Source of the DNA: an uncultured Lachnospiraceae bacterium
GTDB taxonomy: Bacteria > Bacillota > Clostridia > Lachnospirales > Lachnospiraceae
DNA length: 56,904 bases
Assembly (NCBI GenBank): GCA_947625015.1
Contig: CANQMR010000022.1
Span: 1-56,904 of the forward strand
Direction: 5' to 3'
Within the stretch, counting starts at the first letter, position 1. Every line of letters starts with the position of its first letter. Below, piece by piece: positions 1-56,904 of the stretch. A model generated the notes under the pieces. That model was not told the DNA's origin, ran no database searches, and saw nothing but the letters and a program-made list of their open reading frames with translations. A program made the translations under genes and the position numbers.

Positions 1-218
1 GGGACAATCTTTTTCCAGTCCTTGCCATTGATGCAGCGCTCCGCTTCTTCTTTGGAGTGCCATGCAATCCCGTTTTCGTCATAATACAGGGAACTGGAAC
101 GGTATTTCGGGACACTGGCAGCACCCGCCATGTCTGCGGTCTTTCCTTTCCCGCCAAATAGCTGTGACATCAGGTTATACTGTGAAAACAGCTTGGAGTT
201 CGTAAAATTGATATTCAT
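1..218 (-). CDS. Small unknown protein, N-terminal part only (cut by window edge)
   Basis: The first 72 codons of a minus-strand gene are present and the 3' part lies outside the window. The start is the ATG at 218, preceded by a GGAGGA ribosome site about five bases away. The product begins MNINFTNSKLFSQYN and continues LMSQLFGG, with no signal peptide. The LMSQLFG stretch closely matches LVSRLFG in the two family A proteins just upstream, so it probably belongs to the same functional group. Only 24 bases separate it from the stop of the family A gene, so it is probably the next gene of that operon. The family is not recognised and no function can be given. Confidence 0.7.
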   Translation of the reverse strand, partial: MNINFTNSKLFSQYNLMSQLFGGKGKTADMAGAASVPKYRSSSLYYDENGIAWHSKEEAERCINGKDWKKIV

Positions 219-242
219 AGTGTCCTCCGTTCTGATCTTAGC

Positions 243-1235
243 TCAATAAACTTCTGCCCCATACTCAATGTCAATCCCTTTATGTTCGTTCAGGACATAA
301 TCCTTTCCACCAATTGTTACCGTCTGCCCTGGTTGGAATTTATCAAGCTGAAATGTCTTTCCGCTGACAAGCGCATTATACCGTTTGTCATATGTTTCCT
401 TATCGAAAAGCGTCATGGCATCCTCGTTGGAGGACAAATAATAACTTTGGGAGCGATTTCCCACCGTCACAGTGAAAAAACCGTTCTGAATACCGGCATC
501 CGTCAACTTCTGCCTGATTTCTTTCTGACTGTAACGCTGTTCAATGCTCCATACATTCCCATGCGCCACATCCTCCCAAAACTCCGCATACTCCACCGCT
601 TCCTTGTCGTAAGTGTAATTGTCAAAGTCGGCAAAGGTGTCCGCTCTTAGGGAAGATCCCATCGAAAGCACCCTATGGTTTCTGCCGTCCTTTCCCTTAA
701 ACTGATAATACGAGTAGCTGTCAAAACTCACCTCGTTGTCCTTCACGGACATCTGTTTGGGATTGTGGATTCCCAGCGCTTCATTGACATCAGCCGGATT
801 AAAGTATATCTTTTCACCTACGAGACGGCTTTCTACCGAGTATCTGCTGGTGCTGCTATATCTATATACGTCTTCCATGCCCTGAAAATAAGCCGTTTTC
901 CCATCATAGCCGAGAATATAGCTATTACCGTCATATTGTTTGAATACATTCAGCATTTCTTGTCCTGAATAAAATGGTCTTCTTTGGCTCGGACGCCTTC
1001 CCTGTCTTGCTCCCGCCAAAGTCCCCCGCCGGGTATAAAGTTTGGAGGCGTTGCGGTTTCCCCTGCTGTAAACAACACCGTCCTTAAAATTCGGCGCCAT
1101 GTTCCTATTCGCTATATTTCTGGCTGTCATACTCTGTCTTCCGACATTCCTGTTTCCAAACAATCTTGAAACCAGAGAAGACTGGTTCAATGAATTGTAG
1201 TTCCTAAAATTAAACAAATTTCCATTGAGTCTCAT
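243..1235 (-). CDS. Family A protein, copy 1 (unknown, no signal peptide)
   Basis: A protein of about 330 residues that I do not recognise. The second ATG (MRLNG) is chosen because the AAGGAGGG site sits about seven bases before it, while an in-frame ATG two codons earlier is too close. The N-terminal 90 residues are rich in Arg and Asn and differ at only two positions from the paralogue at 3326-4318. The middle (about residues 90-260) has diverged and the last 50 residues are again nearly the same. The C-terminal part reads as a small beta-rich domain (FFTVTVG, PGQTVTIGGKDYVLNEH). No signal peptide or membrane helix is visible. It lies downstream of a family B gene, as does copy 2 after an intervening FliD-like gene. 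This suggests duplication of a B-A pair. Confidence 0.8.
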   Translation of the reverse strand: MRLNGNLFNFRNYNSLNQSSLVSRLFGNRNVGRQSMTARNIANRNMAPNFKDGVVYSRGNRNASKLYTRRGTLAGARQGRRPSQRRPFYSGQEMLNVFKQYDGNSYILGYDGKTAYFQGMEDVYRYSSTSRYSVESRLVGEKIYFNPADVNEALGIHNPKQMSVKDNEVSFDSYSYYQFKGKDGRNHRVLSMGSSLRADTFADFDNYTYDKEAVEYAEFWEDVAHGNVWSIEQRYSQKEIRQKLTDAGIQNGFFTVTVGNRSQSYYLSSNEDAMTLFDKETYDKRYNALVSGKTFQLDKFQPGQTVTIGGKDYVLNEHKGIDIEYGAEVY

Positions 1236-1286
1236 TATCATTCCCTCCTTGATTTTGTTGGCTTGAAATCCGTTTCTAAAATCACA

Positions 1287-2009
1287 TCAAATCTTAATGT
1301 CAAGTCCTGCTGTTTCTGATACGGTGGAATTGTCCGTATGCATTATTGCCTCTATCATTTTTTTCTGCAAATCCTGCGCATCTTTCCCTACAACCTTTAT
1401 CTTGCGGGATTGCAGAGCTTCGCTGTCCGCCTTTCGCTCCGCCCGTATTTCGGCAAGGCGTTCTTCCTGTTCACGCTTTGCCTGTTTCTTTTCCGCTCTT
1501 TTCTTTTCCGCAAGCTCTTCCTCTTTTTTCTTTTCCTGTAACTTTTTCAGCCAGTCTGCCTGCGCACTCCCTTTACTCTTGTTCAGGCTTTCTGATTCCA
1601 CAGTAGTATGAACTACCGCGGAAATATTTCCATTATCGTCTATACTCCAAGTTTCGGAATAATCCGTAAGTGTTCCACCGTAAGTCGCTGCTGCCCTCTG
1701 CGCGCTCCTATAACCCTCATCGTAAATATCTTTAAATAAGGAGAGATTTTCTTCTAACTTTTTGGCTTCCTCTGGATCACTTGCGCACTTTCCTAAATAT
1801 GCGTTGGAAATGGACACATTTCCATTTTTTACGCAATCATAGTTCTTTTGTAAATACGAATTGTAATCGGACGCTGTCTGCTTGGTTGCATTTCCCGCCT
1901 GTAATGCCGATTGCTTTTTCGTTTCCGCTTTCTTTGCCGCTTCATTTTTCTGCATACCATATGCACTTTCATATGCGTTGTAGTTCCTTTCGATTCCTGT
2001 TACTGCCAT
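1287..2009 (-). CDS. Family B protein, copy 1 (possibly DUF6033-type, coiled coil)
   Basis: This is a 240-residue soluble protein with no signal peptide. It starts MAVTGIERNYNAYESAYG after an AAGGAGGG site. A central region holds two short beta-type segments around residues 110-140 (WSIDDNGNISAVVHTTVE). A strongly charged coiled coil of Lys, Glu, Arg and Ala follows at about 150-200. The C-terminus ends in a conserved GLDIKI. The paralogue at 5490-6212 is collinear over the whole length. From memory the pattern fits proteins annotated as DUF6033, but this was not checked against a profile. It is 28 bases downstream of the BlaI-like repressor gene and 45 bases upstream of family A copy 1, so the three are probably co-transcribed. 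Function is unknown. Confidence 0.8.
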   Translation of the reverse strand: MAVTGIERNYNAYESAYGMQKNEAAKKAETKKQSALQAGNATKQTASDYNSYLQKNYDCVKNGNVSISNAYLGKCASDPEEAKKLEENLSLFKDIYDEGYRSAQRAAATYGGTLTDYSETWSIDDNGNISAVVHTTVESESLNKSKGSAQADWLKKLQEKKKEEELAEKKRAEKKQAKREQEERLAEIRAERKADSEALQSRKIKVVGKDAQDLQKKMIEAIMHTDNSTVSETAGLDIKI

Positions 2010-2037
2010 AATCTTTCCCTCCTTGTAGGAATCTCAT

Positions 2038-2448
2038 TTACTCGTTATTCCATTCATTTTCTTTGCTTTTCTCTAAGATTTGGTTAAGCTCCTCAACCTG
2101 TTCGTCTGTCAATGTAACCCCTTGCAGCAGCGTGACTATTGCGTTGGTCCGGCTTCCGGAAAAATAACTATTCACAAAACGCCTGCTTTTCTCCTTTAAA
2201 CATTCCTCCTTGGATTTCATTGTGTAGTAGTGGTACACCCTTGCATCATTCTCGTCCACTGTAAAGCCTAAGAGCCCTTTCTTCGACAGACGGTTCATCA
2301 GGACACGCACCATTCTAAGTGTCATATTCGATTTGCCTTTTAATCGATTCAAAACCTCTATTGAGGTAAGCGGCGTTTCGCTCTCCCAAAGAACTTCCAT
2401 AATCCGCCATTCGCTTTCACTTGGCAATGCTTCTTCCTTTTTACCCAT
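2038..2448 (-). CDS. BlaI/MecI/CopY-type winged-helix repressor, no BlaR1 partner
   Basis: A 136-residue DNA-binding protein of the penicillinase repressor family. It shows the family pattern SEWRIMEVLWE, then TSIEVLNRL, then the recognition region NMTLRMVRVLMNRLSKKGLL, then the wing (VYHYYTMKSKEECL) and a C-terminal dimerisation helix. Length is close to the family's usual 120-140 residues. These repressors normally respond through cleavage by a membrane sensor protease (BlaR1, M56 family) encoded next door. No such gene lies beside it; the neighbours are family B and C genes. It may control the family B/A genes directly downstream, and possibly itself. The inducing signal is unknown. Confidence 0.88.
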   Translation of the reverse strand: MGKKEEALPSESEWRIMEVLWESETPLTSIEVLNRLKGKSNMTLRMVRVLMNRLSKKGLLGFTVDENDARVYHYYTMKSKEECLKEKSRRFVNSYFSGSRTNAIVTLLQGVTLTDEQVEELNQILEKSKENEWNNE

Positions 2449-2473
2449 AAAACCACCCTTTCCCCTGTCTCAC

Positions 2474-2508
2474 TCTATACATCAGTCAACGATTGTTATT
2501 AATTAATA
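2474..2508 (-). promoter_or_regulatory. Possible blaI-like promoter with palindromic operator
   Basis: The 159-bp gap before the repressor gene is very AT-rich. It contains a perfect 12-bp palindrome, TATTAATTAATA, at 2497-2508, and a possible -10 on the minus strand (TATAGA, 2474-2479). BlaI-family dimers bind palindromes that overlap promoters, so autoregulation here is plausible. The palindrome does not match the TACA/TGTA core of classical BlaI boxes, and no convincing -35 is seen. Confidence 0.35.
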
Positions 2509-2607
2509 CTTGTTATTCATTTTTTCAAAAAATTTTCTTGAATTAACTTTATGATGTTTTTTTACAGTTAAGTATGCTGGTAAATCCCGATGACTGATAT
2601 CCAAATA

Positions 2608-3300
2608 TTAAATGCTGAAATCAAACCTGTCGCCGCTTTCTGTCCGAACCCCACTCCAGTCTGCTTTTGCGATTTTTTTCATCAGTTCGTCCACGCTTCC
2701 GGCTTCTACAACCATACGCTTTGCCGGGGCGTTTGCCTGCGAATAACGGTCTGCCGCTTTTTTCTGCGCCCGCTTTTCTTCTATTGCTTCTTCCAGTTGT
2801 TCCCGCTGTTTCCGTCTGGACTTTTCAAGCTCTGCAAAAATATTTGTGGAGCCGTCCTCATTAAAAGAAAATGCAACCTTAGTTATTTTTGTTCCGGCAT
2901 TTTCCCCTGTTTTATCAAAGGCAGATGTAAAGCCAAATTCCCGGTTAATCTGCTCTGACATACGAAGTGCGCCCTGCACGCCTTTCATTTTTTCAGCGGC
3001 ATATTTTTCATCGGACGCCATTCTCTCTAATTCATCACTGGACAGCATAACGGAAACTTCCTTTGTGCTGTGGGAGAGGACTTCCTTTGCATCTTCACTG
3101 GAATTGTAGACAAGAAACTCCATATTGTCATAGGATTGATTCAGCTTGTTAAGATATGCCTGCGCCTTTGAGGATAACTGCGGGGCATCTGCCTTTTGTG
3201 TCTGTCCGTTCTGTGTATTTTCCGCCTTTTGCTTTTTTCCCATTGCACCTGCGCCGTTGTCTGCATAAGCGCGATAAACTCTGTTTACCACCATTGACAT
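2608..3300 (-). CDS. Family C protein (B-like, coiled coil, no signal peptide)
   Basis: A 230-residue protein starting MSMVVNRVYRAYADNG. This ATG is chosen because a GGAGGG site lies nine bases before it; an in-frame ATG six codons upstream overlaps that site. It has no signal peptide. A central beta segment (TKVAFSFNEDGSTNIFAEL) leads into a Lys/Glu/Arg coiled coil at about residues 155-190. It ends DRFDFSI, which parallels the GLDIKI end of the family B proteins, and the order beta segment, coiled coil, VDELMKKI-like helix is the same. It is therefore probably a distant member of family B. The downstream gene is the BlaI-like repressor after 159 bp, and the upstream gene is family A copy 2 after 25 bp. 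Function is unknown. Confidence 0.75.
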   Translation of the reverse strand: MSMVVNRVYRAYADNGAGAMGKKQKAENTQNGQTQKADAPQLSSKAQAYLNKLNQSYDNMEFLVYNSSEDAKEVLSHSTKEVSVMLSSDELERMASDEKYAAEKMKGVQGALRMSEQINREFGFTSAFDKTGENAGTKITKVAFSFNEDGSTNIFAELEKSRRKQREQLEEAIEEKRAQKKAADRYSQANAPAKRMVVEAGSVDELMKKIAKADWSGVRTESGDRFDFSI

Positions 3301-3325
3301 AACAATCTTTCCCTCCATTCCGATT

Positions 3326-4318
3326 TTATTTTACACCTAAATAGACTTCTGCCCCATATTCAATGTCAATCCCTTTATGTTCGTTCAGGACATACTCTTT
3401 GCCGCCGACGGTTACGGTCTGCCCCGGCTGGAATTTATCAAGCTCAAATGTCTGTCCGCTGACCAGCATATTGTACCGCCTGTCATATTCTTCCTTTGTA
3501 AAAAGCGCGCCCACTTTTTCATTTTGGGACATAAAATATGTCTGGGAATTGCCGCCGACCGTCACCGTGAAAAATCCGTTCTGTATACCCGCTTCTTTCA
3601 GCTTGCTTCTGATTTCTTTCTGACTGTAATCCTGTCCCAATCCATAAGTGCTGTTCCTTGACAACCTATCCCAAAAATCAGCATAATCCGCCGCCTCCTT
3701 GTCATAAGTGTAATTACCAAAGTCGGCAAAGGTGGTCGAACTTAATGAGGAGCCCATCGAAAGCACCCTATGGTTTCTGCCGTCCTTCCCTTTAAACTGA
3801 TAATACGAGTAGCTGTCAAAACGCACCTCGTTATCCTTTACGGACATCTGTTTGGGATTGTGGATTCCCAGCGCATCATTGACATCATCCGGATTAAAAT
3901 ACATCTTTTCACCTACGGGACGGCTTTCTACCGGATATCTGCTGGTGTTGCTATATATGTTCTCAGTGCCCTGAAAATAAGCCGTTTTCCCATCATAGCC
4001 AAGCATATAGCCGTCATATTTTTTAATCGCATCCAGTATTTCCTGTGCTAAATAAAACGGTCTTCTTTGGCTCGGACGCCTTCCCTGTCTTACTCCCGCC
4101 AAAGTCCCCCGCCTGGTATAAAGTTTGGAGGCGTTGCGGTTTCCCCTGCTGTAAACAACACCGTCCTTAAAATTCGGCGCCATGTTCCTATTCGCTATAT
4201 TTCTGGCTGTCATACTCTGTCTTCCGACATTCCTGTTTCCAAACAATCTTGAAACCAGAGAAGACTGGTTCAATGAATTGTAGTTCCTAAAATTAAAGAA
4301 ATTTCCGTTGAGTCTCAT
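3326..4318 (-). CDS. Family A protein, copy 2 (unknown, no signal peptide)
   Basis: A paralogue of the gene at 243-1235, about 330 residues long and starting MRLNGNFFNFRNYN after an AGGAGGG site. Its first 90 residues differ from copy 1 at two positions only, and the underlying DNA is almost identical there. The middle differs strongly, with changes, small deletions and an extra four residues at the end (LGVK). This block pattern suggests either a recent duplication with fast evolution of the central domain, or gene conversion of the ends. A stable hairpin (4343-4390) separates it from the FliD-like gene upstream. The function is unknown. The basic N-terminus with LVSRLFG is the part shared with the partial gene at the window edge. 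Confidence 0.8.
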   Translation of the reverse strand: MRLNGNFFNFRNYNSLNQSSLVSRLFGNRNVGRQSMTARNIANRNMAPNFKDGVVYSRGNRNASKLYTRRGTLAGVRQGRRPSQRRPFYLAQEILDAIKKYDGYMLGYDGKTAYFQGTENIYSNTSRYPVESRPVGEKMYFNPDDVNDALGIHNPKQMSVKDNEVRFDSYSYYQFKGKDGRNHRVLSMGSSLSSTTFADFGNYTYDKEAADYADFWDRLSRNSTYGLGQDYSQKEIRSKLKEAGIQNGFFTVTVGGNSQTYFMSQNEKVGALFTKEEYDRRYNMLVSGQTFELDKFQPGQTVTVGGKEYVLNEHKGIDIEYGAEVYLGVK

Positions 4319-4342
4319 TATCATTCCCTCCTATCTCAAAGA

Positions 4343-4390
4343 ATGAGGTTTGCATAGGCTACGTCTTTTACCGCCTTTGCAAAACCTCAT
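4343..4390 (-). repeat. Intercistronic hairpin between FliD-like and family A genes
   Basis: The arms ATGAGGTTTGCA (4343-4354) and TGCAAAACCTCAT (4378-4390) pair over 12 bp with one bulged base and a 23-nt loop. No T-run follows the 3' arm on the minus strand, so it is not a classic terminator. It could be an mRNA-stabilising or processing hairpin that sets different amounts of the two proteins. Confidence 0.6.
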
Positions 4391-4407
4391 CCTTTACACA
4401 CTGGCTG

Positions 4408-5310
4408 TCAGGATTCATCATCCTCGTCTTTTTTTGTATCAGTTATCGGTTTAAAAGCCTCTCTTTTCTCCTGTTCCTTTTCCTCCAGTTCTTTTTCCCA
4501 CCAAGATTTATCCTTGTCTTCATCGCCTACTTTTTCATCTATCGTACTCTCAAACAGCTTGGAGATCGTGTCGGAATAAGCCCCGTTCTTATTGTAGGTC
4601 TTATCCACTCCTTTTGTCCTCGCTGCGGCATTGGAGATCGCAGATGCTTTCTGGGAGATTTGGCTTCCAAAAGAACCGTATCCCGTAAATATAGATTTTA
4701 AAGTGGAGATATTATCAAGCTCAATATTGCTTTCCCCAAGCATTGTTTTCTTTTTCAGGGTTTCCTCATCAAACTTCAGCTTATTTCCATCGCCAATCGT
4801 AATGCCTACTTTAGAAAGCAGATTGCCCGATTGCTCCGTCATGCGAGTCATCCATGCCGCATTGCGCAACACATTCTTCGTCTCCGAATTTCCGGCTCGC
4901 TCCACCACGGAATTGTAATCGTCAACAAAGGTCTGGACCGCCTTTGTGATCGCGTCCCAGTCATAATCCCAGACTTCCGTTTCTTCTCCGGTTTCTTCAT
5001 CTTTTCTTGTGAACTTCTTTTTCTCATAAAGTGAGGCATCACCCAGCGCATCCGCAGACTTTTTCAGGGAGTCTGCACTGGAACGCATCAATGTCAGCGT
5101 TTGGGAAGAATCGCCATACTGTGGCTTATCTGCATCCTGCTTCGCATAATAAGCCTTTACCAGCTTGCTGTAGGAGCCTCTTGTAACAGAAGCATATTCC
5201 GCTAAATCAATTCCTAAAATATTCCCTGTGGTGGACCGATTCATGCTGGTGCTTCCAAACATATACGAATAATCGTTATATCCACCCCAAATACCATTCA
5301 TTCCTGCCAT
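4408..5310 (-). CDS. FliD-like (flagellar cap C-terminal type) protein without flagellar neighbours
   Basis: A 300-residue protein starting MAGMNGIWGGYNDYSYMFG; the AAAGGAG site seven bases before this ATG decides the start. Residues of about 120-235 resemble the C-terminal domain of the flagellar cap FliD. The matching pieces are a helix TKAVQTFVDDYNSVVERAG, then LLSKVGITIGDGNKLKFDEETLKKK, then LKSIFTGYGSFGSQISQKASAI. FliD proteins are exported through the flagellar type III route without a cleaved signal, and none is seen here. The N-terminal D0 and filament parts typical of FliD are reduced, and the protein is shorter than usual FliD (400-700). No other flagellar gene occurs in the window. 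The C-terminus is highly acidic (DKSWWEKELEEKEQEKR, then DEDDES). A capping, filament or secreted role is inferred from similarity only. Confidence 0.65.
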   Translation of the reverse strand: MAGMNGIWGGYNDYSYMFGSTSMNRSTTGNILGIDLAEYASVTRGSYSKLVKAYYAKQDADKPQYGDSSQTLTLMRSSADSLKKSADALGDASLYEKKKFTRKDEETGEETEVWDYDWDAITKAVQTFVDDYNSVVERAGNSETKNVLRNAAWMTRMTEQSGNLLSKVGITIGDGNKLKFDEETLKKKTMLGESNIELDNISTLKSIFTGYGSFGSQISQKASAISNAAARTKGVDKTYNKNGAYSDTISKLFESTIDEKVGDEDKDKSWWEKELEEKEQEKREAFKPITDTKKDEDDES

Positions 5311-5403
5311 AATCAACACTCCTTTGAAATTAATACGAACATCCCTGTTCTTCATTTACATTCATCAAAATGATTGTAATACAGAATCTTTTACTTGAAA
5401 ACC

Positions 5404-5445
5404 CAAAAGGCACAAAAAGACTATGAAAAACTGGCTTGCCTTTTG
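5404..5445 (-). terminator. Possible weak terminator after family B copy 2
   Basis: The arms CAAAAGGCA (5404-5412) and TGCCTTTTG (5437-5445) form a 9-bp stem with a 24-nt loop. On the minus strand the stem is followed by GGTTTTC, a poor T-run. It lies in the 179-bp gap between family B copy 2 and the FliD-like gene, which holds no gene of its own. A short inverted pair GAAC/GTTC (5337-5350) in the same gap might be a leader element. Confidence 0.4.
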
Positions 5446-5489
5446 TACCAAAACCGCCACTGGATTTGAAATCCGTTTCCCAACCTATA

Positions 5490-6212
5490 TCAGATTTTAA
5501 GGTCAAGCCCTGCCGTTGCCGATACTGCGGCACTGTTCGGGTTTTTCATGGCTGCAATCATTTTCTCCGTCAAATCCCGCGCATCTTTTCCTACAACCTT
5601 TATCTCGCGGGATTGCAGAGCTTCGCTGTCCGCCTTTCGCTCTGCCCGCATTTCGGCAAGGCGTTCTTCCTGCTCACGCTTTGCCTGCTTCTTTTCTGCT
5701 CGTTTCTTTTCCGCAAGCTGCTCCTCTTTTTTCTTTTCCTGTAACTTCTTCAGCCAGTCTGCCTGTCCGCTTCCTTTACTCTTGTTCAGGCTTTCTGATT
5801 CCACAGTCACATGACTTACCATAGAGATCACTCCTTTGTCGTCTATACTCCAAGTCATGGAATAGCTTGTAACCTTACCACCATGAGCCGCTGCCTCCCT
5901 TTGTGAACCCTTGTAACCGTTATCATAAATTTCCTTAAATAACGATAAGTTATCTTCTAACTTTTTTGCTTCTTCCGGATCACTTGCGCACTTTCCTAAA
6001 TATGCGCTGGAAATAGACACACCGCCATTTTTCACGCAATCATAGGTCTTTTGCAGATACGAATTGTAATCGGACGCTGTCTGCTTGGCTGTATTTCCCG
6101 TCTGCACTGCCTGCTGCTCTTTCGCTTCCGTTTTCTTAGCTGTCCCGTTTTTTTGCGCAGTGTATGCGCTTTCATATGCGTTGTAGTTGCTTTCAATTCC
6201 TGTTACTGCCAT
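5490..6212 (-). CDS. Family B protein, copy 2 (possibly DUF6033-type), coupled to kinase gene
   Basis: A 240-residue paralogue of the gene at 1287-2009, starting MAVTGIESNYNAYESAYT. The GGAGGA site at the right distance makes this ATG the start; an ATG five codons earlier lies within that site. The gene starts 16 bases after the stop of the GHKL kinase gene, with its ribosome site in between, so it is almost certainly in the same operon as the two-component system. It shares with copy 1 the layout of N-terminal helices, a short beta segment (MTWSIDDKGVISMVSHVTVE), a long charged coiled coil and a GLDLKI end. No signal peptide is present. Operon position suggests that it is either a target or a working partner of the signalling pair. 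Confidence 0.82.
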   Translation of the reverse strand: MAVTGIESNYNAYESAYTAQKNGTAKKTEAKEQQAVQTGNTAKQTASDYNSYLQKTYDCVKNGGVSISSAYLGKCASDPEEAKKLEDNLSLFKEIYDNGYKGSQREAAAHGGKVTSYSMTWSIDDKGVISMVSHVTVESESLNKSKGSGQADWLKKLQEKKKEEQLAEKKRAEKKQAKREQEERLAEMRAERKADSEALQSREIKVVGKDARDLTEKMIAAMKNPNSAAVSATAGLDLKI

Positions 6213-6228
6213 AATCAATTCCTCCATT

Positions 6229-7638
6229 TCATTGTTTTGATTTTGTATTTTGTTCCCGCTGCAACATCACAGTCACATGGAAAACCTGCTCTTTTACCTT
6301 AATACTGACGCCGCCGTAATACCGCTCGGCGATGTCCGATACATTTTTCAGTCCGATCCCATGCTCCATCATCAGCGGCGGAGCCGCCCTCTCTTTCGTG
6401 GACAGTGGAAACGGGCTGCCCTCCTGCCAGTGCAGCTTGCCGTCAAAGCTGTTTTCCACATCAATCAGGAAAAACTGCTTTTTCTGCTTTACCCGCAGAC
6501 GGATAAAACGCTTTTCCTGCCGGTCTTTTTCACACGCTTCGATTGCATTGTCCAAAAGATTGCCGAGGATCATTCCCATATCAAAGGGCGATATGCCATC
6601 CACAGGATGGAACTCCACTTCAAAATCAATCCCCATTTTTTCTGCCCTGCGCCACCTGTCGTTGACGATCACATCGGTAAGGGCATTGCCCGTTGCATAC
6701 CGACATTCCAATTCCTGCATGGTTTCATCCATCTTTGAGATATACTCTGCGATCTCTCCGTATTGTTCCCCTGCCGCAAGCCCCTTGATATTTGTTAGGT
6801 GGTTTTTCATCTCATGCCGCAGCTTGCGGACATTTCCGTAAAAATCCTCCGCTTCTTCCAACCGCCGCTTCATTGCCTGAACCTGTTTTTCTTCTATGAA
6901 ACGCTTCTGCCGTTCCTCTAAGAGCGTCCTGTAATTCTTCCAGAAGTAGATCAGCAGGATTTCTCCCACAAAGATACAGCCCGCCATCAGCGGTATTTTC
7001 CAGAACATTTCTTTTTTGGCATCGTACAGATAGAAAACCGCATCACCTACCTCTACCGCATACAAATCCCTCACGATACCCGCAAAAACTCCGCCGGAAA
7101 GACTGTATGCAGAAAACAAAAGGGCGTCCCGCCTGTCCATTTCTGCATTTTTCAATACCCGGATCGATACCAGAAGCATAAACAGCATAAGGGCTATATA
7201 GACAGCCATTAAAACCAATGCGCTTATCACCATTTTTTGACGGAACTGATCCTGATAACCGCTCTGCATCATATCCATGCCGGACATCAGTATCGTTTCC
7301 ACTTTCAACCGCAGGCTGTTTGAGATCAGGGTGCTTAGTGAGTGGAAGTTATAAAAAAGCAGAAGCACAAAGACCGCCTTTTCGTAATACCTCCGATACC
7401 GGATCAGGCAATACACAATTGCAAACGCAAAGACCGCAAGATAGCGAACCCAAACATCAGGAAACGGCAGCTTTGCCATGAGGTTTACCACAAGGAACAG
7501 TGCCGCCGCAAGCATGGCGCTCATTTCCCTCTTTGTGCGAAAAACAGCTTTCCACAACATCAACAGGAGCGCAGACTGAACCAGAACCATACAAAATTCC
7601 ATTATTCTAATAAACATTTCATAATCAGCCTGTGTCAA
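6229..7638 (-). CDS. AgrC-like GHKL sensor histidine kinase
   Basis: This is a 469-residue membrane kinase. Roughly the first 235 residues contain six or seven hydrophobic helices. A charged linker helix follows (240-265), then the phosphoacceptor box RKLRHEMKNH with His275. The GHKL ATPase domain shows the N box (GNLLDNAIEAC, about 359-369) and the G box (EHGIGLKN, about 425-432). This is the architecture of peptide-sensing kinases such as AgrC and VirS. The start is a TTG at 7638, placed seven bases after GGAGGG, which itself lies inside the last codons of the regulator gene. The pair is therefore translationally coupled. No AgrB or AgrD gene is seen next to it, so the ligand is unknown. 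The next gene downstream is family B copy 2. Confidence 0.9.
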   Translation of the reverse strand: MTQADYEMFIRIMEFCMVLVQSALLLMLWKAVFRTKREMSAMLAAALFLVVNLMAKLPFPDVWVRYLAVFAFAIVYCLIRYRRYYEKAVFVLLLFYNFHSLSTLISNSLRLKVETILMSGMDMMQSGYQDQFRQKMVISALVLMAVYIALMLFMLLVSIRVLKNAEMDRRDALLFSAYSLSGGVFAGIVRDLYAVEVGDAVFYLYDAKKEMFWKIPLMAGCIFVGEILLIYFWKNYRTLLEERQKRFIEEKQVQAMKRRLEEAEDFYGNVRKLRHEMKNHLTNIKGLAAGEQYGEIAEYISKMDETMQELECRYATGNALTDVIVNDRWRRAEKMGIDFEVEFHPVDGISPFDMGMILGNLLDNAIEACEKDRQEKRFIRLRVKQKKQFFLIDVENSFDGKLHWQEGSPFPLSTKERAAPPLMMEHGIGLKNVSDIAERYYGGVSIKVKEQVFHVTVMLQREQNTKSKQ

Positions 7639-7640
7639 TG

Positions 7641-8375
7641 CTATCCCTCCGAAATATATTCCATATATGCTTTCCTGAAATCAGGATATTTACGCTTTGA
7701 GAGCAGCGGCTTGTCGCCGTTCGCCATTGTCACCTCCGACCTGTTATACGCTTCCACATGGGAGAGATTAATCAAATATCCCTTATGGATGCGGTAAAAC
7801 TGTCCCGCAAGCTGCTTCTCCAATTCCCCGATTTTTGCGTAATATTCCACCTTTTCCGCTTTCAGGGTAAGAATGACTTTGTGGCCATGGCTTTCCAGAT
7901 AATAAATGTCATCAAACGGTATGACTCTTTTTTCGCCTCCCTGCGGCACGATCAACGCCTGTCTGTCAGGCGCTTCTTTTTGCTTTTCCCGTTCCGCCGC
8001 AAGCTGCCTGACGGCACGCGCAAAGACCTGTGAGAATTTTTCTTCATTGATCGGCTTTAACAGGTATTGAAACGCCCCGACATCAAAGGCGTCATACACA
8101 TACTTTTCATATCCCGTCACAAAAATAATAACAGGCTGCCTCAAAAGCTTCCTGCTGCGGAGCTGTCCTGCAAGCCACATACCGCTTTTATCTTCATTCC
8201 CACTTGATTTCATCTCTATATCCAGAAACAACAGGTTATGTGCCGCGCCCGCTGATAAATATTCATCAGCGGAAGCATACTCTGTAATCTGGCACTCTGT
8301 TCCCTGCTTCCTAATCAAACTGCAAATATATGTCCGGATGTTCTTTTCGTCATCGCAGACCGCAACATCAATCAT
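7641..8375 (-). CDS. LytTR-type response regulator (AgrA/VirR-like)
   Basis: A 244-residue regulator. The N-terminal receiver shows the acidic pair Asp8-Asp9, the phosphoacceptor in LLFLDIEMK (Asp52), the FVTGYEKYVYDAF segment and the conserved Lys of LLKPINEEKF. The C-terminal LytTR DNA-binding domain covers about residues 145-240 (IYYLESHGHKVIL, FYRIHKGYLINLSHV). LytTR proteins bind pairs of 9-bp direct repeats, and such a pair lies directly upstream of this gene (8442-8471). This supports positive autoregulation. It partners with the GHKL kinase encoded immediately downstream. The regulon probably includes the family A, B, C and FliD-like genes in the same direction. Confidence 0.93.
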   Translation of the reverse strand: MIDVAVCDDEKNIRTYICSLIRKQGTECQITEYASADEYLSAGAAHNLLFLDIEMKSSGNEDKSGMWLAGQLRSRKLLRQPVIIFVTGYEKYVYDAFDVGAFQYLLKPINEEKFSQVFARAVRQLAAEREKQKEAPDRQALIVPQGGEKRVIPFDDIYYLESHGHKVILTLKAEKVEYYAKIGELEKQLAGQFYRIHKGYLINLSHVEAYNRSEVTMANGDKPLLSKRKYPDFRKAYMEYISEG

Positions 8376-8441
8376 ACCTTACCTTCTTTCTGCTTTTGTT
8401 TTATATATCGGGGAAATTTGGCTTATTTTTGACAGGGATTA

Positions 8442-8471
8442 CGCAACTGGACATTTTTATAGCGCAACTGA
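8442..8471 (-). promoter_or_regulatory. LytTR operator: two 9-bp direct repeats, 21-bp period
   Basis: On the minus strand TCAGTTGCG (8463-8471) and CCAGTTGCG (8442-8450) are direct repeats separated by exactly 12 bp. That is the known geometry of AgrA/VirR/ComE-type sites, and GTT stands at the conserved positions. The pair lies 67 bp upstream of the response regulator start. A TATATA box at 8402-8407 could be the -10. No good -35 is present, as is common at activator-dependent LytTR promoters. Confidence 0.8.
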
Positions 8472-8504
8472 ACATACTTCATTATTTTGTTGTGAAAATT
8501 TCAA

Positions 8505-8541
8505 ACAAAAAAATAAAGCCCCCTGCCGGATTGCAGGAGGC
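8505..8541 (-). terminator. Rho-independent terminator of pgi
   Basis: On the minus strand GCCTCCTGC and GCAGGGGGC pair over 9 bp, and a TTTATTTTTTT run follows. It lies 19 bases after the pgi stop. It insulates pgi from the two-component gene cluster. Confidence 0.9.
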
Positions 8542-8559
8542 CTATTCATCCATTCTTCT

Positions 8560-9921
8560 TTACTGCTTATTCATTCTGGCTAACAATTCTTTTCTCTGTT
8601 CCTCGTAGCCCGGCTTACCAAGCAGTGCAAACATATTCTTCTTGTAGCTTTCCACACCCGGCTGGTTAAACGGATTAACGCCTAATACATAGCCGGACAC
8701 GCCGCAGGCAAACTCGAAGAAATAGAACAGCTCGCCTAAGTTAAACTCGCTCATATACGGAAGGGTAATCATCAGGTTCGGAATCTCGCCGTCCACATGG
8801 GCAAGCACTGTGCCGTTCATGGCCTGCTTGTTGATGTAGTCCACCGTCCGGCCTGCTAAATAATTAAGGCCGTCTAAATCGTCATCCTCCTGCTCCATAA
8901 TAATCTTCCGTCTCGGAGAACCGATATTAACTACAGTCTCGATATGGTTCTTGGTTCCGTCCTGGATAAACTGTCCTAAAGAATGTAAATCCGTAGTAAA
9001 GTCGCAGGCTGTTGGGTAAATTCCCTTGCCGTCCTTACCCTCTGACTCGCCAAAGAGCTGTTTCCACCACTCACCGATATAGTGAACGGACGGTGTATAG
9101 TTGGCAAGAATCTCCATGGTCTTGCCCTTCTCCCTTAAAATGTTTCTAAGCGCCGCATACTGTAAGGCGTCATTGTGTTCAAAATCCGCCTCTAAGCACA
9201 TCTGCCGCGCCGTAGCTGCGCCTACCATTAACTGCTTGATGTCCGCGCCGCTGACTGCTATCGGCAGCAGACCTACCGCAGTGAGAACAGAGAAGCGTCC
9301 TCCCACATCATCCGGCACGACAAAGGTCTCATAACCCTCCTCGTCGGCCAGCTTCTTAAGCGCGCCCTTCTCCTTATCGGTTGTTGCATAGATTCTCTTA
9401 GCCGCTTCCTTCTGCCCATACTTCTCCACCAAAAGCTTCTTGAAAATACGGAACGCAATTGCCGGCTCCGTTGTGGTTCCGGACTTGGAGATAATATTGA
9501 TAGAAAAATCCCTGTCTCCCACAACCTCTAACAAATGCTCCAGATAGGTAGAACTGATATTATTACCACAGAAGTAAATCTCAGGAGTACCCTTTCTCAT
9601 ATCCTTATCAATCACATTATAAAAGGTATGACGCAATGCCTCAATAGCGGCTCTTGCTCCCAGGTAAGAACCGCCGATTCCGATTACAATCAGAATATCC
9701 GAATCTCCCTGAATCTTCTTTGCCGCCGCCTTTATTCTTGAAAACTCTTCCTTATCATAATTCACAGGAAGGTCAATCCACCCAAGAAAATCATTCCCCT
9801 CACCGGTTCTGTCCAGCAAAGTCTTTTTTGCATCCAATACTCTCTCCTTCATGGCCGCAATATCTTCTTCTGACACCATGAACATCGCATTGCTATAGTC
9901 AAAACTAATACTCTCTGCCAT
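8560..9921 (-). CDS. pgi: Glucose-6-phosphate isomerase
   Basis: Interconverts glucose 6-phosphate and fructose 6-phosphate in the cytoplasm, an early step of glycolysis and gluconeogenesis. The 453-residue length fits the short Firmicute form. The family signature [16 protein letters not shown] is present, as are the sugar-phosphate site [15 protein letters not shown] and [11 protein letters not shown] near the N-terminus. The start [11 protein letters not shown] is chosen because AAAGGAGA lies just before it; a 21-codon upstream extension lacks a ribosome site and is AT-rich leader. The gene stands alone, between its own terminator and the divergent-free gap behind pdaA. Confidence 0.96.
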
Positions 9922-10008
9922 ACTTCCGCTCTCCTTTGTTATGATATTTATCAATCTTTTATATTTTATCAAAATCATTATCAAATAGCAATATTTTCAA
10001 AAAATATT

Positions 10009-10929
10009 TTACCTGATATTTTGTAATTCATAAAGGCTGCCAAATTCATAGCCTTCCGCCTTCAAATTCTCAATCACCTGCTTTAAGGCGTCATGGTTTG
10101 CTAAAGATACATTATGCATGAGGGGAATCGCCCCGGGATGGTGATATTTGGCAAAATGTTCCACCACATGGGAGCTGGTGGGCTGATTGTTCACATCATA
10201 GTCTAAATACGCCATGGACCAGAAAATGGTGGTATATCCCAAATCCTTTGCCATCTGCAAGGTCCGTTCACTGTACTCCCCCTTAGGCGGCCGGAAAAAC
10301 AAATCCATTTCATAGCCCGTCGCCTCCTTCATATACTGCTCACAGGTAAGCAGCTCCTCCCTTTGCTGCGCTATGGTCTTTTCCGGCATACAGGGATGTG
10401 TTACCGTATGGTTGCACACCAGATGTCCCTCCTCTTTCATCCGCTTCGTAAGCTCCACATTATCCCGGATAAAGGTCTGGGTGACAAAAAAAGCAGCGGT
10501 CACCTTTTCCTCCTTTAAGATGTCCAAGATGTCCGCCGTATATCCATTCTCGTATCCGCAGTCAAATGTAATATATATTCTTTTTTCCTCCACAGGCACC
10601 GTATAATATGCCTGATATGGCGTAATGTCAAAATCCTCCTGACAGCCGGATTTTTCGTGGGCGTCGTTGCGCTTAAACCACCAGCTATATAAGGTATTGC
10701 TTATGCTGTCATAATTGGTATTGTCCACAATCACCCGTTCCTTTTTCTCCGGTTCTTTCTCCTCCGTATCTGTTCCCACGCTAGAACCCTGCTCCTGCCC
10801 GACAGCTTTCCCCTGTTCCGTTTTCCGGCTATTGTCTCCCTTTCCCAATAAACACCATATAAGAAACACAAGGATTGCCGCTGCAATCAGGACAGTGAAA
10901 ATGATGCCCTTCTTATTTTCCTGTTTCAA
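10009..10929 (-). CDS. pdaA: PdaA-type polysaccharide (muramic acid) deacetylase
   Basis: A membrane-anchored peptidoglycan deacetylase of 306 residues. An N-terminal transmembrane anchor (about residues 8-28) is followed by a charged linker and the NodB deacetylase fold. Motifs seen are TFDCGYENG (catalytic Asp and metal Asp), HTVTHP (metal His pair) and RPPKGEYSERT. The delta-lactam type, PdaA, works after the amidase CwlD to make muramic-delta-lactam in spore cortex; a CwlD-like gene lies at 40268. The start is a TTG at 10929 with GGGAGG six bases before it, and no ATG is available nearby. Fifteen bases separate it from the membrane protein gene upstream, so they are probably co-transcribed. 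A vegetative deacetylase is the alternative. Confidence 0.88.
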   Translation of the reverse strand: MKQENKKGIIFTVLIAAAILVFLIWCLLGKGDNSRKTEQGKAVGQEQGSSVGTDTEEKEPEKKERVIVDNTNYDSISNTLYSWWFKRNDAHEKSGCQEDFDITPYQAYYTVPVEEKRIYITFDCGYENGYTADILDILKEEKVTAAFFVTQTFIRDNVELTKRMKEEGHLVCNHTVTHPCMPEKTIAQQREELLTCEQYMKEATGYEMDLFFRPPKGEYSERTLQMAKDLGYTTIFWSMAYLDYDVNNQPTSSHVVEHFAKYHHPGAIPLMHNVSLANHDALKQVIENLKAEGYEFGSLYELQNIR

Positions 10930-10943
10930 AAACTTCCTCCCGG

Positions 10944-11801
10944 TTATGCAAGAAAGCTCTGTACAAATTCCTCTAACAGTTCAATCTCCGAATCTCCGGC
11001 AATACCCGCGCCCATTTCCTCCGCCGTCTGCTTTTCGCGGCTTGCGGCAATCTGCTTTTCTGTCTCCCTCTGGGGCTCCGCCTTTTCTCTGTCTTTTTTA
11101 TTGCTCTCCATCTCTCGCAAAAGCCGCCGCAGCATTTCCATATCCTCATCGGATTCCTTGGCGGCAGGCGCTTCGCTTTCCTTTTCTTCCTGTAAAATTG
11201 CCTTTTTCAGATCCGGATTTCTTGCCGCGCCCTCCATAAACGCGCTTTCCATCTCCTCGTCTAAAATCTTTACCTCGTCCTTGGTGCGGAGCAATCGGTT
11301 TGCCAGATAATTTTCCAGATAGTCTACCAGTTGAATCTGCATCTGCTGCTGCTTGCTTTTTACTCCAAATATATGAAAGAAAACAAACAAACATACCAAA
11401 ACCACGCCATAGGAAAACAGGATTTCTATCTGGGATGCCATGGGCGTATGTACCGTATAGCCGTAAAACGCTTCTGCGCCCGCTAACAGCGTTACCAGTC
11501 CCGCCGCTAAAAACGGCGCCTTCTCCCATGCCGCATAGGAAAATCCCATAAATTTTAATTTTAACAGATACTTGTCCACATAAGCGCCGGTATTCCTGAC
11601 CTGATACCCCATATCATAAATAGTCTCAAACTGGTTTTTCAGATTCAGCATAATCTTCTTTTTTGTGGTCTTCATATTAGCAGAGGCGCGCACATAGCCC
11701 TTCAGCGACAAGACCATCATTGCCTGCAACAGCAGGCTTACCAGACCAAACAACAGGATACTGCTCATACATTGGTGTTCCATGATAAATTCCGTAATCA
11801 T
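10944..11801 (-). CDS. Unknown membrane protein with long charged tail
   Basis: About 285 residues, not recognised. The start MITEFIMEHQ follows an AAGGAAG site; a longer reading frame upstream has none. Three hydrophobic segments are visible: residues 13-35, about 90-107 and about 120-145. A cytoplasmic tail of about 140 residues follows that is rich in Glu, Lys and Arg (MEMLRRLLREMESNKK) and likely forms coiled coil. Between helix 1 and helix 2 lies a basic amphipathic stretch (TTKKKIMLNLKNQFETIYD). It sits directly upstream of pdaA in the same direction, which hints at a role in the cell envelope or spore formation. Confidence 0.75.
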   Translation of the reverse strand: MITEFIMEHQCMSSILLFGLVSLLLQAMMVLSLKGYVRASANMKTTKKKIMLNLKNQFETIYDMGYQVRNTGAYVDKYLLKLKFMGFSYAAWEKAPFLAAGLVTLLAGAEAFYGYTVHTPMASQIEILFSYGVVLVCLFVFFHIFGVKSKQQQMQIQLVDYLENYLANRLLRTKDEVKILDEEMESAFMEGAARNPDLKKAILQEEKESEAPAAKESDEDMEMLRRLLREMESNKKDREKAEPQRETEKQIAASREKQTAEEMGAGIAGDSEIELLEEFVQSFLA

Positions 11802-12016
11802 AATTCTTCCTTCCCTACTTATCTTATTTTTCCACAAATGCAAAACTTCACAATTGTGGGACATGCTTATCCTGCTTTTTAGTTTACAAAGACTTATGCA
11901 TCAACTCAATACCACTTTACCGCAACTTTCCATCTATAAAATGAATAATTTACTAATTTTTGCCAAAAGCCTCTTTTGCTCGACAATTTTCTTACCGTCT
12001 CCCACATTCTCCTTTG

Positions 12017-12044
12017 TTGCAAATTACCTCTGCTATGATATAAT
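12017..12044 (+). promoter_or_regulatory. Promoter of the TSCPD gene
   Basis: TTGCAA (12017-12022), a 16-bp spacer and TATAAT (12039-12044) preceded by TGA, an extended -10. The -10 lies within the first copy of a 20-bp direct repeat. The repeat's second copy, 90 bp downstream, also carries TATAAT but lacks a matching -35. Confidence 0.65.
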
Positions 12045-12146
12045 AAGAGCACTTAATGAGCGCGAAGCGCGAATTTAGTGCGAGTAATATCTGGCACCTT
12101 AGCGAGCAAGGCGAGCTTAGTTGACAGATATAATAAGAGCACTTAA
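12037..12146 (+). repeat. 20-bp direct repeat bracketing a small GC-rich insert
   Basis: GATATAATAAGAGCACTTAA occurs exactly at 12037-12056 and 12127-12146. The 70 bp between them is much more GC-rich than its surroundings. It holds a GCGC-GAA-GCGC mini-hairpin (12059-12071) and the pair AGTAATATCTG (12083-12093) / GCTTAGTTGACAGA (12115-12128). A related pair occurs in the leader of the lipoprotein gene near 23187-23223. It looks like an inserted or tandemly duplicated small element in the 5' leader. Confidence 0.7.
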
Positions 12147-12174
12147 AAACAATCATTTAAGGGAGGATCGATTT

Positions 12175-12417
12175 ATGACATTTACGCCCCAGGGAGTCTG
12201 CTCCCAGAAAATTGATTTTGACATTGTAGACGGAAAGGTAACCCATGTGCAGTTTCTAGGCGGCTGCAACGGCAATACCCAGGGTGTTTCCCGGCTGGTA
12301 GAGGGCATGGAGGTACACGACGCCATTTCCCGGTTAGAGGGAATCCAATGCGGTTTCAAGGGAACCTCCTGTCCGGATCAGCTTGCCAAAGCGTTAAAAC
12401 AGGCGATTTCCCAGTAA
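12175..12417 (+). CDS. TSCPD-domain protein (TIGR03905-like)
   Basis: An 80-residue protein made of one TSCPD domain, a Cys-containing domain found alone or at the C-terminus of some ribonucleotide reductases. The naming tetrad is visible as TSCPDQLAKAL, and a second conserved Cys lies in GGCNGNTQG. The start MTFTPQGVCS has a GGGAGG site; an upstream in-frame ATG would place the N-terminus inside the repeat element. The function of the stand-alone form is not established, though the Cys residues suggest metal or redox chemistry. murG follows after 42 bp and may share the transcript. Confidence 0.88.
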   Translation: MTFTPQGVCSQKIDFDIVDGKVTHVQFLGGCNGNTQGVSRLVEGMEVHDAISRLEGIQCGFKGTSCPDQLAKALKQAISQ

Positions 12418-12459
12418 TGGAGACGCAATAACCAACCATGTTCAAAAAGGAGAAGACGC

Positions 12460-13524
12460 ATGAAGAAAATCGTACTTACCGGCGGGGGGACGGCAGGACA
12501 TGTTACCCCCAATATTGCCTTGCTGCCCCGGCTTAAGGAGGCGGATTTTGAAGTCCACTACATCGGTTCCTATGAGGGAATTGAAAAGAAACTCATTGAA
12601 GATATGGGGATTCCCTATTACGGTATATCCTCCGGCAAGCTGAGAAGATATTTTGACGTGAAGAATTTTTCCGACCCCTTCCGGGTGGTAAAAGGCTTCG
12701 GGGAAGCCAGCCGGATTCTGAAAAAAATCCAGCCGGACGTAGTATTTTCCAAAGGCGGTTTTGTGGCGGTTCCTGTAGTCCTCGCTGCGAAGAAGAACCA
12801 TATTCCGGCCATTATCCACGAATCCGACATGACGCCCGGACTGGCGAATAAGCTGTGTATTCCGGCAGCCTCCAAGGTCTGCTGCAATTTTAAGGAAACG
12901 TTTGAACTGCTGCCGGAGGGAAAAGCCGTTCTCACAGGAACGCCAATCCGGAAGGAGCTTTTTGAGGGAAGCCGGACCAAGGCGGCAGAGTTCTGCGGAC
13001 TTGACGCAGACAGACCGACCATATTAGTAATCGGCGGCAGCAGCGGAAGCGTTGTCATTAACAACATTGTGCGGGAGAGCCTTGACGATATCCTTAAGAA
13101 ATTCCAGCTCATTCATTTGTGCGGCAAGGGAAATTTAGACGAACGCCTGACGGGAAAGCCTGGTTATGTTCAGTTTGAATACATTTCAAAGGAGTTAAGG
13201 GATTTATTTGCCCTGTCCGATTTAGTCGTTTCCAGAGCCGGAGCCAACGCCATCTGCGAGCTTTTGGCCCTTAAGAAACCGAATATTTTAATCCCCTTAT
13301 CCAGGGCGGCCAGCCGGGGCGACCAGATTTTAAACGCCAAGTCCTTTAAGAAGAACGGCTTCAGCTATGTGATTGAGGAGGAAGAATTAAGCACCGCCTC
13401 CCTGTTGAACGCCATCCGGGATGTATCCGCCCACAAGGAGGAATACATAAAGGCCATGGAGGACAGCGAGATGTCCGATTCCATCGGAACCATTATGAAC
13501 CTGATTTTAGAATTGGCCGGCTGA
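12460..13524 (+). CDS. murG: MurG glycosyltransferase (lipid II synthesis)
   Basis: Transfers N-acetylglucosamine from UDP-GlcNAc to lipid I, giving lipid II on the inner face of the membrane. It is 354 residues long, normal for the family. The N-terminal G-rich loop GGGTAGHVTPN and a second glycine-rich loop GGSSGSVVINN are visible. The UDP-GlcNAc site SRAGANAICELLALKKPNILIPL lies in the C-terminal domain. A strong AAAAAGGAG site precedes the ATG. It is separated here from the mur/division cluster and stands behind a TSCPD gene, which is common in Clostridia where a second MurG-like copy can exist. The other copy, if any, is outside the window. Confidence 0.93.
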   Translation: MKKIVLTGGGTAGHVTPNIALLPRLKEADFEVHYIGSYEGIEKKLIEDMGIPYYGISSGKLRRYFDVKNFSDPFRVVKGFGEASRILKKIQPDVVFSKGGFVAVPVVLAAKKNHIPAIIHESDMTPGLANKLCIPAASKVCCNFKETFELLPEGKAVLTGTPIRKELFEGSRTKAAEFCGLDADRPTILVIGGSSGSVVINNIVRESLDDILKKFQLIHLCGKGNLDERLTGKPGYVQFEYISKELRDLFALSDLVVSRAGANAICELLALKKPNILIPLSRAASRGDQILNAKSFKKNGFSYVIEEEELSTASLLNAIRDVSAHKEEYIKAMEDSEMSDSIGTIMNLILELAG

Positions 13525-13550
13525 TTTAACTTAGCATACAATGCAGACAA

Positions 13551-13601
13551 ACAAAAATATGCCCCATATGCGAAATGCGAAAGCATCTCGCCATGGGGCA
13601 T
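13551..13601 (-). terminator. Terminator between murG and the convergent membrane protein gene
   Basis: ATGCCCCAT (13559-13567) pairs with ATGGGGCAT (13593-13601), with a smaller GC-rich pairing inside. On the minus strand ATTTTTGTTT follows, so it mainly ends the gene at 13619-14137. It may also end murG from the other side. Confidence 0.85.
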
Positions 13602-13618
13602 AATTCATTGCACAGATA

Positions 13619-14137
13619 TTACTTCTCTTCCTGCATACCGGAATACATCTGCGTCAGAATATCTAATTTAATCTTATCATTCTGCTCTACATGCGTACCG
13701 TCCTTAATATTCATTAATTTACCGTCCACATATGGCAGTATGTCTACGCTCTTCTTACCGGTAATCTTAAATTCAAACTTAACCGTAGCGCTGGTAGACA
13801 ACATTCCACCGTAATCCTGCCAATCCTTTAAGTTAATGCTCACTCCCCGGCCATAAAAGATGACATATTCTATTCCCGGTTCTGCTTCTCTGGTCTCGTA
13901 AACCCAGCAGGGGTTCTTCGTTTTGCTCTCTAAAATTGTCTTATATGTTGCATTTCCCAAATCTTTATCCGTAAGCGCCTGTACCTGGCTAATCATAGAT
14001 TTAGCCTCGCTGTCTATTACAGGCTGCACTATGGATTTAACAACGCTTTTCGGATATTCCGGCAGAAGCATGTATACACCTGCACATACGGCAGCTAAAA
14101 TAACAATCCACACTAATACTTTAACAAAACCCTTCAT
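13619..14137 (-). CDS. Unknown single-pass membrane protein
   Basis: A 172-residue protein with an N-terminal signal anchor (residues 5-25, VKVLVWIVILAAVCAGVYML) and an extracellular domain rich in beta strands (WVYETREAEPGIEYVIFYGRGVSINLKDW). It is not recognised. A GGAGGA site precedes the ATG. It stands alone, between its terminator and the HD hydrolase gene. The acidic outer domain without cysteine pairs suggests an envelope protein; nothing more can be said. Confidence 0.75.
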   Translation of the reverse strand: MKGFVKVLVWIVILAAVCAGVYMLLPEYPKSVVKSIVQPVIDSEAKSMISQVQALTDKDLGNATYKTILESKTKNPCWVYETREAEPGIEYVIFYGRGVSINLKDWQDYGGMLSTSATVKFEFKITGKKSVDILPYVDGKLMNIKDGTHVEQNDKIKLDILTQMYSGMQEEK

Positions 14138-14202
14138 TTTTCATTCCTCCTATTTGCATTATTATTTTAGATTATAAATATGAATAGTATTACTGGTATA
14201 TG

Positions 14203-14793
14203 CTAGAACAGTTCCTTTTCCAGCTGAAAAATAAATTCTTCCAAAAGCTTCATTCTCCGGCTGTATTCCATTCTGGCCGCATCGGTCTTACATCTCCGAA
14301 TCTTAGGCTTATTCCCCCGAAAATAATTCTTAATCCGGTAATATGCCTTCTTGTAATTGGCGTCCTCCTCGCAGGCAGTCGCCATGGAATCCCAGAGAAC
14401 ACTGACCGTTCCCACCTCATCTAATAAATCCGCATCCATGACTACCTGACACTCGATGGATAAATCCGCCTCCGTATCCTTATCATCATGAATCCGTATA
14501 ATCTCGCCAATACGGGCAATCTTTTCCGGCTCCACGCCAATGCTGTCTAAATATTCCACAGCAATCTCAGCGCCGACTTCACCATGCTCTCTGCCCTCCT
14601 GCCAGCCAACATCATGCAGTAAGGCAGCCAAAGCAATAATATCCAGATCTCCGCCCACCTTAGCCTGTAGCTTAATGGCCCAGCGGTATACCCGCATGGT
14701 ATGCTCAAACCGGTCCCGAAACGGATAATTCGGCGGTCTGCCGTTATCTGAAATTTGCTTTTTTACAAATTCAATAACATTTGCATAGTTCAT
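14203..14793 (-). CDS. HD-domain phosphohydrolase
   Basis: A cytoplasmic metal-dependent phosphohydrolase of 196 residues. The HD pattern is complete: His in RFEHTMRVYRW, the His-Asp pair in LLHDVGW, a later His in REHGEVG, and the Asp in MDADLLDEVG. This resembles small YfbR/YedJ-like HD hydrolases acting on nucleotides. The start MNYANV is taken because GGGAGC lies nine bases before it. The gene follows the SRP RNA in the same direction. The substrate is unknown. Confidence 0.85.
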   Translation of the reverse strand: MNYANVIEFVKKQISDNGRPPNYPFRDRFEHTMRVYRWAIKLQAKVGGDLDIIALAALLHDVGWQEGREHGEVGAEIAVEYLDSIGVEPEKIARIGEIIRIHDDKDTEADLSIECQVVMDADLLDEVGTVSVLWDSMATACEEDANYKKAYYRIKNYFRGNKPKIRRCKTDAARMEYSRRMKLLEEFIFQLEKELF

Positions 14794-14828
14794 GCTTTCT
14801 GCTCCCTTTCTCATATGATATCTATAAA

Positions 14829-15094
14829 ATCCATGCAGTCTGCTTTGTGCATCCCCACCAACCGGTTACCATGGCAGTTAGCTCGGCCCAGGCGCCCTCG
14901 CGGCACATGAAAGCTCCTACTTAGTGCTGCTTCGTTCCCGACCTGACACGGTTCATAGGTATCCATTGCGCGAGACCCAAACGTCAACACCACTTACCAT
15001 GGCCCGCACTAATGGCAATACCCGAGGCAGACCAACACCCCTGCTATAGCGGATTGCAGGTGCAGGGTACCGCTACCACCCCGGCTGCATGGAA
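14829..15094 (-). ncRNA. ffs: Signal recognition particle RNA, large (Bacillus) type
   Basis: The RNA core of SRP, which binds Ffh and targets nascent membrane proteins. The conserved apical domain is visible on the minus strand as GTCAGGTCGGGAACGAAGCA, followed by GCACTAAG. The outermost helix is formed by TCCATGCAG (5' end, near 15086-15094) and CTGCATGGA (3' end, near 14830-14838). That gives a molecule of about 266 nt, the size of the Bacillus/Clostridium type with an Alu domain. The 5' end could lie up to 15 nt further out, before processing. A strong promoter lies just upstream. Confidence 0.93.
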
Positions 15095-15116
15095 AAATAA
15101 ACGATTTATAACGGTT

Positions 15117-15145
15117 AGTATACATAATTTTTCGTATTCTGTCAA
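15117..15145 (-). promoter_or_regulatory. Strong promoter of the SRP RNA
   Basis: On the minus strand TTGACA (15140-15145), a 17-bp spacer and TATACT (15117-15122). The predicted transcript start is near 15109. Confidence 0.85.
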
Positions 15146-15188
15146 CCGGCGGCGAAGCTCTCCCGCTCCTTTTTTTATTGAAAACAGC

Positions 15189-16040
15189 CTATAAATCCTT
15201 AAGGATTTCCCGCAGAATACGCTCTGCCTCCCCGTCGTCATAATCCTTATTGCATTTCTGGGCGTCTAAGCACTTATCCTTAATCTTAATCGGCAATGCA
15301 TACCGCATTAAATCCTCAAATTTATCGTCCGCTTCCTCCACCTTAAAATGCTCCACATCATCCATTATCTGCAAAAGTTTGGTATTTAATTCTCCCAGGC
15401 TGATTGGCAGCAACTTAGATTCCGAACTTTCCATATTCTTCTGGTCAATCATTTGCAGGATTCGTTCCACCATCCGCTGGGCGATCTCATATTCCCCATC
15501 CTTCATCTTTGCCCGGACAGCCTGAAGCCGTTTGGTTATATCCGTATCTAACTGATAATTCAACGCCTCGTCTGTTTTATTATATGCCAGCTTATTATTT
15601 CCATTCTTAACGCAGTTTACAATATCCTCAAGCCGCTGATAAAGCTCCTTTTCTTCCATGGGCAGCGCGCCCCTCCGCTTTAAGGCGCTCTCAATCCGGC
15701 GGCGCAGATCCTCACCGTCAAAGGGCTTCACAATATAATCCATAATTCCCAGCTTGGTTCCCTCTATGACCGTTGCCCTGTCATGCTTTGCCGTCAGCAT
15801 AATGACCGGAACCGTAATCCCGTTTTCATGCTCCCTGATCTGCTTTAAGGTCTCGATTCCATCCATTACCGGCATCTGGATATCCAAAAGAATCAGGTCC
15901 ACCTTTTCCTGATATATCAGCTTAAGCGCCCTTCTTCCGGAATTAACCGGTATCACCTCATACTCATTTTTCAACTCCTGTTCAATGGTGGCAAGATTTA
16001 CTACATTGTCGTCTATTGCCAGAATCTTCATCTTTCCCAT
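15189..16040 (-). CDS. Receiver protein with tandem helical modules
   Basis: A 283-residue response regulator without a DNA-binding domain. Residues 1-122 are a receiver (Asp10, Asp11, phosphoacceptor Asp53 in LILLDIQMP, Thr83, Lys105 in VKPFD). The rest consists of two related helical modules of about 65 residues, at about 131-198 and 214-283. Each ends in a D-[GD]-x-[EA]-rich turn and an [AE]xR-hydrophobic helix (KDGEYEIAQRMVERIL and YDDGEAERILREIL). A third copy forms the C-terminus of the hybrid kinase encoded just upstream (VEHF, EDDEAEDLLRELL). The pair is therefore likely to work together, perhaps by a module-module contact in a phosphorelay. The output is unknown. Confidence 0.85.
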   Translation of the reverse strand: MGKMKILAIDDNVVNLATIEQELKNEYEVIPVNSGRRALKLIYQEKVDLILLDIQMPVMDGIETLKQIREHENGITVPVIMLTAKHDRATVIEGTKLGIMDYIVKPFDGEDLRRRIESALKRRGALPMEEKELYQRLEDIVNCVKNGNNKLAYNKTDEALNYQLDTDITKRLQAVRAKMKDGEYEIAQRMVERILQMIDQKNMESSESKLLPISLGELNTKLLQIMDDVEHFKVEEADDKFEDLMRYALPIKIKDKCLDAQKCNKDYDDGEAERILREILKDL

Positions 16041-16124
16041 TGTGTTTCTCCTTCCTGTTTACCGTAATATTCTATGTATGCAGTAAATATTTATTTTCAA
16101 CCTCTCATACTATGCCTGCGTCAG

Positions 16125-18968
16125 TCATTGCAGCAGCTCCCTTAAAAGGTCCTCTGCTTCGTCGTCCTCGTAAAGCCGCAGCCGTTCCTGAATGACTAAC
16201 AGCTTCTCCCGCAGTTCCTCCTCCAGCTCGTGGTTTAACAGCCACTCTATCCTTTCCTTGCCGTCCTTGGAATGGAAATGCTCTACCGCATCCAAGGCGT
16301 CCGCTATCGCCTGCCGGATCTCTTCCTGTGCCAAAGGCCCTTCCGTCTCTCCCGGATGCAGTCTCTGCTCCTTTTCCCGCTGCTTATCCTGCATTTCCTT
16401 AATGCTCTGTAATAACGTCTTATATGCTTCTAACATGGCGCCATGGTTATTCTGAATATATTCCTCATTATCCGCAGCCGCAGCCATCTCCAATAAGGCC
16501 GCCTGCTCGGACAGGTCCTTTGCTCCTATATTGGCGGAGGCGCTCTTTAAAGCGTGAACCTCTATGCGGTAATTGTGGTAATCCTGATTCTCATAAAGCT
16601 GTTCAATATACTCGGTCTTGCGCAGTCCGTCTATATAGAACAGGCCCAAAATCTCCACATACTGGTTCAAATCGCCGGTATGCTTCTGCAACGCTTCCTT
16701 TACATTCACGCCGGTAATGAAAATATCCGCCAGCTCTTCCACGCCGATATTCTCGGTTACGGTCTCGCCCTCAACGGGCTGCTTTTTCTTGTCATCAATC
16801 CACTTTGATAATACCTTATGCATCGATAGTTTGTCTATAGGCTTTGCCACAAAATCCTGAAATCCGTTCGATAAGAACATCTCTTTGATATCCTTCATCA
16901 CATTAGCCGTCAGGGCAATGATTACCGGGGCCTTTCCGTTCTCCCCGCATTCCTCCCTGATAATCCGGGCTGTCTCCACCCCGTCCATCTCCGGCATCAT
17001 ATGGTCCATAAAAATGATATCAAACTTCTGGTCCCGTACCAGACGGATTGCCTCTAGTCCGCTTTCCGCCTCATGTATCTGACAGCCATAACCTTTTATG
17101 ACTCCCCGCACCACCTTCCGGTTAATCAGGTTGTCGTCCACCACTAAAATACTGCTGTCCGGGGCGCTGAACATCTTCAGCTCCTCCCGCTGCTCTAACG
17201 TCTCTGCGCCTGCCTCGGAAATCCCCCTGCCGTCGATTACCAGCTGGGGAAGCCTAACAGTAAAGGTACTGCCCCGTCCCAAGGTACTGTCCACGCCAAT
17301 GCTGCCGCCCATAAGCTCAATAATATTCTTGGCAACGGAAAGCCCTAAGCCGGTTCCTTCCACGCTCCGGCTTTCACTGGAATCCACCTGTTCAAAATTA
17401 TAGAAAATGGTCTGTAAATCCTTTTCGGCAATGCCGATGCCCGTATCCTTAATCATATATTTTATCATGAACTGGTCGGGGCCGGTATAATCCCCGTCCA
17501 CGACCATGGTAATACGGCCTTCCCTGGTAAATTTCACCGCATTGTCAAAAAGATTATAGAGCACCTGCCGGATTCTTCCCTCGTCTCCCCGAAGCACTGC
17601 CGGAAGGCTGTCGCTGATTCTGGCCTCAAAGGCAAGCCCCTTTTCCTCCGCCGCTATCGATATGCGGACGGAAATTTCCTCTAAGAATTTTTTCAGGCTG
17701 TAGTCCTTCTGCTCTAACTCCATCTTACCGGCTTCCACAGAGGAGATATCCCAGATATCGTTGAACATCTCCAAAAGCCGCCCGGAAGCCTCCTTGATGT
17801 CGCAGGCGTACTGGTAAACCTTACGCCCCAGACTCTCCTCTTTAATCAGCTCCGCAAAGCCCACAATGGCGTTCATCGGCGTTCTCATCTCATGGGACAT
17901 GGCCGCCATAAACTCACTTTTTGCCTTGCTGGCCGCCTCTGCCTTTTCCCGCATCTCGATGCTCTCCATCATCAGCCGTTTTCTCTGGGTAATGTCAAAA
18001 ATCAGAATCACATACCCCAAAAGATGCCCTTTTTCATCATTGACTGACTCGATGTGCCCCTCAAAATGCCGGTCATCTAAGTCAAACTCCCGGTTCTCAT
18101 CATCTACCATAATCTCTTCCGGGAAATTCCGAATCTTTGTGACCTTCTTGCCAATCATCCGCTTGTCCAAATCATAGAAAATTTCTTCTATCACAGGGTT
18201 GTAGCCGGCAATTCTCTGCTCGTCATCTAAAAAGATCACACCGTCTTCAATCTCGTGCAGAACCGTCTCCGCCGCTGCCCGGCTCAAGTCATAATTCCTC
18301 CGGCTCCAGACAAAAATCACCACCATGGAAAGCACAATGGCCAGAGTAGGGGGAACCACATCATAGTCCTTAAACTTCTGTCCCGCGCGCAGCAAAAGCG
18401 CTATAGCCGGAACTGCCGCCAGTGCGACAAAGACGATATATAAGGTCTTCCGCCGCTGATAATACTCCTCTAAAAGAGAGCGGATCAGCACCCGTATAGA
18501 CAGGCCAAACGGAACCAAGGCCCCTAACCAGACAAACATCCAGAACCCCCAGCCATAAGTAAATACATAATGCGGGTGGTCGCCCTCCGTCACAAACTCC
18601 ATAACCTTATAGAACATATGATGATAATCGCAGGTCCATACCAGCAAAAGGGACAACAGATCCACAACGCCTAATACCTGAAATATGTATCGGGGCTGCC
18701 TCTGGTTACAATACAGATAGATAAACTGACTGAAAAATAAGGGAATAAATACGGCGCCCAGATATTGAAGTTTAATGGCCACCAGCGCTTCCGCGGACTC
18801 TTTTGACAGCACTTCAAAAAGGCTGCCGGAACTTTGCACCAGCACGCCAATCATATAGCAGACCATCATCTTCTGTACATTGCTGCCGTCCATATCTATA
18901 ATCAAACCGATTGCGGCAAAGGTTAGCAGTATGCCTACAATCTGTATCCCCACAAATACACCGTACAA
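16125..18968 (-). CDS. Hybrid sensor histidine kinase (7TM-PAS-HisKA-ATPase-REC-HPt)
   Basis: A phosphorelay kinase of about 947 residues. Seven N-terminal hydrophobic helices cover about residues 1-220. A PAS domain follows (about 230-330), then HisKA with the phosphoacceptor in AAMSHEMRTPMNAIVGF (His near 359). The ATPase domain has LYNLFDNAVKFT, DTGIGIAEKD and GTGLGLSVAKN. A receiver (ILVVDDNLINRK, IIFMDHMMPEMDG) and an HPt domain (HALKSASANIGAKDL) come next. The end is a short helical module also found twice in the receiver protein downstream. The start is taken as the TTG at 18968 because AAAGGAG lies seven bases before it; a TTG 19 codons upstream has no ribosome site. The stimulus is unknown. 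Confidence 0.92.
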   Translation of the reverse strand: MYGVFVGIQIVGILLTFAAIGLIIDMDGSNVQKMMVCYMIGVLVQSSGSLFEVLSKESAEALVAIKLQYLGAVFIPLFFSQFIYLYCNQRQPRYIFQVLGVVDLLSLLLVWTCDYHHMFYKVMEFVTEGDHPHYVFTYGWGFWMFVWLGALVPFGLSIRVLIRSLLEEYYQRRKTLYIVFVALAAVPAIALLLRAGQKFKDYDVVPPTLAIVLSMVVIFVWSRRNYDLSRAAAETVLHEIEDGVIFLDDEQRIAGYNPVIEEIFYDLDKRMIGKKVTKIRNFPEEIMVDDENREFDLDDRHFEGHIESVNDEKGHLLGYVILIFDITQRKRLMMESIEMREKAEAASKAKSEFMAAMSHEMRTPMNAIVGFAELIKEESLGRKVYQYACDIKEASGRLLEMFNDIWDISSVEAGKMELEQKDYSLKKFLEEISVRISIAAEEKGLAFEARISDSLPAVLRGDEGRIRQVLYNLFDNAVKFTREGRITMVVDGDYTGPDQFMIKYMIKDTGIGIAEKDLQTIFYNFEQVDSSESRSVEGTGLGLSVAKNIIELMGGSIGVDSTLGRGSTFTVRLPQLVIDGRGISEAGAETLEQREELKMFSAPDSSILVVDDNLINRKVVRGVIKGYGCQIHEAESGLEAIRLVRDQKFDIIFMDHMMPEMDGVETARIIREECGENGKAPVIIALTANVMKDIKEMFLSNGFQDFVAKPIDKLSMHKVLSKWIDDKKKQPVEGETVTENIGVEELADIFITGVNVKEALQKHTGDLNQYVEILGLFYIDGLRKTEYIEQLYENQDYHNYRIEVHALKSASANIGAKDLSEQAALLEMAAAADNEEYIQNNHGAMLEAYKTLLQSIKEMQDKQREKEQRLHPGETEGPLAQEEIRQAIADALDAVEHFHSKDGKERIEWLLNHELEEELREKLLVIQERLRLYEDDEAEDLLRELLQ

Positions 18969-19072
18969 TTTTTTTCTCCTTTGAAGCCTTTTTTGTAGTA
19001 TATCATTTTTTCCATAGAAATACAAAAAAATAATCGGGGCTGTTTTTGTGCAATTTTAATAAATGAAAGCAT

Positions 19073-19534
19073 TTAGCCTTTCTCCCGGCGGAGGGTTTTA
19101 AAGAAATCCGAAAGCATTTCCGAGCACTCCTGCTCCAATACGCCGTTTACAAACTCCACCTGATGATTAAAGGCGGGGACCTGAAACAGATTTAACACAG
19201 ACCCGGCGCACCCGGCTTTTTTGTTCATGGCGCCCACCACCACTTTCGGTATCCTTGCCTGGACGATCGCGCCGGCGCACATCTGGCATGGCTCTAAGGT
19301 AATGTACATGGTACAATCTTCCAGCCGCCAGTCCCCCAGCTTTTTGGAGGCCTTTTCTATGGCGAGCAGCTCCGCATGGGCTAACGCCGTCTTCTTCGCA
19401 TTCCGCTTGTTGTAGCCCCTGGCAATAATCCGGTTCTCATATACAATTACGCAGCCAATCGGCACATCTCCGACAGCAGCCGCTTTTTTGGCCTGCTTAA
19501 TCGCCTGCCTCATATACTTCTCATCATTGGTCAT
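19073..19534 (-). CDS. tadA: tRNA-specific adenosine deaminase TadA
   Basis: Deaminates adenosine 34 to inosine in the anticodon of tRNA-Arg(ACG), with zinc. The 153-residue protein shows the zinc and catalytic pattern AHAELLAIEKA (His and Glu) and PCQMCAGAIVQARI (two Cys). The start MTNDEKYM follows a GGGAGAG site; a 21-codon upstream extension is rejected. In Bacillus tadA is close to the SRP RNA gene, and the same loose proximity is seen here, with two signalling genes in between. Confidence 0.95.
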   Translation of the reverse strand: MTNDEKYMRQAIKQAKKAAAVGDVPIGCVIVYENRIIARGYNKRNAKKTALAHAELLAIEKASKKLGDWRLEDCTMYITLEPCQMCAGAIVQARIPKVVVGAMNKKAGCAGSVLNLFQVPAFNHQVEFVNGVLEQECSEMLSDFFKTLRREKG

Positions 19535-19649
19535 TGTACTTCTCTCCCGATTGATGTATGATACTAATAGCCCTTTTTTGCATAAATGACAATGCACAGG
19601 GTAGTTTCATTATAAAATGACCGCATACGGATTGCAAGGAGAACAGGGT

Positions 19650-20201
19650 ATGTCATTTCAGCTTACAACAGACCGGCTGCTTTTACAGGTAGAGGATTCC
19701 TCAAAGGCGGAGCAGATTCTGGCTTTTTATGCCAGGAACCGCTCATGCTTTGAGCCGTTTGAACCTACCAGACCGGATAATTTCTACACGCTGGCTTACC
19801 AGAAGGCCGCCGTACAATATGAATATTCGGAAATCATAAAAGGGAAAACGCTGCGTTACTATATCTATCTGAAAGATTCACCGGACGCCATTATCGGCTC
19901 TCTGAATTTTTCCCGTATTGAGCACGACCCGTTTTCCAGAGCATCCTTAGGATATAAAATTGACAGGGATCACCAGGGGCAGGGCTTCGCCGCCGAAGCC
20001 TGCCGGGCCGCAATCCCCGTCATGTTTTCCAATTATAAAATCCACCGGATTGAGGCCAGGGTATCCCCGGACAACCTGCCCTCCATTAAGCTGTTAGAAC
20101 GGCTTAACTTCCGGTTTGAAGGGCTGGAATATCAAAGTATAGAGGTTATGGGGAAATACAGGGACCATTTCCGCTACAGTCTTATCGAAGACCAGTGCTG
20201 A
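19650..20201 (+). CDS. GNAT acetyltransferase, RimJ/RimL-like
   Basis: A 183-residue N-acetyltransferase. The acetyl-CoA loop appears in RDHQGQGFAAEACRAAI, preceded by the beta strand LGYKID. It ends with the RimJ-type motif VSPDNLPSIKLLERLNFRFEG. The class acetylates N-terminal amines of ribosomal proteins or small molecules; which one cannot be told. The start MSFQLTTDRLLL has an AAGGAG site; an upstream ATG is ignored. Its 3' end overlaps the convergent gene by 20 bp. Confidence 0.88.
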   Translation: MSFQLTTDRLLLQVEDSSKAEQILAFYARNRSCFEPFEPTRPDNFYTLAYQKAAVQYEYSEIIKGKTLRYYIYLKDSPDAIIGSLNFSRIEHDPFSRASLGYKIDRDHQGQGFAAEACRAAIPVMFSNYKIHRIEARVSPDNLPSIKLLERLNFRFEGLEYQSIEVMGKYRDHFRYSLIEDQC

Positions 20202-21333
20202 TTTCCACAATCCAGTACCCAAACTCTCCGGTCTTAACGCCCACCTTTTTCACAGGAATAAACTGCTCAAAGCCGAACATATTGGCCAGATATTTTTCCC
20301 GGTTGGAAAATACACCCGGCACGCCGATAATGGGACGCGCCGAACCGTCGTCGAACCGCATTTTCCCAAGCAGGAGATATTGGTAGGTGTAATAGCCATG
20401 GGTGAGAAAGCTGTTGACGCCTAATTTCCAGTTGCGCATATCCAGCTTGCCGATATCCTTCGGGTGAATCCGCACGCACTGAAACAGCTCTGTCGCTCCA
20501 TACATGGGCAGCTTGGGATATTCCGCTATCATTTTTTCAAAAGCGTCCAAATCGTCAAGCTGCGTCATTCTCTTTTTCTGATAGGGGCAGTTTTCACATT
20601 TCTCAAAGACGTCTTCCTTATCCGGTGCGCCAGCCGGAGCCTCTATGGTAAGCTCTCCGGCGGCCTCCATATCCGTTTTCTTTTCCGGCATGGATACCGG
20701 TGGCTCTTGGCTTTCCGCCTTTTGCCCGTCGGTGGTTTCGTTCTCGTTGCTGTCTTCCTTTTGCACATCGGCGGTTCCGTTCCCGGTACTGTTCTCCCGC
20801 TTTGTTTCCCCGGCAGTCTCCGTATCCTGCGCTGCGCTTTCCCTGCCAAGGCTTCCCTCAACATATCTTACGGCCTCCGCCCGTCCGCTGCCTTCGGCAG
20901 ACGCCGGGACCGCCGCCTCACTTTTCTTCGGCTCCTTCCTAATCAGCTCATAATCCCTGCGGTCTTTATCCTTAAAATCTCCGATATAGTAGTGGTTGTC
21001 ATTATAGACCACCGCCACCCCGTCAAAGGTGTATAAATCCCGTCCCGTATCAAACAGCTGCTGCCACTCCGTCCTTGTCTGATAGGACAGCACGCCGCTC
21101 ATGCTCTCAACGGTTCCGACCTTCACCGCCGATAAATGGTCCCCCGCCTCATGATAAAAATAAAGGGCGGCCTCCTTGTAGGGTAATCCCGGCGGCTCCT
21201 GAATATTAATGATAATCTTAACCCTGTCTCCCCGAATTTCCAGCTTGAGAAATCCTGCTGTAGCGCCCACATTGCCGTTGTGATACTGGTAAAAATATGT
21301 AATTTTCCTCTTATAGCTCTGCACTTGTCCCAT
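20182..21333 (-). CDS. Unknown two-domain protein with Cys pair and low-complexity linker
   Basis: A 383-residue protein I do not recognise by function. Residues 1-130 form a beta-rich domain (VKIIINIQEPPGLPYKEAALYFY). A linker of about 100 residues follows that is rich in Glu, Ala, Thr, Gly and Asn and contains near repeats (NGTADVQKEDSNENETTDGQ). The C-terminal domain (about 235-383) starts with KCENCPYQKKR and contains FQCVRIHPKDIGKL and a conserved WKLGVNSFLTHGYYTYQYLLLG stretch. The layout is known from Lachnospiraceae proteins of unknown function. No signal peptide is seen. Its 3' end overlaps the convergent GNAT gene by 20 bp. Confidence 0.75.
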   Translation of the reverse strand: MGQVQSYKRKITYFYQYHNGNVGATAGFLKLEIRGDRVKIIINIQEPPGLPYKEAALYFYHEAGDHLSAVKVGTVESMSGVLSYQTRTEWQQLFDTGRDLYTFDGVAVVYNDNHYYIGDFKDKDRRDYELIRKEPKKSEAAVPASAEGSGRAEAVRYVEGSLGRESAAQDTETAGETKRENSTGNGTADVQKEDSNENETTDGQKAESQEPPVSMPEKKTDMEAAGELTIEAPAGAPDKEDVFEKCENCPYQKKRMTQLDDLDAFEKMIAEYPKLPMYGATELFQCVRIHPKDIGKLDMRNWKLGVNSFLTHGYYTYQYLLLGKMRFDDGSARPIIGVPGVFSNREKYLANMFGFEQFIPVKKVGVKTGEFGYWIVEISTGLR

Positions 21334-21420
21334 TCACACTCCTTTTATCTGGCTTTTTTAAATACATTGTATGCAGGAATGGGACAGATTATGCCTGATT
21401 TGCCTTCGTTCGAAAAAAAA

Positions 21421-22278
21421 TCAGGACTTCAGCAGATTACTCAGCCGGGCAAACTGCTCTAAGGTCAGGCTTTCTCCCCTGACGCTAACGGGCAGATTCA
21501 TTTCCGCTAACGCCTGCGCAATCTGCTCCTTGCTAACGGCAATTCCGCCGTTTACCAGACTGTTTTGCAAGGTCTTCCGCCGCTGGTTAAAGGAGGCCCG
21601 GATAAGGGAAAACATGAATCTTTCATCTTCCACCGGAACCGGCGGCTGCTGCCAGGCGTTGAGCCGGATTACCGCAGAGCCCACCTTCGGCCTTGGAATA
21701 AAACAATTCGGCGGCACATTGGCGGCAATATAGGTGTCCGCATAATACTGTACTGCCAGGGAAAGAGCGCCATACTCCTTTGTGCCGGGGGCCGCCTGCA
21801 TCCGCCCGGCCACCTCCTTTTGCACCATGACCGTCATATTATAAAGCGGCACATGATTCTCAAAAAGGCCCATAATAATAGGGGTAGTAATATAATAAGG
21901 CAGATTGGCTACCACTTTTATCGGCTTCCCGCCATTTTTCTCCTCTGCCAAAGCCCGGATATCTACCTTTAAAATATCCTCGTTCATGATGGTGACATTA
22001 TCATAACCCTGTAAAGTGTCCTGCAAAATAGGAATCAGCATCTTGTCAATCTCTACGGCGACTACCTCTCTTGCCGCCTCCGCCAAATATTGCGTCATGG
22101 TTCCGATACCGGGGCCAATCTCCAAAACGAAATCTTCTCCGGTTACTTCTGCGGCTGCAAGAATCTTATGTATCACATGGCCGTCAATCAGAAAATTCTG
22201 TCCGAATTTCTTCTGAAAGGCAAAATCATATTTTTTAATGGTCTCAATGGTGACCTGGGGATTGCTTAATTTTTCCAT
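21421..22278 (-). CDS. rsmA: 16S rRNA dimethyltransferase RsmA (KsgA)
   Basis: Dimethylates two adjacent adenosines near the 3' end of 16S rRNA, using S-adenosylmethionine. The 285-residue protein has the SAM motif VLEIGPGIGTMTQYLA, the catalytic NLPYYITTPI, and the C-terminal substrate domain (RASFNQRRKTLQNSL). GAGGAG precedes the ATG. tatD lies ten bases upstream, the same pair as in Bacillus (yabD...ksgA), so they are probably one operon. An 8-bp inverted repeat downstream (CCTGATTT/AAATCAGG) is not followed by T's. Confidence 0.96.
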   Translation of the reverse strand: MEKLSNPQVTIETIKKYDFAFQKKFGQNFLIDGHVIHKILAAAEVTGEDFVLEIGPGIGTMTQYLAEAAREVVAVEIDKMLIPILQDTLQGYDNVTIMNEDILKVDIRALAEEKNGGKPIKVVANLPYYITTPIIMGLFENHVPLYNMTVMVQKEVAGRMQAAPGTKEYGALSLAVQYYADTYIAANVPPNCFIPRPKVGSAVIRLNAWQQPPVPVEDERFMFSLIRASFNQRRKTLQNSLVNGGIAVSKEQIAQALAEMNLPVSVRGESLTLEQFARLSNLLKS

Positions 22279-22287
22279 ACTTTCTCC

Positions 22288-23058
22288 TCAATCCAGATGA
22301 TAAAGCCGTCTGGCGTTTTCAAAGGTAATCTCATAAATCTCGGATACCGGCAGATTCTTAATGGCGGCCAGTTCCTCCGCCACCCGGGACAGGTAAAGGG
22401 AACAGTTCCGCTTTCCCCGGTAGGGTGCGGGCGCCAGATAGGGCGCATCCGTCTCCAACACAAGCTGCTCCATGGGCGCATAGGCGGCAACCTCCTTTAA
22501 TTTTCTGGCATTTTTAAAGGTCAGCACCCCGCCGATTCCAATGTAATACCCCATATTGAGATACTCCCTCGCCATGTCCACGCCGTAGGAAAAACAGTGA
22601 ATCACGCCTCCCCCTTCTCCCTTGTGTATCCCTTTCATTATATCCAATGTATCCTTCGCCGCCTCCCGGCTGTGAATAACCACCGGCATTCCTTGCGCTA
22701 AAGCCACCTCTAACTGTCTGGAAAACCAGCGTTTCTGTATCTCCTTATTGTCGCTTCCATAATGGTAATCAAGCCCAATCTCCCCGATGGCAACAATGTC
22801 CTTCTCTTGGGAAAGACTGGCAAGCTCCTCCATATCTTTTTCCTGCAACTCTTCTATATCCGAAGGGTGTACCCCTACCGTTCCATACAGGAAATCATAG
22901 TCCTTAATCCATTTGACAATCTGCCGGGAATTATCCATGGAGCATCCGATATTGACAATGGTCTCCACTCCTTCCCTGTGCATCTGCCCCAAAAGCGTTT
23001 CCCTCTCTCCGTCAAAAGCCTCATCATCATAATGGGCATGGGTATCAAATATTTTCAT
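22288..23058 (-). CDS. tatD: TatD-family metal-dependent DNase
   Basis: A 256-residue TIM-barrel hydrolase. Metal ligands are visible in DTHAHYDDEAF, GEIGLDYHYG, VIHSREAAKD, VIHCFSYG and ETDAPYLAP. The family has 3'-5' exonuclease or D-aminoacyl-tRNA deacylase-like activity; the exact job in Firmicutes is uncertain. The start MKIFDTHAH has an AGGAGAAG site; the 26-codon upstream extension is rejected. It is directly followed by rsmA. Confidence 0.94.
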   Translation of the reverse strand: MKIFDTHAHYDDEAFDGERETLLGQMHREGVETIVNIGCSMDNSRQIVKWIKDYDFLYGTVGVHPSDIEELQEKDMEELASLSQEKDIVAIGEIGLDYHYGSDNKEIQKRWFSRQLEVALAQGMPVVIHSREAAKDTLDIMKGIHKGEGGGVIHCFSYGVDMAREYLNMGYYIGIGGVLTFKNARKLKEVAAYAPMEQLVLETDAPYLAPAPYRGKRNCSLYLSRVAEELAAIKNLPVSEIYEITFENARRLYHLD

Positions 23059-23148
23059 TTTCTTCTTCTCCTGTCTTTCCTCTATAATGCATACGGCTAT
23101 TGCCTGTAGTATACTACAAAAATTCTGATGGCACAATCATTTCAGCGA

Positions 23149-23223
23149 TAGACACCCCCCGTAAAATGTGATATAATCACAATGCAAGTGATATCTGTCG
23201 CTTTGACAGGCTTAGCTGACAGA
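23149..23223 (+). promoter_or_regulatory. Promoter and repeat-bearing leader of the lipoprotein gene
   Basis: TAGACA (23149-23154), a 17-bp spacer and TATAAT (23172-23177) with TGA before it. The leader then carries AGTGATATCTG (23187-23197) and GCTTAGCTGACAGA (23210-23223). These match, with one difference each, the pair in the TSCPD leader at 12083-12128. CTGTC (23195-23199) can pair with either of two GACAG copies (23205-23209 or 23218-23222), so two alternative hairpins are possible. Confidence 0.6.
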
Positions 23224-23301
23224 ATATATATTGGGTATCAATGAAATATTACACATAATATTATCCCAACCGGTTATTTTATATTGTAGGAGGGTACATT
23301 T

Positions 23302-24102
23302 ATGAAAAGTGCCATGAAGAAACTATCCGTACTGCTTATTGTAAGCGCAATGATTATTACCCTGACAGGCTGCGCCCTGTTTGACAGCAGAGCCAAGGTA
23401 TATTCCCGTTATGCCATCAGTCTGTTGGACATTAACTATAAGAATATTTCCAAGGACTACTTGACCTTAACCGGCGTGTCCCAAAGCGACGCCGAGGCCG
23501 TCTATGTTGCTAACATGGATTATCAGGCTCACAATCTGATGAGCTATTACGGGGTAAAGGAAGTGGACGACGGCACCATTCTCTCCGAATTTTATTATCT
23601 GGCCCAGTCCATATTTGCCAACGCCAAATATGAGGTGACTGATGTAGTGCATGATGATGAAAAAGACAGCTATGTACTGAAATTGACCGTCTACCCTCTC
23701 GACACCTTAGAGACTACTTACGACCAGGTGGTCGCTTATATTGAAGGTTTTAACGCCAAGGTCGACGAGGGCGATTACAACAATACGACAGAAGAAGATT
23801 ACGAGGCGGAATTTGCCGGAGGAATTATAGAGATTTTAAAGAGTACCGTAGACAATCCCGGCTATATGGACCCGGTTACTTTAGAGATTCCTATCCAGCC
23901 CTCCGACGATTACTATTATATCTCTGACGAAGATTTCTTAAAGATTGACAAGGCCATGCTTTATATCCGGGAAAATCCGGCGACTACAGACGAGACAGCC
24001 GGAGAGGAGACCCCCGCAGAGGAGACAGCCGGTGAGGAAACTTCCGAGGGCGAGCAACCAGCCGGAGAGGAGACCCCCGAAGGCGAACAACCAGCCGAAT
24101 AA
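23302..24102 (+). CDS. Lipoprotein, unknown
   Basis: A 266-residue surface lipoprotein. The signal peptide has the basic start MKSAMKK, a hydrophobic core and the lipobox LTGC, with lipidation at about Cys28. A soluble alpha/beta domain follows up to about residue 225 (YAISLLDINYKNISKDYLTLTG). The last 40 residues are a repetitive acidic tail of EETPAEETAGEE and EGEQPAGEE units, which may hold the domain away from the membrane or wall. The family resembles small Clostridial lipoproteins with a DUF5105-like layout, not verified. AGGAGGG precedes the ATG. It is a single-gene unit with its own promoter and terminator. Confidence 0.85.
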   Translation: MKSAMKKLSVLLIVSAMIITLTGCALFDSRAKVYSRYAISLLDINYKNISKDYLTLTGVSQSDAEAVYVANMDYQAHNLMSYYGVKEVDDGTILSEFYYLAQSIFANAKYEVTDVVHDDEKDSYVLKLTVYPLDTLETTYDQVVAYIEGFNAKVDEGDYNNTTEEDYEAEFAGGIIEILKSTVDNPGYMDPVTLEIPIQPSDDYYYISDEDFLKIDKAMLYIRENPATTDETAGEETPAEETAGEETSEGEQPAGEETPEGEQPAE

Positions 24103-24143
24103 TAAGAATAGCATAACCGAAACCATAATACCAGACATTGCGA

Positions 24144-24185
24144 AAGGAGCCAGCCATTCAACAAGAAATGGCTGGCTCCTTTTTA
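24144..24185 (+). terminator. Terminator of the lipoprotein gene
   Basis: GGAGCCAGCCATT pairs with AATGGCTGGCTCC over 13 bp around a short loop, and TTTTTAG follows. Confidence 0.95.
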
Positions 24186-24248
24186 GTAAGTATCGTTCAG
24201 CAAGTCCATCTTTTTAGAATAAAAATAAGCTCACCGATTATATCAGGC

Positions 24249-25742
24249 CTAAAATTGGAAATATATAAACTCGCTTGCATCATAACCCGGGCCATAACTT
24301 CCAAAGATCAAAATAGCATAGATAAAGAAAAAATAAACCGCATATTGAAACCATATTCCCTGTTTAGATAATCCTTCTATCAGATCAATTTTAAGATATT
24401 TACAAATATCCATAGCAATTAATATTAACAGAAAACCCAGTACAACTAAACATTGTTTAGTATCAATTCCTAAATTAAGAAGTGTACCATCATACAATAC
24501 TCTAAGGTGAATCCTCGTAAACATTCCCCGAATGATTGCAAAAGCCTGCCCCACGTAATCTGCTCTGAAAAAAATCCATGAAAAATCTATTAATACAAAT
24601 GTAACTATCACCTTCAGTAACTGATGGCTAAAGGTTTTTCTTTCAATCCCCAGCAACTCACTTGCCTTGTCCCGTACCGGTCTAAACAAATCACCAATAA
24701 TCTGATAAACTCCATTTATTCCGCCCCAGACAACAAAATGCCAGCTGGCACCATGCCATAATCCGCTCGTGAGAAATACAATCATAAGATTCACATATTT
24801 ACGAAATCTGCCTTTCCGGTTACCGCCAAGAGGAATATATAGATAATCACGAAACCAGGTAGATAAAGAAATATGCCATCTACGCCAGAAATCCGCTACT
24901 GAATTGGCCATATATGGTGTATTAAAGTTCTCCATCAACTCAAATCCCATCACTCTTGAAGCGCCAATCGCAATATTAGAATATCCTCCAAAATCACAGT
25001 AGATCTGGAACGCAAATAATACCGTAGCAAAAATAAGTTCCAACGAGCCATACTTACTGTAATTATCATATACCTGCGTAACAATAAGTGCAATGTTGTC
25101 CGAAAGTACTTTTTTCTGAAACATACCAAACAACATTAAAGATAATCCGGAATGGACTTTATGCAGGTCAAACTCATGCTTGACATTAATCTGCTTTAAC
25201 AGATTCTTGGAACGCTCAATCGGTCCCGCCACCAATTGTGGAAAAAAAGACACAAACAATGCATATTTCAAAAAGTTCTTTTCTCTATAGATATCTCCCC
25301 GGTATACATCTACCGTATAACTGAGCGCCTGAAAGGTATAAAATGATATACCAACAGGCAATACCACATCAAAAGTAACATTAATCAATGAAACATGTGT
25401 ATATGCCAACACCCGATTGATGGAATTTATCAAAAAATCAAAATATTTAAAGAAAAACAAAATTGCCAGATTGCTGGCAAAGGAAGCAAACACACACAGC
25501 TTCCTGTATTTTTCCCTTTTTCCCGCCTGTGTGATCTGATTTGCCCGATGAAGAAGAATACCGGATAAATAGGTGATTACAGTTGATATCAACATCAAAA
25601 GTGCATATTTGGGATTCCAGCACATATAGAAATAATAGCTGGCCACTAAAAGAAATATATGCCGAAATCGGTATGGTATTGCATAATATAAAAAACAAAC
25701 TATTGGGAAAAAAATCAAAAAATCAAATGAATCAAACTGCAT
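24249..25742 (-). CDS. MBOAT-family O-acyltransferase (AlgI/DltB-like)
   Basis: A polytopic membrane protein of 497 residues, likely moving acyl groups to an extracellular polymer. The MBOAT region shows PQLVAGPIERSKNLL, NTPYMANSVADFWRRWHISLSTWFRDYLYIPLGGN and the catalytic His in FLTSGLWHGASWHFVVWG. At least ten hydrophobic helices are visible. The start MQFDSFDF is chosen because GAGGTG lies five bases before it; a GTG three codons upstream is less likely. The SGNH partner is encoded 53 bp upstream in the same operon, the usual pairing in alginate or secondary polymer acetylation. Both genes are more AT-rich than their surroundings, which hints at acquisition. Confidence 0.92.
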   Translation of the reverse strand: MQFDSFDFLIFFPIVCFLYYAIPYRFRHIFLLVASYYFYMCWNPKYALLMLISTVITYLSGILLHRANQITQAGKREKYRKLCVFASFASNLAILFFFKYFDFLINSINRVLAYTHVSLINVTFDVVLPVGISFYTFQALSYTVDVYRGDIYREKNFLKYALFVSFFPQLVAGPIERSKNLLKQINVKHEFDLHKVHSGLSLMLFGMFQKKVLSDNIALIVTQVYDNYSKYGSLELIFATVLFAFQIYCDFGGYSNIAIGASRVMGFELMENFNTPYMANSVADFWRRWHISLSTWFRDYLYIPLGGNRKGRFRKYVNLMIVFLTSGLWHGASWHFVVWGGINGVYQIIGDLFRPVRDKASELLGIERKTFSHQLLKVIVTFVLIDFSWIFFRADYVGQAFAIIRGMFTRIHLRVLYDGTLLNLGIDTKQCLVVLGFLLILIAMDICKYLKIDLIEGLSKQGIWFQYAVYFFFIYAILIFGSYGPGYDASEFIYFQF

Positions 25743-25795
25743 TCTACTCACCTCACATTCTACTCTTAATCATGGATTTTACCCTCTTTTAACTC

Positions 25796-26803
25796 TTATT
25801 TTTTGACCAAGTTTATATAATCATCATAATCCTTGTTCCATTGCTCGTATTTAGGGTTATCCCGATAATCTGTTAAATCATAATGTTCTGTAAGATAAGC
25901 AGCCAAATAAGTCGTTATCTTCCTTGCTCCATAGAGATTCAAATGCTCTTTATCACGAAAATCTGTCTGATAATCAAGATCCAATTCTTCCCGAAGGTCT
26001 TCAAAATTAATATATGAAATTCCCTGTTCCTCTGCATATTCATAAAAAGTGTTCATTTTTTGAGTTACACTTTTATATTTATTACACTTTGACATTGGTG
26101 CATTACAAAGAAGCAACTCAACATCATTCTCTTCACACAACTCCGCAATACGTTGAAAATACTCCATCATCCCAGCCCAAACCTCTTCTTTTTGGGTTGT
26201 TCTCACAGGCTCTTGTTGTTTCCTCGGGTTACAATTCAAACGATATCCTTTCAAAAAAACATTTTCCGCTCGAAAATCTGCTGGCGTCAGCTCTTTCCAT
26301 CTGGAATGGAAACGGATGATCGGAAAGCAATATTCCAGCCGTTCCTCAACCCCCCCCATCGTCCGAGGCAGAAATTCTGTAAGAATTTCTATCTTTGTCT
26401 TATTAAACGGAATCTCATCCAGTGCAATATGCAAACGGGCAGTAGATTGATAATCTACATCATATTTTACTCCATAAGTTTCCAATACTATCACTTTGGG
26501 ATGCTGTGTACGAATGCCCTCTCTGATCAGATAATAAGAACAGGGTATAGTCTGCGATGAAGTTCCCAGATTGTAACTGGTAATGCCTGTTTCATTCCAA
26601 AGCTCCATAGGAGAAAAGCTGCTATGCGCATGACTGGACCCTACAAACAAAACTTCAATGGAATCTTTAGGCTCTTTGTAAAAACTGCCAACAGTATCGT
26701 TCTCTCCCATTTTATAGTTAAAAACATGTGTAATATACTGAAAAGAAACTAAAAATAATACAATAAACAACATAATGGCAATGAATTGTTTTATATGTTT
26801 CAT
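25796..26803 (-). CDS. Membrane-anchored SGNH/AlgX-like acylation partner
   Basis: A 335-residue protein with one N-terminal membrane helix (about residues 5-27) and an outer SGNH-hydrolase-like domain. The nucleophile block is VLFVGSSHAHSSFSPMELWNETG; a later block with KEHLNLYGARKITTYLA carries the Asp/His region (DKEHLN). Proteins of this type are encoded beside MBOAT acyltransferases and pass the acyl group to the polymer. It is the first gene of the two-gene unit, behind a strong promoter and a 5' leader of about 95 nt. The polymer is unknown. Confidence 0.85.
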   Translation of the reverse strand: MKHIKQFIAIMLFIVLFLVSFQYITHVFNYKMGENDTVGSFYKEPKDSIEVLFVGSSHAHSSFSPMELWNETGITSYNLGTSSQTIPCSYYLIREGIRTQHPKVIVLETYGVKYDVDYQSTARLHIALDEIPFNKTKIEILTEFLPRTMGGVEERLEYCFPIIRFHSRWKELTPADFRAENVFLKGYRLNCNPRKQQEPVRTTQKEEVWAGMMEYFQRIAELCEENDVELLLCNAPMSKCNKYKSVTQKMNTFYEYAEEQGISYINFEDLREELDLDYQTDFRDKEHLNLYGARKITTYLAAYLTEHYDLTDYRDNPKYEQWNKDYDDYINLVKK

Positions 26804-26905
26804 TCTTTTCCTCCGTCATTAATAATCATTTAACGCCTGTAACAGTGCCCCTTTTGCCTGACGGTTCTCATACTCCTTTTTTCTTGAGTTGCACGCATTA
26901 GTCTC

Positions 26906-26934
26906 ATTGTAGCAATACTTTAGTATATTGTCAA
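26906..26934 (-). promoter_or_regulatory. Promoter of the SGNH-MBOAT operon
   Basis: On the minus strand TTGACA (26929-26934), a 17-bp spacer and TACAAT (26906-26911). The spacer contains an inverted pair ATACT/AGTAT that could be an operator. The rest of the 245-bp gap (26804-27048) holds only a long leader and AT-rich sequence; no gene is seen. Confidence 0.8.
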
Positions 26935-27048
26935 GATTAATGTCGTTTAGGATAGCGTAATTAATTGTGCCATTTATACGGCGCATCTTTCTCAATGCCT
27001 TCGTATATATACACCAGCGTTGTAAATCATACCCTATATAAAATCACA

Positions 27049-28338
27049 TTACGGATTACAGTTTTTACAGGGTTCATACCCTGCCAAAATCAATTCCTCT
27101 CTGGATTGACCGGACTTTTGTTTATTTTTATCCGCCATTTTGGCAACAGAAGGACAATCCGGCAAATGAAATTTTTTGGTGCCGGTATTTAAGATGTAGG
27201 TAACGGCGTCGCTGCCGTTTGCATCCGCTGCCACAGAGCTTTCCGAACTTGCGGCGCTCCCCACAGGCTCTCCCGCTTTCCAGCTATCGGAAGGACTGGT
27301 ATTAAAGGTAATCTGTTCCCCGTCGGACACAGCCACGATTGTACCCTGTTCGTCGGTGCGGAACACCTTTACCCCCATGGCGCGCAGACGGTTCAATACC
27401 GCCGCCCTGGGATGCCCGTAGCTGTTGCCCTCCCCGCAGCTAATCACACAGAACTCAGGGTTTACCGCCTCCAAAAAAGCCTCCGTATTGGCGGTATCCG
27501 CTCCATGGTGGGACGTTTTATACACATCTGCCTGTAGCGGCAGGCCGCTTTGCAGCATATCCGCCTCCGCAGCCGTCTCCCCGTCCCCGGTGAACAGAAA
27601 ATGACTGCCCCCAAAGGTAAGCCGCAGCGCAATCGAATAATCATTGGTATTGTCCCCATAATCCTTTGCGGTATCCGTCAACACCTGAAACTGGGCCTTC
27701 CCCAACTGAAAAATCTGCCCAAGCTCCGGCGTTAAGCTGCTCTGTCCCCGCTCCTCTATCGTCTCTAACAATTCTTCACATGTCCGGGTATCCTTCTGTA
27801 TCTCCGGCAGTAACACCAGATTGCAATCCGTCTTATATAACACCACATCTAATCCGCCGATATGGTCTGCGTCGGGGTGGGTTCCCACTGCATAGTCCAA
27901 ATGGTCTATGTTCTGGCTTAACAGATAAGACCAGACGGCCGTTCCCCTGCTGTTATTGCCCGCATCAATCAGCATGGCGGAATCTCCCTGACGGATTACT
28001 ATGGCGTCCCCCTGGCCCACATCCAAATAATGTACTTCCAAGGTATCTCCCTGTAAATCGGCCGCGGGATTTTCCCCTTGCGAGTCGGCAGAATCCCCTT
28101 GCCCTGCGCCATTCCCGGAGACAGTATCTGCGCCCTTTCCGAATCCGGCTTCCGCATTCTCGCCGGAATCAACATCTGCGCCCTTTCCAAATCCGGCCTC
28201 CGCATTCCCGCCGGAAAATTCCTCTCCCCGGCTTTCAATAACTTCTCCGCCTTCCGTAGGCGCAGCAGCCGTACAGCCAAACAAACCGCATCCAAACAAT
28301 ATGCATAAAATGAGATACCATACCCGTCTTTTCATCAT
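27049..28338 (-). CDS. ComEC-like metallo-hydrolase lipoprotein with C-terminal Cys domain
   Basis: A 429-residue protein exported as a lipoprotein (lipobox LFGC near residue 22). A low-complexity linker with two near copies of NAEAGFGKGAD follows. The metallo-beta-lactamase domain (about 97-340) resembles the soluble part of ComEC: VGQGDAIVI, THPDADHIGG (metal ligands), FTGDGE and KTSHHGADTANTEAF. The C-terminal 55 residues (YILNTGTKKFHLPDCPSVAKM, YEPCKNCNP) form a small Cys-rich domain seen at the end of many secreted nucleases. Together this suggests a cell-surface nuclease or phosphodiesterase. The start ATG has a GGACGG site; the following ATG could also serve. It is a single gene. Confidence 0.87.
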   Translation of the reverse strand: MMKRRVWYLILCILFGCGLFGCTAAAPTEGGEVIESRGEEFSGGNAEAGFGKGADVDSGENAEAGFGKGADTVSGNGAGQGDSADSQGENPAADLQGDTLEVHYLDVGQGDAIVIRQGDSAMLIDAGNNSRGTAVWSYLLSQNIDHLDYAVGTHPDADHIGGLDVVLYKTDCNLVLLPEIQKDTRTCEELLETIEERGQSSLTPELGQIFQLGKAQFQVLTDTAKDYGDNTNDYSIALRLTFGGSHFLFTGDGETAAEADMLQSGLPLQADVYKTSHHGADTANTEAFLEAVNPEFCVISCGEGNSYGHPRAAVLNRLRAMGVKVFRTDEQGTIVAVSDGEQITFNTSPSDSWKAGEPVGSAASSESSVAADANGSDAVTYILNTGTKKFHLPDCPSVAKMADKNKQKSGQSREELILAGYEPCKNCNP

Positions 28339-28456
28339 TTCCGTCCTTTCCGGTCGTCTTTGTAAAAATATTCCCGCAAACGTTTATTTTGCTTTTATGA
28401 TATTCTATCAAATTCTGCATAACAAGAAAAGTTTTTTAAATTATGAGAAATAATGC

Positions 28457-28485
28457 TTGCCATTTCAACGAAAATATATTATAAT
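28457..28485 (+). promoter_or_regulatory. Promoter of the Xre-type regulator
   Basis: TTGCCA (28457-28462), a 17-bp spacer and TATAAT (28480-28485). The transcript start would be near 28492, about 50 nt before the gene. Confidence 0.8.
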
Positions 28486-28544
28486 ATAGCCATTAATATA
28501 CGATTGTCTTATCCGGTATATTAGGCAAGATAGGAGGACTTACT

Positions 28545-28892
28545 ATGAACGAGTTAGATTTTCAGTTAATCGGCGCGAACATGAAGCGCCTGAGAAATGA
28601 ACATGGAATTACCCAGGAACAGGTGGCGCAGGAATTAGGCTGTACCATTGGCTTTGTCAGCAATGTAGAGAACAACCGCGCGAAGCTGAACTTAAAGATG
28701 TTATCTTACTATTCCAAGATCTGCAATGTGACCATCGACACCCTGCTGAATGTGGGCGAGGGCAGCGCCAATCCGGACAAGCGGGATATTTTATTGAACG
28801 AAGAATTAATCCGGGTATTCCGCACCTTCTCCTTTGACGAGCGGGAGAAGATTATTAAGACTTTGCAGCTTTGGCAGAAGGACGCCAGGTAA
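28545..28892 (+). CDS. Xre/Cro-family transcriptional regulator
   Basis: A 115-residue protein with an N-terminal HTH_3 domain (residues 10-65: RLRNEHGITQEQVAQELGCTI, FVSNVENNR, LSYYSKICNVTIDTLL). A short C-terminal helical region follows (EELIRVFRTFSFDEREKIIKTLQLW) that resembles the Clostridial Xre regulators of stress or sporulation genes. AGGAGG precedes the ATG. It is a single-gene unit convergent with the ATP synthase operon. Targets are unknown. Confidence 0.92.
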   Translation: MNELDFQLIGANMKRLRNEHGITQEQVAQELGCTIGFVSNVENNRAKLNLKMLSYYSKICNVTIDTLLNVGEGSANPDKRDILLNEELIRVFRTFSFDEREKIIKTLQLWQKDAR

Positions 28893-28927
28893 TTGGCGGA
28901 CAAGCCTTTGATTCCCTGACAGACAAC

Positions 28928-28969
28928 AACCTCCGGACTGTACATACAATCCGGAGGTTTGTTTTTTTA
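28928..28969 (+). terminator. Terminator between the Xre gene and atpC
   Basis: AACCTCCGGA (28928-28937) pairs with TCCGGAGGTT (28950-28959), followed by TGTTTTTTT on the plus strand. On the minus strand the tail is GTTGTTGT, so it may only weakly end the atp operon from the other side. Its last bases overlap the atpC stop. Confidence 0.9.
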
Positions 28970-29365
28970 TATATGTTTCAGCCGCTGGCGGACCAGTGAT
29001 CTCTTCAGTGCCAATTCTGCGCGGTTCATATCAATTCCCGATCCCTCTTCAATCCGTCTTCTGGCGCGAATCTCCGCTTCCTTCGCCCGGTTGGCGTCAA
29101 TCTCATCCGGCCATTCCACGCTCTCCGCCAATATGGTAACGGAATCCTGAAGAATCTCGATAAATCCCGACATCAGTGCGGCTTCCTTAATGGTATCATT
29201 TTCATGAATCCGCAGGATACCCGGTGCAATAATTGCTGTCAACGGAATATGATTCGGATAGATACCCATATCGCCCTCTGTGGTCGTAAATTCCAGAAAA
29301 GAGGATTCTCCCTCGTAGAATATACGCTCTGGGGCAACGATCTTTAATTTCATACTATCTGCCAT
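28967..29365 (-). CDS. atpC: ATP synthase epsilon subunit
   Basis: The epsilon subunit of F1, part of the central stalk and a brake on ATP hydrolysis. The 132-residue length is normal. The N-terminal beta sandwich shows MKLKIVAPERIFYEGE and TEGDMGIYPNHIPLTA, and two C-terminal helices follow (RAKEAEIRARRRIEE). It is the last gene of the operon and starts 28 bases after the atpD stop. Confidence 0.96.
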   Translation of the reverse strand: MADSMKLKIVAPERIFYEGESSFLEFTTTEGDMGIYPNHIPLTAIIAPGILRIHENDTIKEAALMSGFIEILQDSVTILAESVEWPDEIDANRAKEAEIRARRRIEEGSGIDMNRAELALKRSLVRQRLKHI

Positions 29366-29393
29366 GCGTACTCTCCTCAGCTCAACTGCTTAA

Positions 29394-30815
<1,422 letters not shown>

Positions 30816-30876
30816 TTAGGCGGCTGCAAAGTGTCTCTCATCAGGTTAAGAGAAGTTTGCAATCACCCTTTGGTTA

Positions 30877-31734
30877 CTACGAGATTGCCTCTGCACCGGC
30901 GATAATCTCCGTCAGCTCCTGCGTAATGGAACCCTGACGGGCCCGGTTATATTTCAGGGACAAATCTGCAATCATATCCTCCGCATTCTTGGTTGCGGAA
31001 TCCATTGCCTGCATACGGGCGCCGTTCTCACTGGCAACTGCCTCCACAAATGCGCCGTAAATAATATTGTTCATATATTTCGGAATAATCATGTCCAATG
31101 CTTCGTCCGCCTCCGGCTCATAATTCATTGGCGTCAAAACATCAATCTCCACATCCTTCATGATTTCTTCCACATCAATAGGCAAAAGTTTGATTAATTT
31201 GGGTTCCTGCACCACAGTGTTTTTAAAATTCGTATATGCCAGATAGATTTCACCCACCTGTCCGTTTTCATAGCTGGCAAGCACATTCTTGCCAATATGA
31301 ATGGCGTCTGCATATAAGGGATCGTTCATTACCTCCGAATAATCCTCTACAATGTGGTATCCTTTTCTGGAAAGCCCTTCCAGACCTTTTTTACCCAGTG
31401 CATAGATATCTGTATCCTCCGGCGTAAACTGCGCCGCCACCTCTTTTACAATGTTGTTGTTGTATCCACCGGCAAGGCCCCGGTTCGAGGTCAGCACTAA
31501 GACCGCCTTTCTTGCAGAACCGTTATCCTTTAAATACCTGTGGTCTATCTTGCCGGTTCTGGCAAGAACGGAACAAATGGTGTCATACAACATGGTAAAA
31601 TAAGGTTTATTGCTCTCTGCCCTGGCTTTTGCCTTCTGAAGTTTAACGGTAGAGACTAACTTCATCGCCTTGGTTATCTGACCGGTACTGGCAACGCTTT
31701 CTCTCCGCCTTTTTATATCTCTCATGGAAGCCAC
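30877..31734 (-). CDS. atpG: ATP synthase gamma subunit
   Basis: The rotor shaft of F1. The N-terminal helix (MASMRDIKRRRESVASTGQITKAM) and the C-terminal helix (ARMQAMDSATKNAEDMI) that form the coiled coil are complete, and the length is 285 residues. The start appears to be a GTG at 31734 with AGAGGTG eight bases before it, giving the usual MASMRD N-terminus; the ATG three codons later is the alternative. Confidence 0.97.
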   Translation of the reverse strand: MASMRDIKRRRESVASTGQITKAMKLVSTVKLQKAKARAESNKPYFTMLYDTICSVLARTGKIDHRYLKDNGSARKAVLVLTSNRGLAGGYNNNIVKEVAAQFTPEDTDIYALGKKGLEGLSRKGYHIVEDYSEVMNDPLYADAIHIGKNVLASYENGQVGEIYLAYTNFKNTVVQEPKLIKLLPIDVEEIMKDVEIDVLTPMNYEPEADEALDMIIPKYMNNIIYGAFVEAVASENGARMQAMDSATKNAEDMIADLSLKYNRARQGSITQELTEIIAGAEAIS

Positions 31735-31768
31735 GACATATCACCTCTTTCTATCTTTCCTGCACTAC

Positions 31769-33271
31769 TTATCGCTGATTCTTATAAGCGGTGATTGCCT
31801 CGTCTAACTGGCTCTCAATCTCGTCTGTCAATTTCTTCACTTCGCGAATCTTGCGGAAGATTTCCGGATACTGGGTATCCACAAACTCAAACAGACCTTT
31901 TTCAAAATCAAGGATTTCGTCTACCGGCACATCTAACAGATACCTCTTGGTTGCCGCATAGATAATTACGACCTGCTGCTCTACCGGCATCGGCTTATAC
32001 TGGGGCTGCTTTAACATTTCTTTAATCCGCTCGCCCTGCGCCAAACGCTCCTTGGTATCTGCGTCCAACTCTGAACCAAACTGGGAAAAGGCTGCCAACT
32101 CCCTGTACTGGGCTAACTCTGTACGGATAGGCGCTGCAATCTTCTTCATGGCTCCAATCTGCGCCGCACCACCTACACGCGATACGGAAAGACCTGCGTT
32201 AATCGCCGGACGGAAACCTGCGTTAAACATCTCTGTCTCCAGATAAATCTGACCGTCCGTAATGGAAATAACATTGGTCGGAATGTATGCGGATACATCT
32301 CCCGCCTGCGTCTCAATAATCGGCAGCGCCGTTAAGGAACCTCCGCCCAACTCGTCATTTAACTTTGCCGCGCGCTCCAACAGTCTGGAATGCAGATAGA
32401 ATACATCACCGGGATATGCCTCACGTCCCGGCGGACGACGCAGCAGTAAGGAAAGGGTACGGTAAGCCGTTGCATGCTTGCTCAAATCATCATAGATAAT
32501 CAGAACATCTTTTCCGCTTTCCATCCATTCCTCGCCAATCGCACATCCTGCATATGGCGCAATATACTGTAACGGCGCCAGCTCTGACGCTGTAGAAGCC
32601 ACAACTGTGGTATAATCCATTGCCCCATACTCAGACAAGGACTTCACAATGTTGGCAACGGTAGACGCTTTCTGTCCGATTGCAACATAGATACAGTTCA
32701 CGCCCTGTCCCTTCTGATTGATAATGGTATCAATGGCGATGGCTGTCTTACCTGTCTGACGGTCACCGATAATTAACTCTCTCTGACCCCTGCCGATTGG
32801 CACCATGGCATCAATCGCCTTAATACCGGTCTGCAGCGGCGTATCTACGGATTTACGGGAAATAACACCGGACGCCACTCTCTCAATGGGTCTTGTCTTG
32901 TCGGACTGAATCGGCCCCTTTCCGTCGATGGGCTGTCCCAATGCATTGACGACACGACCAAGCATGGCGTCGCCAACCGGAACCTCAACCACCCGTCCGG
33001 TAGTCTTAACGGTATCTCCTTCGTTGATATTTTTATTTGCACCTAACAGTACGGCACCTACATTATCTTCCTCTAGGTTCATTACCATTCCATAAACTTC
33101 ACCCGGGAACTCTAACAATTCGCCCTGCATTGCCTTTTCCAGACCATGCACGCGGGCAATGCCGTCCGCTACCTGAATAACAGTACCAACTTCGGAGGTC
33201 TCTAATTCCTTAGAATAATTCTTAATCTGCTCTTTAATCACAGAACTAATTTCTTCTGGTTTTAAATTCAT
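31769..33271 (-). CDS. atpA: ATP synthase alpha subunit
   Basis: The regulatory nucleotide-binding subunit of F1, 500 residues. It shows the P-loop [15 protein letters not shown], the strand [12 protein letters not shown], and the alpha/beta signature [22 protein letters not shown] site precedes the ATG. atpH lies upstream after 70 bp. Confidence 0.98.
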
Positions 33272-33341
33272 AGAAAATTAGCACCTTCTCTCTGTTATAT
33301 TTTCTTTGGCCGGCCTCATGGATAGAAGCGGCCTGTCTGCC

Positions 33342-33875
33342 TTACAGCAGAGATTTTGATAATTTCGCAATTTGTGTCTGTAAACTGCTGTCCACCACTG
33401 TATCAGCAATGCGGATTACCAGTCCGCCAATCAAACTGCTGTCCACTCGATAGACTCCCTCTATCTCCTGATACTTTGTGGTCTCTAAAAGCTTTTGCTC
33501 TATTTTGTCTTTCTGCGCCTTGCTTAATTCTACTGCGGAAGAAATGTAGGCAACGCCAATGCCCTTTTCCTCCTTAATGGCAGAAATCACATAATCGAAA
33601 ACCGGAATAAAGTCCTTCAAATGGCCCTTGTCAATCAACATAACCATAAGGCCCGTAATCTCATCCGATACCTTACCCTTATAGATATTCTCAATGACCT
33701 GAATCTTCTCTTCCTTTTCAATATTGGGATGGAGCAGCAGCTTTCCCAAAGCCTCATTTTCCAAAAATGTCTGCTTTACAAAAAGTACCTCTTCCAAAAT
33801 GGCGTCCGGCTTGCCGCTTTCCATGGCCACCTCGAAAAGTGCACTTCCATAGGTTTTACTTACCTGCTTAGCCAT
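33342..33875 (-). CDS. atpH: ATP synthase delta subunit
   Basis: Connects the F1 head to the peripheral stalk. It is 177 residues, with the N-terminal helical domain (YGSALFEVAMESG, LLHPNIEKEEKIQVIENI) and the C-terminal OSCP pattern RVDSSLIGGLVIRIADTVVDSS. Its start overlaps the 3' end of atpF by 16 bp, so the two are translationally coupled. Confidence 0.96.
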   Translation of the reverse strand: MAKQVSKTYGSALFEVAMESGKPDAILEEVLFVKQTFLENEALGKLLLHPNIEKEEKIQVIENIYKGKVSDEITGLMVMLIDKGHLKDFIPVFDYVISAIKEEKGIGVAYISSAVELSKAQKDKIEQKLLETTKYQEIEGVYRVDSSLIGGLVIRIADTVVDSSLQTQIAKLSKSLL

Positions 33876-34423
33876 GTACTACCACCCATTTCCTTCAAAG
33901 TATCTTCAATTAAAGCGTCCTGTTTGCTCTCATCAATCTGCTGCTCGATAATCTTCGCAGCCATAGCAGTTGCCACTCTTACAATCTCCTTGCGCATATC
34001 ATCGGAAACCTTGCTCTTTTCCAGCTCAATTTCCTGATTGGCCCGGTTCAATATCCTTGCGGCCTCTGCATTTGCCTCTTCCACAATCTCCGCCTCCCGC
34101 TGCTGAGCCTTTTTGCGGGCTGCCGCTAATATTTCTTCTCTTTCTTTGTCGATGGATTTTAATTTCTCATCATACTCTGCCTTCATCGCCGCGGCGTCCT
34201 CTTTGTCCTTTGCCGCAGATTCGATATCGTTTTTAATCTTTTCCGTTCTGTTTTGCAGAACCTTCTTTACCGGTTCAAACAGAATATTAGAAAGGAAGAA
34301 GAAGAGGATAAATATCGCAATTGCCTGAATAATCACATCATTGATTAGCTGAGCATTTAATTCAAAAATATGGCTCTCGGTCAACAACATGGTCTGTCCG
34401 GCAAGTCCTAATATCGTGTTCAT
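33860..34423 (-). CDS. atpF: ATP synthase b subunit
   Basis: The peripheral stalk. One N-terminal membrane helix (VIIQAIAIFILFFFLSNILFE) is followed by a long charged coiled coil (KIKNDIESAAKDKEDAAAMK). The ATG at 34423 is taken as the start, about eleven bases after AAAGGAGG; a TTG one codon earlier is also open. About 187 residues, slightly longer than Escherichia coli b. Confidence 0.95.
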   Translation of the reverse strand: MNTILGLAGQTMLLTESHIFELNAQLINDVIIQAIAIFILFFFLSNILFEPVKKVLQNRTEKIKNDIESAAKDKEDAAAMKAEYDEKLKSIDKEREEILAAARKKAQQREAEIVEEANAEAARILNRANQEIELEKSKVSDDMRKEIVRVATAMAAKIIEQQIDESKQDALIEDTLKEMGGSTWLSR

Positions 34424-34466
34424 CAAAGAGCTATCCTCCTTTCACCAAATTCTTATCCCACACTGA

Positions 34467-34769
<303 letters not shown>

Positions 34770-34813
34770 TCATAAAATGTTTGTTTGAAGATTTGCCTCT
34801 ATATCATAAAATA

Positions 34814-35539
34814 TCAGCCTTCTATTTTCTGGGTTACAAATACCATGGTCAACATTGAAAATACATAGGCCTGTATTGCTCCTGAAAACAGGTCGAAATA
34901 CACATGCAGCGCCGCCGGAATACCCAGCTTGGCAAATATTGGCAGCAACCCATAATATAACGCCATCATTACCGTACCCGCCATGACATTACCGAAAAGA
35001 CGCAATGACATGGAAACCGGCGTGGCAATCTCTCCGATTAAATTAATCGGGAACAGGAACCAAATCGGCTGGAACAAATCTGTAATCGCGCCGAATTTAT
35101 TATACTTGATATTGTTATACTGAATCATAACAAATGTAATCAGCGCCAGACTGAATGTGGTTCCGTAGTCCGCCGTTGGGGGCCTTAACCCAAACAGACC
35201 GGATATATTGGATAAAAGTACAAACAAGAACAAGGTTCCAACATAGTTCATGTACTTCTTACCATGGGCGCCCATAGAAGAATTAACAAATCCGTCCAAG
35301 GTCTCCACAATAAATTCCACAACATTCTGAAAGCCTGTGGGTATCTCTTTGGCATGCATCATCTTATGCCTTGCCACTAAAGCAAAAATCATAATGGTTG
35401 CAATTACAAAGAACATACACACATGAGATGTTGTGATGTATACCGTCTGCCCCATAAACTTATAGCCCAGCAGATGATGAATGGAAAAATCCACTTCTTT
35501 ATCCGCCGCCAACAGCATCGGTATCATTCCATAACCCAT
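34814..35539 (-). CDS. atpB: ATP synthase a subunit
   Basis: The stator channel subunit, 241 residues and about five or six membrane helices. The essential Arg lies in helix 4 (PVSMSLRLFGNVMAGTVM). An AGGTGA site precedes the ATG. It comes after the AtpI-like gene and before the c subunit, the standard order. Confidence 0.96.
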   Translation of the reverse strand: MGYGMIPMLLAADKEVDFSIHHLLGYKFMGQTVYITTSHVCMFFVIATIMIFALVARHKMMHAKEIPTGFQNVVEFIVETLDGFVNSSMGAHGKKYMNYVGTLFLFVLLSNISGLFGLRPPTADYGTTFSLALITFVMIQYNNIKYNKFGAITDLFQPIWFLFPINLIGEIATPVSMSLRLFGNVMAGTVMMALYYGLLPIFAKLGIPAALHVYFDLFSGAIQAYVFSMLTMVFVTQKIEG

Positions 35540-35563
35540 CCTTTCACCTTCCTTTCTGTAATT

Positions 35564-35959
35564 TTATTTAGTTGAAAAGCTTTCGGGATACAGCCGCTTT
35601 AAAAATACAGGTGCAATCAGCGCTCCCAGCTTAAGCCCCAAAAGTCCTAACACTATCGTAATAAAATTAAGCCATTCCACCGCCAGCCCCGCAATCATGG
35701 CAAGCAGCATAATAAACAGCCGGATAAAGCTCTGCTTCCTGACATACTTCGCCGCCTGCTCCTGCGGCATGTCAAGCGCCTTATCCAGAGTCTTTGCCAT
35801 ATGAAAAATGAGGAGAACCGATATTACCGTACCTGCCAGCAATCCGAGCGTATAAGATAAAAGATTCTCTGAAAAAAAGATTCCTATTACTTCTACCAAC
35901 AGAGCATATACTCCTATCCCCAACAAAAAACCGGTCAATGTCTCCTTAACCTGTTTCAT
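35564..35959 (-). CDS. AtpI-like ATP synthase accessory membrane protein
   Basis: A 131-residue protein with four hydrophobic helices, in two pairs flanking a cytoplasmic loop (KTLDKALDMPQEQAAKYVRKQ). It occupies the place of atpI at the head of the operon. AtpI-type proteins help c-ring assembly. Sequence similarity to any single family is weak by eye, so the call rests partly on position. A GAGGTG site precedes the ATG, and the operon promoter lies about 75 bp upstream of it. Confidence 0.8.
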   Translation of the reverse strand: MKQVKETLTGFLLGIGVYALLVEVIGIFFSENLLSYTLGLLAGTVISVLLIFHMAKTLDKALDMPQEQAAKYVRKQSFIRLFIMLLAMIAGLAVEWLNFITIVLGLLGLKLGALIAPVFLKRLYPESFSTK

Positions 35960-36034
35960 ATGTTATACACCTCATTTAACAGTATAGCTATATCCAAATA
36001 TTGTATTCCTTAACCGGAAAAACACAACACATTT

Positions 36035-36063
36035 ATTATACTAATTTTTCCAGCATTTAGCAA
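36035..36063 (-). promoter_or_regulatory. Promoter of the ATP synthase operon
   Basis: On the minus strand TTGCTA (36058-36063), a 17-bp spacer and TATAAT (36035-36040). The rest of the 331-bp gap 35960-36290 holds a leader of about 70 nt, an AT-rich stretch, the terminator of the preceding gene and a weak inverted repeat around 36103-36148. No gene is seen. Confidence 0.85.
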
Positions 36064-36156
36064 GAAAACATTTGCTTTTTTTGTATCATATGAAAGCGGC
36101 GGCAAATCGTCGATAACCAGCCTATGGCTCTAAGCCCTGCCGTTGCCAAAATTGGG

Positions 36157-36194
36157 AATAAAAAAGCCCCGGTGCTGCAACACCAGGGCTTTTC
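36157..36194 (-). terminator. Terminator after atpZ
   Basis: AAAAGCCC and GGGCTTTT with an inner GGTG/CACC pairing form the stem, and on the minus strand CTTTTTTATT follows. It separates atpZ from the main operon, so atpZ is not in the main transcript unless there is read-through. Confidence 0.88.
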
Positions 36195-36290
36195 GTTTAT
36201 CGTTCTGCATGAAACTACTTATTCTTCTTTGCCTAACGGCATTATAACCTATGCCATTTTGCTTTACAATATGTAATTTTTTGAATAACC

Positions 36291-36509
36291 CTACTTTTCC
36301 TTCTTATCCCGAAACAGACTTTTCTTCCCAAGAAATTTGCAGACAACATTATAGCAGGTCTTATATCCCCCCGCCACGCCTAATATGAGAAAAAAGACAA
36401 AGAGACTGGTATGAAAATAAGCGTCAATGGCGTAGCCGATACCGCCGCAGATTAAGATTGCCGTCAGCATGGATATCGCAAGCTGACTGACTAAAGCCAA
36501 CATTTTCAT
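36291..36509 (-). CDS. atpZ: AtpZ/AtpI-family small membrane protein
   Basis: A 72-residue protein with two hydrophobic helices (LAISMLTAILICGGIGYAID, FVFFLILGVAGGYKT), the pattern of AtpZ, a small Firmicute subunit thought to help ion uptake or c-ring assembly. It lies upstream of the ATP synthase operon in the same direction but behind its own terminator. The basic tail (KKSLFRDKKEK) is typical. Confidence 0.85.
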   Translation of the reverse strand: MKMLALVSQLAISMLTAILICGGIGYAIDAYFHTSLFVFFLILGVAGGYKTCYNVVCKFLGKKSLFRDKKEK

Positions 36510-36545
36510 AATACCGTCCCTTTCATATTAAATATATCCCATCTT

Positions 36546-36974
36546 CTAATCTTCTATCATGGCAATCCGCCGCACATGCCGCTCATCACCGGAAAACTCC
36601 GTATCTAAAAAGATATCCACAATCTTAAGGGCCAGTCCCGGACCGATTACCCTTGCGCCCATAGCCAGCATGTTAGCGTCATTATGTTCTCTGGTTGCCG
36701 CTGCACTGAAACAGTCATGGCATAATGCCGCCCGGACGCCCTTTACCTTATTGGCTGCCATAGAGATTCCGATACCGGTACCGCAGATAATAATACCCCG
36801 TTCACACTCGCCGGACGCCACAGCCTCCGCTGCCTTTTTCCCGTAAACCGGATAATCCACAGATTCCTCCGAATAACATCCAAAATCCTTATATTCCAAT
36901 CCTCTCTCTTCTAAATGCGCTTTTACCTCCTGCATCAGAGAATATCCGCCATGGTCACAACCTAACGCTATCAT
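36546..36974 (-). CDS. rpiB: Ribose-5-phosphate isomerase B
   Basis: Interconverts ribose 5-phosphate and ribulose 5-phosphate; some relatives act on galactose or allose phosphates. The 142-residue protein shows CDHGGY, DFGCYSEESVDYP, the catalytic Cys in CGTGIGISMAANK, and NANMLAMG-like EHNDANMLAMGARV. A GGCGGGAAAG region precedes the ATG. It follows tsaC by 15 bp, so they are probably co-transcribed. Confidence 0.95.
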   Translation of the reverse strand: MIALGCDHGGYSLMQEVKAHLEERGLEYKDFGCYSEESVDYPVYGKKAAEAVASGECERGIIICGTGIGISMAANKVKGVRAALCHDCFSAAATREHNDANMLAMGARVIGPGLALKIVDIFLDTEFSGDERHVRRIAMIED

Positions 36975-36989
36975 TTGCTTTCCCGCCTT

Positions 36990-38099
36990 TCATACTTTGA
37001 TTACCCTGTGTCCCGCTGCCTTCAACAGCCGGTTCATAATGGCGTAAGATACGCCCTCGCCCCGGAAACTTTCCGCATAGATGTAATCCACATCTGCATC
37101 ATCAAACTTCCGCAGGGCGGCATATAAACCGGCGGCCACTGTTGCCTGGTTCTTCCGCTCTCCCACGCAGACCAAAATATCCGCTGCGCCTTCATAGCAG
37201 GAAAGCGTTTCTTTCGGCGCCATAATGCCGGTACGAAAACCCTGCCGCCGCTTTTCTTCCGCCAGTTCCCGGAGTTTATGAACTACCCGTTGCTGCTGAT
37301 TATCCGTTGACAATTCCACTAAAGTCAGCTCTCCCTTGGGGGCGTAATGGGTATATTTCATGCCCGGCGCTTTGGGCGGTACACCCTCCATCGGCTTTTC
37401 GACTGCCGGGTCGTACATGACTTTACCGATAACGGCCTCTAACATTTCCTTTGTGATATATCCGGGCCGAAGTATGGCAGGAATTTCACCGGTCACATCG
37501 ACTATGGTGGATTCGATTCCGATTCCCACCGGTCCCCCATCTATAATATACCCGGCTTTTCCCATCATATCCTCTATGACATGGGCGGCAGTCGTAGGGG
37601 ATGGACGCCCGGAAATGTTGGCGCTTGGCGCCGCCACATACACGCCGGACTGCCGGATTAGGGCTAATGCCGCCGGATGGGCCGGCATCCGCAGGGCAAC
37701 CGTCTTAAGTCCTCCGGTGGTATTGTCCGGCACGATTTCCCGTTTCGGCAACACCAGGGTAAGCGGACCGGGCCAGAAGCTCTCCGCCAGCAGGCGGGCC
37801 ATATCATTGACACAGGCAAGCCGGTCCATCGCCGCAACCTCTGCAATGTGCACAATCAAAGGATTATCCGAAGGTCTGCCCTTGGCGGCATAGATTTTCC
37901 CCGCCGCATCCTTATTTAAGGCGTCTGCGCCCAAGCCATAGACCGTCTCTGTGGGAAAGGCCACCAGACCGCCTTCTCTCAGGCATTGTGCCGCGCCGCC
38001 CAACAAAGGTACATATGCCGTCTCCTCTGACATATGTACCTTTGTTACATCTACTATATTGGTTTGTATCTGCGCTGATTCTTCCTGTTGTAAGCTCAT
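36990..38099 (-). CDS. ywlC: Threonylcarbamoyl-AMP synthase (Sua5/YwlC type)
   Basis: Makes threonylcarbamoyl-AMP for t6A modification of tRNA position 37. The N-terminal YrdC domain (about 30-220) has FPTETVYGLGADA, KGRPSDNPLIVHI, PGPLTLVLPK and SANISGRPSPT. The C-terminal Sua5 domain covers about 230-365, starting PKAPGMKYTHYAPKGEL. The length of 369 fits the two-domain type. It starts one base after the stop of the papain-like protease gene and may be coupled to it, an odd pairing in function. rpiB follows, as in the Bacillus ywlC-ywlF region. Confidence 0.94.
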   Translation of the reverse strand: MSLQQEESAQIQTNIVDVTKVHMSEETAYVPLLGGAAQCLREGGLVAFPTETVYGLGADALNKDAAGKIYAAKGRPSDNPLIVHIAEVAAMDRLACVNDMARLLAESFWPGPLTLVLPKREIVPDNTTGGLKTVALRMPAHPAALALIRQSGVYVAAPSANISGRPSPTTAAHVIEDMMGKAGYIIDGGPVGIGIESTIVDVTGEIPAILRPGYITKEMLEAVIGKVMYDPAVEKPMEGVPPKAPGMKYTHYAPKGELTLVELSTDNQQQRVVHKLRELAEEKRRQGFRTGIMAPKETLSCYEGAADILVCVGERKNQATVAAGLYAALRKFDDADVDYIYAESFRGEGVSYAIMNRLLKAAGHRVIKV

Positions 38100-38100
38100 A

Positions 38101-40140
38101 TCATTTTACTTTCACCGTCTTTACGGCTGTATAGCTCCCATATAATTTCTTTCCGTTTCTGGACAGATACGGCCGCATCTTTACATAGTAGGTTCCTTTT
38201 TTCAGCTTGCCTTTTGACAATTTAACCGTTTTGTTATTATTCACCGTACCCAGTTTCTTATATCCGCTATTTTTCTTTTGCGAATAATAGATTACATATC
38301 CGCTGGCAGCATTATTTTTCTTCCAGGTAACGGTAATCTTCTTTTTTCCGGCCTTAACCTTAAATCCTTTAACCTTTGACGGACCCACTGTTACTTTGCA
38401 GGTCAGGGTTTTGGTCTTACTGCCCGCCACAAACTTTGCCTTAATCGTAGCTGTCCCGTATGCTTTCGCCTTTACCTTGCCGCTGCTGCTGACGGTCGCC
38501 ACCTTTTTATCGGAAGAAGACCAGGTAACTGTCCGCTTGACAGAAGAAGGCGTAACCTGAAGAGAAAGTTTTGCTGTTCCTCCCCGGGATATGCCGATAC
38601 TCTTTTCACTGAGCTTGTAAGAAGGCTTTTCTGTCGTGTTGTCCGTATAGGCTTTAATCCGAAAATTACTGAGAGAAAAAGTACCGGTTGATTGTAATAC
38701 ATCGCTTACCTTCCCCATATCATACCATCGGCCATTTGCATAAGCATATCCCTGACCGGATTTCACCTTCGCAACAAAATTAATCCATGAAGCATTCTGA
38801 GTCCCGTCTGCACCCACGCAGACATCGGCGCCGCCGCCTGTTGACAAAGTGAACACAACGGAATACTTCTCTCCCGCCGCCAATGTAACCGGCGTATTTA
38901 ATTCAATTCGATTATAACCGCCATTGACCAGCAGCCCGGTCTGTGGCTGGGATAACATTTTCGTTCCATTGGTTGGATCCGCACCCGTAACTCCTGCATA
39001 AATCTGAAGACTATAGCGTACATTGGTCGTAAGCAAATCTATGCTTACTGCCTTCAACACTTCGTTATAACCCTGCCCGGAACCTTTTACATTAAACACA
39101 TTAGCCACTGTGGCGTTTTGACTGAATTGCCAATATGCCGCCGGATTGGCGCTCCCATCATACTGGTAATTATTGGTGTAACTCTGTGCGGCAGGCGCCA
39201 TATCATAGGCAACGACTTCCTCAAGACTTTTATCTTCATAGGAAACGTATATATATCCACCTTCACCAAAATTAGCTCCGTAACTGTTCTTTACAATCCA
39301 TGCGCCATTTTTTTCCGGCCTGTGCCGGGGATCTAATTCATTCCAGGAATAATTATCATCCCAGCCAACAATGGCTACTGCGTGATTTCCTATCGCATCC
39401 TCATCCCAACAGAAATACGCATTACTGCGCTCATTAAAAAATGCACTTGACCAGCAAATACCTATTGCAACAGCGCCATAGTCCATAATTGCCTGCTTTA
39501 CGGTATTCTCTCTGTAATTATAAAAATATGATCCCAAAACCCGGTAATCGCTTTTATAACAATCCTGAGCCGGTAAATTCTTTGGCGCATACATACCGTT
39601 TTTGTCCTCATCTGCGCCTTCGTTAACTACACCGGACCATGTATTTAAAGCTAAGGCTGTTCCATATAAGGTTCCGCCGTTCATATCCCATGTGCTGTTT
39701 CTGCCAATATTATTCTTATCTCCTTCTGTATAGCCCAGAGGATCATTTTGCCGATTATAGAAAAAATACGCCAGATGATTTTCCGAAAGATTAATATTTT
39801 CATCCGCATATCCTTTTTTAATCAGATTGCTTTCTATGGCGGCTATGGTCGCAAAAGCCCAACAGGTATTGGTCTCTCCTTGATCCTCCACTACTTTGGC
39901 AACCGTACCGTTGCTTCTGGGATCCAAACGGGATGGAAATGCAGCGCCTCGTCTTTGCAGGCCGCTCTCGCCGCCGTCCTGAATTTCTATACCGCTCATT
40001 TCATTATCGAAAACCGGATGCCCCGCAAATGTACCCACTTGTTTTCCAGCTGCACACACATTCAAACTCCCGGTGAAGCAAACCCATACCCCTGCCAGTA
40101 TAAATATTTTTTTACATAACCTCTTCATTGAATACACCAT
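38101..40140 (-). CDS. Secreted papain-like (C1) protease with Big2 and Fn3-like tail
   Basis: A 679-residue exported protein. The signal peptide covers about residues 1-31 (CKKIFILAGVWVCFTGSLNVCAA). The C1 protease domain (about 60-330) has the catalytic Cys in TNTCWAFATIAAIE, the His in GNHAVAIVGWDDNYS and the Asn in WIVKNSYGANFGEGGYIYV. A beta domain follows at about 330-490. Then come a Big2 immunoglobulin-like repeat (about 505-585, SVKRTVTWSSSDKKVATVSS) and an Fn3-like Lys-rich domain at the end. No sortase motif is seen, so cell-wall binding may be through the tail. The ATG at 40140 has an AGGAAAG site. It is transcribed away from cwlD. Confidence 0.93.
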   Translation of the reverse strand: MVYSMKRLCKKIFILAGVWVCFTGSLNVCAAGKQVGTFAGHPVFDNEMSGIEIQDGGESGLQRRGAAFPSRLDPRSNGTVAKVVEDQGETNTCWAFATIAAIESNLIKKGYADENINLSENHLAYFFYNRQNDPLGYTEGDKNNIGRNSTWDMNGGTLYGTALALNTWSGVVNEGADEDKNGMYAPKNLPAQDCYKSDYRVLGSYFYNYRENTVKQAIMDYGAVAIGICWSSAFFNERSNAYFCWDEDAIGNHAVAIVGWDDNYSWNELDPRHRPEKNGAWIVKNSYGANFGEGGYIYVSYEDKSLEEVVAYDMAPAAQSYTNNYQYDGSANPAAYWQFSQNATVANVFNVKGSGQGYNEVLKAVSIDLLTTNVRYSLQIYAGVTGADPTNGTKMLSQPQTGLLVNGGYNRIELNTPVTLAAGEKYSVVFTLSTGGGADVCVGADGTQNASWINFVAKVKSGQGYAYANGRWYDMGKVSDVLQSTGTFSLSNFRIKAYTDNTTEKPSYKLSEKSIGISRGGTAKLSLQVTPSSVKRTVTWSSSDKKVATVSSSGKVKAKAYGTATIKAKFVAGSKTKTLTCKVTVGPSKVKGFKVKAGKKKITVTWKKNNAASGYVIYYSQKKNSGYKKLGTVNNNKTVKLSKGKLKKGTYYVKMRPYLSRNGKKLYGSYTAVKTVKVK

Positions 40141-40188
40141 AAATATCTTTCCTTTCTCTTTCAGGAAGCCAAACTGTTCTCTGTTTTC

Positions 40189-40217
40189 ATCTTATCACGA
40201 TTTGGCGGTATCCGCAA
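40189..40217 (-). promoter_or_regulatory. Possible promoter of the papain-like protease gene
   Basis: On the minus strand TTGCGG (40212-40217), a 17-bp spacer and TAAGAT (40189-40194). It lies in the 127-bp divergent gap. No clear housekeeping promoter is seen for cwlD on the other strand, which would fit a sporulation sigma factor. Confidence 0.5.
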
Positions 40218-40267
40218 GGATTTCCGAACTCCCTGTCATATCCTCCGGATTTTTTTCATAACCTAAA

Positions 40268-40972
40268 ATGAAAGTAATCTTAAAAAGTGTATTATACATG
40301 AAACAACGCTATATTACCTGCATATGTTTTCTGCTTTGTTTAGCCGCTATAACTTCCCTTTACAACCGCTACGGGCTTCCTGCATTTTCCAGCACCCGTT
40401 CCCAAAAAATTATTGTTATCGACGTAGGGCATGGGGGCATGGACCCGGGAAAAATCAGCGCCGATGGAGTTGAGGAAAAAAATGTAAATTTACAAATCGC
40501 CTTATACTTAAAACAATACTTAATCGCTCAGGACTACACTGTATATTTAACAAGAGAAACAGACTGCGGCCTGTATGATGAAAATGTTTCCAGAAAGAAA
40601 ATTTCCGATTTAAACAACCGGATTCAGTTTTTTAAGGAAAAAAATGCCGCATTTGTCGTCAGTATTCATCAAAACAGTTATCCGGACGCCAATCAGCATG
40701 GGGCCCAGACTTTTTACTATACCGGAAGCAATGAAGGGAAAACTTTTGCTGAAACAGTTCAGCAGTCTTTACTTCAGTTTGACGAGACCAATACCCGCCA
40801 GGCTAAATCTTCCAGCACGTATTATCTGTTAAAACACAGCGGCGTTCCGTCTATTATTATTGAATGTGGATTTCTATCTAATCCTGATGAAACCATGAAA
40901 CTTACTGATCCCAATTATCAAAAAGAAATTTCTTATGCCATTGGCATGGGAATCTGCCGTTATGTACGATAA
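40268..40972 (+). CDS. cwlD: N-acetylmuramoyl-L-alanine amidase, CwlD-like
   Basis: A 234-residue Amidase_3 enzyme with an N-terminal signal anchor (about residues 12-32). The zinc ligands and catalytic Glu are visible in IDVGHGGMDPG, VEEKNVNLQIA, SIHQNSY and IIIECGFLSNPDE. CwlD removes peptides from cortex muramic acid so that PdaA can form the delta-lactam; a PdaA-type gene lies at 10009. Size and anchor fit CwlD better than the larger secreted amidases. The ribosome site is weak, and the ATG 11 codons later (MKQRYITC) is a possible alternative start. Confidence 0.85.
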   Translation: MKVILKSVLYMKQRYITCICFLLCLAAITSLYNRYGLPAFSSTRSQKIIVIDVGHGGMDPGKISADGVEEKNVNLQIALYLKQYLIAQDYTVYLTRETDCGLYDENVSRKKISDLNNRIQFFKEKNAAFVVSIHQNSYPDANQHGAQTFYYTGSNEGKTFAETVQQSLLQFDETNTRQAKSSSTYYLLKHSGVPSIIIECGFLSNPDETMKLTDPNYQKEISYAIGMGICRYVR

Positions 40973-40980
40973 TCACAAAC

Positions 40981-41018
40981 GGGTATGTTAAAGCGCATAA
41001 TCCCCCTTTAACATACCC
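40981..41018 (+). terminator. Probable terminator of cwlD
   Basis: GGGTATGTTAAAG (40981-40993) pairs with CTTTAACATACCC (41006-41018) over 13 bp. The T-run after it is poor (TTCTC). Confidence 0.75.
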
Positions 41019-41714
41019 TTCTCATACATAATGTTTTTGTATCTTAAATTTTTTCCCGGTTATACCGGCACTCTAAATTTCATTTTATCCGCTGCACTCT
41101 TTTTATCTCAGGCGCATCGCCTCCTTTTTATGATTTTTACGACCCCTTCCTCCATTCGTGCATTTGTGGTGTATAACACGGAAGTATGTGGTCTTTATAT
41201 GGAAATTACAGAATTATACATAATAGGGCAATCCGGATTTTAGCTTTAAGCGAACTCTATTAAGAAATTCTACATAAACTATACTAAACTAAATTTTGAA
41301 ATGCAATTAAATTTCTATGAACTATTCTTATATTTTTTTGAACTTTTTGGGTCATGGATTTTTGAATTTTGAACCCTGTGTCAAACTGATGAAATATATT
41401 TCAAAATTTTGAAATATATCACATAATTGGCAAAATTTGTTTCAAATTTATGTATTTTTTATGAAATACTTTACTTGTCTTCATTTTGTGATAAACTATA
41501 CATAGTGAATATTTCATGGTCAGCCATTTATAACTAATCATTTTTTCAATGGAAAACGATATACTATTTGTAAGATATAATTGTTTTTCATTTGCAATTA
41601 TGATGAAAATGTGCTATTGTGAATGACACGATTTTATAATTGTTATATTTAACATTCACGATTTTATTGTAATAACAATATATATGTTATTGTATTTAAT
41701 AAGGAGATGATTCT
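41019..41714 (+). promoter_or_regulatory. AT-rich 0.7-kb upstream region of the mecA-like gene with palindromes
   Basis: No gene is seen in this stretch of nearly 700 bp. From about 41270 on it is extremely AT-rich. It holds a perfect 26-bp palindrome at 41394-41419 (half-site ATATATTTCAAAA) and further TTTCAAA/TTTGAAA blocks near 41291, 41370 and 41437. Also present are a direct repeat CACGATTTTAT (41627-41637 and 41657-41667, 30 bp apart), inverted GTGAATG/CATTCAC around it, and a hairpin AATAACA/TGTTATT (41671-41691) just before the AAGGAGATGA ribosome site. Its length and repeats suggest regulation of the adaptor gene, or an AT-rich island for a nucleoid or replication protein. Confidence 0.5.
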
Positions 41715-42554
41715 ATGAAGTTAGAACGACTAAGCGAGAATCAGATTCGCTGTACGCTGAACAAAGCCGATTTGCAGGACAGGGAATTACTTCTGAATGA
41801 ATTAGCCTATGGAACCGACAAGGCAAAGGAGCTTTTTCGGGATATGATGGAACAGGCTGCGGATGAGCTTGGATTTGAGGTGAATGACATTCCGTTGATG
41901 ATTGAGGCGATTCCCGTTTCACCGGACTGCTTGATTTTAATCATAACCAAGGTAGAAGATCCGGAGGAATTAGACACCCGCTTTTCCCGCTTTTCCAAAT
42001 ATACGGACATTGAAGTTTCCGACGACGATATTGCGGCCGAAAGCGATGAAGACGCCGACGAAGACAGCTTAGACCTGTTTAACAGCGCCGCCTCATTGAT
42101 GGAGACGATTTCTGACATTGTAGAGAATATCGAACAGGCCAAGAAACAGTCTGAATCCAGCCAGAACTCCAACTTTATCCCGCTGTCTGCGGCGATTCGG
42201 GAGAATGCTGCCAAAAAGAAGGCTGAGAAAGCAAAAGAGAAGAAGAAGGATAACAACGCAGTGAGCTACAGAGTATTCTCGTTCCAGAACATTAACGATA
42301 TCAGCAAGGCCGCTGTTATGGTAGCGCCAATTTATCAGGATGACAATTCCTTATATAAGAGTCCCTTTGACAATCACTATTACCTGATTGTGAACCATCA
42401 GTCGGAGGACATGGAGAATTACCAGCGGGTATGTAACCTGTTAAGCGAATACGGCACTAAGGTCAAAGCCAATTACGCCATGCCTTATTATTTCGCAGAG
42501 CATTTTAAGGTAATTATCAAAAAGGATGCGATTCAGACCTTAGCAAGCATTTAA
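41715..42554 (+). CDS. mecA: MecA-family adaptor protein (ClpC adaptor)
   Basis: A 279-residue adaptor that in Bacillus delivers ComK and other substrates to the ClpCP protease. The N-terminal substrate domain starts MKLERLSENQIRCTLNKADL and includes NELAYGTDKAKELFRDMMEQA. An acidic linker (DDDIAAESDEDADEDSLD) and a Lys-rich region (KKKAEKAKEKKKDN) separate it from the C-terminal ClpC-binding domain (about 185-279, YRVFSFQNINDISKAA to YFAEHFKVII). It is a single-gene unit with an unusually long AT-rich upstream region and a good terminator. Confidence 0.9.
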   Translation: MKLERLSENQIRCTLNKADLQDRELLLNELAYGTDKAKELFRDMMEQAADELGFEVNDIPLMIEAIPVSPDCLILIITKVEDPEELDTRFSRFSKYTDIEVSDDDIAAESDEDADEDSLDLFNSAASLMETISDIVENIEQAKKQSESSQNSNFIPLSAAIRENAAKKKAEKAKEKKKDNNAVSYRVFSFQNINDISKAAVMVAPIYQDDNSLYKSPFDNHYYLIVNHQSEDMENYQRVCNLLSEYGTKVKANYAMPYYFAEHFKVIIKKDAIQTLASI

Positions 42555-42600
42555 CAAACGGTTTCTCCCGTCAGGCGGACAATTTAAGAATATAAATTTT

Positions 42601-42636
42601 CTGCCGGCAGGTATTACCTGCCGGCAGTTTTATTTC
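42601..42636 (+). terminator. Terminator of the mecA-like gene
   Basis: CTGCCGGCAGGT pairs with ACCTGCCGGCAG over 12 bp around a 3-nt loop, then TTTTATTTC follows. It may also serve the convergent DUF1858 gene, which lies about 60 bp further on. Confidence 0.93.
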
Positions 42637-42696
42637 TTTAAATATATTTTTCCACTTTGTTTTTTTGTTGAATTATGTTACCAATCCTGATACGTT

Positions 42697-42909
42697 CTAT
42701 GCCTCTTTCTTGGCAAGATATCCGTTAATGTCTGAAATCAGCGTATCCACGTCCATTCCATGAACCTGGGCCGCCTCCTCTAACGTCTCCCCCTGGGCTG
42801 ACGGGCATCCCGGACAATGCATGCCATGCGACATAAGAATTGCCGCATTACCCGGATCGATGGTAATGATTTCTCCGATTAACATATCTTTATTCACTGT
42901 CTGTGCCAT
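42697..42909 (-). CDS. DUF1858 small redox-type protein
   Basis: A 70-residue protein of the DUF1858 / ScdA-N type, annotated elsewhere as a hybrid-cluster-protein-associated disulfide domain. The key motif is [22 protein letters not shown] with a CxxC pair; the N-terminus ([21 protein letters not shown]) is typical. A role in iron-sulfur or nitrosative stress repair is suggested by the family but not shown. It is a single gene behind an AGGAGGG site. Confidence 0.9.
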
Positions 42910-43056
42910 AACTTATTCCCTCCTGATTTTCTGATTTGTAAAAATAGTATTTCCAAACGTAAATTATTATAATCAGTTTATGCGGAAAATGCAACAGCCT
43001 ATCCGGATTTTCTGCGTGTTTACGGAAGGACTGCCTGTATTTAAAATCATCAGCGT

Positions 43057-44079
43057 TTACTTTAATTTCCCGTTTTTCCCGACTGCGGTATGCATACCGC
43101 TGCTTAGCCGGTTAATCTTACTAACCAGACGGGATTTACGGCTCCCTTTTAGCGGTACGGGCTGATAATTGTTCGTATACGACACAGATGATAAGGAACA
43201 GGGAATTACCCTTGCGTCATTTTTCTTTTGCAGTTTTCCGTTTTTTAAATAGAAAGTCTGCTGAAAAATCATGGTGTCCTTGTCATTCGGATTCATATTT
43301 CCGCCAAAGCAGAAATTTCCCAGACTGTACACAATATACCTGCCTTTATATTTTTCAATCCCCTGCAACACATGCGGATGATGTCCGAGTACCAGATCCG
43401 CCCCCGCCTCAATGGCATAACGGCCCATGGTCTTTTGCTGGCTGGAGGGATAATAATCCCGCTCAATTCCCCAATGAAAGCTGACAACCACAATCGCCGC
43501 CTTCTTTTTCTTCGCCGCCCGTATGCCTTCCCTGACCTGCTGTTTCGACACGCCGCTTAACTGGCTGAACCCAAGAAATGCAATCCTGACGCCCTTAACC
43601 TTCTTATAGGCAATGGTCCCGAAATGGCAGTAAGGAATCTTATTTTTCTTTAATGCCGTCTTTGTATCTTCAAAACCTTTTGTCCCAAAATCCTTACTGT
43701 GATTATTGGCAAGGTTTACCACCTCTACCGAGCCCTTTTTTAAAATCTTTGCATACGAAGCCGGTCCCTTAAAAGTAAATTTCTTGGCGGCCCGACTGGC
43801 AGCATTGGTCAGCGTCCCCTCAAAATTTACAATGGTAACGTCATCTTTTTTAAATACCTTTTTCACCTTTTGCAAGAAATAAGCGGAGCCTTTTTTATTA
43901 TAATAGGTATTAAAACTGTTGTTATAACGGGAATCAATGCCTAATGTACAGTCTCCCGCTGCGCTGATGATTATTTCAACCGTTTTGGACTTCTTGCTGG
44001 CTGCCGCCTGCGCCGGTACTTTGCCGCATATGACTGCCAGTAAAAAAAATATTGTAATTACACCGATTCTTTTTTTCAT
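43057..44079 (-). CDS. CapA-family (poly-gamma-glutamate synthesis-like) exported protein
   Basis: A 340-residue exported protein of the PGA_cap metallophosphatase-like family. A signal peptide (MKKRIGVITIFFLLAVICG...AQAA) leads into the CapA fold: ISAAGDCTLG, VNFEGTLTNAA, NLANNHSKDFG, VVSFHWGIERD and LGHHPHVLQGIEKY. CapA takes part in polyglutamate capsule export, but orphan copies are common and no capB or capC is found here. The start MKKRIG is taken because GGGAGAG lies eight bases before it. The gene follows pckA on the same strand but behind its terminator. Confidence 0.88.
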   Translation of the reverse strand: MKKRIGVITIFFLLAVICGKVPAQAAASKKSKTVEIIISAAGDCTLGIDSRYNNSFNTYYNKKGSAYFLQKVKKVFKKDDVTIVNFEGTLTNAASRAAKKFTFKGPASYAKILKKGSVEVVNLANNHSKDFGTKGFEDTKTALKKNKIPYCHFGTIAYKKVKGVRIAFLGFSQLSGVSKQQVREGIRAAKKKKAAIVVVSFHWGIERDYYPSSQQKTMGRYAIEAGADLVLGHHPHVLQGIEKYKGRYIVYSLGNFCFGGNMNPNDKDTMIFQQTFYLKNGKLQKKNDARVIPCSLSSVSYTNNYQPVPLKGSRKSRLVSKINRLSSGMHTAVGKNGKLK

Positions 44080-44102
44080 TATCCGTTCTCTCCCTTTCCC
44101 CA

Positions 44103-44140
44103 TAAGAAAAGACCACCGCTAATAATCTAACGGTGGTCTT
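44103..44140 (-). terminator. Terminator of pckA
   Basis: AAGACCACCG and CGGTGGTCTT form a 10-bp stem with an 11-nt loop, and TTTTCTTATG follows on the minus strand. Confidence 0.9.
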
Positions 44141-44185
44141 GTATCAACAGCCTGTAATTCTGTCTGCCGCACTGACTATGTTATC

Positions 44186-45877
44186 TTACAGTGCGTTTAC
44201 CAGTTTCTTAAGCGCTTCAACAGCCTCGTCCGGAAGCTTGTCATAACCACCCTTGTCGGTAGCGAATTTCTCTACTGCATCTACACGGTTCTGCATAGCG
44301 TCTTTTAACTGCTTCTTATAGTCTGCGTCATTTAAGTCCGGAGTAAAGCCTTCCCAATCCATAATCTCGATATCCTCAAACGGACCCCACTGCTTAAACT
44401 CTGCTCTCTTTTCTACAATGGCCTCTAAGATACCTAAGGTATCGGAAGGCTGACATTTCTTGCCCATGAAGTCGCCGGTGTTGATGATGTAGCAGTCTAC
44501 ATTCTTCTCCTCCACTAACTTCTTGAACTTCTCATAATCGTTTACCAGCGGATAGGTTCTGAATGGGTTTGCATAAGGAACAATACGAAGCGCATTCATA
44601 TCCGTACCGGCCTTTACACGCTCTGCGGTAGATGTCTTGGTTGCCAGCGTTGCGCCCATAACGGAAGCAAGGGCTGCGCCTTTTAATTTTACTACCGGCG
44701 GAATGGTCGGATCCTTCATAATCCAGAAAATTGCATTTACCGGAGAGTCAATCTTGTCTACCCGGTTCGGTGACCATAACTTGGACTTGATGGCGCGGCC
44801 ATTACCGTTACGGATATCCTCGGTAACTAACTGAATCTTGCCGTCCTCGTCCATGGTTGCAGAACAGTTCTGCACTGTCAGCAGATACTGGTTATCCGGA
44901 CAGCCTGTCGGATAGTCTGCGGTCTTATCAAAATAAGTAGGCTCCAATGCAATGGAAGCACAGGTATCAGAGTTAATAATAAATGCGTCATCATGCAGCA
45001 CCTTGATTGCCGGATATTTGCCGCCATGCTTTGCATGAGTAAGCGTTGACTTACCGGAGCCTGACAAACCGTATACGGAAGCAACAAACTTAGAACCGTC
45101 CTCTAAAGTGTACTCCTTCTGTCCGCCATGGCAGGAAGCATAACCGTTACGGTTTGCAATGGCCCAAGCCATAGTCAAGGTTCCCTTCTTATGCTCGCCA
45201 AAATATTTCATACCAAGGATTGCTGCACAGTTCTGATTGGTATCAAAATAGCACAGAGTAAGCGGATCGCTCAAGCAGCTATAATCCACATCCGGGCTCT
45301 CCGTCGGCGTCCACTGCGGATCAGAGAAAATGTAGATATCCGGCTCTTTGCCATCGCCAACCGGCTTAGAATCCTTGTACATCTTAACATACTCATCTGA
45401 CATATACTGGAAATTAAGCATCCAGTTATAAAGAAGATTCTCTTCCCCTTCCGGAATCAGCAAATGTGCCTTTACCATAAATTCAGGGTCCAAACCGACA
45501 AAACAGGTTGCGTGATATAATGTCTCCCAGCGTGTCTTGTAAATTGCATCCATAACTACCTTATCTAACTTGGTATCATCTACACCAGGCTCACCCTTAA
45601 TCCGGCGGGCTGCTGCATAACGTCCGGTAACAGCGCCATCGTTAAATAATAATACCTTTGCATCTGCATCCAGACCAAATTCCTCACCGCGGTAAACCGG
45701 CATATCTGTTACAATGGTTCCCGGTGAATTTTTAGCAAGATTATAGGCTTCCTTCAGCGTGTTAACCTTTACTACATTGTTGCCGTAAAAAGCGGCCTCA
45801 ATAATAGAACGGGTCTTGGAAAAACCAACCTTGCCAGCACCAATTTCGTCCAGTTTGTAATTTGCTTTTGTTGCCAT
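44186..45877 (-). CDS. pckA: Phosphoenolpyruvate carboxykinase (ATP)
   Basis: Interconverts oxaloacetate and phosphoenolpyruvate with ATP/ADP. In anaerobes it often runs towards oxaloacetate to save energy. The protein has 563 residues. The P-loop GLSGSGKSTLTHAKHG, the metal site HDDAFIIN, and the ATP contact FRTYPLVNDYEKF are visible. A GGAGGATG site precedes the ATG, after a leader of about 90 nt that contains a small ACATT/AATGT hairpin. It has its own promoter and terminator. The upstream promoter region abuts the giant inverted repeat. Confidence 0.97.
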   Translation of the reverse strand: MATKANYKLDEIGAGKVGFSKTRSIIEAAFYGNNVVKVNTLKEAYNLAKNSPGTIVTDMPVYRGEEFGLDADAKVLLFNDGAVTGRYAAARRIKGEPGVDDTKLDKVVMDAIYKTRWETLYHATCFVGLDPEFMVKAHLLIPEGEENLLYNWMLNFQYMSDEYVKMYKDSKPVGDGKEPDIYIFSDPQWTPTESPDVDYSCLSDPLTLCYFDTNQNCAAILGMKYFGEHKKGTLTMAWAIANRNGYASCHGGQKEYTLEDGSKFVASVYGLSGSGKSTLTHAKHGGKYPAIKVLHDDAFIINSDTCASIALEPTYFDKTADYPTGCPDNQYLLTVQNCSATMDEDGKIQLVTEDIRNGNGRAIKSKLWSPNRVDKIDSPVNAIFWIMKDPTIPPVVKLKGAALASVMGATLATKTSTAERVKAGTDMNALRIVPYANPFRTYPLVNDYEKFKKLVEEKNVDCYIINTGDFMGKKCQPSDTLGILEAIVEKRAEFKQWGPFEDIEIMDWEGFTPDLNDADYKKQLKDAMQNRVDAVEKFATDKGGYDKLPDEAVEALKKLVNAL

Positions 45878-45970
45878 GTGTTACATCCTCCTGTATTTAT
45901 TATTTTTCACATTCTTAAAATGTAGAAATACAATTCCCCGTTGGCCTTCATAAAAACGCCAATCATCCCT

Positions 45971-45999
45971 AGTATATATTTCAAAATCTTTACTGTCAA
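45971..45999 (-). promoter_or_regulatory. Promoter of pckA
   Basis: On the minus strand TTGACA (45994-45999), a 17-bp spacer and TATACT (45971-45976). The -35 lies only 12 bp from the end of the giant inverted repeat, so any DNA structure or protein on that repeat could affect it. Confidence 0.87.
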
Positions 46000-46011
46000 T
46001 AGCCGAACACA

Positions 46012-46558
46012 AAATTTGTAACGATTCATTCTCCTATTTCGTTGCCTTCCCCGTTCAGCGGATATTTTTCTATTATCCGCTTTTTTGTGACACCGCCGAC
46101 GGTAAATCCTGTCCCTTCATTCCTGCACTGGTTTCGGTTTTAAGAAATTTTGCGGCCACCCGTCCGGCATATTTATTTGCACATGCTCACGAAGAACTCG
46201 CACCGGGAAGGGGTGACTGGGAAACATCTAAAGCCCCTTTAAGAACGCCGGTACTTGCGGAGGACATAAAAATTATCGTTATCTGAAGTTTGTATGTCCT
46301 CCGCTTAGTACCGCTGCGTTCTTAACAGAGCGCAAGCGTGGCTTAAGATGTTTGCCCAGCACCCCAAACCCGGTGCTCAGACACTTCTCCGCATGTGCAT
46401 TATGCCGGACGGGCGGGCCGCAAATTTCTAAAAAACCGCGTGTCAGGAATGAAGGGACAGGATTACCTTTCGGCGGTAAGCCACGAATATTTTCCCGGAT
46501 AATAGAAAAATATCCGCTGAACGGGGAAATCACCCAGAGGATGAATCGTTACAAATTT
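46012..46558. repeat. Giant imperfect inverted repeat / possible large structured RNA
   Basis: The two ends of this 547-bp stretch pair along its whole length. The outer arms match perfectly for 18 bp (46012-46029 with 46541-46558). Perfect or near-perfect blocks then follow inwards: 33 bp (46047-46079 / 46496-46528), 21 bp (46105-46125 / 46444-46464), about 30 bp (46141-46171 / 46401-46430), 8 bp (46179-46186 / 46391-46398), 8 bp (46200-46207 / 46369-46376), 20 bp with mismatches (46210-46229 / 46346-46365) and about 30 bp (46239-46268 / 46293-46325). The terminal loop is 24 nt. Between the blocks the two sides are unrelated but often form local hairpins of their own, giving possible four-way junctions. 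No convincing gene lies inside. It may be a large ncRNA or a fold-back mobile element; orientation is not known. Confidence 0.85.
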
Positions 46559-46566
46559 ATGCAAGT

Positions 46567-46602
46567 AAAAAAGCAACTCCCCGCAAGGGGAAACTGCTTT
46601 TT
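46567..46602 (-). terminator. Bidirectional terminator between abrB and the giant repeat
   Basis: AAAAAGCA / TGCTTTTT with an inner CCCC-GCAA-GGGG forms the stem. On the minus strand (end of the abrB-like gene) TTTTTTACTTG follows, and on the plus strand TTTTTATTATG follows. It could thus also end a plus-strand transcript of the giant repeat. Confidence 0.9.
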
Positions 46603-46611
46603 ATTATGTCC

Positions 46612-46881
46612 TTATAGATTAGCATTTTCTGAAAATCCTGCCAGTCTCATCAATTCCTTAATGGTGTTCCTGCTTACCATCTTACCCTGGTATTCCAGTA
46701 GGTCTTCCTTACTTCCTGTGAAAATATCTGCCGGTTCATGCTTCCGTAATATGACTTTATCCTCATCCACAAATATTTCAACCGGATCCTTGATATCGAT
46801 GGATAAGCTCCTTCGCAGTTCAATGGGTAAGGTTACTCTGCCAAGATTATCCAGATGTCTGACAATTCCTGTTGATTTCAT
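46612..46881 (-). CDS. abrB: AbrB-family transition-state regulator
   Basis: An 89-residue DNA-binding protein with the N-terminal SpoVT/AbrB fold: MKSTGIVRHLDNLGRVTLPIELRRSL, then IEIFVDEDKVILRKH-like VEIFVDEDKVILRKHEP. The C-terminal half (about 50-89) is a short helical tail for oligomerisation. The start MKST is chosen because AAAGGAGAGG lies eight bases before it. Its place near rsmI matches the Bacillus order, where abrB follows yabC/rsmI, though here it points the same way as that block. It may regulate growth-phase genes. Confidence 0.93.
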   Translation of the reverse strand: MKSTGIVRHLDNLGRVTLPIELRRSLSIDIKDPVEIFVDEDKVILRKHEPADIFTGSKEDLLEYQGKMVSRNTIKELMRLAGFSENANL

Positions 46882-46958
46882 AGACATCCTCTCCTTTTTC
46901 TATGGTATACCAGAATTGTGCATCATAGATTAGAATTAAACATCCTGTGGTTATCCTT

Positions 46959-46987
46959 AAAGTAGCATGAAATTCTTTTAAAGTCAA
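46959..46987 (-). promoter_or_regulatory. Promoter of the abrB-like gene
   Basis: On the minus strand TTGACT (46982-46987), a 17-bp spacer and TACTTT (46959-46964). The rest of the 331-bp divergent gap 46882-47212 is AT-rich; it has a small TTGTTA/TAACAA hairpin followed by T's (47081-47111). No gene and no confident promoter for the Xre gene are seen there. Confidence 0.7.
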
Positions 46988-47212
46988 CGCATATATCAAA
47001 AATTTTGAATATTGTCATAATATGGAAATTTTCTATAAAAATTGGAAATTTATTTTTTCCTTCTATTTCGATATGGTGAATTGTTATCTGCAAAGTAACA
47101 ATATTTTTATTAAAATATGCATTATTTGTATTACAATATTTTTTCCTTTTTTTCTCTGATAAAATTAAATTATAGTTACATGTTGTTTGCTTTTATATAT
47201 AGGAGGAAGCAT

Positions 47213-47530
47213 ATGAATTACTTATTATTAGGATGCCGCATCCGGCAAATGAGAGTCCGCAGGCATGTTTCTCAACAGCAGATGGCCAGAGAACTTCATT
47301 TTTCCCAGCAGCATATATGCAATGTGGAACGCGGTCTGGCTCATCCGAGTATCGATTTTCTTGTAGATATTTCAAATGCATTAAACGTATCTACCGACTA
47401 TCTGCTGCAAGACAGCCTGAATCAGAAAAATACGGATGAGCCCGGAAATGTTTTATCGGATGTGCAATGTTTTCTGGATAAGCAAAAATTAGAAATTCAA
47501 ACATTACAGAATATTTTACATGACGATTAA
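47213..47530 (+). CDS. Xre/Cro-family transcriptional regulator
   Basis: A 105-residue regulator whose HTH_3 domain covers about residues 5-65 (CRIRQMRVRRHVSQQQMARELHFSQQHICNVERGLAHPS, DISNALNVSTDYLL). A short C-terminal helix follows (CFLDKQKLEIQTLQNIL). The start MNYLLLG has an AGGAGGA site; a 32-codon upstream extension is AT-rich and rejected. It stands divergent from the abrB-like gene and convergent with rsmI. Targets are unknown. Confidence 0.9.
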   Translation: MNYLLLGCRIRQMRVRRHVSQQQMARELHFSQQHICNVERGLAHPSIDFLVDISNALNVSTDYLLQDSLNQKNTDEPGNVLSDVQCFLDKQKLEIQTLQNILHDD

Positions 47531-47548
47531 TCATAATTTGTTCCAGAC

Positions 47549-47581
47549 AAAAACCGAAGCATTAGATATGCTTCGGTTTTA
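47549..47581 (+). terminator. Terminator between the Xre gene and rsmI
   Basis: AAAACCGAAGCAT pairs with ATGCTTCGGTTTT around a 5-nt loop. The T-run on the plus strand and the A-run before it suit both directions. It overlaps the rsmI stop codon. Confidence 0.88.
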
Positions 47582-48421
47582 CTCTTTAAGCAGCGCCTGA
47601 TAGATTTCGCGCTTTCCCACTCCCCGGTCTTTCGCCGTCTGTTTCATGGCCTCTTTCTTATCCATTCCCTGTTCCATATACCACTCCACATGTTCAGGGA
47701 TGCTCATGGAGAGCAGACCGCCAAGCGCTTCCTGCTTAACCGCCTGGGGACTCGCGCCTTCGATGACCAGAACAAACTCCCCCTTCGGCTCCTGCTGCTG
47801 ATAATGCGCAATCGCTCCCGATAAGGTTGTGCGAAAATTTTCCTCATGCTTTTTCGTAAGCTCGCGGCAGAGGGAAACCGGACGGTCGCCTAAGGTATCG
47901 AAAAGCTCCTGTAACGTCTTTTTTAATCTGTGGGGCGCCTCGTAGAGAATGATGGTACGGGTTTCCCTTTTGAGCTCCTCCAATACCGCCGCTCTTTCCT
48001 TTTTATCATAGGGAAGAAACGCCTCAAAACAGAACCTTCCCGCCGGTCTGCCGGACAGGGTGAGCGCCGTAACCAAAGCGGAAGGCCCCGGCAGGGAGGT
48101 CACTTCGATTCCCGCCTCATGGCACTGCTTTACCAGCTCCTCCCCCGGGTCGGAAATCGCCGGCGTACCAGCGTCTGTAATCAACGCCACATTAAGCCCC
48201 GCCTCCATTTTCTGTACCAGCGCCTTCGCCTTGTCGTACTTATTGTATTCGTGATAACTGGTCATGGGCGTTTTTATGTCAAAATGATTCAACAGCTTTA
48301 TGCTGTTTCTGGTGTCCTCCGCCGCAATCAAATCCGCTTCCCGCAGCACCCGCAGCACCCGCAAGGTGATATCCTCCAGATTGCCGATGGGCGTAGCGCA
48401 GATATATAACATGCCTGCCAT
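47579..48421 (-). CDS. rsmI: 16S rRNA (cytidine-2'-O)-methyltransferase RsmI
   Basis: Methylates the 2'-O of C1402 in 16S rRNA. The 280-residue protein shows YICATPIGNLEDITLRVL, AEDTRNSIKLLNHF, LITDAGTPAISDPGEELV, LPGPSALVTALTLSG and LYEAPHRLKKTL, all typical. AGGAGAGG precedes the ATG. It is the last gene of the block that starts with the decarboxylase, as in Bacillus. Confidence 0.97.
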   Translation of the reverse strand: MAGMLYICATPIGNLEDITLRVLRVLREADLIAAEDTRNSIKLLNHFDIKTPMTSYHEYNKYDKAKALVQKMEAGLNVALITDAGTPAISDPGEELVKQCHEAGIEVTSLPGPSALVTALTLSGRPAGRFCFEAFLPYDKKERAAVLEELKRETRTIILYEAPHRLKKTLQELFDTLGDRPVSLCRELTKKHEENFRTTLSGAIAHYQQQEPKGEFVLVIEGASPQAVKQEALGGLLSMSIPEHVEWYMEQGMDKKEAMKQTAKDRGVGKREIYQALLKE

Positions 48422-48430
48422 AATCCTCTC

Positions 48431-49168
48431 CTATAAATACCGCTTTCCGTAAATGCGAAAAATCTCGTCACTGTATATGCCCTTATCCTGATAGACAATC
48501 AAGGGCGCTTCCACCGTTATACGGGGGCGTCCTCCCTTGGTTCCCTCTATCAGCACCATAGTGGGTTCCTTGTCCACATAGGGATGCACCAGCCGCATCC
48601 GCTTTGGCTCAATATGATACTGCTTCATACACGCAAAAATCTCTGCCAGCCGGAAAGGCTTGTGAATCATAAAAAAGCTGCCTCCCTCCGGCAGCACATG
48701 AGCCGCCGCCCGGACTACATCCTCTAAGCAGAGCAGCACCTCGTGTCTGGCAATAGTCTTCGGCTCATGGAGATTGGTAAGTCCATGATGTTCCGTCATA
48801 TAGGGCGGATTCACCGTTACCACCTGAACCGACGCCGGAGCAAACCGCCCTGTAACCTCTTTTACATCTCCGCAGACAATCTCCACCCGGTCCTCTAAAT
48901 GGTTCATCTCGACGCTTCTACAAGCCATATCCGCATAATCCGGCTGTATCTCTAAACCGCAGAAACTTTCGCCCTCCGTCTTTGCCGCCAGTAAAATGGG
49001 AATGACGCCGCCTCCGGTACAAAGGTCTAATACCCGCTGCCCTTTCCTGACTTTCGCAAAATCCGAAAGCAGAACGGCGTCCACACCAAAACAGAAGCCT
49101 TTTGGCTTCTGAATAATCTGGTATCCCTTACATTGCAAATCGTCTATTCTCTCATCTTCTAATATCAT
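48431..49168 (-). CDS. trmN6: tRNA1(Val) (adenine-N6)-methyltransferase, TrmN6/YabB
   Basis: A 245-residue SAM-dependent methyltransferase. The SAM site is VLDLCTGGGVIPILLA and the catalytic NPPY lies in VVTVNPPYMTEHHG. In Escherichia coli the homologue modifies A37 of tRNA-Val; in Firmicutes the target is assumed. It is encoded nine bases upstream of rsmI in the same order as yabB-yabC of Bacillus. Confidence 0.93.
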   Translation of the reverse strand: MILEDERIDDLQCKGYQIIQKPKGFCFGVDAVLLSDFAKVRKGQRVLDLCTGGGVIPILLAAKTEGESFCGLEIQPDYADMACRSVEMNHLEDRVEIVCGDVKEVTGRFAPASVQVVTVNPPYMTEHHGLTNLHEPKTIARHEVLLCLEDVVRAAAHVLPEGGSFFMIHKPFRLAEIFACMKQYHIEPKRMRLVHPYVDKEPTMVLIEGTKGGRPRITVEAPLIVYQDKGIYSDEIFRIYGKRYL

Positions 49169-49216
49169 CGCCTGTTCCTGCGTCCTGTTTTCCTTTCCTT
49201 CAGAACCCGTCTGTAA

Positions 49217-50125
49217 CTAGTCTATCTTAGAGCCGGACTCCTGTTTTTCCAAAGCCTCTAACGCCCTTAATTCTTCATCATCATTGGTCTTATCGTTCTT
49301 CCGGCGCTTCTTTGGCTTGAACTTTAATTCATCTACCGTATATTCGCGAATCTCCTTATCGTCGTTTTCCAGCTCCACAATGACCTTAACCTTCTGTCGG
49401 AGGACGCTGATACTGCTGACTTCTCCCTTACAGCCGTCAATGGTCTTTACAAAATCGCCCACATTGGGCAGCTTTTCATTCAGGTACTCATAGGTCTCCT
49501 GCTCATTTTTGAGACAGCACATCAGCCGCCCGCACACGCCGGAAATCTTGGAGGGATTCAGGGAAAGATTCTGCTCCTTGGCCATCTTAATCGATACCGG
49601 AACAAAGTCTGACAGATAACTATGACAGCAAAGCTCCCGTCCGCAGATACCGATACCGCCCATAATCTTCGTCTCGTCCCGCACGCCAATCTGGCGGAGT
49701 TCAATCCTGGTCCGAAAAACTGCCGCTAAGTCCTTTACCAGCTCCCGGAAATCAATCCGCCCGTCCGCGGTAAAATAAAAGAGCAGCTTATTGTTGTCAA
49801 AGGTATACTCCACATCAATCAGCTTCATCTCCAGACCATGCTTGGCAATCTTTTCCAGACAAATCTTATAGGCGTCCTTGCATTTTTCCTTGTTCTCCTC
49901 ATTATGCCTGTAATCCTGCTCTGTAGCCTTGCGGATAACCGGCTTAAGGGGAGAGGAAATCTCCTCGTCTTTAATCTGCCGCCTGCCTAACACGACCTTT
50001 CCAAATTCCACGCCTCTGGCGGTCTCCACGATAACCGCATCTCCGGTTTCCAATTCAATGCCGTTGGGGGCAAAAAAATATATCTTTCCGTTGGGACGGA
50101 AACGCACACCTATTACTTCTGTCAT
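49217..50125 (-). CDS. ricT: RicT (YaaT), PSP1-domain protein
   Basis: A part of the Ric (Y) complex, which affects sporulation, competence and mRNA maturation by RNase Y in Bacillus. The PSP1 region shows EVIGVRFRPNGKIYFFAPNG and RGVEFGKVVLGRR. The cysteine motifs CGRELCCHSYL and CGRLMCCLKNE, known to hold iron-sulfur clusters in the complex, are intact. At 302 residues it has an extra charged C-terminal tail (KPKKRRKNDKTNDDEE). The start overlaps the holB stop (ATGA). ricA and ricF are not in the window. Confidence 0.95.
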   Translation of the reverse strand: MTEVIGVRFRPNGKIYFFAPNGIELETGDAVIVETARGVEFGKVVLGRRQIKDEEISSPLKPVIRKATEQDYRHNEENKEKCKDAYKICLEKIAKHGLEMKLIDVEYTFDNNKLLFYFTADGRIDFRELVKDLAAVFRTRIELRQIGVRDETKIMGGIGICGRELCCHSYLSDFVPVSIKMAKEQNLSLNPSKISGVCGRLMCCLKNEQETYEYLNEKLPNVGDFVKTIDGCKGEVSSISVLRQKVKVIVELENDDKEIREYTVDELKFKPKKRRKNDKTNDDEELRALEALEKQESGSKID

Positions 50126-51117
50126 TGTATATTCTCCTTTATTGTAAGCAGCATTAACTCCATGGCAATGTCAAAATTGACATTGGCCTCTAACCGGACC
50201 TTTAATTTGTCCAGCGCGGTGATAATCTCCTCCAATCCTTCATAGGAGGTATGGCTTGCCTGCTTTTTCATCACTGAAAATTCTTTTTTAAAAATAATCT
50301 TATTCGGTGAATTGGATATCTTCACCATCAGGATATCCCGAAACCACATGGTCATAATATCTATGTAATCCGTAATATCCAGCTTATATTTTCCCATATT
50401 TTTTACGGCCTGGATAATCTCCTCCATCTCCATATCCGGAATAGAGCGCAAAAGCCGTATGCTGTCCTCCCGAATCTCGTTGTAGTCGGGAGAAATGGCT
50501 AACCGTACTGCCTTTCCCAGATTGCCCTGTGCAAAATCCGTACAAAACCGGGCCTTGTCCTGGTCTACCTGTAAATTTGTCATCAGATAATCTATCATAT
50601 CTAACGGCTCTACCGGCTTAAAATTCAGCACAATACACCGGCTCAGCACCGTCGGCAGAAACTTGTCCACATTGTTGGTGAGCAGCATAATAACCGCATA
50701 TTCCGGCGGCTCCTCTAATGTCTTAAGCAGCGCGTTTTGCGCCTGGGGCGTCATTAGCTGGGAATCCGGAACGATATATATCTTGTAGCGGCTGCTGTAA
50801 GGCTTTAAATCGATATCATTTACTATCTGGGTGCGGACCTCCTCCACAGAAAGGGTATTGGCCTTCTCATGCGTTACCCAGATAATATCCGGCTGGTTAC
50901 CGGATTCTGCCTGTAAGCAGGAATGGCATTTTCCGCATGGGTCCGGCTCTCCGGTCTCGCATTGCAGCGACTTTGCCACTACAGCCGCAAGCGTCTTCTT
51001 TCCCACTCCTTTTTCCCCGTTCAGAATATAGGCGTGGGATACCTTGCCAAGCTCAATACTGCTCTTAAAATGCCGGACTATATCCTCATGCCCGATTATA
51101 TCACTGTAATTTGCCAT
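50122..51117 (-). CDS. holB: DNA polymerase III delta-prime subunit
   Basis: Part of the clamp loader. The 331-residue protein shows the Walker A GEKGVGKKTLAAVVAK, the zinc module CGKCHSCLQAESG, the TLEEPPEYAVIMLLTNN segment and the arginine finger LSRC. It lies between yaaR and ricT, as in Bacillus. Its stop overlaps the ricT start by four bases. Confidence 0.95.
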   Translation of the reverse strand: MANYSDIIGHEDIVRHFKSSIELGKVSHAYILNGEKGVGKKTLAAVVAKSLQCETGEPDPCGKCHSCLQAESGNQPDIIWVTHEKANTLSVEEVRTQIVNDIDLKPYSSRYKIYIVPDSQLMTPQAQNALLKTLEEPPEYAVIMLLTNNVDKFLPTVLSRCIVLNFKPVEPLDMIDYLMTNLQVDQDKARFCTDFAQGNLGKAVRLAISPDYNEIREDSIRLLRSIPDMEMEEIIQAVKNMGKYKLDITDYIDIMTMWFRDILMVKISNSPNKIIFKKEFSVMKKQASHTSYEGLEEIITALDKLKVRLEANVNFDIAMELMLLTIKENIQ

Positions 51118-51182
51118 ATACTCACCTCGTTTCCTCTTCTGCCTGTATATACCTGCGCCGTCTTATGCTCATTTCCAGGTAA

Positions 51183-51629
51183 TCAGGTGGAAATATCCAA
51201 AAGCATTCCCCGGATATCGTCAATCTTACCCAAAATGGCCAGATTATCCTTCTCATCCTTCAAAAGCTCCTGCGCTAATTCGTCTAAGGATTTGTCTATC
51301 TCCTTGACAATGCCGTACACTCTGTGTCTTCCCCGCCGGTCTAAGAAATTCTCTCTGGAAAAAGCATGGGAGTTAGCCGCCACTTCATTCATAAATTCCT
51401 TGACCAGACTGCGGTAACGCTTCATATCCCGAATATCCATGTGCTTGGCAATCTTACTGCCCTGCTCCTCGATATCCTTCATCAGGCCGGAAAGCTTTTC
51501 CTGTAACTCGCTGTTCTCTATATGGCTGACTAAGGTAAACTTAAAACTGTCATCTCCTTTGGGGGCCTGAGTCTGGGACTCTACCGGCGCCGCCCCTGTC
51601 ATCTGGTTTACTTTTAAATCCATACTCAT
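51183..51629 (-). CDS. yaaR: YaaR family protein (DUF327)
   Basis: A 148-residue helical protein of unknown function found in the same operon in many Firmicutes. The conserved stretch [41 protein letters not shown] is present, and the N-terminal 35 residues are low in structure. GGGAGGGG precedes the ATG. It lies between tmk and holB. darA (yaaQ), which lies here in Bacillus, is absent. Confidence 0.92.
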
Positions 51630-51641
51630 GCTATCCCCTCC

Positions 51642-52268
51642 CTACTTCTGAAAAAAACGCTTTTCTACCTCACTGGTAATCATACTATGAATTTCCTCAA
51701 TTGGCAATGTGGCATCTACTGGAAAAATCCGCTCCGGATAAAGCTGGGCCAACTGGCGGTAGCCCTCTACCACCCTTTTATGGAAGGTGAGGTCTTCCAA
51801 CTCCATACGGTCTAACTTTGTCTGGTGCTTTTTTCTCTTAAGCCCGGTCTCCGCATCTAAATCCATAAATATTGTAAGCTTCGGCGCCACGTCGCCCAAA
51901 GCATAACCGTTCACCTCATAGACGGTCTCTACCCCAAGTCCTCTTCCAATGCCCTGATATACGGCGGAGGACTCCACAAACCGGTCGCAGATTACCGCCT
52001 TGCCCTCCTCTAACGCCGGGCGGATTACCTGATTAACCAGCTGCGCTCTTGCAGAGGCATAGAGCAAAAGCTCCGTCATATGGCTCATCTCCTGATAATC
52101 CCGGTTCAGAATAATCTTCCGGATTGCCTCGCCAATCTCCGTTCCGCCCGGCTCTCTGGCAATGACAATATCAAATCCTCTGTTCTCCAGATATTTTTTC
52201 AGCAAATCAATCTGCGTCGTCTTTCCGGAACCGTCCGGTCCCTCCATTGTAATAAATATTCCTTCCAC
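51642..52268 (-). CDS. tmk: Thymidylate kinase
   Basis: Phosphorylates dTMP to dTDP. The 208-residue protein has the P-loop FITMEGPDGSGKTTQIDLL, the AREPGGTEIGEAIR segment, and the DRFVESSAVYQGIGRGLG lid region. The GTG at 52268 (reading as MEGIFITMEGPDG) is the most likely start, since AGGGGAT lies eight bases before it and other Tmk proteins start there. It overlaps the decarboxylase stop slightly upstream in the operon. Confidence 0.95.
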   Translation of the reverse strand: MEGIFITMEGPDGSGKTTQIDLLKKYLENRGFDIVIAREPGGTEIGEAIRKIILNRDYQEMSHMTELLLYASARAQLVNQVIRPALEEGKAVICDRFVESSAVYQGIGRGLGVETVYEVNGYALGDVAPKLTIFMDLDAETGLKRKKHQTKLDRMELEDLTFHKRVVEGYRQLAQLYPERIFPVDATLPIEEIHSMITSEVEKRFFQK

Positions 52269-52272
52269 GAAT

Positions 52273-53850
52273 CTATCCCCTATCCTTTTGTTTATCCCTG
52301 TCAAACAGCTTCTTTCCATAGGAACGCCATCTGCTTTCTCTCACCACAGTAATTCTATAGTCTCCGTTATCCCTCTTTGTCAGTCCCTTTATCTGCTGTC
52401 CCTGCGCCAAAGCCTCCTGTACCGCCTGCAAAATATCCCGGCTGATTACTTCCCCTGGCGCCACAATGGGTATCTCCGGCGGAATCTGATAAAGGAAGGT
52501 ATGGCTTATTCTTCCCGCTGCCTCTTTTAAAGGTATCTCCGAATACTGGCTTTCCCTTGCCTGGGCAATGCTCATTTTCTGCTCCGGAAGCCTTACATAA
52601 ACCGACGTCTCCCTGCTATTAGTATCGGCTGTTTGCGTCATTTCCCTTAGCTGTCCGTCTATAATCTCCAACGCCTGCCCTAAGGCTTCAAAGGCTTCCT
52701 TTGAATCCGCCAAAGAGGTCATGGCAATCACATAACTGCCCCCCGCCATCTCCATCTGCTGCCCGTATTCCTCCGCCAGCATACGGCCGAGCATAATTCC
52801 GGTAAAGGGCTGCTCTTCGCCGTCCCGTTCAATCACACAGCGGTCCACAGAAAATACCAGCTTGCCCGCATCATAGCTGCAACCGCCGAATTTTTTAAAA
52901 TCCTCCAGCCCCGCCAGATGTATGTGGGAAAGTTTTTCCCACCGCTTCCGGTACTCTGCCAGAAGCTCCTTATAAATGATAAACTGCCCGTCCCGCTCAT
53001 GATCCATCCGCTCTATGCACGCCTCGCTGGCCGCCATAAAGACATAGGAGGGCGATGAGCTTTGATAAACCGACAGATATTCCTCGAGACAATCCCTGTT
53101 CACCAGATTGCCTTTCCTATGCAGGATTGCGCACTGCGTCATGGCCGGTAAGGTCTTGTGGAGACTTTCTATGACAATATCCGCCCCTATACGGATTGCC
53201 GGTTCCGGCACTTTTTTATAATCAATGGTGGAAATGGTCTCATTTACATTGGCCATATATTCAAAATGGGCGCCATGGGCTTCGTCCACAATTAACGGCA
53301 CCTTCTGTCTGTGGGTAATCTTTGCAATCTTTTCCACATCGCTGACTACTCCTTCATAGGTGGGAGACACCAAAACTACCGCTTTAGCGTCGGCGTGGTC
53401 TTTCAGCGCCTTCTTTATCCTGTCCGGCGATACGCCGCCAAACATATGGAGTTCTTCATTCCATTCCGGCAGAACATATACCGGCTTTAACCGTAACAAA
53501 AATATGGCGTGATATACGGACTTGTGGCAGTTCCTCGCCACAATCACCGTATCCCCCCGGCTGCACACAGCGGAAATGGCAGCCAATATGCCGCAGGTAC
53601 TGCCGTTAATCAGATAATAGCTCTGGTCCGAACCGTAAATCTGCGCCGCCCGCTCAAACGCTTCTTTAATGATTCCTTCCGGGTGGTGGAAATCATCTAA
53701 CTGCGCCACTTCCGTCACATCAATGGAAAAGGGATTCTCCACAAGCTCCGGAAAAATTGTGTGAAACCGCCGCTTGTGCCCCGGCATATGCCAGGGATAG
53801 GCGCCTTCCGTATTATATGCCGTTAACCCGCCTAATATAGACTGCTCCAT
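52273..53850 (-). CDS. PLP-dependent Orn/Lys/Arg decarboxylase, YaaO-like
   Basis: A 525-residue fold-type I PLP enzyme. Motifs are PWHMPGHKRRF at the N-terminus, LINGSTCGILAAISAV, LIVDEAHGAHFEY and the PLP lysine in VIESLHKTLPAMTQ. Members decarboxylate arginine, lysine or ornithine; which one cannot be told. The start MEQSILGG follows GGAAAGGT; a 22-codon upstream extension is rejected. It heads the block that continues with tmk, the same pair as yaaO-tmk in Bacillus. Confidence 0.93.
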   Translation of the reverse strand: MEQSILGGLTAYNTEGAYPWHMPGHKRRFHTIFPELVENPFSIDVTEVAQLDDFHHPEGIIKEAFERAAQIYGSDQSYYLINGSTCGILAAISAVCSRGDTVIVARNCHKSVYHAIFLLRLKPVYVLPEWNEELHMFGGVSPDRIKKALKDHADAKAVVLVSPTYEGVVSDVEKIAKITHRQKVPLIVDEAHGAHFEYMANVNETISTIDYKKVPEPAIRIGADIVIESLHKTLPAMTQCAILHRKGNLVNRDCLEEYLSVYQSSSPSYVFMAASEACIERMDHERDGQFIIYKELLAEYRKRWEKLSHIHLAGLEDFKKFGGCSYDAGKLVFSVDRCVIERDGEEQPFTGIMLGRMLAEEYGQQMEMAGGSYVIAMTSLADSKEAFEALGQALEIIDGQLREMTQTADTNSRETSVYVRLPEQKMSIAQARESQYSEIPLKEAAGRISHTFLYQIPPEIPIVAPGEVISRDILQAVQEALAQGQQIKGLTKRDNGDYRITVVRESRWRSYGKKLFDRDKQKDRG

Positions 53851-53926
53851 AAACTGTACCTTTCCATAAATGAATATAATCCAATTTATTATAGCAAAAT
53901 TGCGGGCAAATTGCAAAAAAATTTAG

Positions 53927-54799
53927 TCACAGCTGCTCCTTTAAGATATTCTTGTAGCCCTCTCCGAAAATCTCGCTGGCGCTGGTGACAATCATAAACG
54001 CTTTCCTGTCCACCTGTCGGACAATCTCTGTAAGCTTCGGCGTCCCCCGCTTCTTAACCACGCACATAATAATCTGCTTTTCGTCGTTGCTGTAGGCTCC
54101 CTTTCCCCTTAAAATGGTAGCCCCCGCCTCTAATTCCTCTAATATTCTTCCCAACATCTCCTGCGGTCTGCCGGACACGATATAGACAAGCCTCGCCTCG
54201 TCGCCTCCATACAGTATATAATCCATTACCCTTCCATGCAGCACCACAGCAATAAAGGCATACATGGCAATATTAAAATCCTTAAACACAAACCCGGACA
54301 ACGCCACAATCAATACGTCAATTGTAATGAAAAAGGTGCTCGTCTTAATCGCCGGATATTTTTTCCGCAATACCTTGATAATAATATCCATGCCGCCTGT
54401 CGTGGCGCCAATCCACAGCACCAGACCGATTCCGGTTCCCACTAAAATACTGCCGGCAATGGCGGCAAGCAGCAGATTGTCCGTAACCGCCGGAAAAGTG
54501 GCAAATACATTGGTAAACAGGGAATTTAATATAATGGCGTAGAAGCTTAGGGCAATGAACTTTCCCCCAAACTTCCACCAGCCGAGAATGATAATGGGAA
54601 TATTTAACAGAAGATACCAGGTTCCCGTCTCTAACCCCAAAGAATGACTGAGAATAACCGAAAGGCCCACAACGCCGCCCGGCGCAAGCTCATTGGGATC
54701 TAAGAACAATCCAATTCCCGCAGAATAGATAAAGGCGCCGACCGATATAACCAACAGTTTCTTTATCAGCCGGAGCACCCTGCTTTTTGATGTCTCCAT
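53927..54799 (-). CDS. yitT: YitT-family membrane protein (DUF161/DUF2179)
   Basis: A 290-residue protein with five or six hydrophobic helices (about residues 10-180; FLDPNELAPGGVVGLSVILS, GATTGGMDIIIKVLRKKYP). A C-terminal cytoplasmic DUF2179 domain follows (GRPQEMLGRILEELEAGATILRGKGAYSNDEKQII). YitT proteins are widespread in Firmicutes and their function is unknown. GGAGG precedes the ATG. The gene ends 76 bp before the decarboxylase start. Confidence 0.92.
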   Translation of the reverse strand: METSKSRVLRLIKKLLVISVGAFIYSAGIGLFLDPNELAPGGVVGLSVILSHSLGLETGTWYLLLNIPIIILGWWKFGGKFIALSFYAIILNSLFTNVFATFPAVTDNLLLAAIAGSILVGTGIGLVLWIGATTGGMDIIIKVLRKKYPAIKTSTFFITIDVLIVALSGFVFKDFNIAMYAFIAVVLHGRVMDYILYGGDEARLVYIVSGRPQEMLGRILEELEAGATILRGKGAYSNDEKQIIMCVVKKRGTPKLTEIVRQVDRKAFMIVTSASEIFGEGYKNILKEQL

Positions 54800-54930
54800 A
54801 GAACAACCTCCAAACCGTTTTTTATATTAGTCTGTGCCTTTTTCATCATTTTATCAGATTTTTGTTATTTCCTAATCTTAACCGCCTATCCCTTTCTACA
54901 GATTTTATTGCAAACACATAAAAATCTTAT

Positions 54931-56424
54931 TTAATCGTCATCTGTTTCTTTTTGTATCCGTATCTTTACATCTTCGGGGATATGGTAAAACGCTCTATAC
55001 CCTTTAATTGTAAATTTATATTCTGGCTTCGGGGTAATCGAGTGAACATATTTTTCATAAGGAAGATGTTCTATCGTAATCTCCTTCTTGCCCGCAGCAA
55101 CCTGCCTGCGGATTTCCGCCACACGATTATATTCCGTCAGGGAAATAACGCTCAAAATAACAAAGTAAATGCCAAACCCAACCACAATTCCCCCGCGTAA
55201 AAACTTTCTGGCAATCTCATTCCACATCTTGTCCAAATCCGGAACCAGATTCATCAGCATATAAATCAACAGCAATTCAAAAAAATAACTTCCCAGCAGA
55301 CACCGCGGCGAAACCGGATTTATAATTACAAATACTGCCGCTGTAGACAGCATACTGCACACCGGCAGCGCCAGTTGTAAAATATATTTTTTATGAATCG
55401 CAATAATTCCCACCACAATCAACAGCGCAACAAAAAACAATGTTGTAGTAACTGTGTGTAAAAAAAGTAAATCCGGTCGCTCCTGCTGATTTGCGGGTCC
55501 CTGAATCCATGCAGACATACCTCCAAACAAAGCATATACTCCCAGTATCCCCATAGCGATTATATAAAGTTTGCGTCTCTTGTCTGATAACCGTGCCTTT
55601 TCTAACTCATAAATCCGATATATCACAAAAAATAAAAGCAAATTAAGAAAAACGCTGCCGAAAAAACCATACTCGCAAATCATTTGGTAGTTATATAAAC
55701 TGATGGTTGATTTTATTCCTCGGTAAAAGTCCGTTTGCCCTGTGATTTCTCCATAAGCAGAATTGGAAAACATAAGCGCTGTCCCGAGAAACAGTCCGAT
55801 GCCATAGGCAACATGTTTGACATATATTTTCTTTTTTTCAATCCCTGCATATAACATTCCCGCAAACCAGAGGGCAATGTTCAGCAAAGTAAAATGTTCC
55901 ACAATCAATGCATTGGAAAATCCCAGCAAAGCATAAGGAATGACAAGAACCCATCTTTGTTTCCCATCCTCATTTTGTTCTATCAGATCATACAGGCTTT
56001 GCACATAGATTAAGGTCAGCAAAATACTGGTCATATAGTTTGCAAACCCAGAAACCCAGGCAATTGTATTATTAAACATCGCCATCGGCATGGAAACAAC
56101 TGCAAATAATGTGATATAAAACGCAATCTTCCTCTTAGATAATTTTTCCATCAAATATATGACGCCCGACGTGACTGCGCTCATATATATCGTTTTGAGC
56201 ACAACAGACCGGGTAAGTATTAAGATGATAAGATATCCAAGATATCTTCCGCCATAATCCTGAAATCCGGTTTTCAGACGCTGCAACCCATACACTGAAC
56301 CCCATCGTAAATCATCATCCACATATGGCACTGATGCGAAAAAAATACATAATAATACAAATAGGATCGGATACCGGTATTTGCTGATTCCTCTTTTCAG
56401 CCGTTCACATTTCTCTCTGCTCAT
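54931..56424 (-). CDS. Polytopic membrane protein, DUF6056/GT-C-like
   Basis: A 497-residue protein with about eleven hydrophobic helices. The first outer loop holds SVPYVDDDLRWGSVYGLQRL, an acidic cluster placed like the catalytic Asp of GT-C glycosyltransferases. The last 60 residues (VAAGKKEITIEHLPYEKYVHSITPKPEYK) form a soluble tail. The layout fits the family called DUF6056, which is often tied to surface polysaccharide decoration; this is from memory and not checked. AGGAGGA precedes the ATG. It is a single gene between yitT and the tRNA. Confidence 0.78.
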   Translation of the reverse strand: MSREKCERLKRGISKYRYPILFVLLCIFFASVPYVDDDLRWGSVYGLQRLKTGFQDYGGRYLGYLIILILTRSVVLKTIYMSAVTSGVIYLMEKLSKRKIAFYITLFAVVSMPMAMFNNTIAWVSGFANYMTSILLTLIYVQSLYDLIEQNEDGKQRWVLVIPYALLGFSNALIVEHFTLLNIALWFAGMLYAGIEKKKIYVKHVAYGIGLFLGTALMFSNSAYGEITGQTDFYRGIKSTISLYNYQMICEYGFFGSVFLNLLLFFVIYRIYELEKARLSDKRRKLYIIAMGILGVYALFGGMSAWIQGPANQQERPDLLFLHTVTTTLFFVALLIVVGIIAIHKKYILQLALPVCSMLSTAAVFVIINPVSPRCLLGSYFFELLLIYMLMNLVPDLDKMWNEIARKFLRGGIVVGFGIYFVILSVISLTEYNRVAEIRRQVAAGKKEITIEHLPYEKYVHSITPKPEYKFTIKGYRAFYHIPEDVKIRIQKETDDD

Positions 56425-56503
56425 AATCTTTTTTCCTCCTGTTATGCATTTGTATATCAGACAATGCCGTCATATATTTTTTAAAAAATAAGGCCATAAA
56501 TAA

Positions 56504-56547
56504 TGAAAAAGCTGCAAGTTTAAACCGTCGAAACTTACAGCTTTTTC
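56504..56547 (-). terminator. Terminator of tRNA-Cys
   Basis: GAAAAAGCTG...AAGTTT pairs with AAACTT...CAGCTTTTTC over about 16 bp with one mismatch, directly after the tRNA. T's in the 3' arm and TCATTATTT follow. Confidence 0.85.
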
Positions 56548-56549
56548 AG

Positions 56550-56620
56550 AGGCGCCAACCAGATTTGAACTGGTGATGAAGGTGTTGCAGACCTCTGCCT
56601 TACCACTTGGCTATGGCGCC
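56550..56620 (-). tRNA. trnC: tRNA-Cys (GCA)
   Basis: A 71-nt cloverleaf on the minus strand. The acceptor is GGCGCCA paired with TGGCGCC, the anticodon loop CTGCAAC contains GCA, and the T-arm is CCAGTTCAAATCTGG. The discriminator base is U73, as expected for cysteine. The CCA end is not encoded. Confidence 0.96.
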
Positions 56621-56685
56621 ATATTCATCTTATATAATATATGCGGGAATCTCTTATTCATTCCCGGCCACCGACGACAAGAATC

Positions 56686-56714
56686 ATATTAGCATATTTC
56701 CCTTTATATTGCAA
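56686..56714 (-). promoter_or_regulatory. Promoter of tRNA-Cys
   Basis: On the minus strand TTGCAA (56709-56714), a 17-bp spacer and TAATAT (56686-56691). The leader contains a GGGAAT/ATTCCC hairpin. From 56715 to the window end the sequence is AT-rich and no gene is seen. Confidence 0.7.
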
Positions 56715-56904
56715 GCATTTTTCCCTTTTTATATTACTTGCAAATTATCTGTTATTTGAAATATTCAACAAAGATTAAATGTATTTAACTGTAAACAAAA
56801 GTTATTTTATTCTTTTTATCCAGTTTTTCCCCGTCTTTAGGATTTAGCACTATATTTCTTTGAGAGTTTATATATAAATGTTTTTCTCTAAGTCAGCATG
56901 TTTG

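Follow-up and report, generated by a model that had tools for sequence, protein, structure and literature searches.

A large inverted repeat in a Lachnospiraceae genome belongs to a dispersed, probably foldback and MITE-like family with a conserved tip module

Does the inverted repeat that lies between pckA and abrB in the window (the whole 56,904-nt stretch of DNA that was analysed) encode a new large RNA, as its preliminary description proposed, or is it a fold-back or MITE-like element, the alternative named there? The repeat, which covers 547 bases (46012–46558), is real, with a perfect 33-bp run pairing 46047–46079 with 46496–46528. Other arm pairs include 34-bp pairs at 88% and 82% and an outer 22-bp pair at 95%. 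The predicted RNA fold reaches -342 kcal/mol on the + strand and -354 kcal/mol on the - strand (z -28 and -21), and on either strand 0 of 20 shuffles was equally stable. The longest ORF within the element encodes 84 aa and no transposase gene lies inside, which agrees with the earlier statement that coding potential is not convincing. The location was likewise confirmed by the flanking genes, which match phosphoenolpyruvate carboxykinase (PF01293) and the AbrB/MazE fold (PF04014) and both lie on the - strand. Just outside the element, consensus matches point to a promoter-like site of the pckA-like gene (TTGACA-17 nt-TATACT, 45971–45999, - strand) and to a terminator-like hairpin after the abrB-like gene (46577–46592, - strand), and the repeat sits between the two.

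The element proper probably extends from GTAACGATTCATTC to its inverted copy (46018–46552), as judged from the sequence and from the GTWAC end consensus of recent copies elsewhere. Arm pairing and the same consensus place the terminal inverted repeats at 46018–46033 (+ strand) and 46537–46552 (- strand). The termini of the window copy, GTAACGATTC, have no duplication, and there is no 8-bp target duplication in the sequence; the AAATTT outside both ends is likely a palindromic extension and not a convincing duplication. The boundaries of old copies are uncertain. Further inwards, the perfect 33-bp pair described above forms the outer stem (both arms given on the + strand), which differs in sequence among copies and keeps its pairing, and is followed by a conserved core whose left side (46092–46171, + strand) pairs with its right side (46401–46477, + strand) in the copy alignment.

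The palindrome is real but it is not a lone RNA gene; it is a member of a dispersed repeat family. A BLAST search of its own 2.8-Mb genome returned 42 matching pieces, among which are 28 further long copies at 75–88% identity, the rest being self, partial, short tip or reverse matches. Copies also occur in the sister species G023, where one is syntenic at 94%, while the remaining matching congeners share only a short tip segment with the window element. In the 29 aligned long copies the core blocks are near-invariant, the tip stem-loop and the outer stem vary in sequence but remain paired, and no conservation is found outside the hairpin. The element had no match in phage and plasmid collections. 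In Rfam no family reached its gathering score, matches with E up to 5 being at chance level only, so this is not a known Rfam family; the window does contain a bacterial large SRP RNA (14831–15092, - strand), whose relatives provide the positive control for the wobble counts below. The open-licence PMC literature searched, at the level of titles and abstract openings, does not describe the family.

The same 29 copies bear on the shape of the fold, which had been proposed to be a series of four-way junctions built from local hairpins. Most of these hairpins are not conserved: ACCG/CGGT is paired in just 53% of the alignment cells, and TAAAG/CTTTA (81%) and TTACC/GGTAA (82%) are not conserved side hairpins either. 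The exception is CGC/GCG (93% paired), which is better drawn as a GC-GNRA-GC hairpin at 46330–46337. The block in which CACC/GGTG (whose end, previously set at 46214, was one base short) faces GCACC/GGTGC is ambiguous, with local pairing in 98% and 88% of cells, yet with the cross-arm pairs of a continuous rod holding in 93% and 98%. The series of four-way junctions was thus not confirmed and the rod has more support, although the CACC/GCACC block is compatible with both.

At the end of this rod lies the family-wide tip module (46237–46342, + strand), which scores 81.1 bits with model R1, built from ten sequences with 85 positions and 15 pairs. Its parts are a helix carrying a bulge of two bases, a variable stem-loop at the tip (46257–46304, + strand, defined by pairing and copy alignment) and the side mini-hairpin, which in the window reads GC-GCAA-GC on the + strand. 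R1 finds 55 matches in the own genome, between 1 and 114 in each of the 26 genus genomes (26/26), and matches in 107 of 250 Lachnospiraceae genomes, that is in 106 of 249 genera. Among 391 genomes sampled at class level, 13 were positive, 11 from the same family and two borderline (E 3e-4 and 8e-4). Named carriers of the module include Roseburia inulinivorans DSM 16841 and Eisenbergiella tayi. A weak partial match at 12049–12081 of the window (15.6 bits) is probably due to chance. The module pattern was also seen on three viral contigs (L185, L186, L187) and on contigs titled Muribaculaceae or Muribaculum (L074, L123, L133), perhaps misbinned Lachnospiraceae DNA.

The loop of the side mini-hairpin is of the GNRA type in 99 of 111 distinct modules, and its second base is A, C or G but never T. 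GNRA loops are a hallmark of RNA, and GUNA loops are common in RNAs. However, PMC4686876 attributes extraordinary stability to DNA mini-hairpins too, when a GNA or GNNA loop closes at least two G-C pairs, so that the loop cannot decide between RNA and DNA. The module is co-directional with its neighbours in 42 cases and opposed in 39, with 34 lying between divergent and 18 between convergent genes, and a further 17 modules fall inside ORFs that were called mechanically, a few of which belong to the element itself. Without a preferred orientation, cis-regulation by strand was rejected. There is no recurrent partner gene, since the largest gene cluster covers 7 of 120 loci. Seven loci (L035, L038, L068, L078, L090, L106, L206) carry a second module no more than 500 bp away and in the other orientation; all seven pairs point apart, and these loci are possibly composite elements.

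The evidence for mobility comes from other genomes, in which recent copies end in GTWAC and are flanked by target duplications of 8 bp. In a blind scan, 12 of 227 copies, from at least five other genomes, had a perfect 8-bp duplication with matching ends, and 11 of these 12 had at least one GTWAC end. Duplications of 5, 7 and 9 bp, taken as a comparison, occurred in 5, 1 and 2 of the 227 copies; lengths of 4 and 6 bp were also frequent (104 and 33 copies), which we attribute in part to palindromic extension. The preliminary description had seen no clear target duplications, a statement that stands for the window copy and fails for the element family. The fold-back or MITE-like alternative that it named has gained from the many dispersed copies and from terminal repeats with 8-bp duplications in other genera.

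In genome G100, elements of about 260 bp have GTTACTTTTCATGGGG-like terminal repeats and duplications such as GACAGCAA, GTATACTG and TCTCGCAT; 97 element ends were found there and none with the reversed control. A 2.3-kb element of G100 has the same 23-bp ends (23/23 terminal bases) and encodes a 581-aa IS66-like transposase (PF03050, E 1.5e-17; 137 bits, below the NCBIfam cut-off of 180). No tip module was found in the parts of this element that were examined. Very short G100 elements of 56–121 bp (L229–L234, L236, L237, L247) have the same ends and no module. Two of them carry perfect 8-bp duplications, so that some transpositions may proceed without the module. As a general partner of the module, IS66 was rejected: of the 250 family genomes, 85 carry PF03050, and 33 of these 85 are module-positive against 36 expected, which amounts to no association. 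Relatives of the G100 transposase are present in 19 of 250 family genomes, seven of them module-positive. PF03050 has no match in the own genome, and inspection of five genus loci (L248–L252) revealed no IS66 with ends of this type.

In the lineage of the window, transposition appears to be old. When 26 copies were queried by their flanks in the sister species, 15 sites were filled, five had exchanged flanks, six gave no clear call and none was empty. The filled sites, with flanks about 650–670 bases apart, were judged by flank spacing only except for five whose sequence was fetched, and L029 among the 15 is ambiguous. It is the lack of an empty site among the 15 resolved loci, together with the lack of a duplication at the window copy, that suggests this age. 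The exchanged flanks in G023 concern L016, L017, L007, L018 and L020, and about 10 kb of sequence lying between L017 and L016 is found there next to the L007 flank, either through recombination between copies or through misassembly, which is possible at repeats in the draft assemblies used.

Copies at orthologous sites tell whether the sequence matters where it sits. In seven ortholog pairs (L013/L055 being left out of the rate and double-change figures), 14 of 1614 sites changed in columns with at least 95% conservation across the remaining paralogs, against 81 of 1137 in columns less than 80% conserved (Fisher 4e-19), an 8-fold slower evolution of the conserved columns. The tip, although it lies amid the conserved core, differs widely between paralogs (0.42 against 0.13), which speaks against wholesale gene conversion. 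Selection clearly acts on the core in place, unlike a dead MITE, and the earlier view of an ornate element under selection is borne out by this constraint and by the spread of the module over the sampled genera. The eighth site, L013/L055, carries a core with 95.3% identity when inverted and 71.9% when read directly, with unchanged flanks; this in-place inversion (1 of 8 orthologous sites) is a single case from draft assemblies, in which misassembly is possible.

Again in these seven pairs, we counted 12 double Watson-Crick changes where about 0.9 independent doubles are expected, and five of the 12 are transversions, which cannot pass through G-U. One-sided changes left 20 A-C, 14 G-U and 8 other mismatches. 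At stem pairs that the two strand folds share, the 29 copies deviate from Watson-Crick pairing by 73 G-U and 88 A-C, while SRP RNA from 24 genus genomes, processed in the same way as a control, gives 34 G-U and 2 A-C. The module and inner-arm helices of G000 plus G023 are balanced as well (23 G-U, 23 A-C). In the other genomes the same helices have 130 G-U and 51 A-C, with 12:1 in the module base helix and 21:7 in the tip, so that a preference for the + strand is real there but much weaker than in SRP RNA. Strict tip stems give 9 G-U and 4 A-C, and an ungapped count at six module positions (22 G-U, 46 A-C) is distorted by bulges. Thus, covariation in the window lineage lacks the signature of RNA, and paired changes are weak proof of RNA here. 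The excess of double changes and the in-place inversion point to an interaction between the arms as DNA, while the G-U excess elsewhere and the GNRA side hairpin indicate that the module may act as a single-stranded structure, RNA included. We read these data to mean that, at least in the window lineage, complementarity of the arms is maintained as DNA, around a module that acts through its + strand structure, as DNA or RNA.

Altogether, we lean towards the view that the window element is an old copy, probably no longer mobile, from a non-autonomous family of foldback, MITE-like elements with a selected central module. The two arms would meet as DNA, in a hairpin or cruciform, and template switching would copy or correct changes from one arm to the other, which would keep the stems perfect, make them covary and occasionally flip the core. 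According to PMC8794818, template switching both creates and maintains hairpins, and PMC8604942 mentions homogenisation of arms and inversion of the spacer; the double-change excess and the inversion are as arm-to-arm switching predicts. With less assurance, the tip module, with its bulged helix, variable tip and GC-GNRA-GC mini-hairpin, may be the functional part, its + strand structure being read by a protein that once moved these elements or makes use of them to this day. In favour of this foldback reading we count the dispersed copies, the family spread, the duplications elsewhere, the balanced counts (73:88 and 23:23), the double excess, the inversion, the core constraint, a module that has no preferred orientation and the IS66-like ends in G100. 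Against it stand the + strand signal of the other genomes (130:51), which purely double-stranded DNA does not predict, the GNRA loops, a window copy that has no duplication, an own genome that has no PF03050, IS66-like genes that are not associated with the module, the high counts at lengths 4 and 6 and the fact that the inversion is single. Many sites and target duplications are as expected of a mobile fold-back element, and the agreement is only partial because covariation exists, though it looks DNA-level in the window lineage. Tentatively, the family may represent a new kind of chromosomal element, in tens of copies per genome, that works through a single-stranded structure of the + strand; the tip of the extruded hairpin, with its bulged helix and ultra-stable mini-hairpin, would be recognised by a protein and selected across the bacterial family, while template switching between the arms would steadily rewrite the remainder.

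A large structured non-coding RNA with many gene copies is a possibility that we rather doubt. Each copy would have its own + strand promoter, the rod with its conserved internal loops would be the active form and the GNRA loop would make a tertiary or protein contact. The fold far beyond chance (on both strands), the conserved internal loops and near-invariant core of the 29 copies, the prevalence of the GNRA loop, the excess of G-U over A-C in other genomes and the constraint on the core in place all speak for such an RNA. However, the wobble asymmetry is missing in the window lineage, no conserved sequence outside the hairpin could serve as a shared promoter, the window copy sits between the terminator-like and promoter-like sites, the core flips in place, and T is absent at the second loop base though GUNA loops are common in RNAs; the lack of a strand preference relative to genes is a weak argument against an independent gene. 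The new large RNA of the preliminary description is therefore not established, with the wobble counts, the flipped copy and the indifference to strand on one side and the 130:51 ratio and the GNRA loops on the other.

We find it unlikely that the copies are BIME- or REP-like elements used by the host, that is cruciform-prone DNA bound by nucleoid or topology proteins and for which mobility is merely history. Constraint at fixed orthologous sites, 15 resolved sister-species loci none of which is empty, the placement of the window copy between transcription units and a number of divergent gene pairs somewhat above that of convergent ones would suit such a role, but a binding site would hardly call for more than 200 near-invariant positions per copy, signals of the + strand (GNRA loop, 130:51) stand against it, and no binding protein is known. 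Dead, functionless MITE fossils conserved through recent spread or gene-conversion homogenisation are very improbable, since the terminal repeats and duplications of other genomes and the short module-less derivatives, two with perfect 8-bp duplications, are outweighed by the 8-fold lower change of conserved columns at orthologous sites and by a tip divergence that neither recency nor wholesale conversion explains.

A functional RNA is ordinarily demonstrated by covariation. In this natural family a very strong fold comes with abundant covariation that, in the window lineage, lacks an RNA-strand signal, yet the core is selected, so that the family lends itself to testing how selection on RNA can be told apart from template switching on DNA. 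Besides, it is an abundant element of a major gut-bacterial family, found neither in Rfam nor in the literature searched, and its copies seem to serve as recombination points.

Among known systems, IS66-type MITEs share with the element its dispersal, the absence of a transposase gene, terminal inverted repeats, 8-bp duplications in recent copies and, in G100, the 23/23 terminal bases held in common with an IS66-like element. Unlike them, the whole element folds on itself, conservation over many genera is seen in its module (about 85 nt) but not in its ends and arms, and its own genome has no IS66. Foldback or MITE-like elements in general also occur as many dispersed copies with inverted-repeat ends, but no occupied/empty polymorphism was seen here among the 15 resolved sister-species loci. 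The large ornate bacterial RNAs OLE, GOLLD and ROOL (excerpt of PMC12286853) are likewise hundreds of bases long and highly structured with conserved loops, whereas the present element has no Rfam match, many dispersed copies and no wobble asymmetry in the window lineage. REP, BIME and REPIN sequences are also interspersed palindromic repeats in tens of copies that are apparently long-lived in a genome, and an excerpt of PMC8049555 reports long persistence for REPIN populations; the present element is at least 10 times longer than a REP and has terminal inverted repeats and 8-bp duplications in other genomes. Finally, DNA mini-hairpins such as d(GCGAAAGC), covered in PMC4686876 as well, are a chemical motif and not an element family, but the side hairpin of the element resembles them in its two G-C pairs and GNNA loop, with a third loop base that here is almost always a purine.
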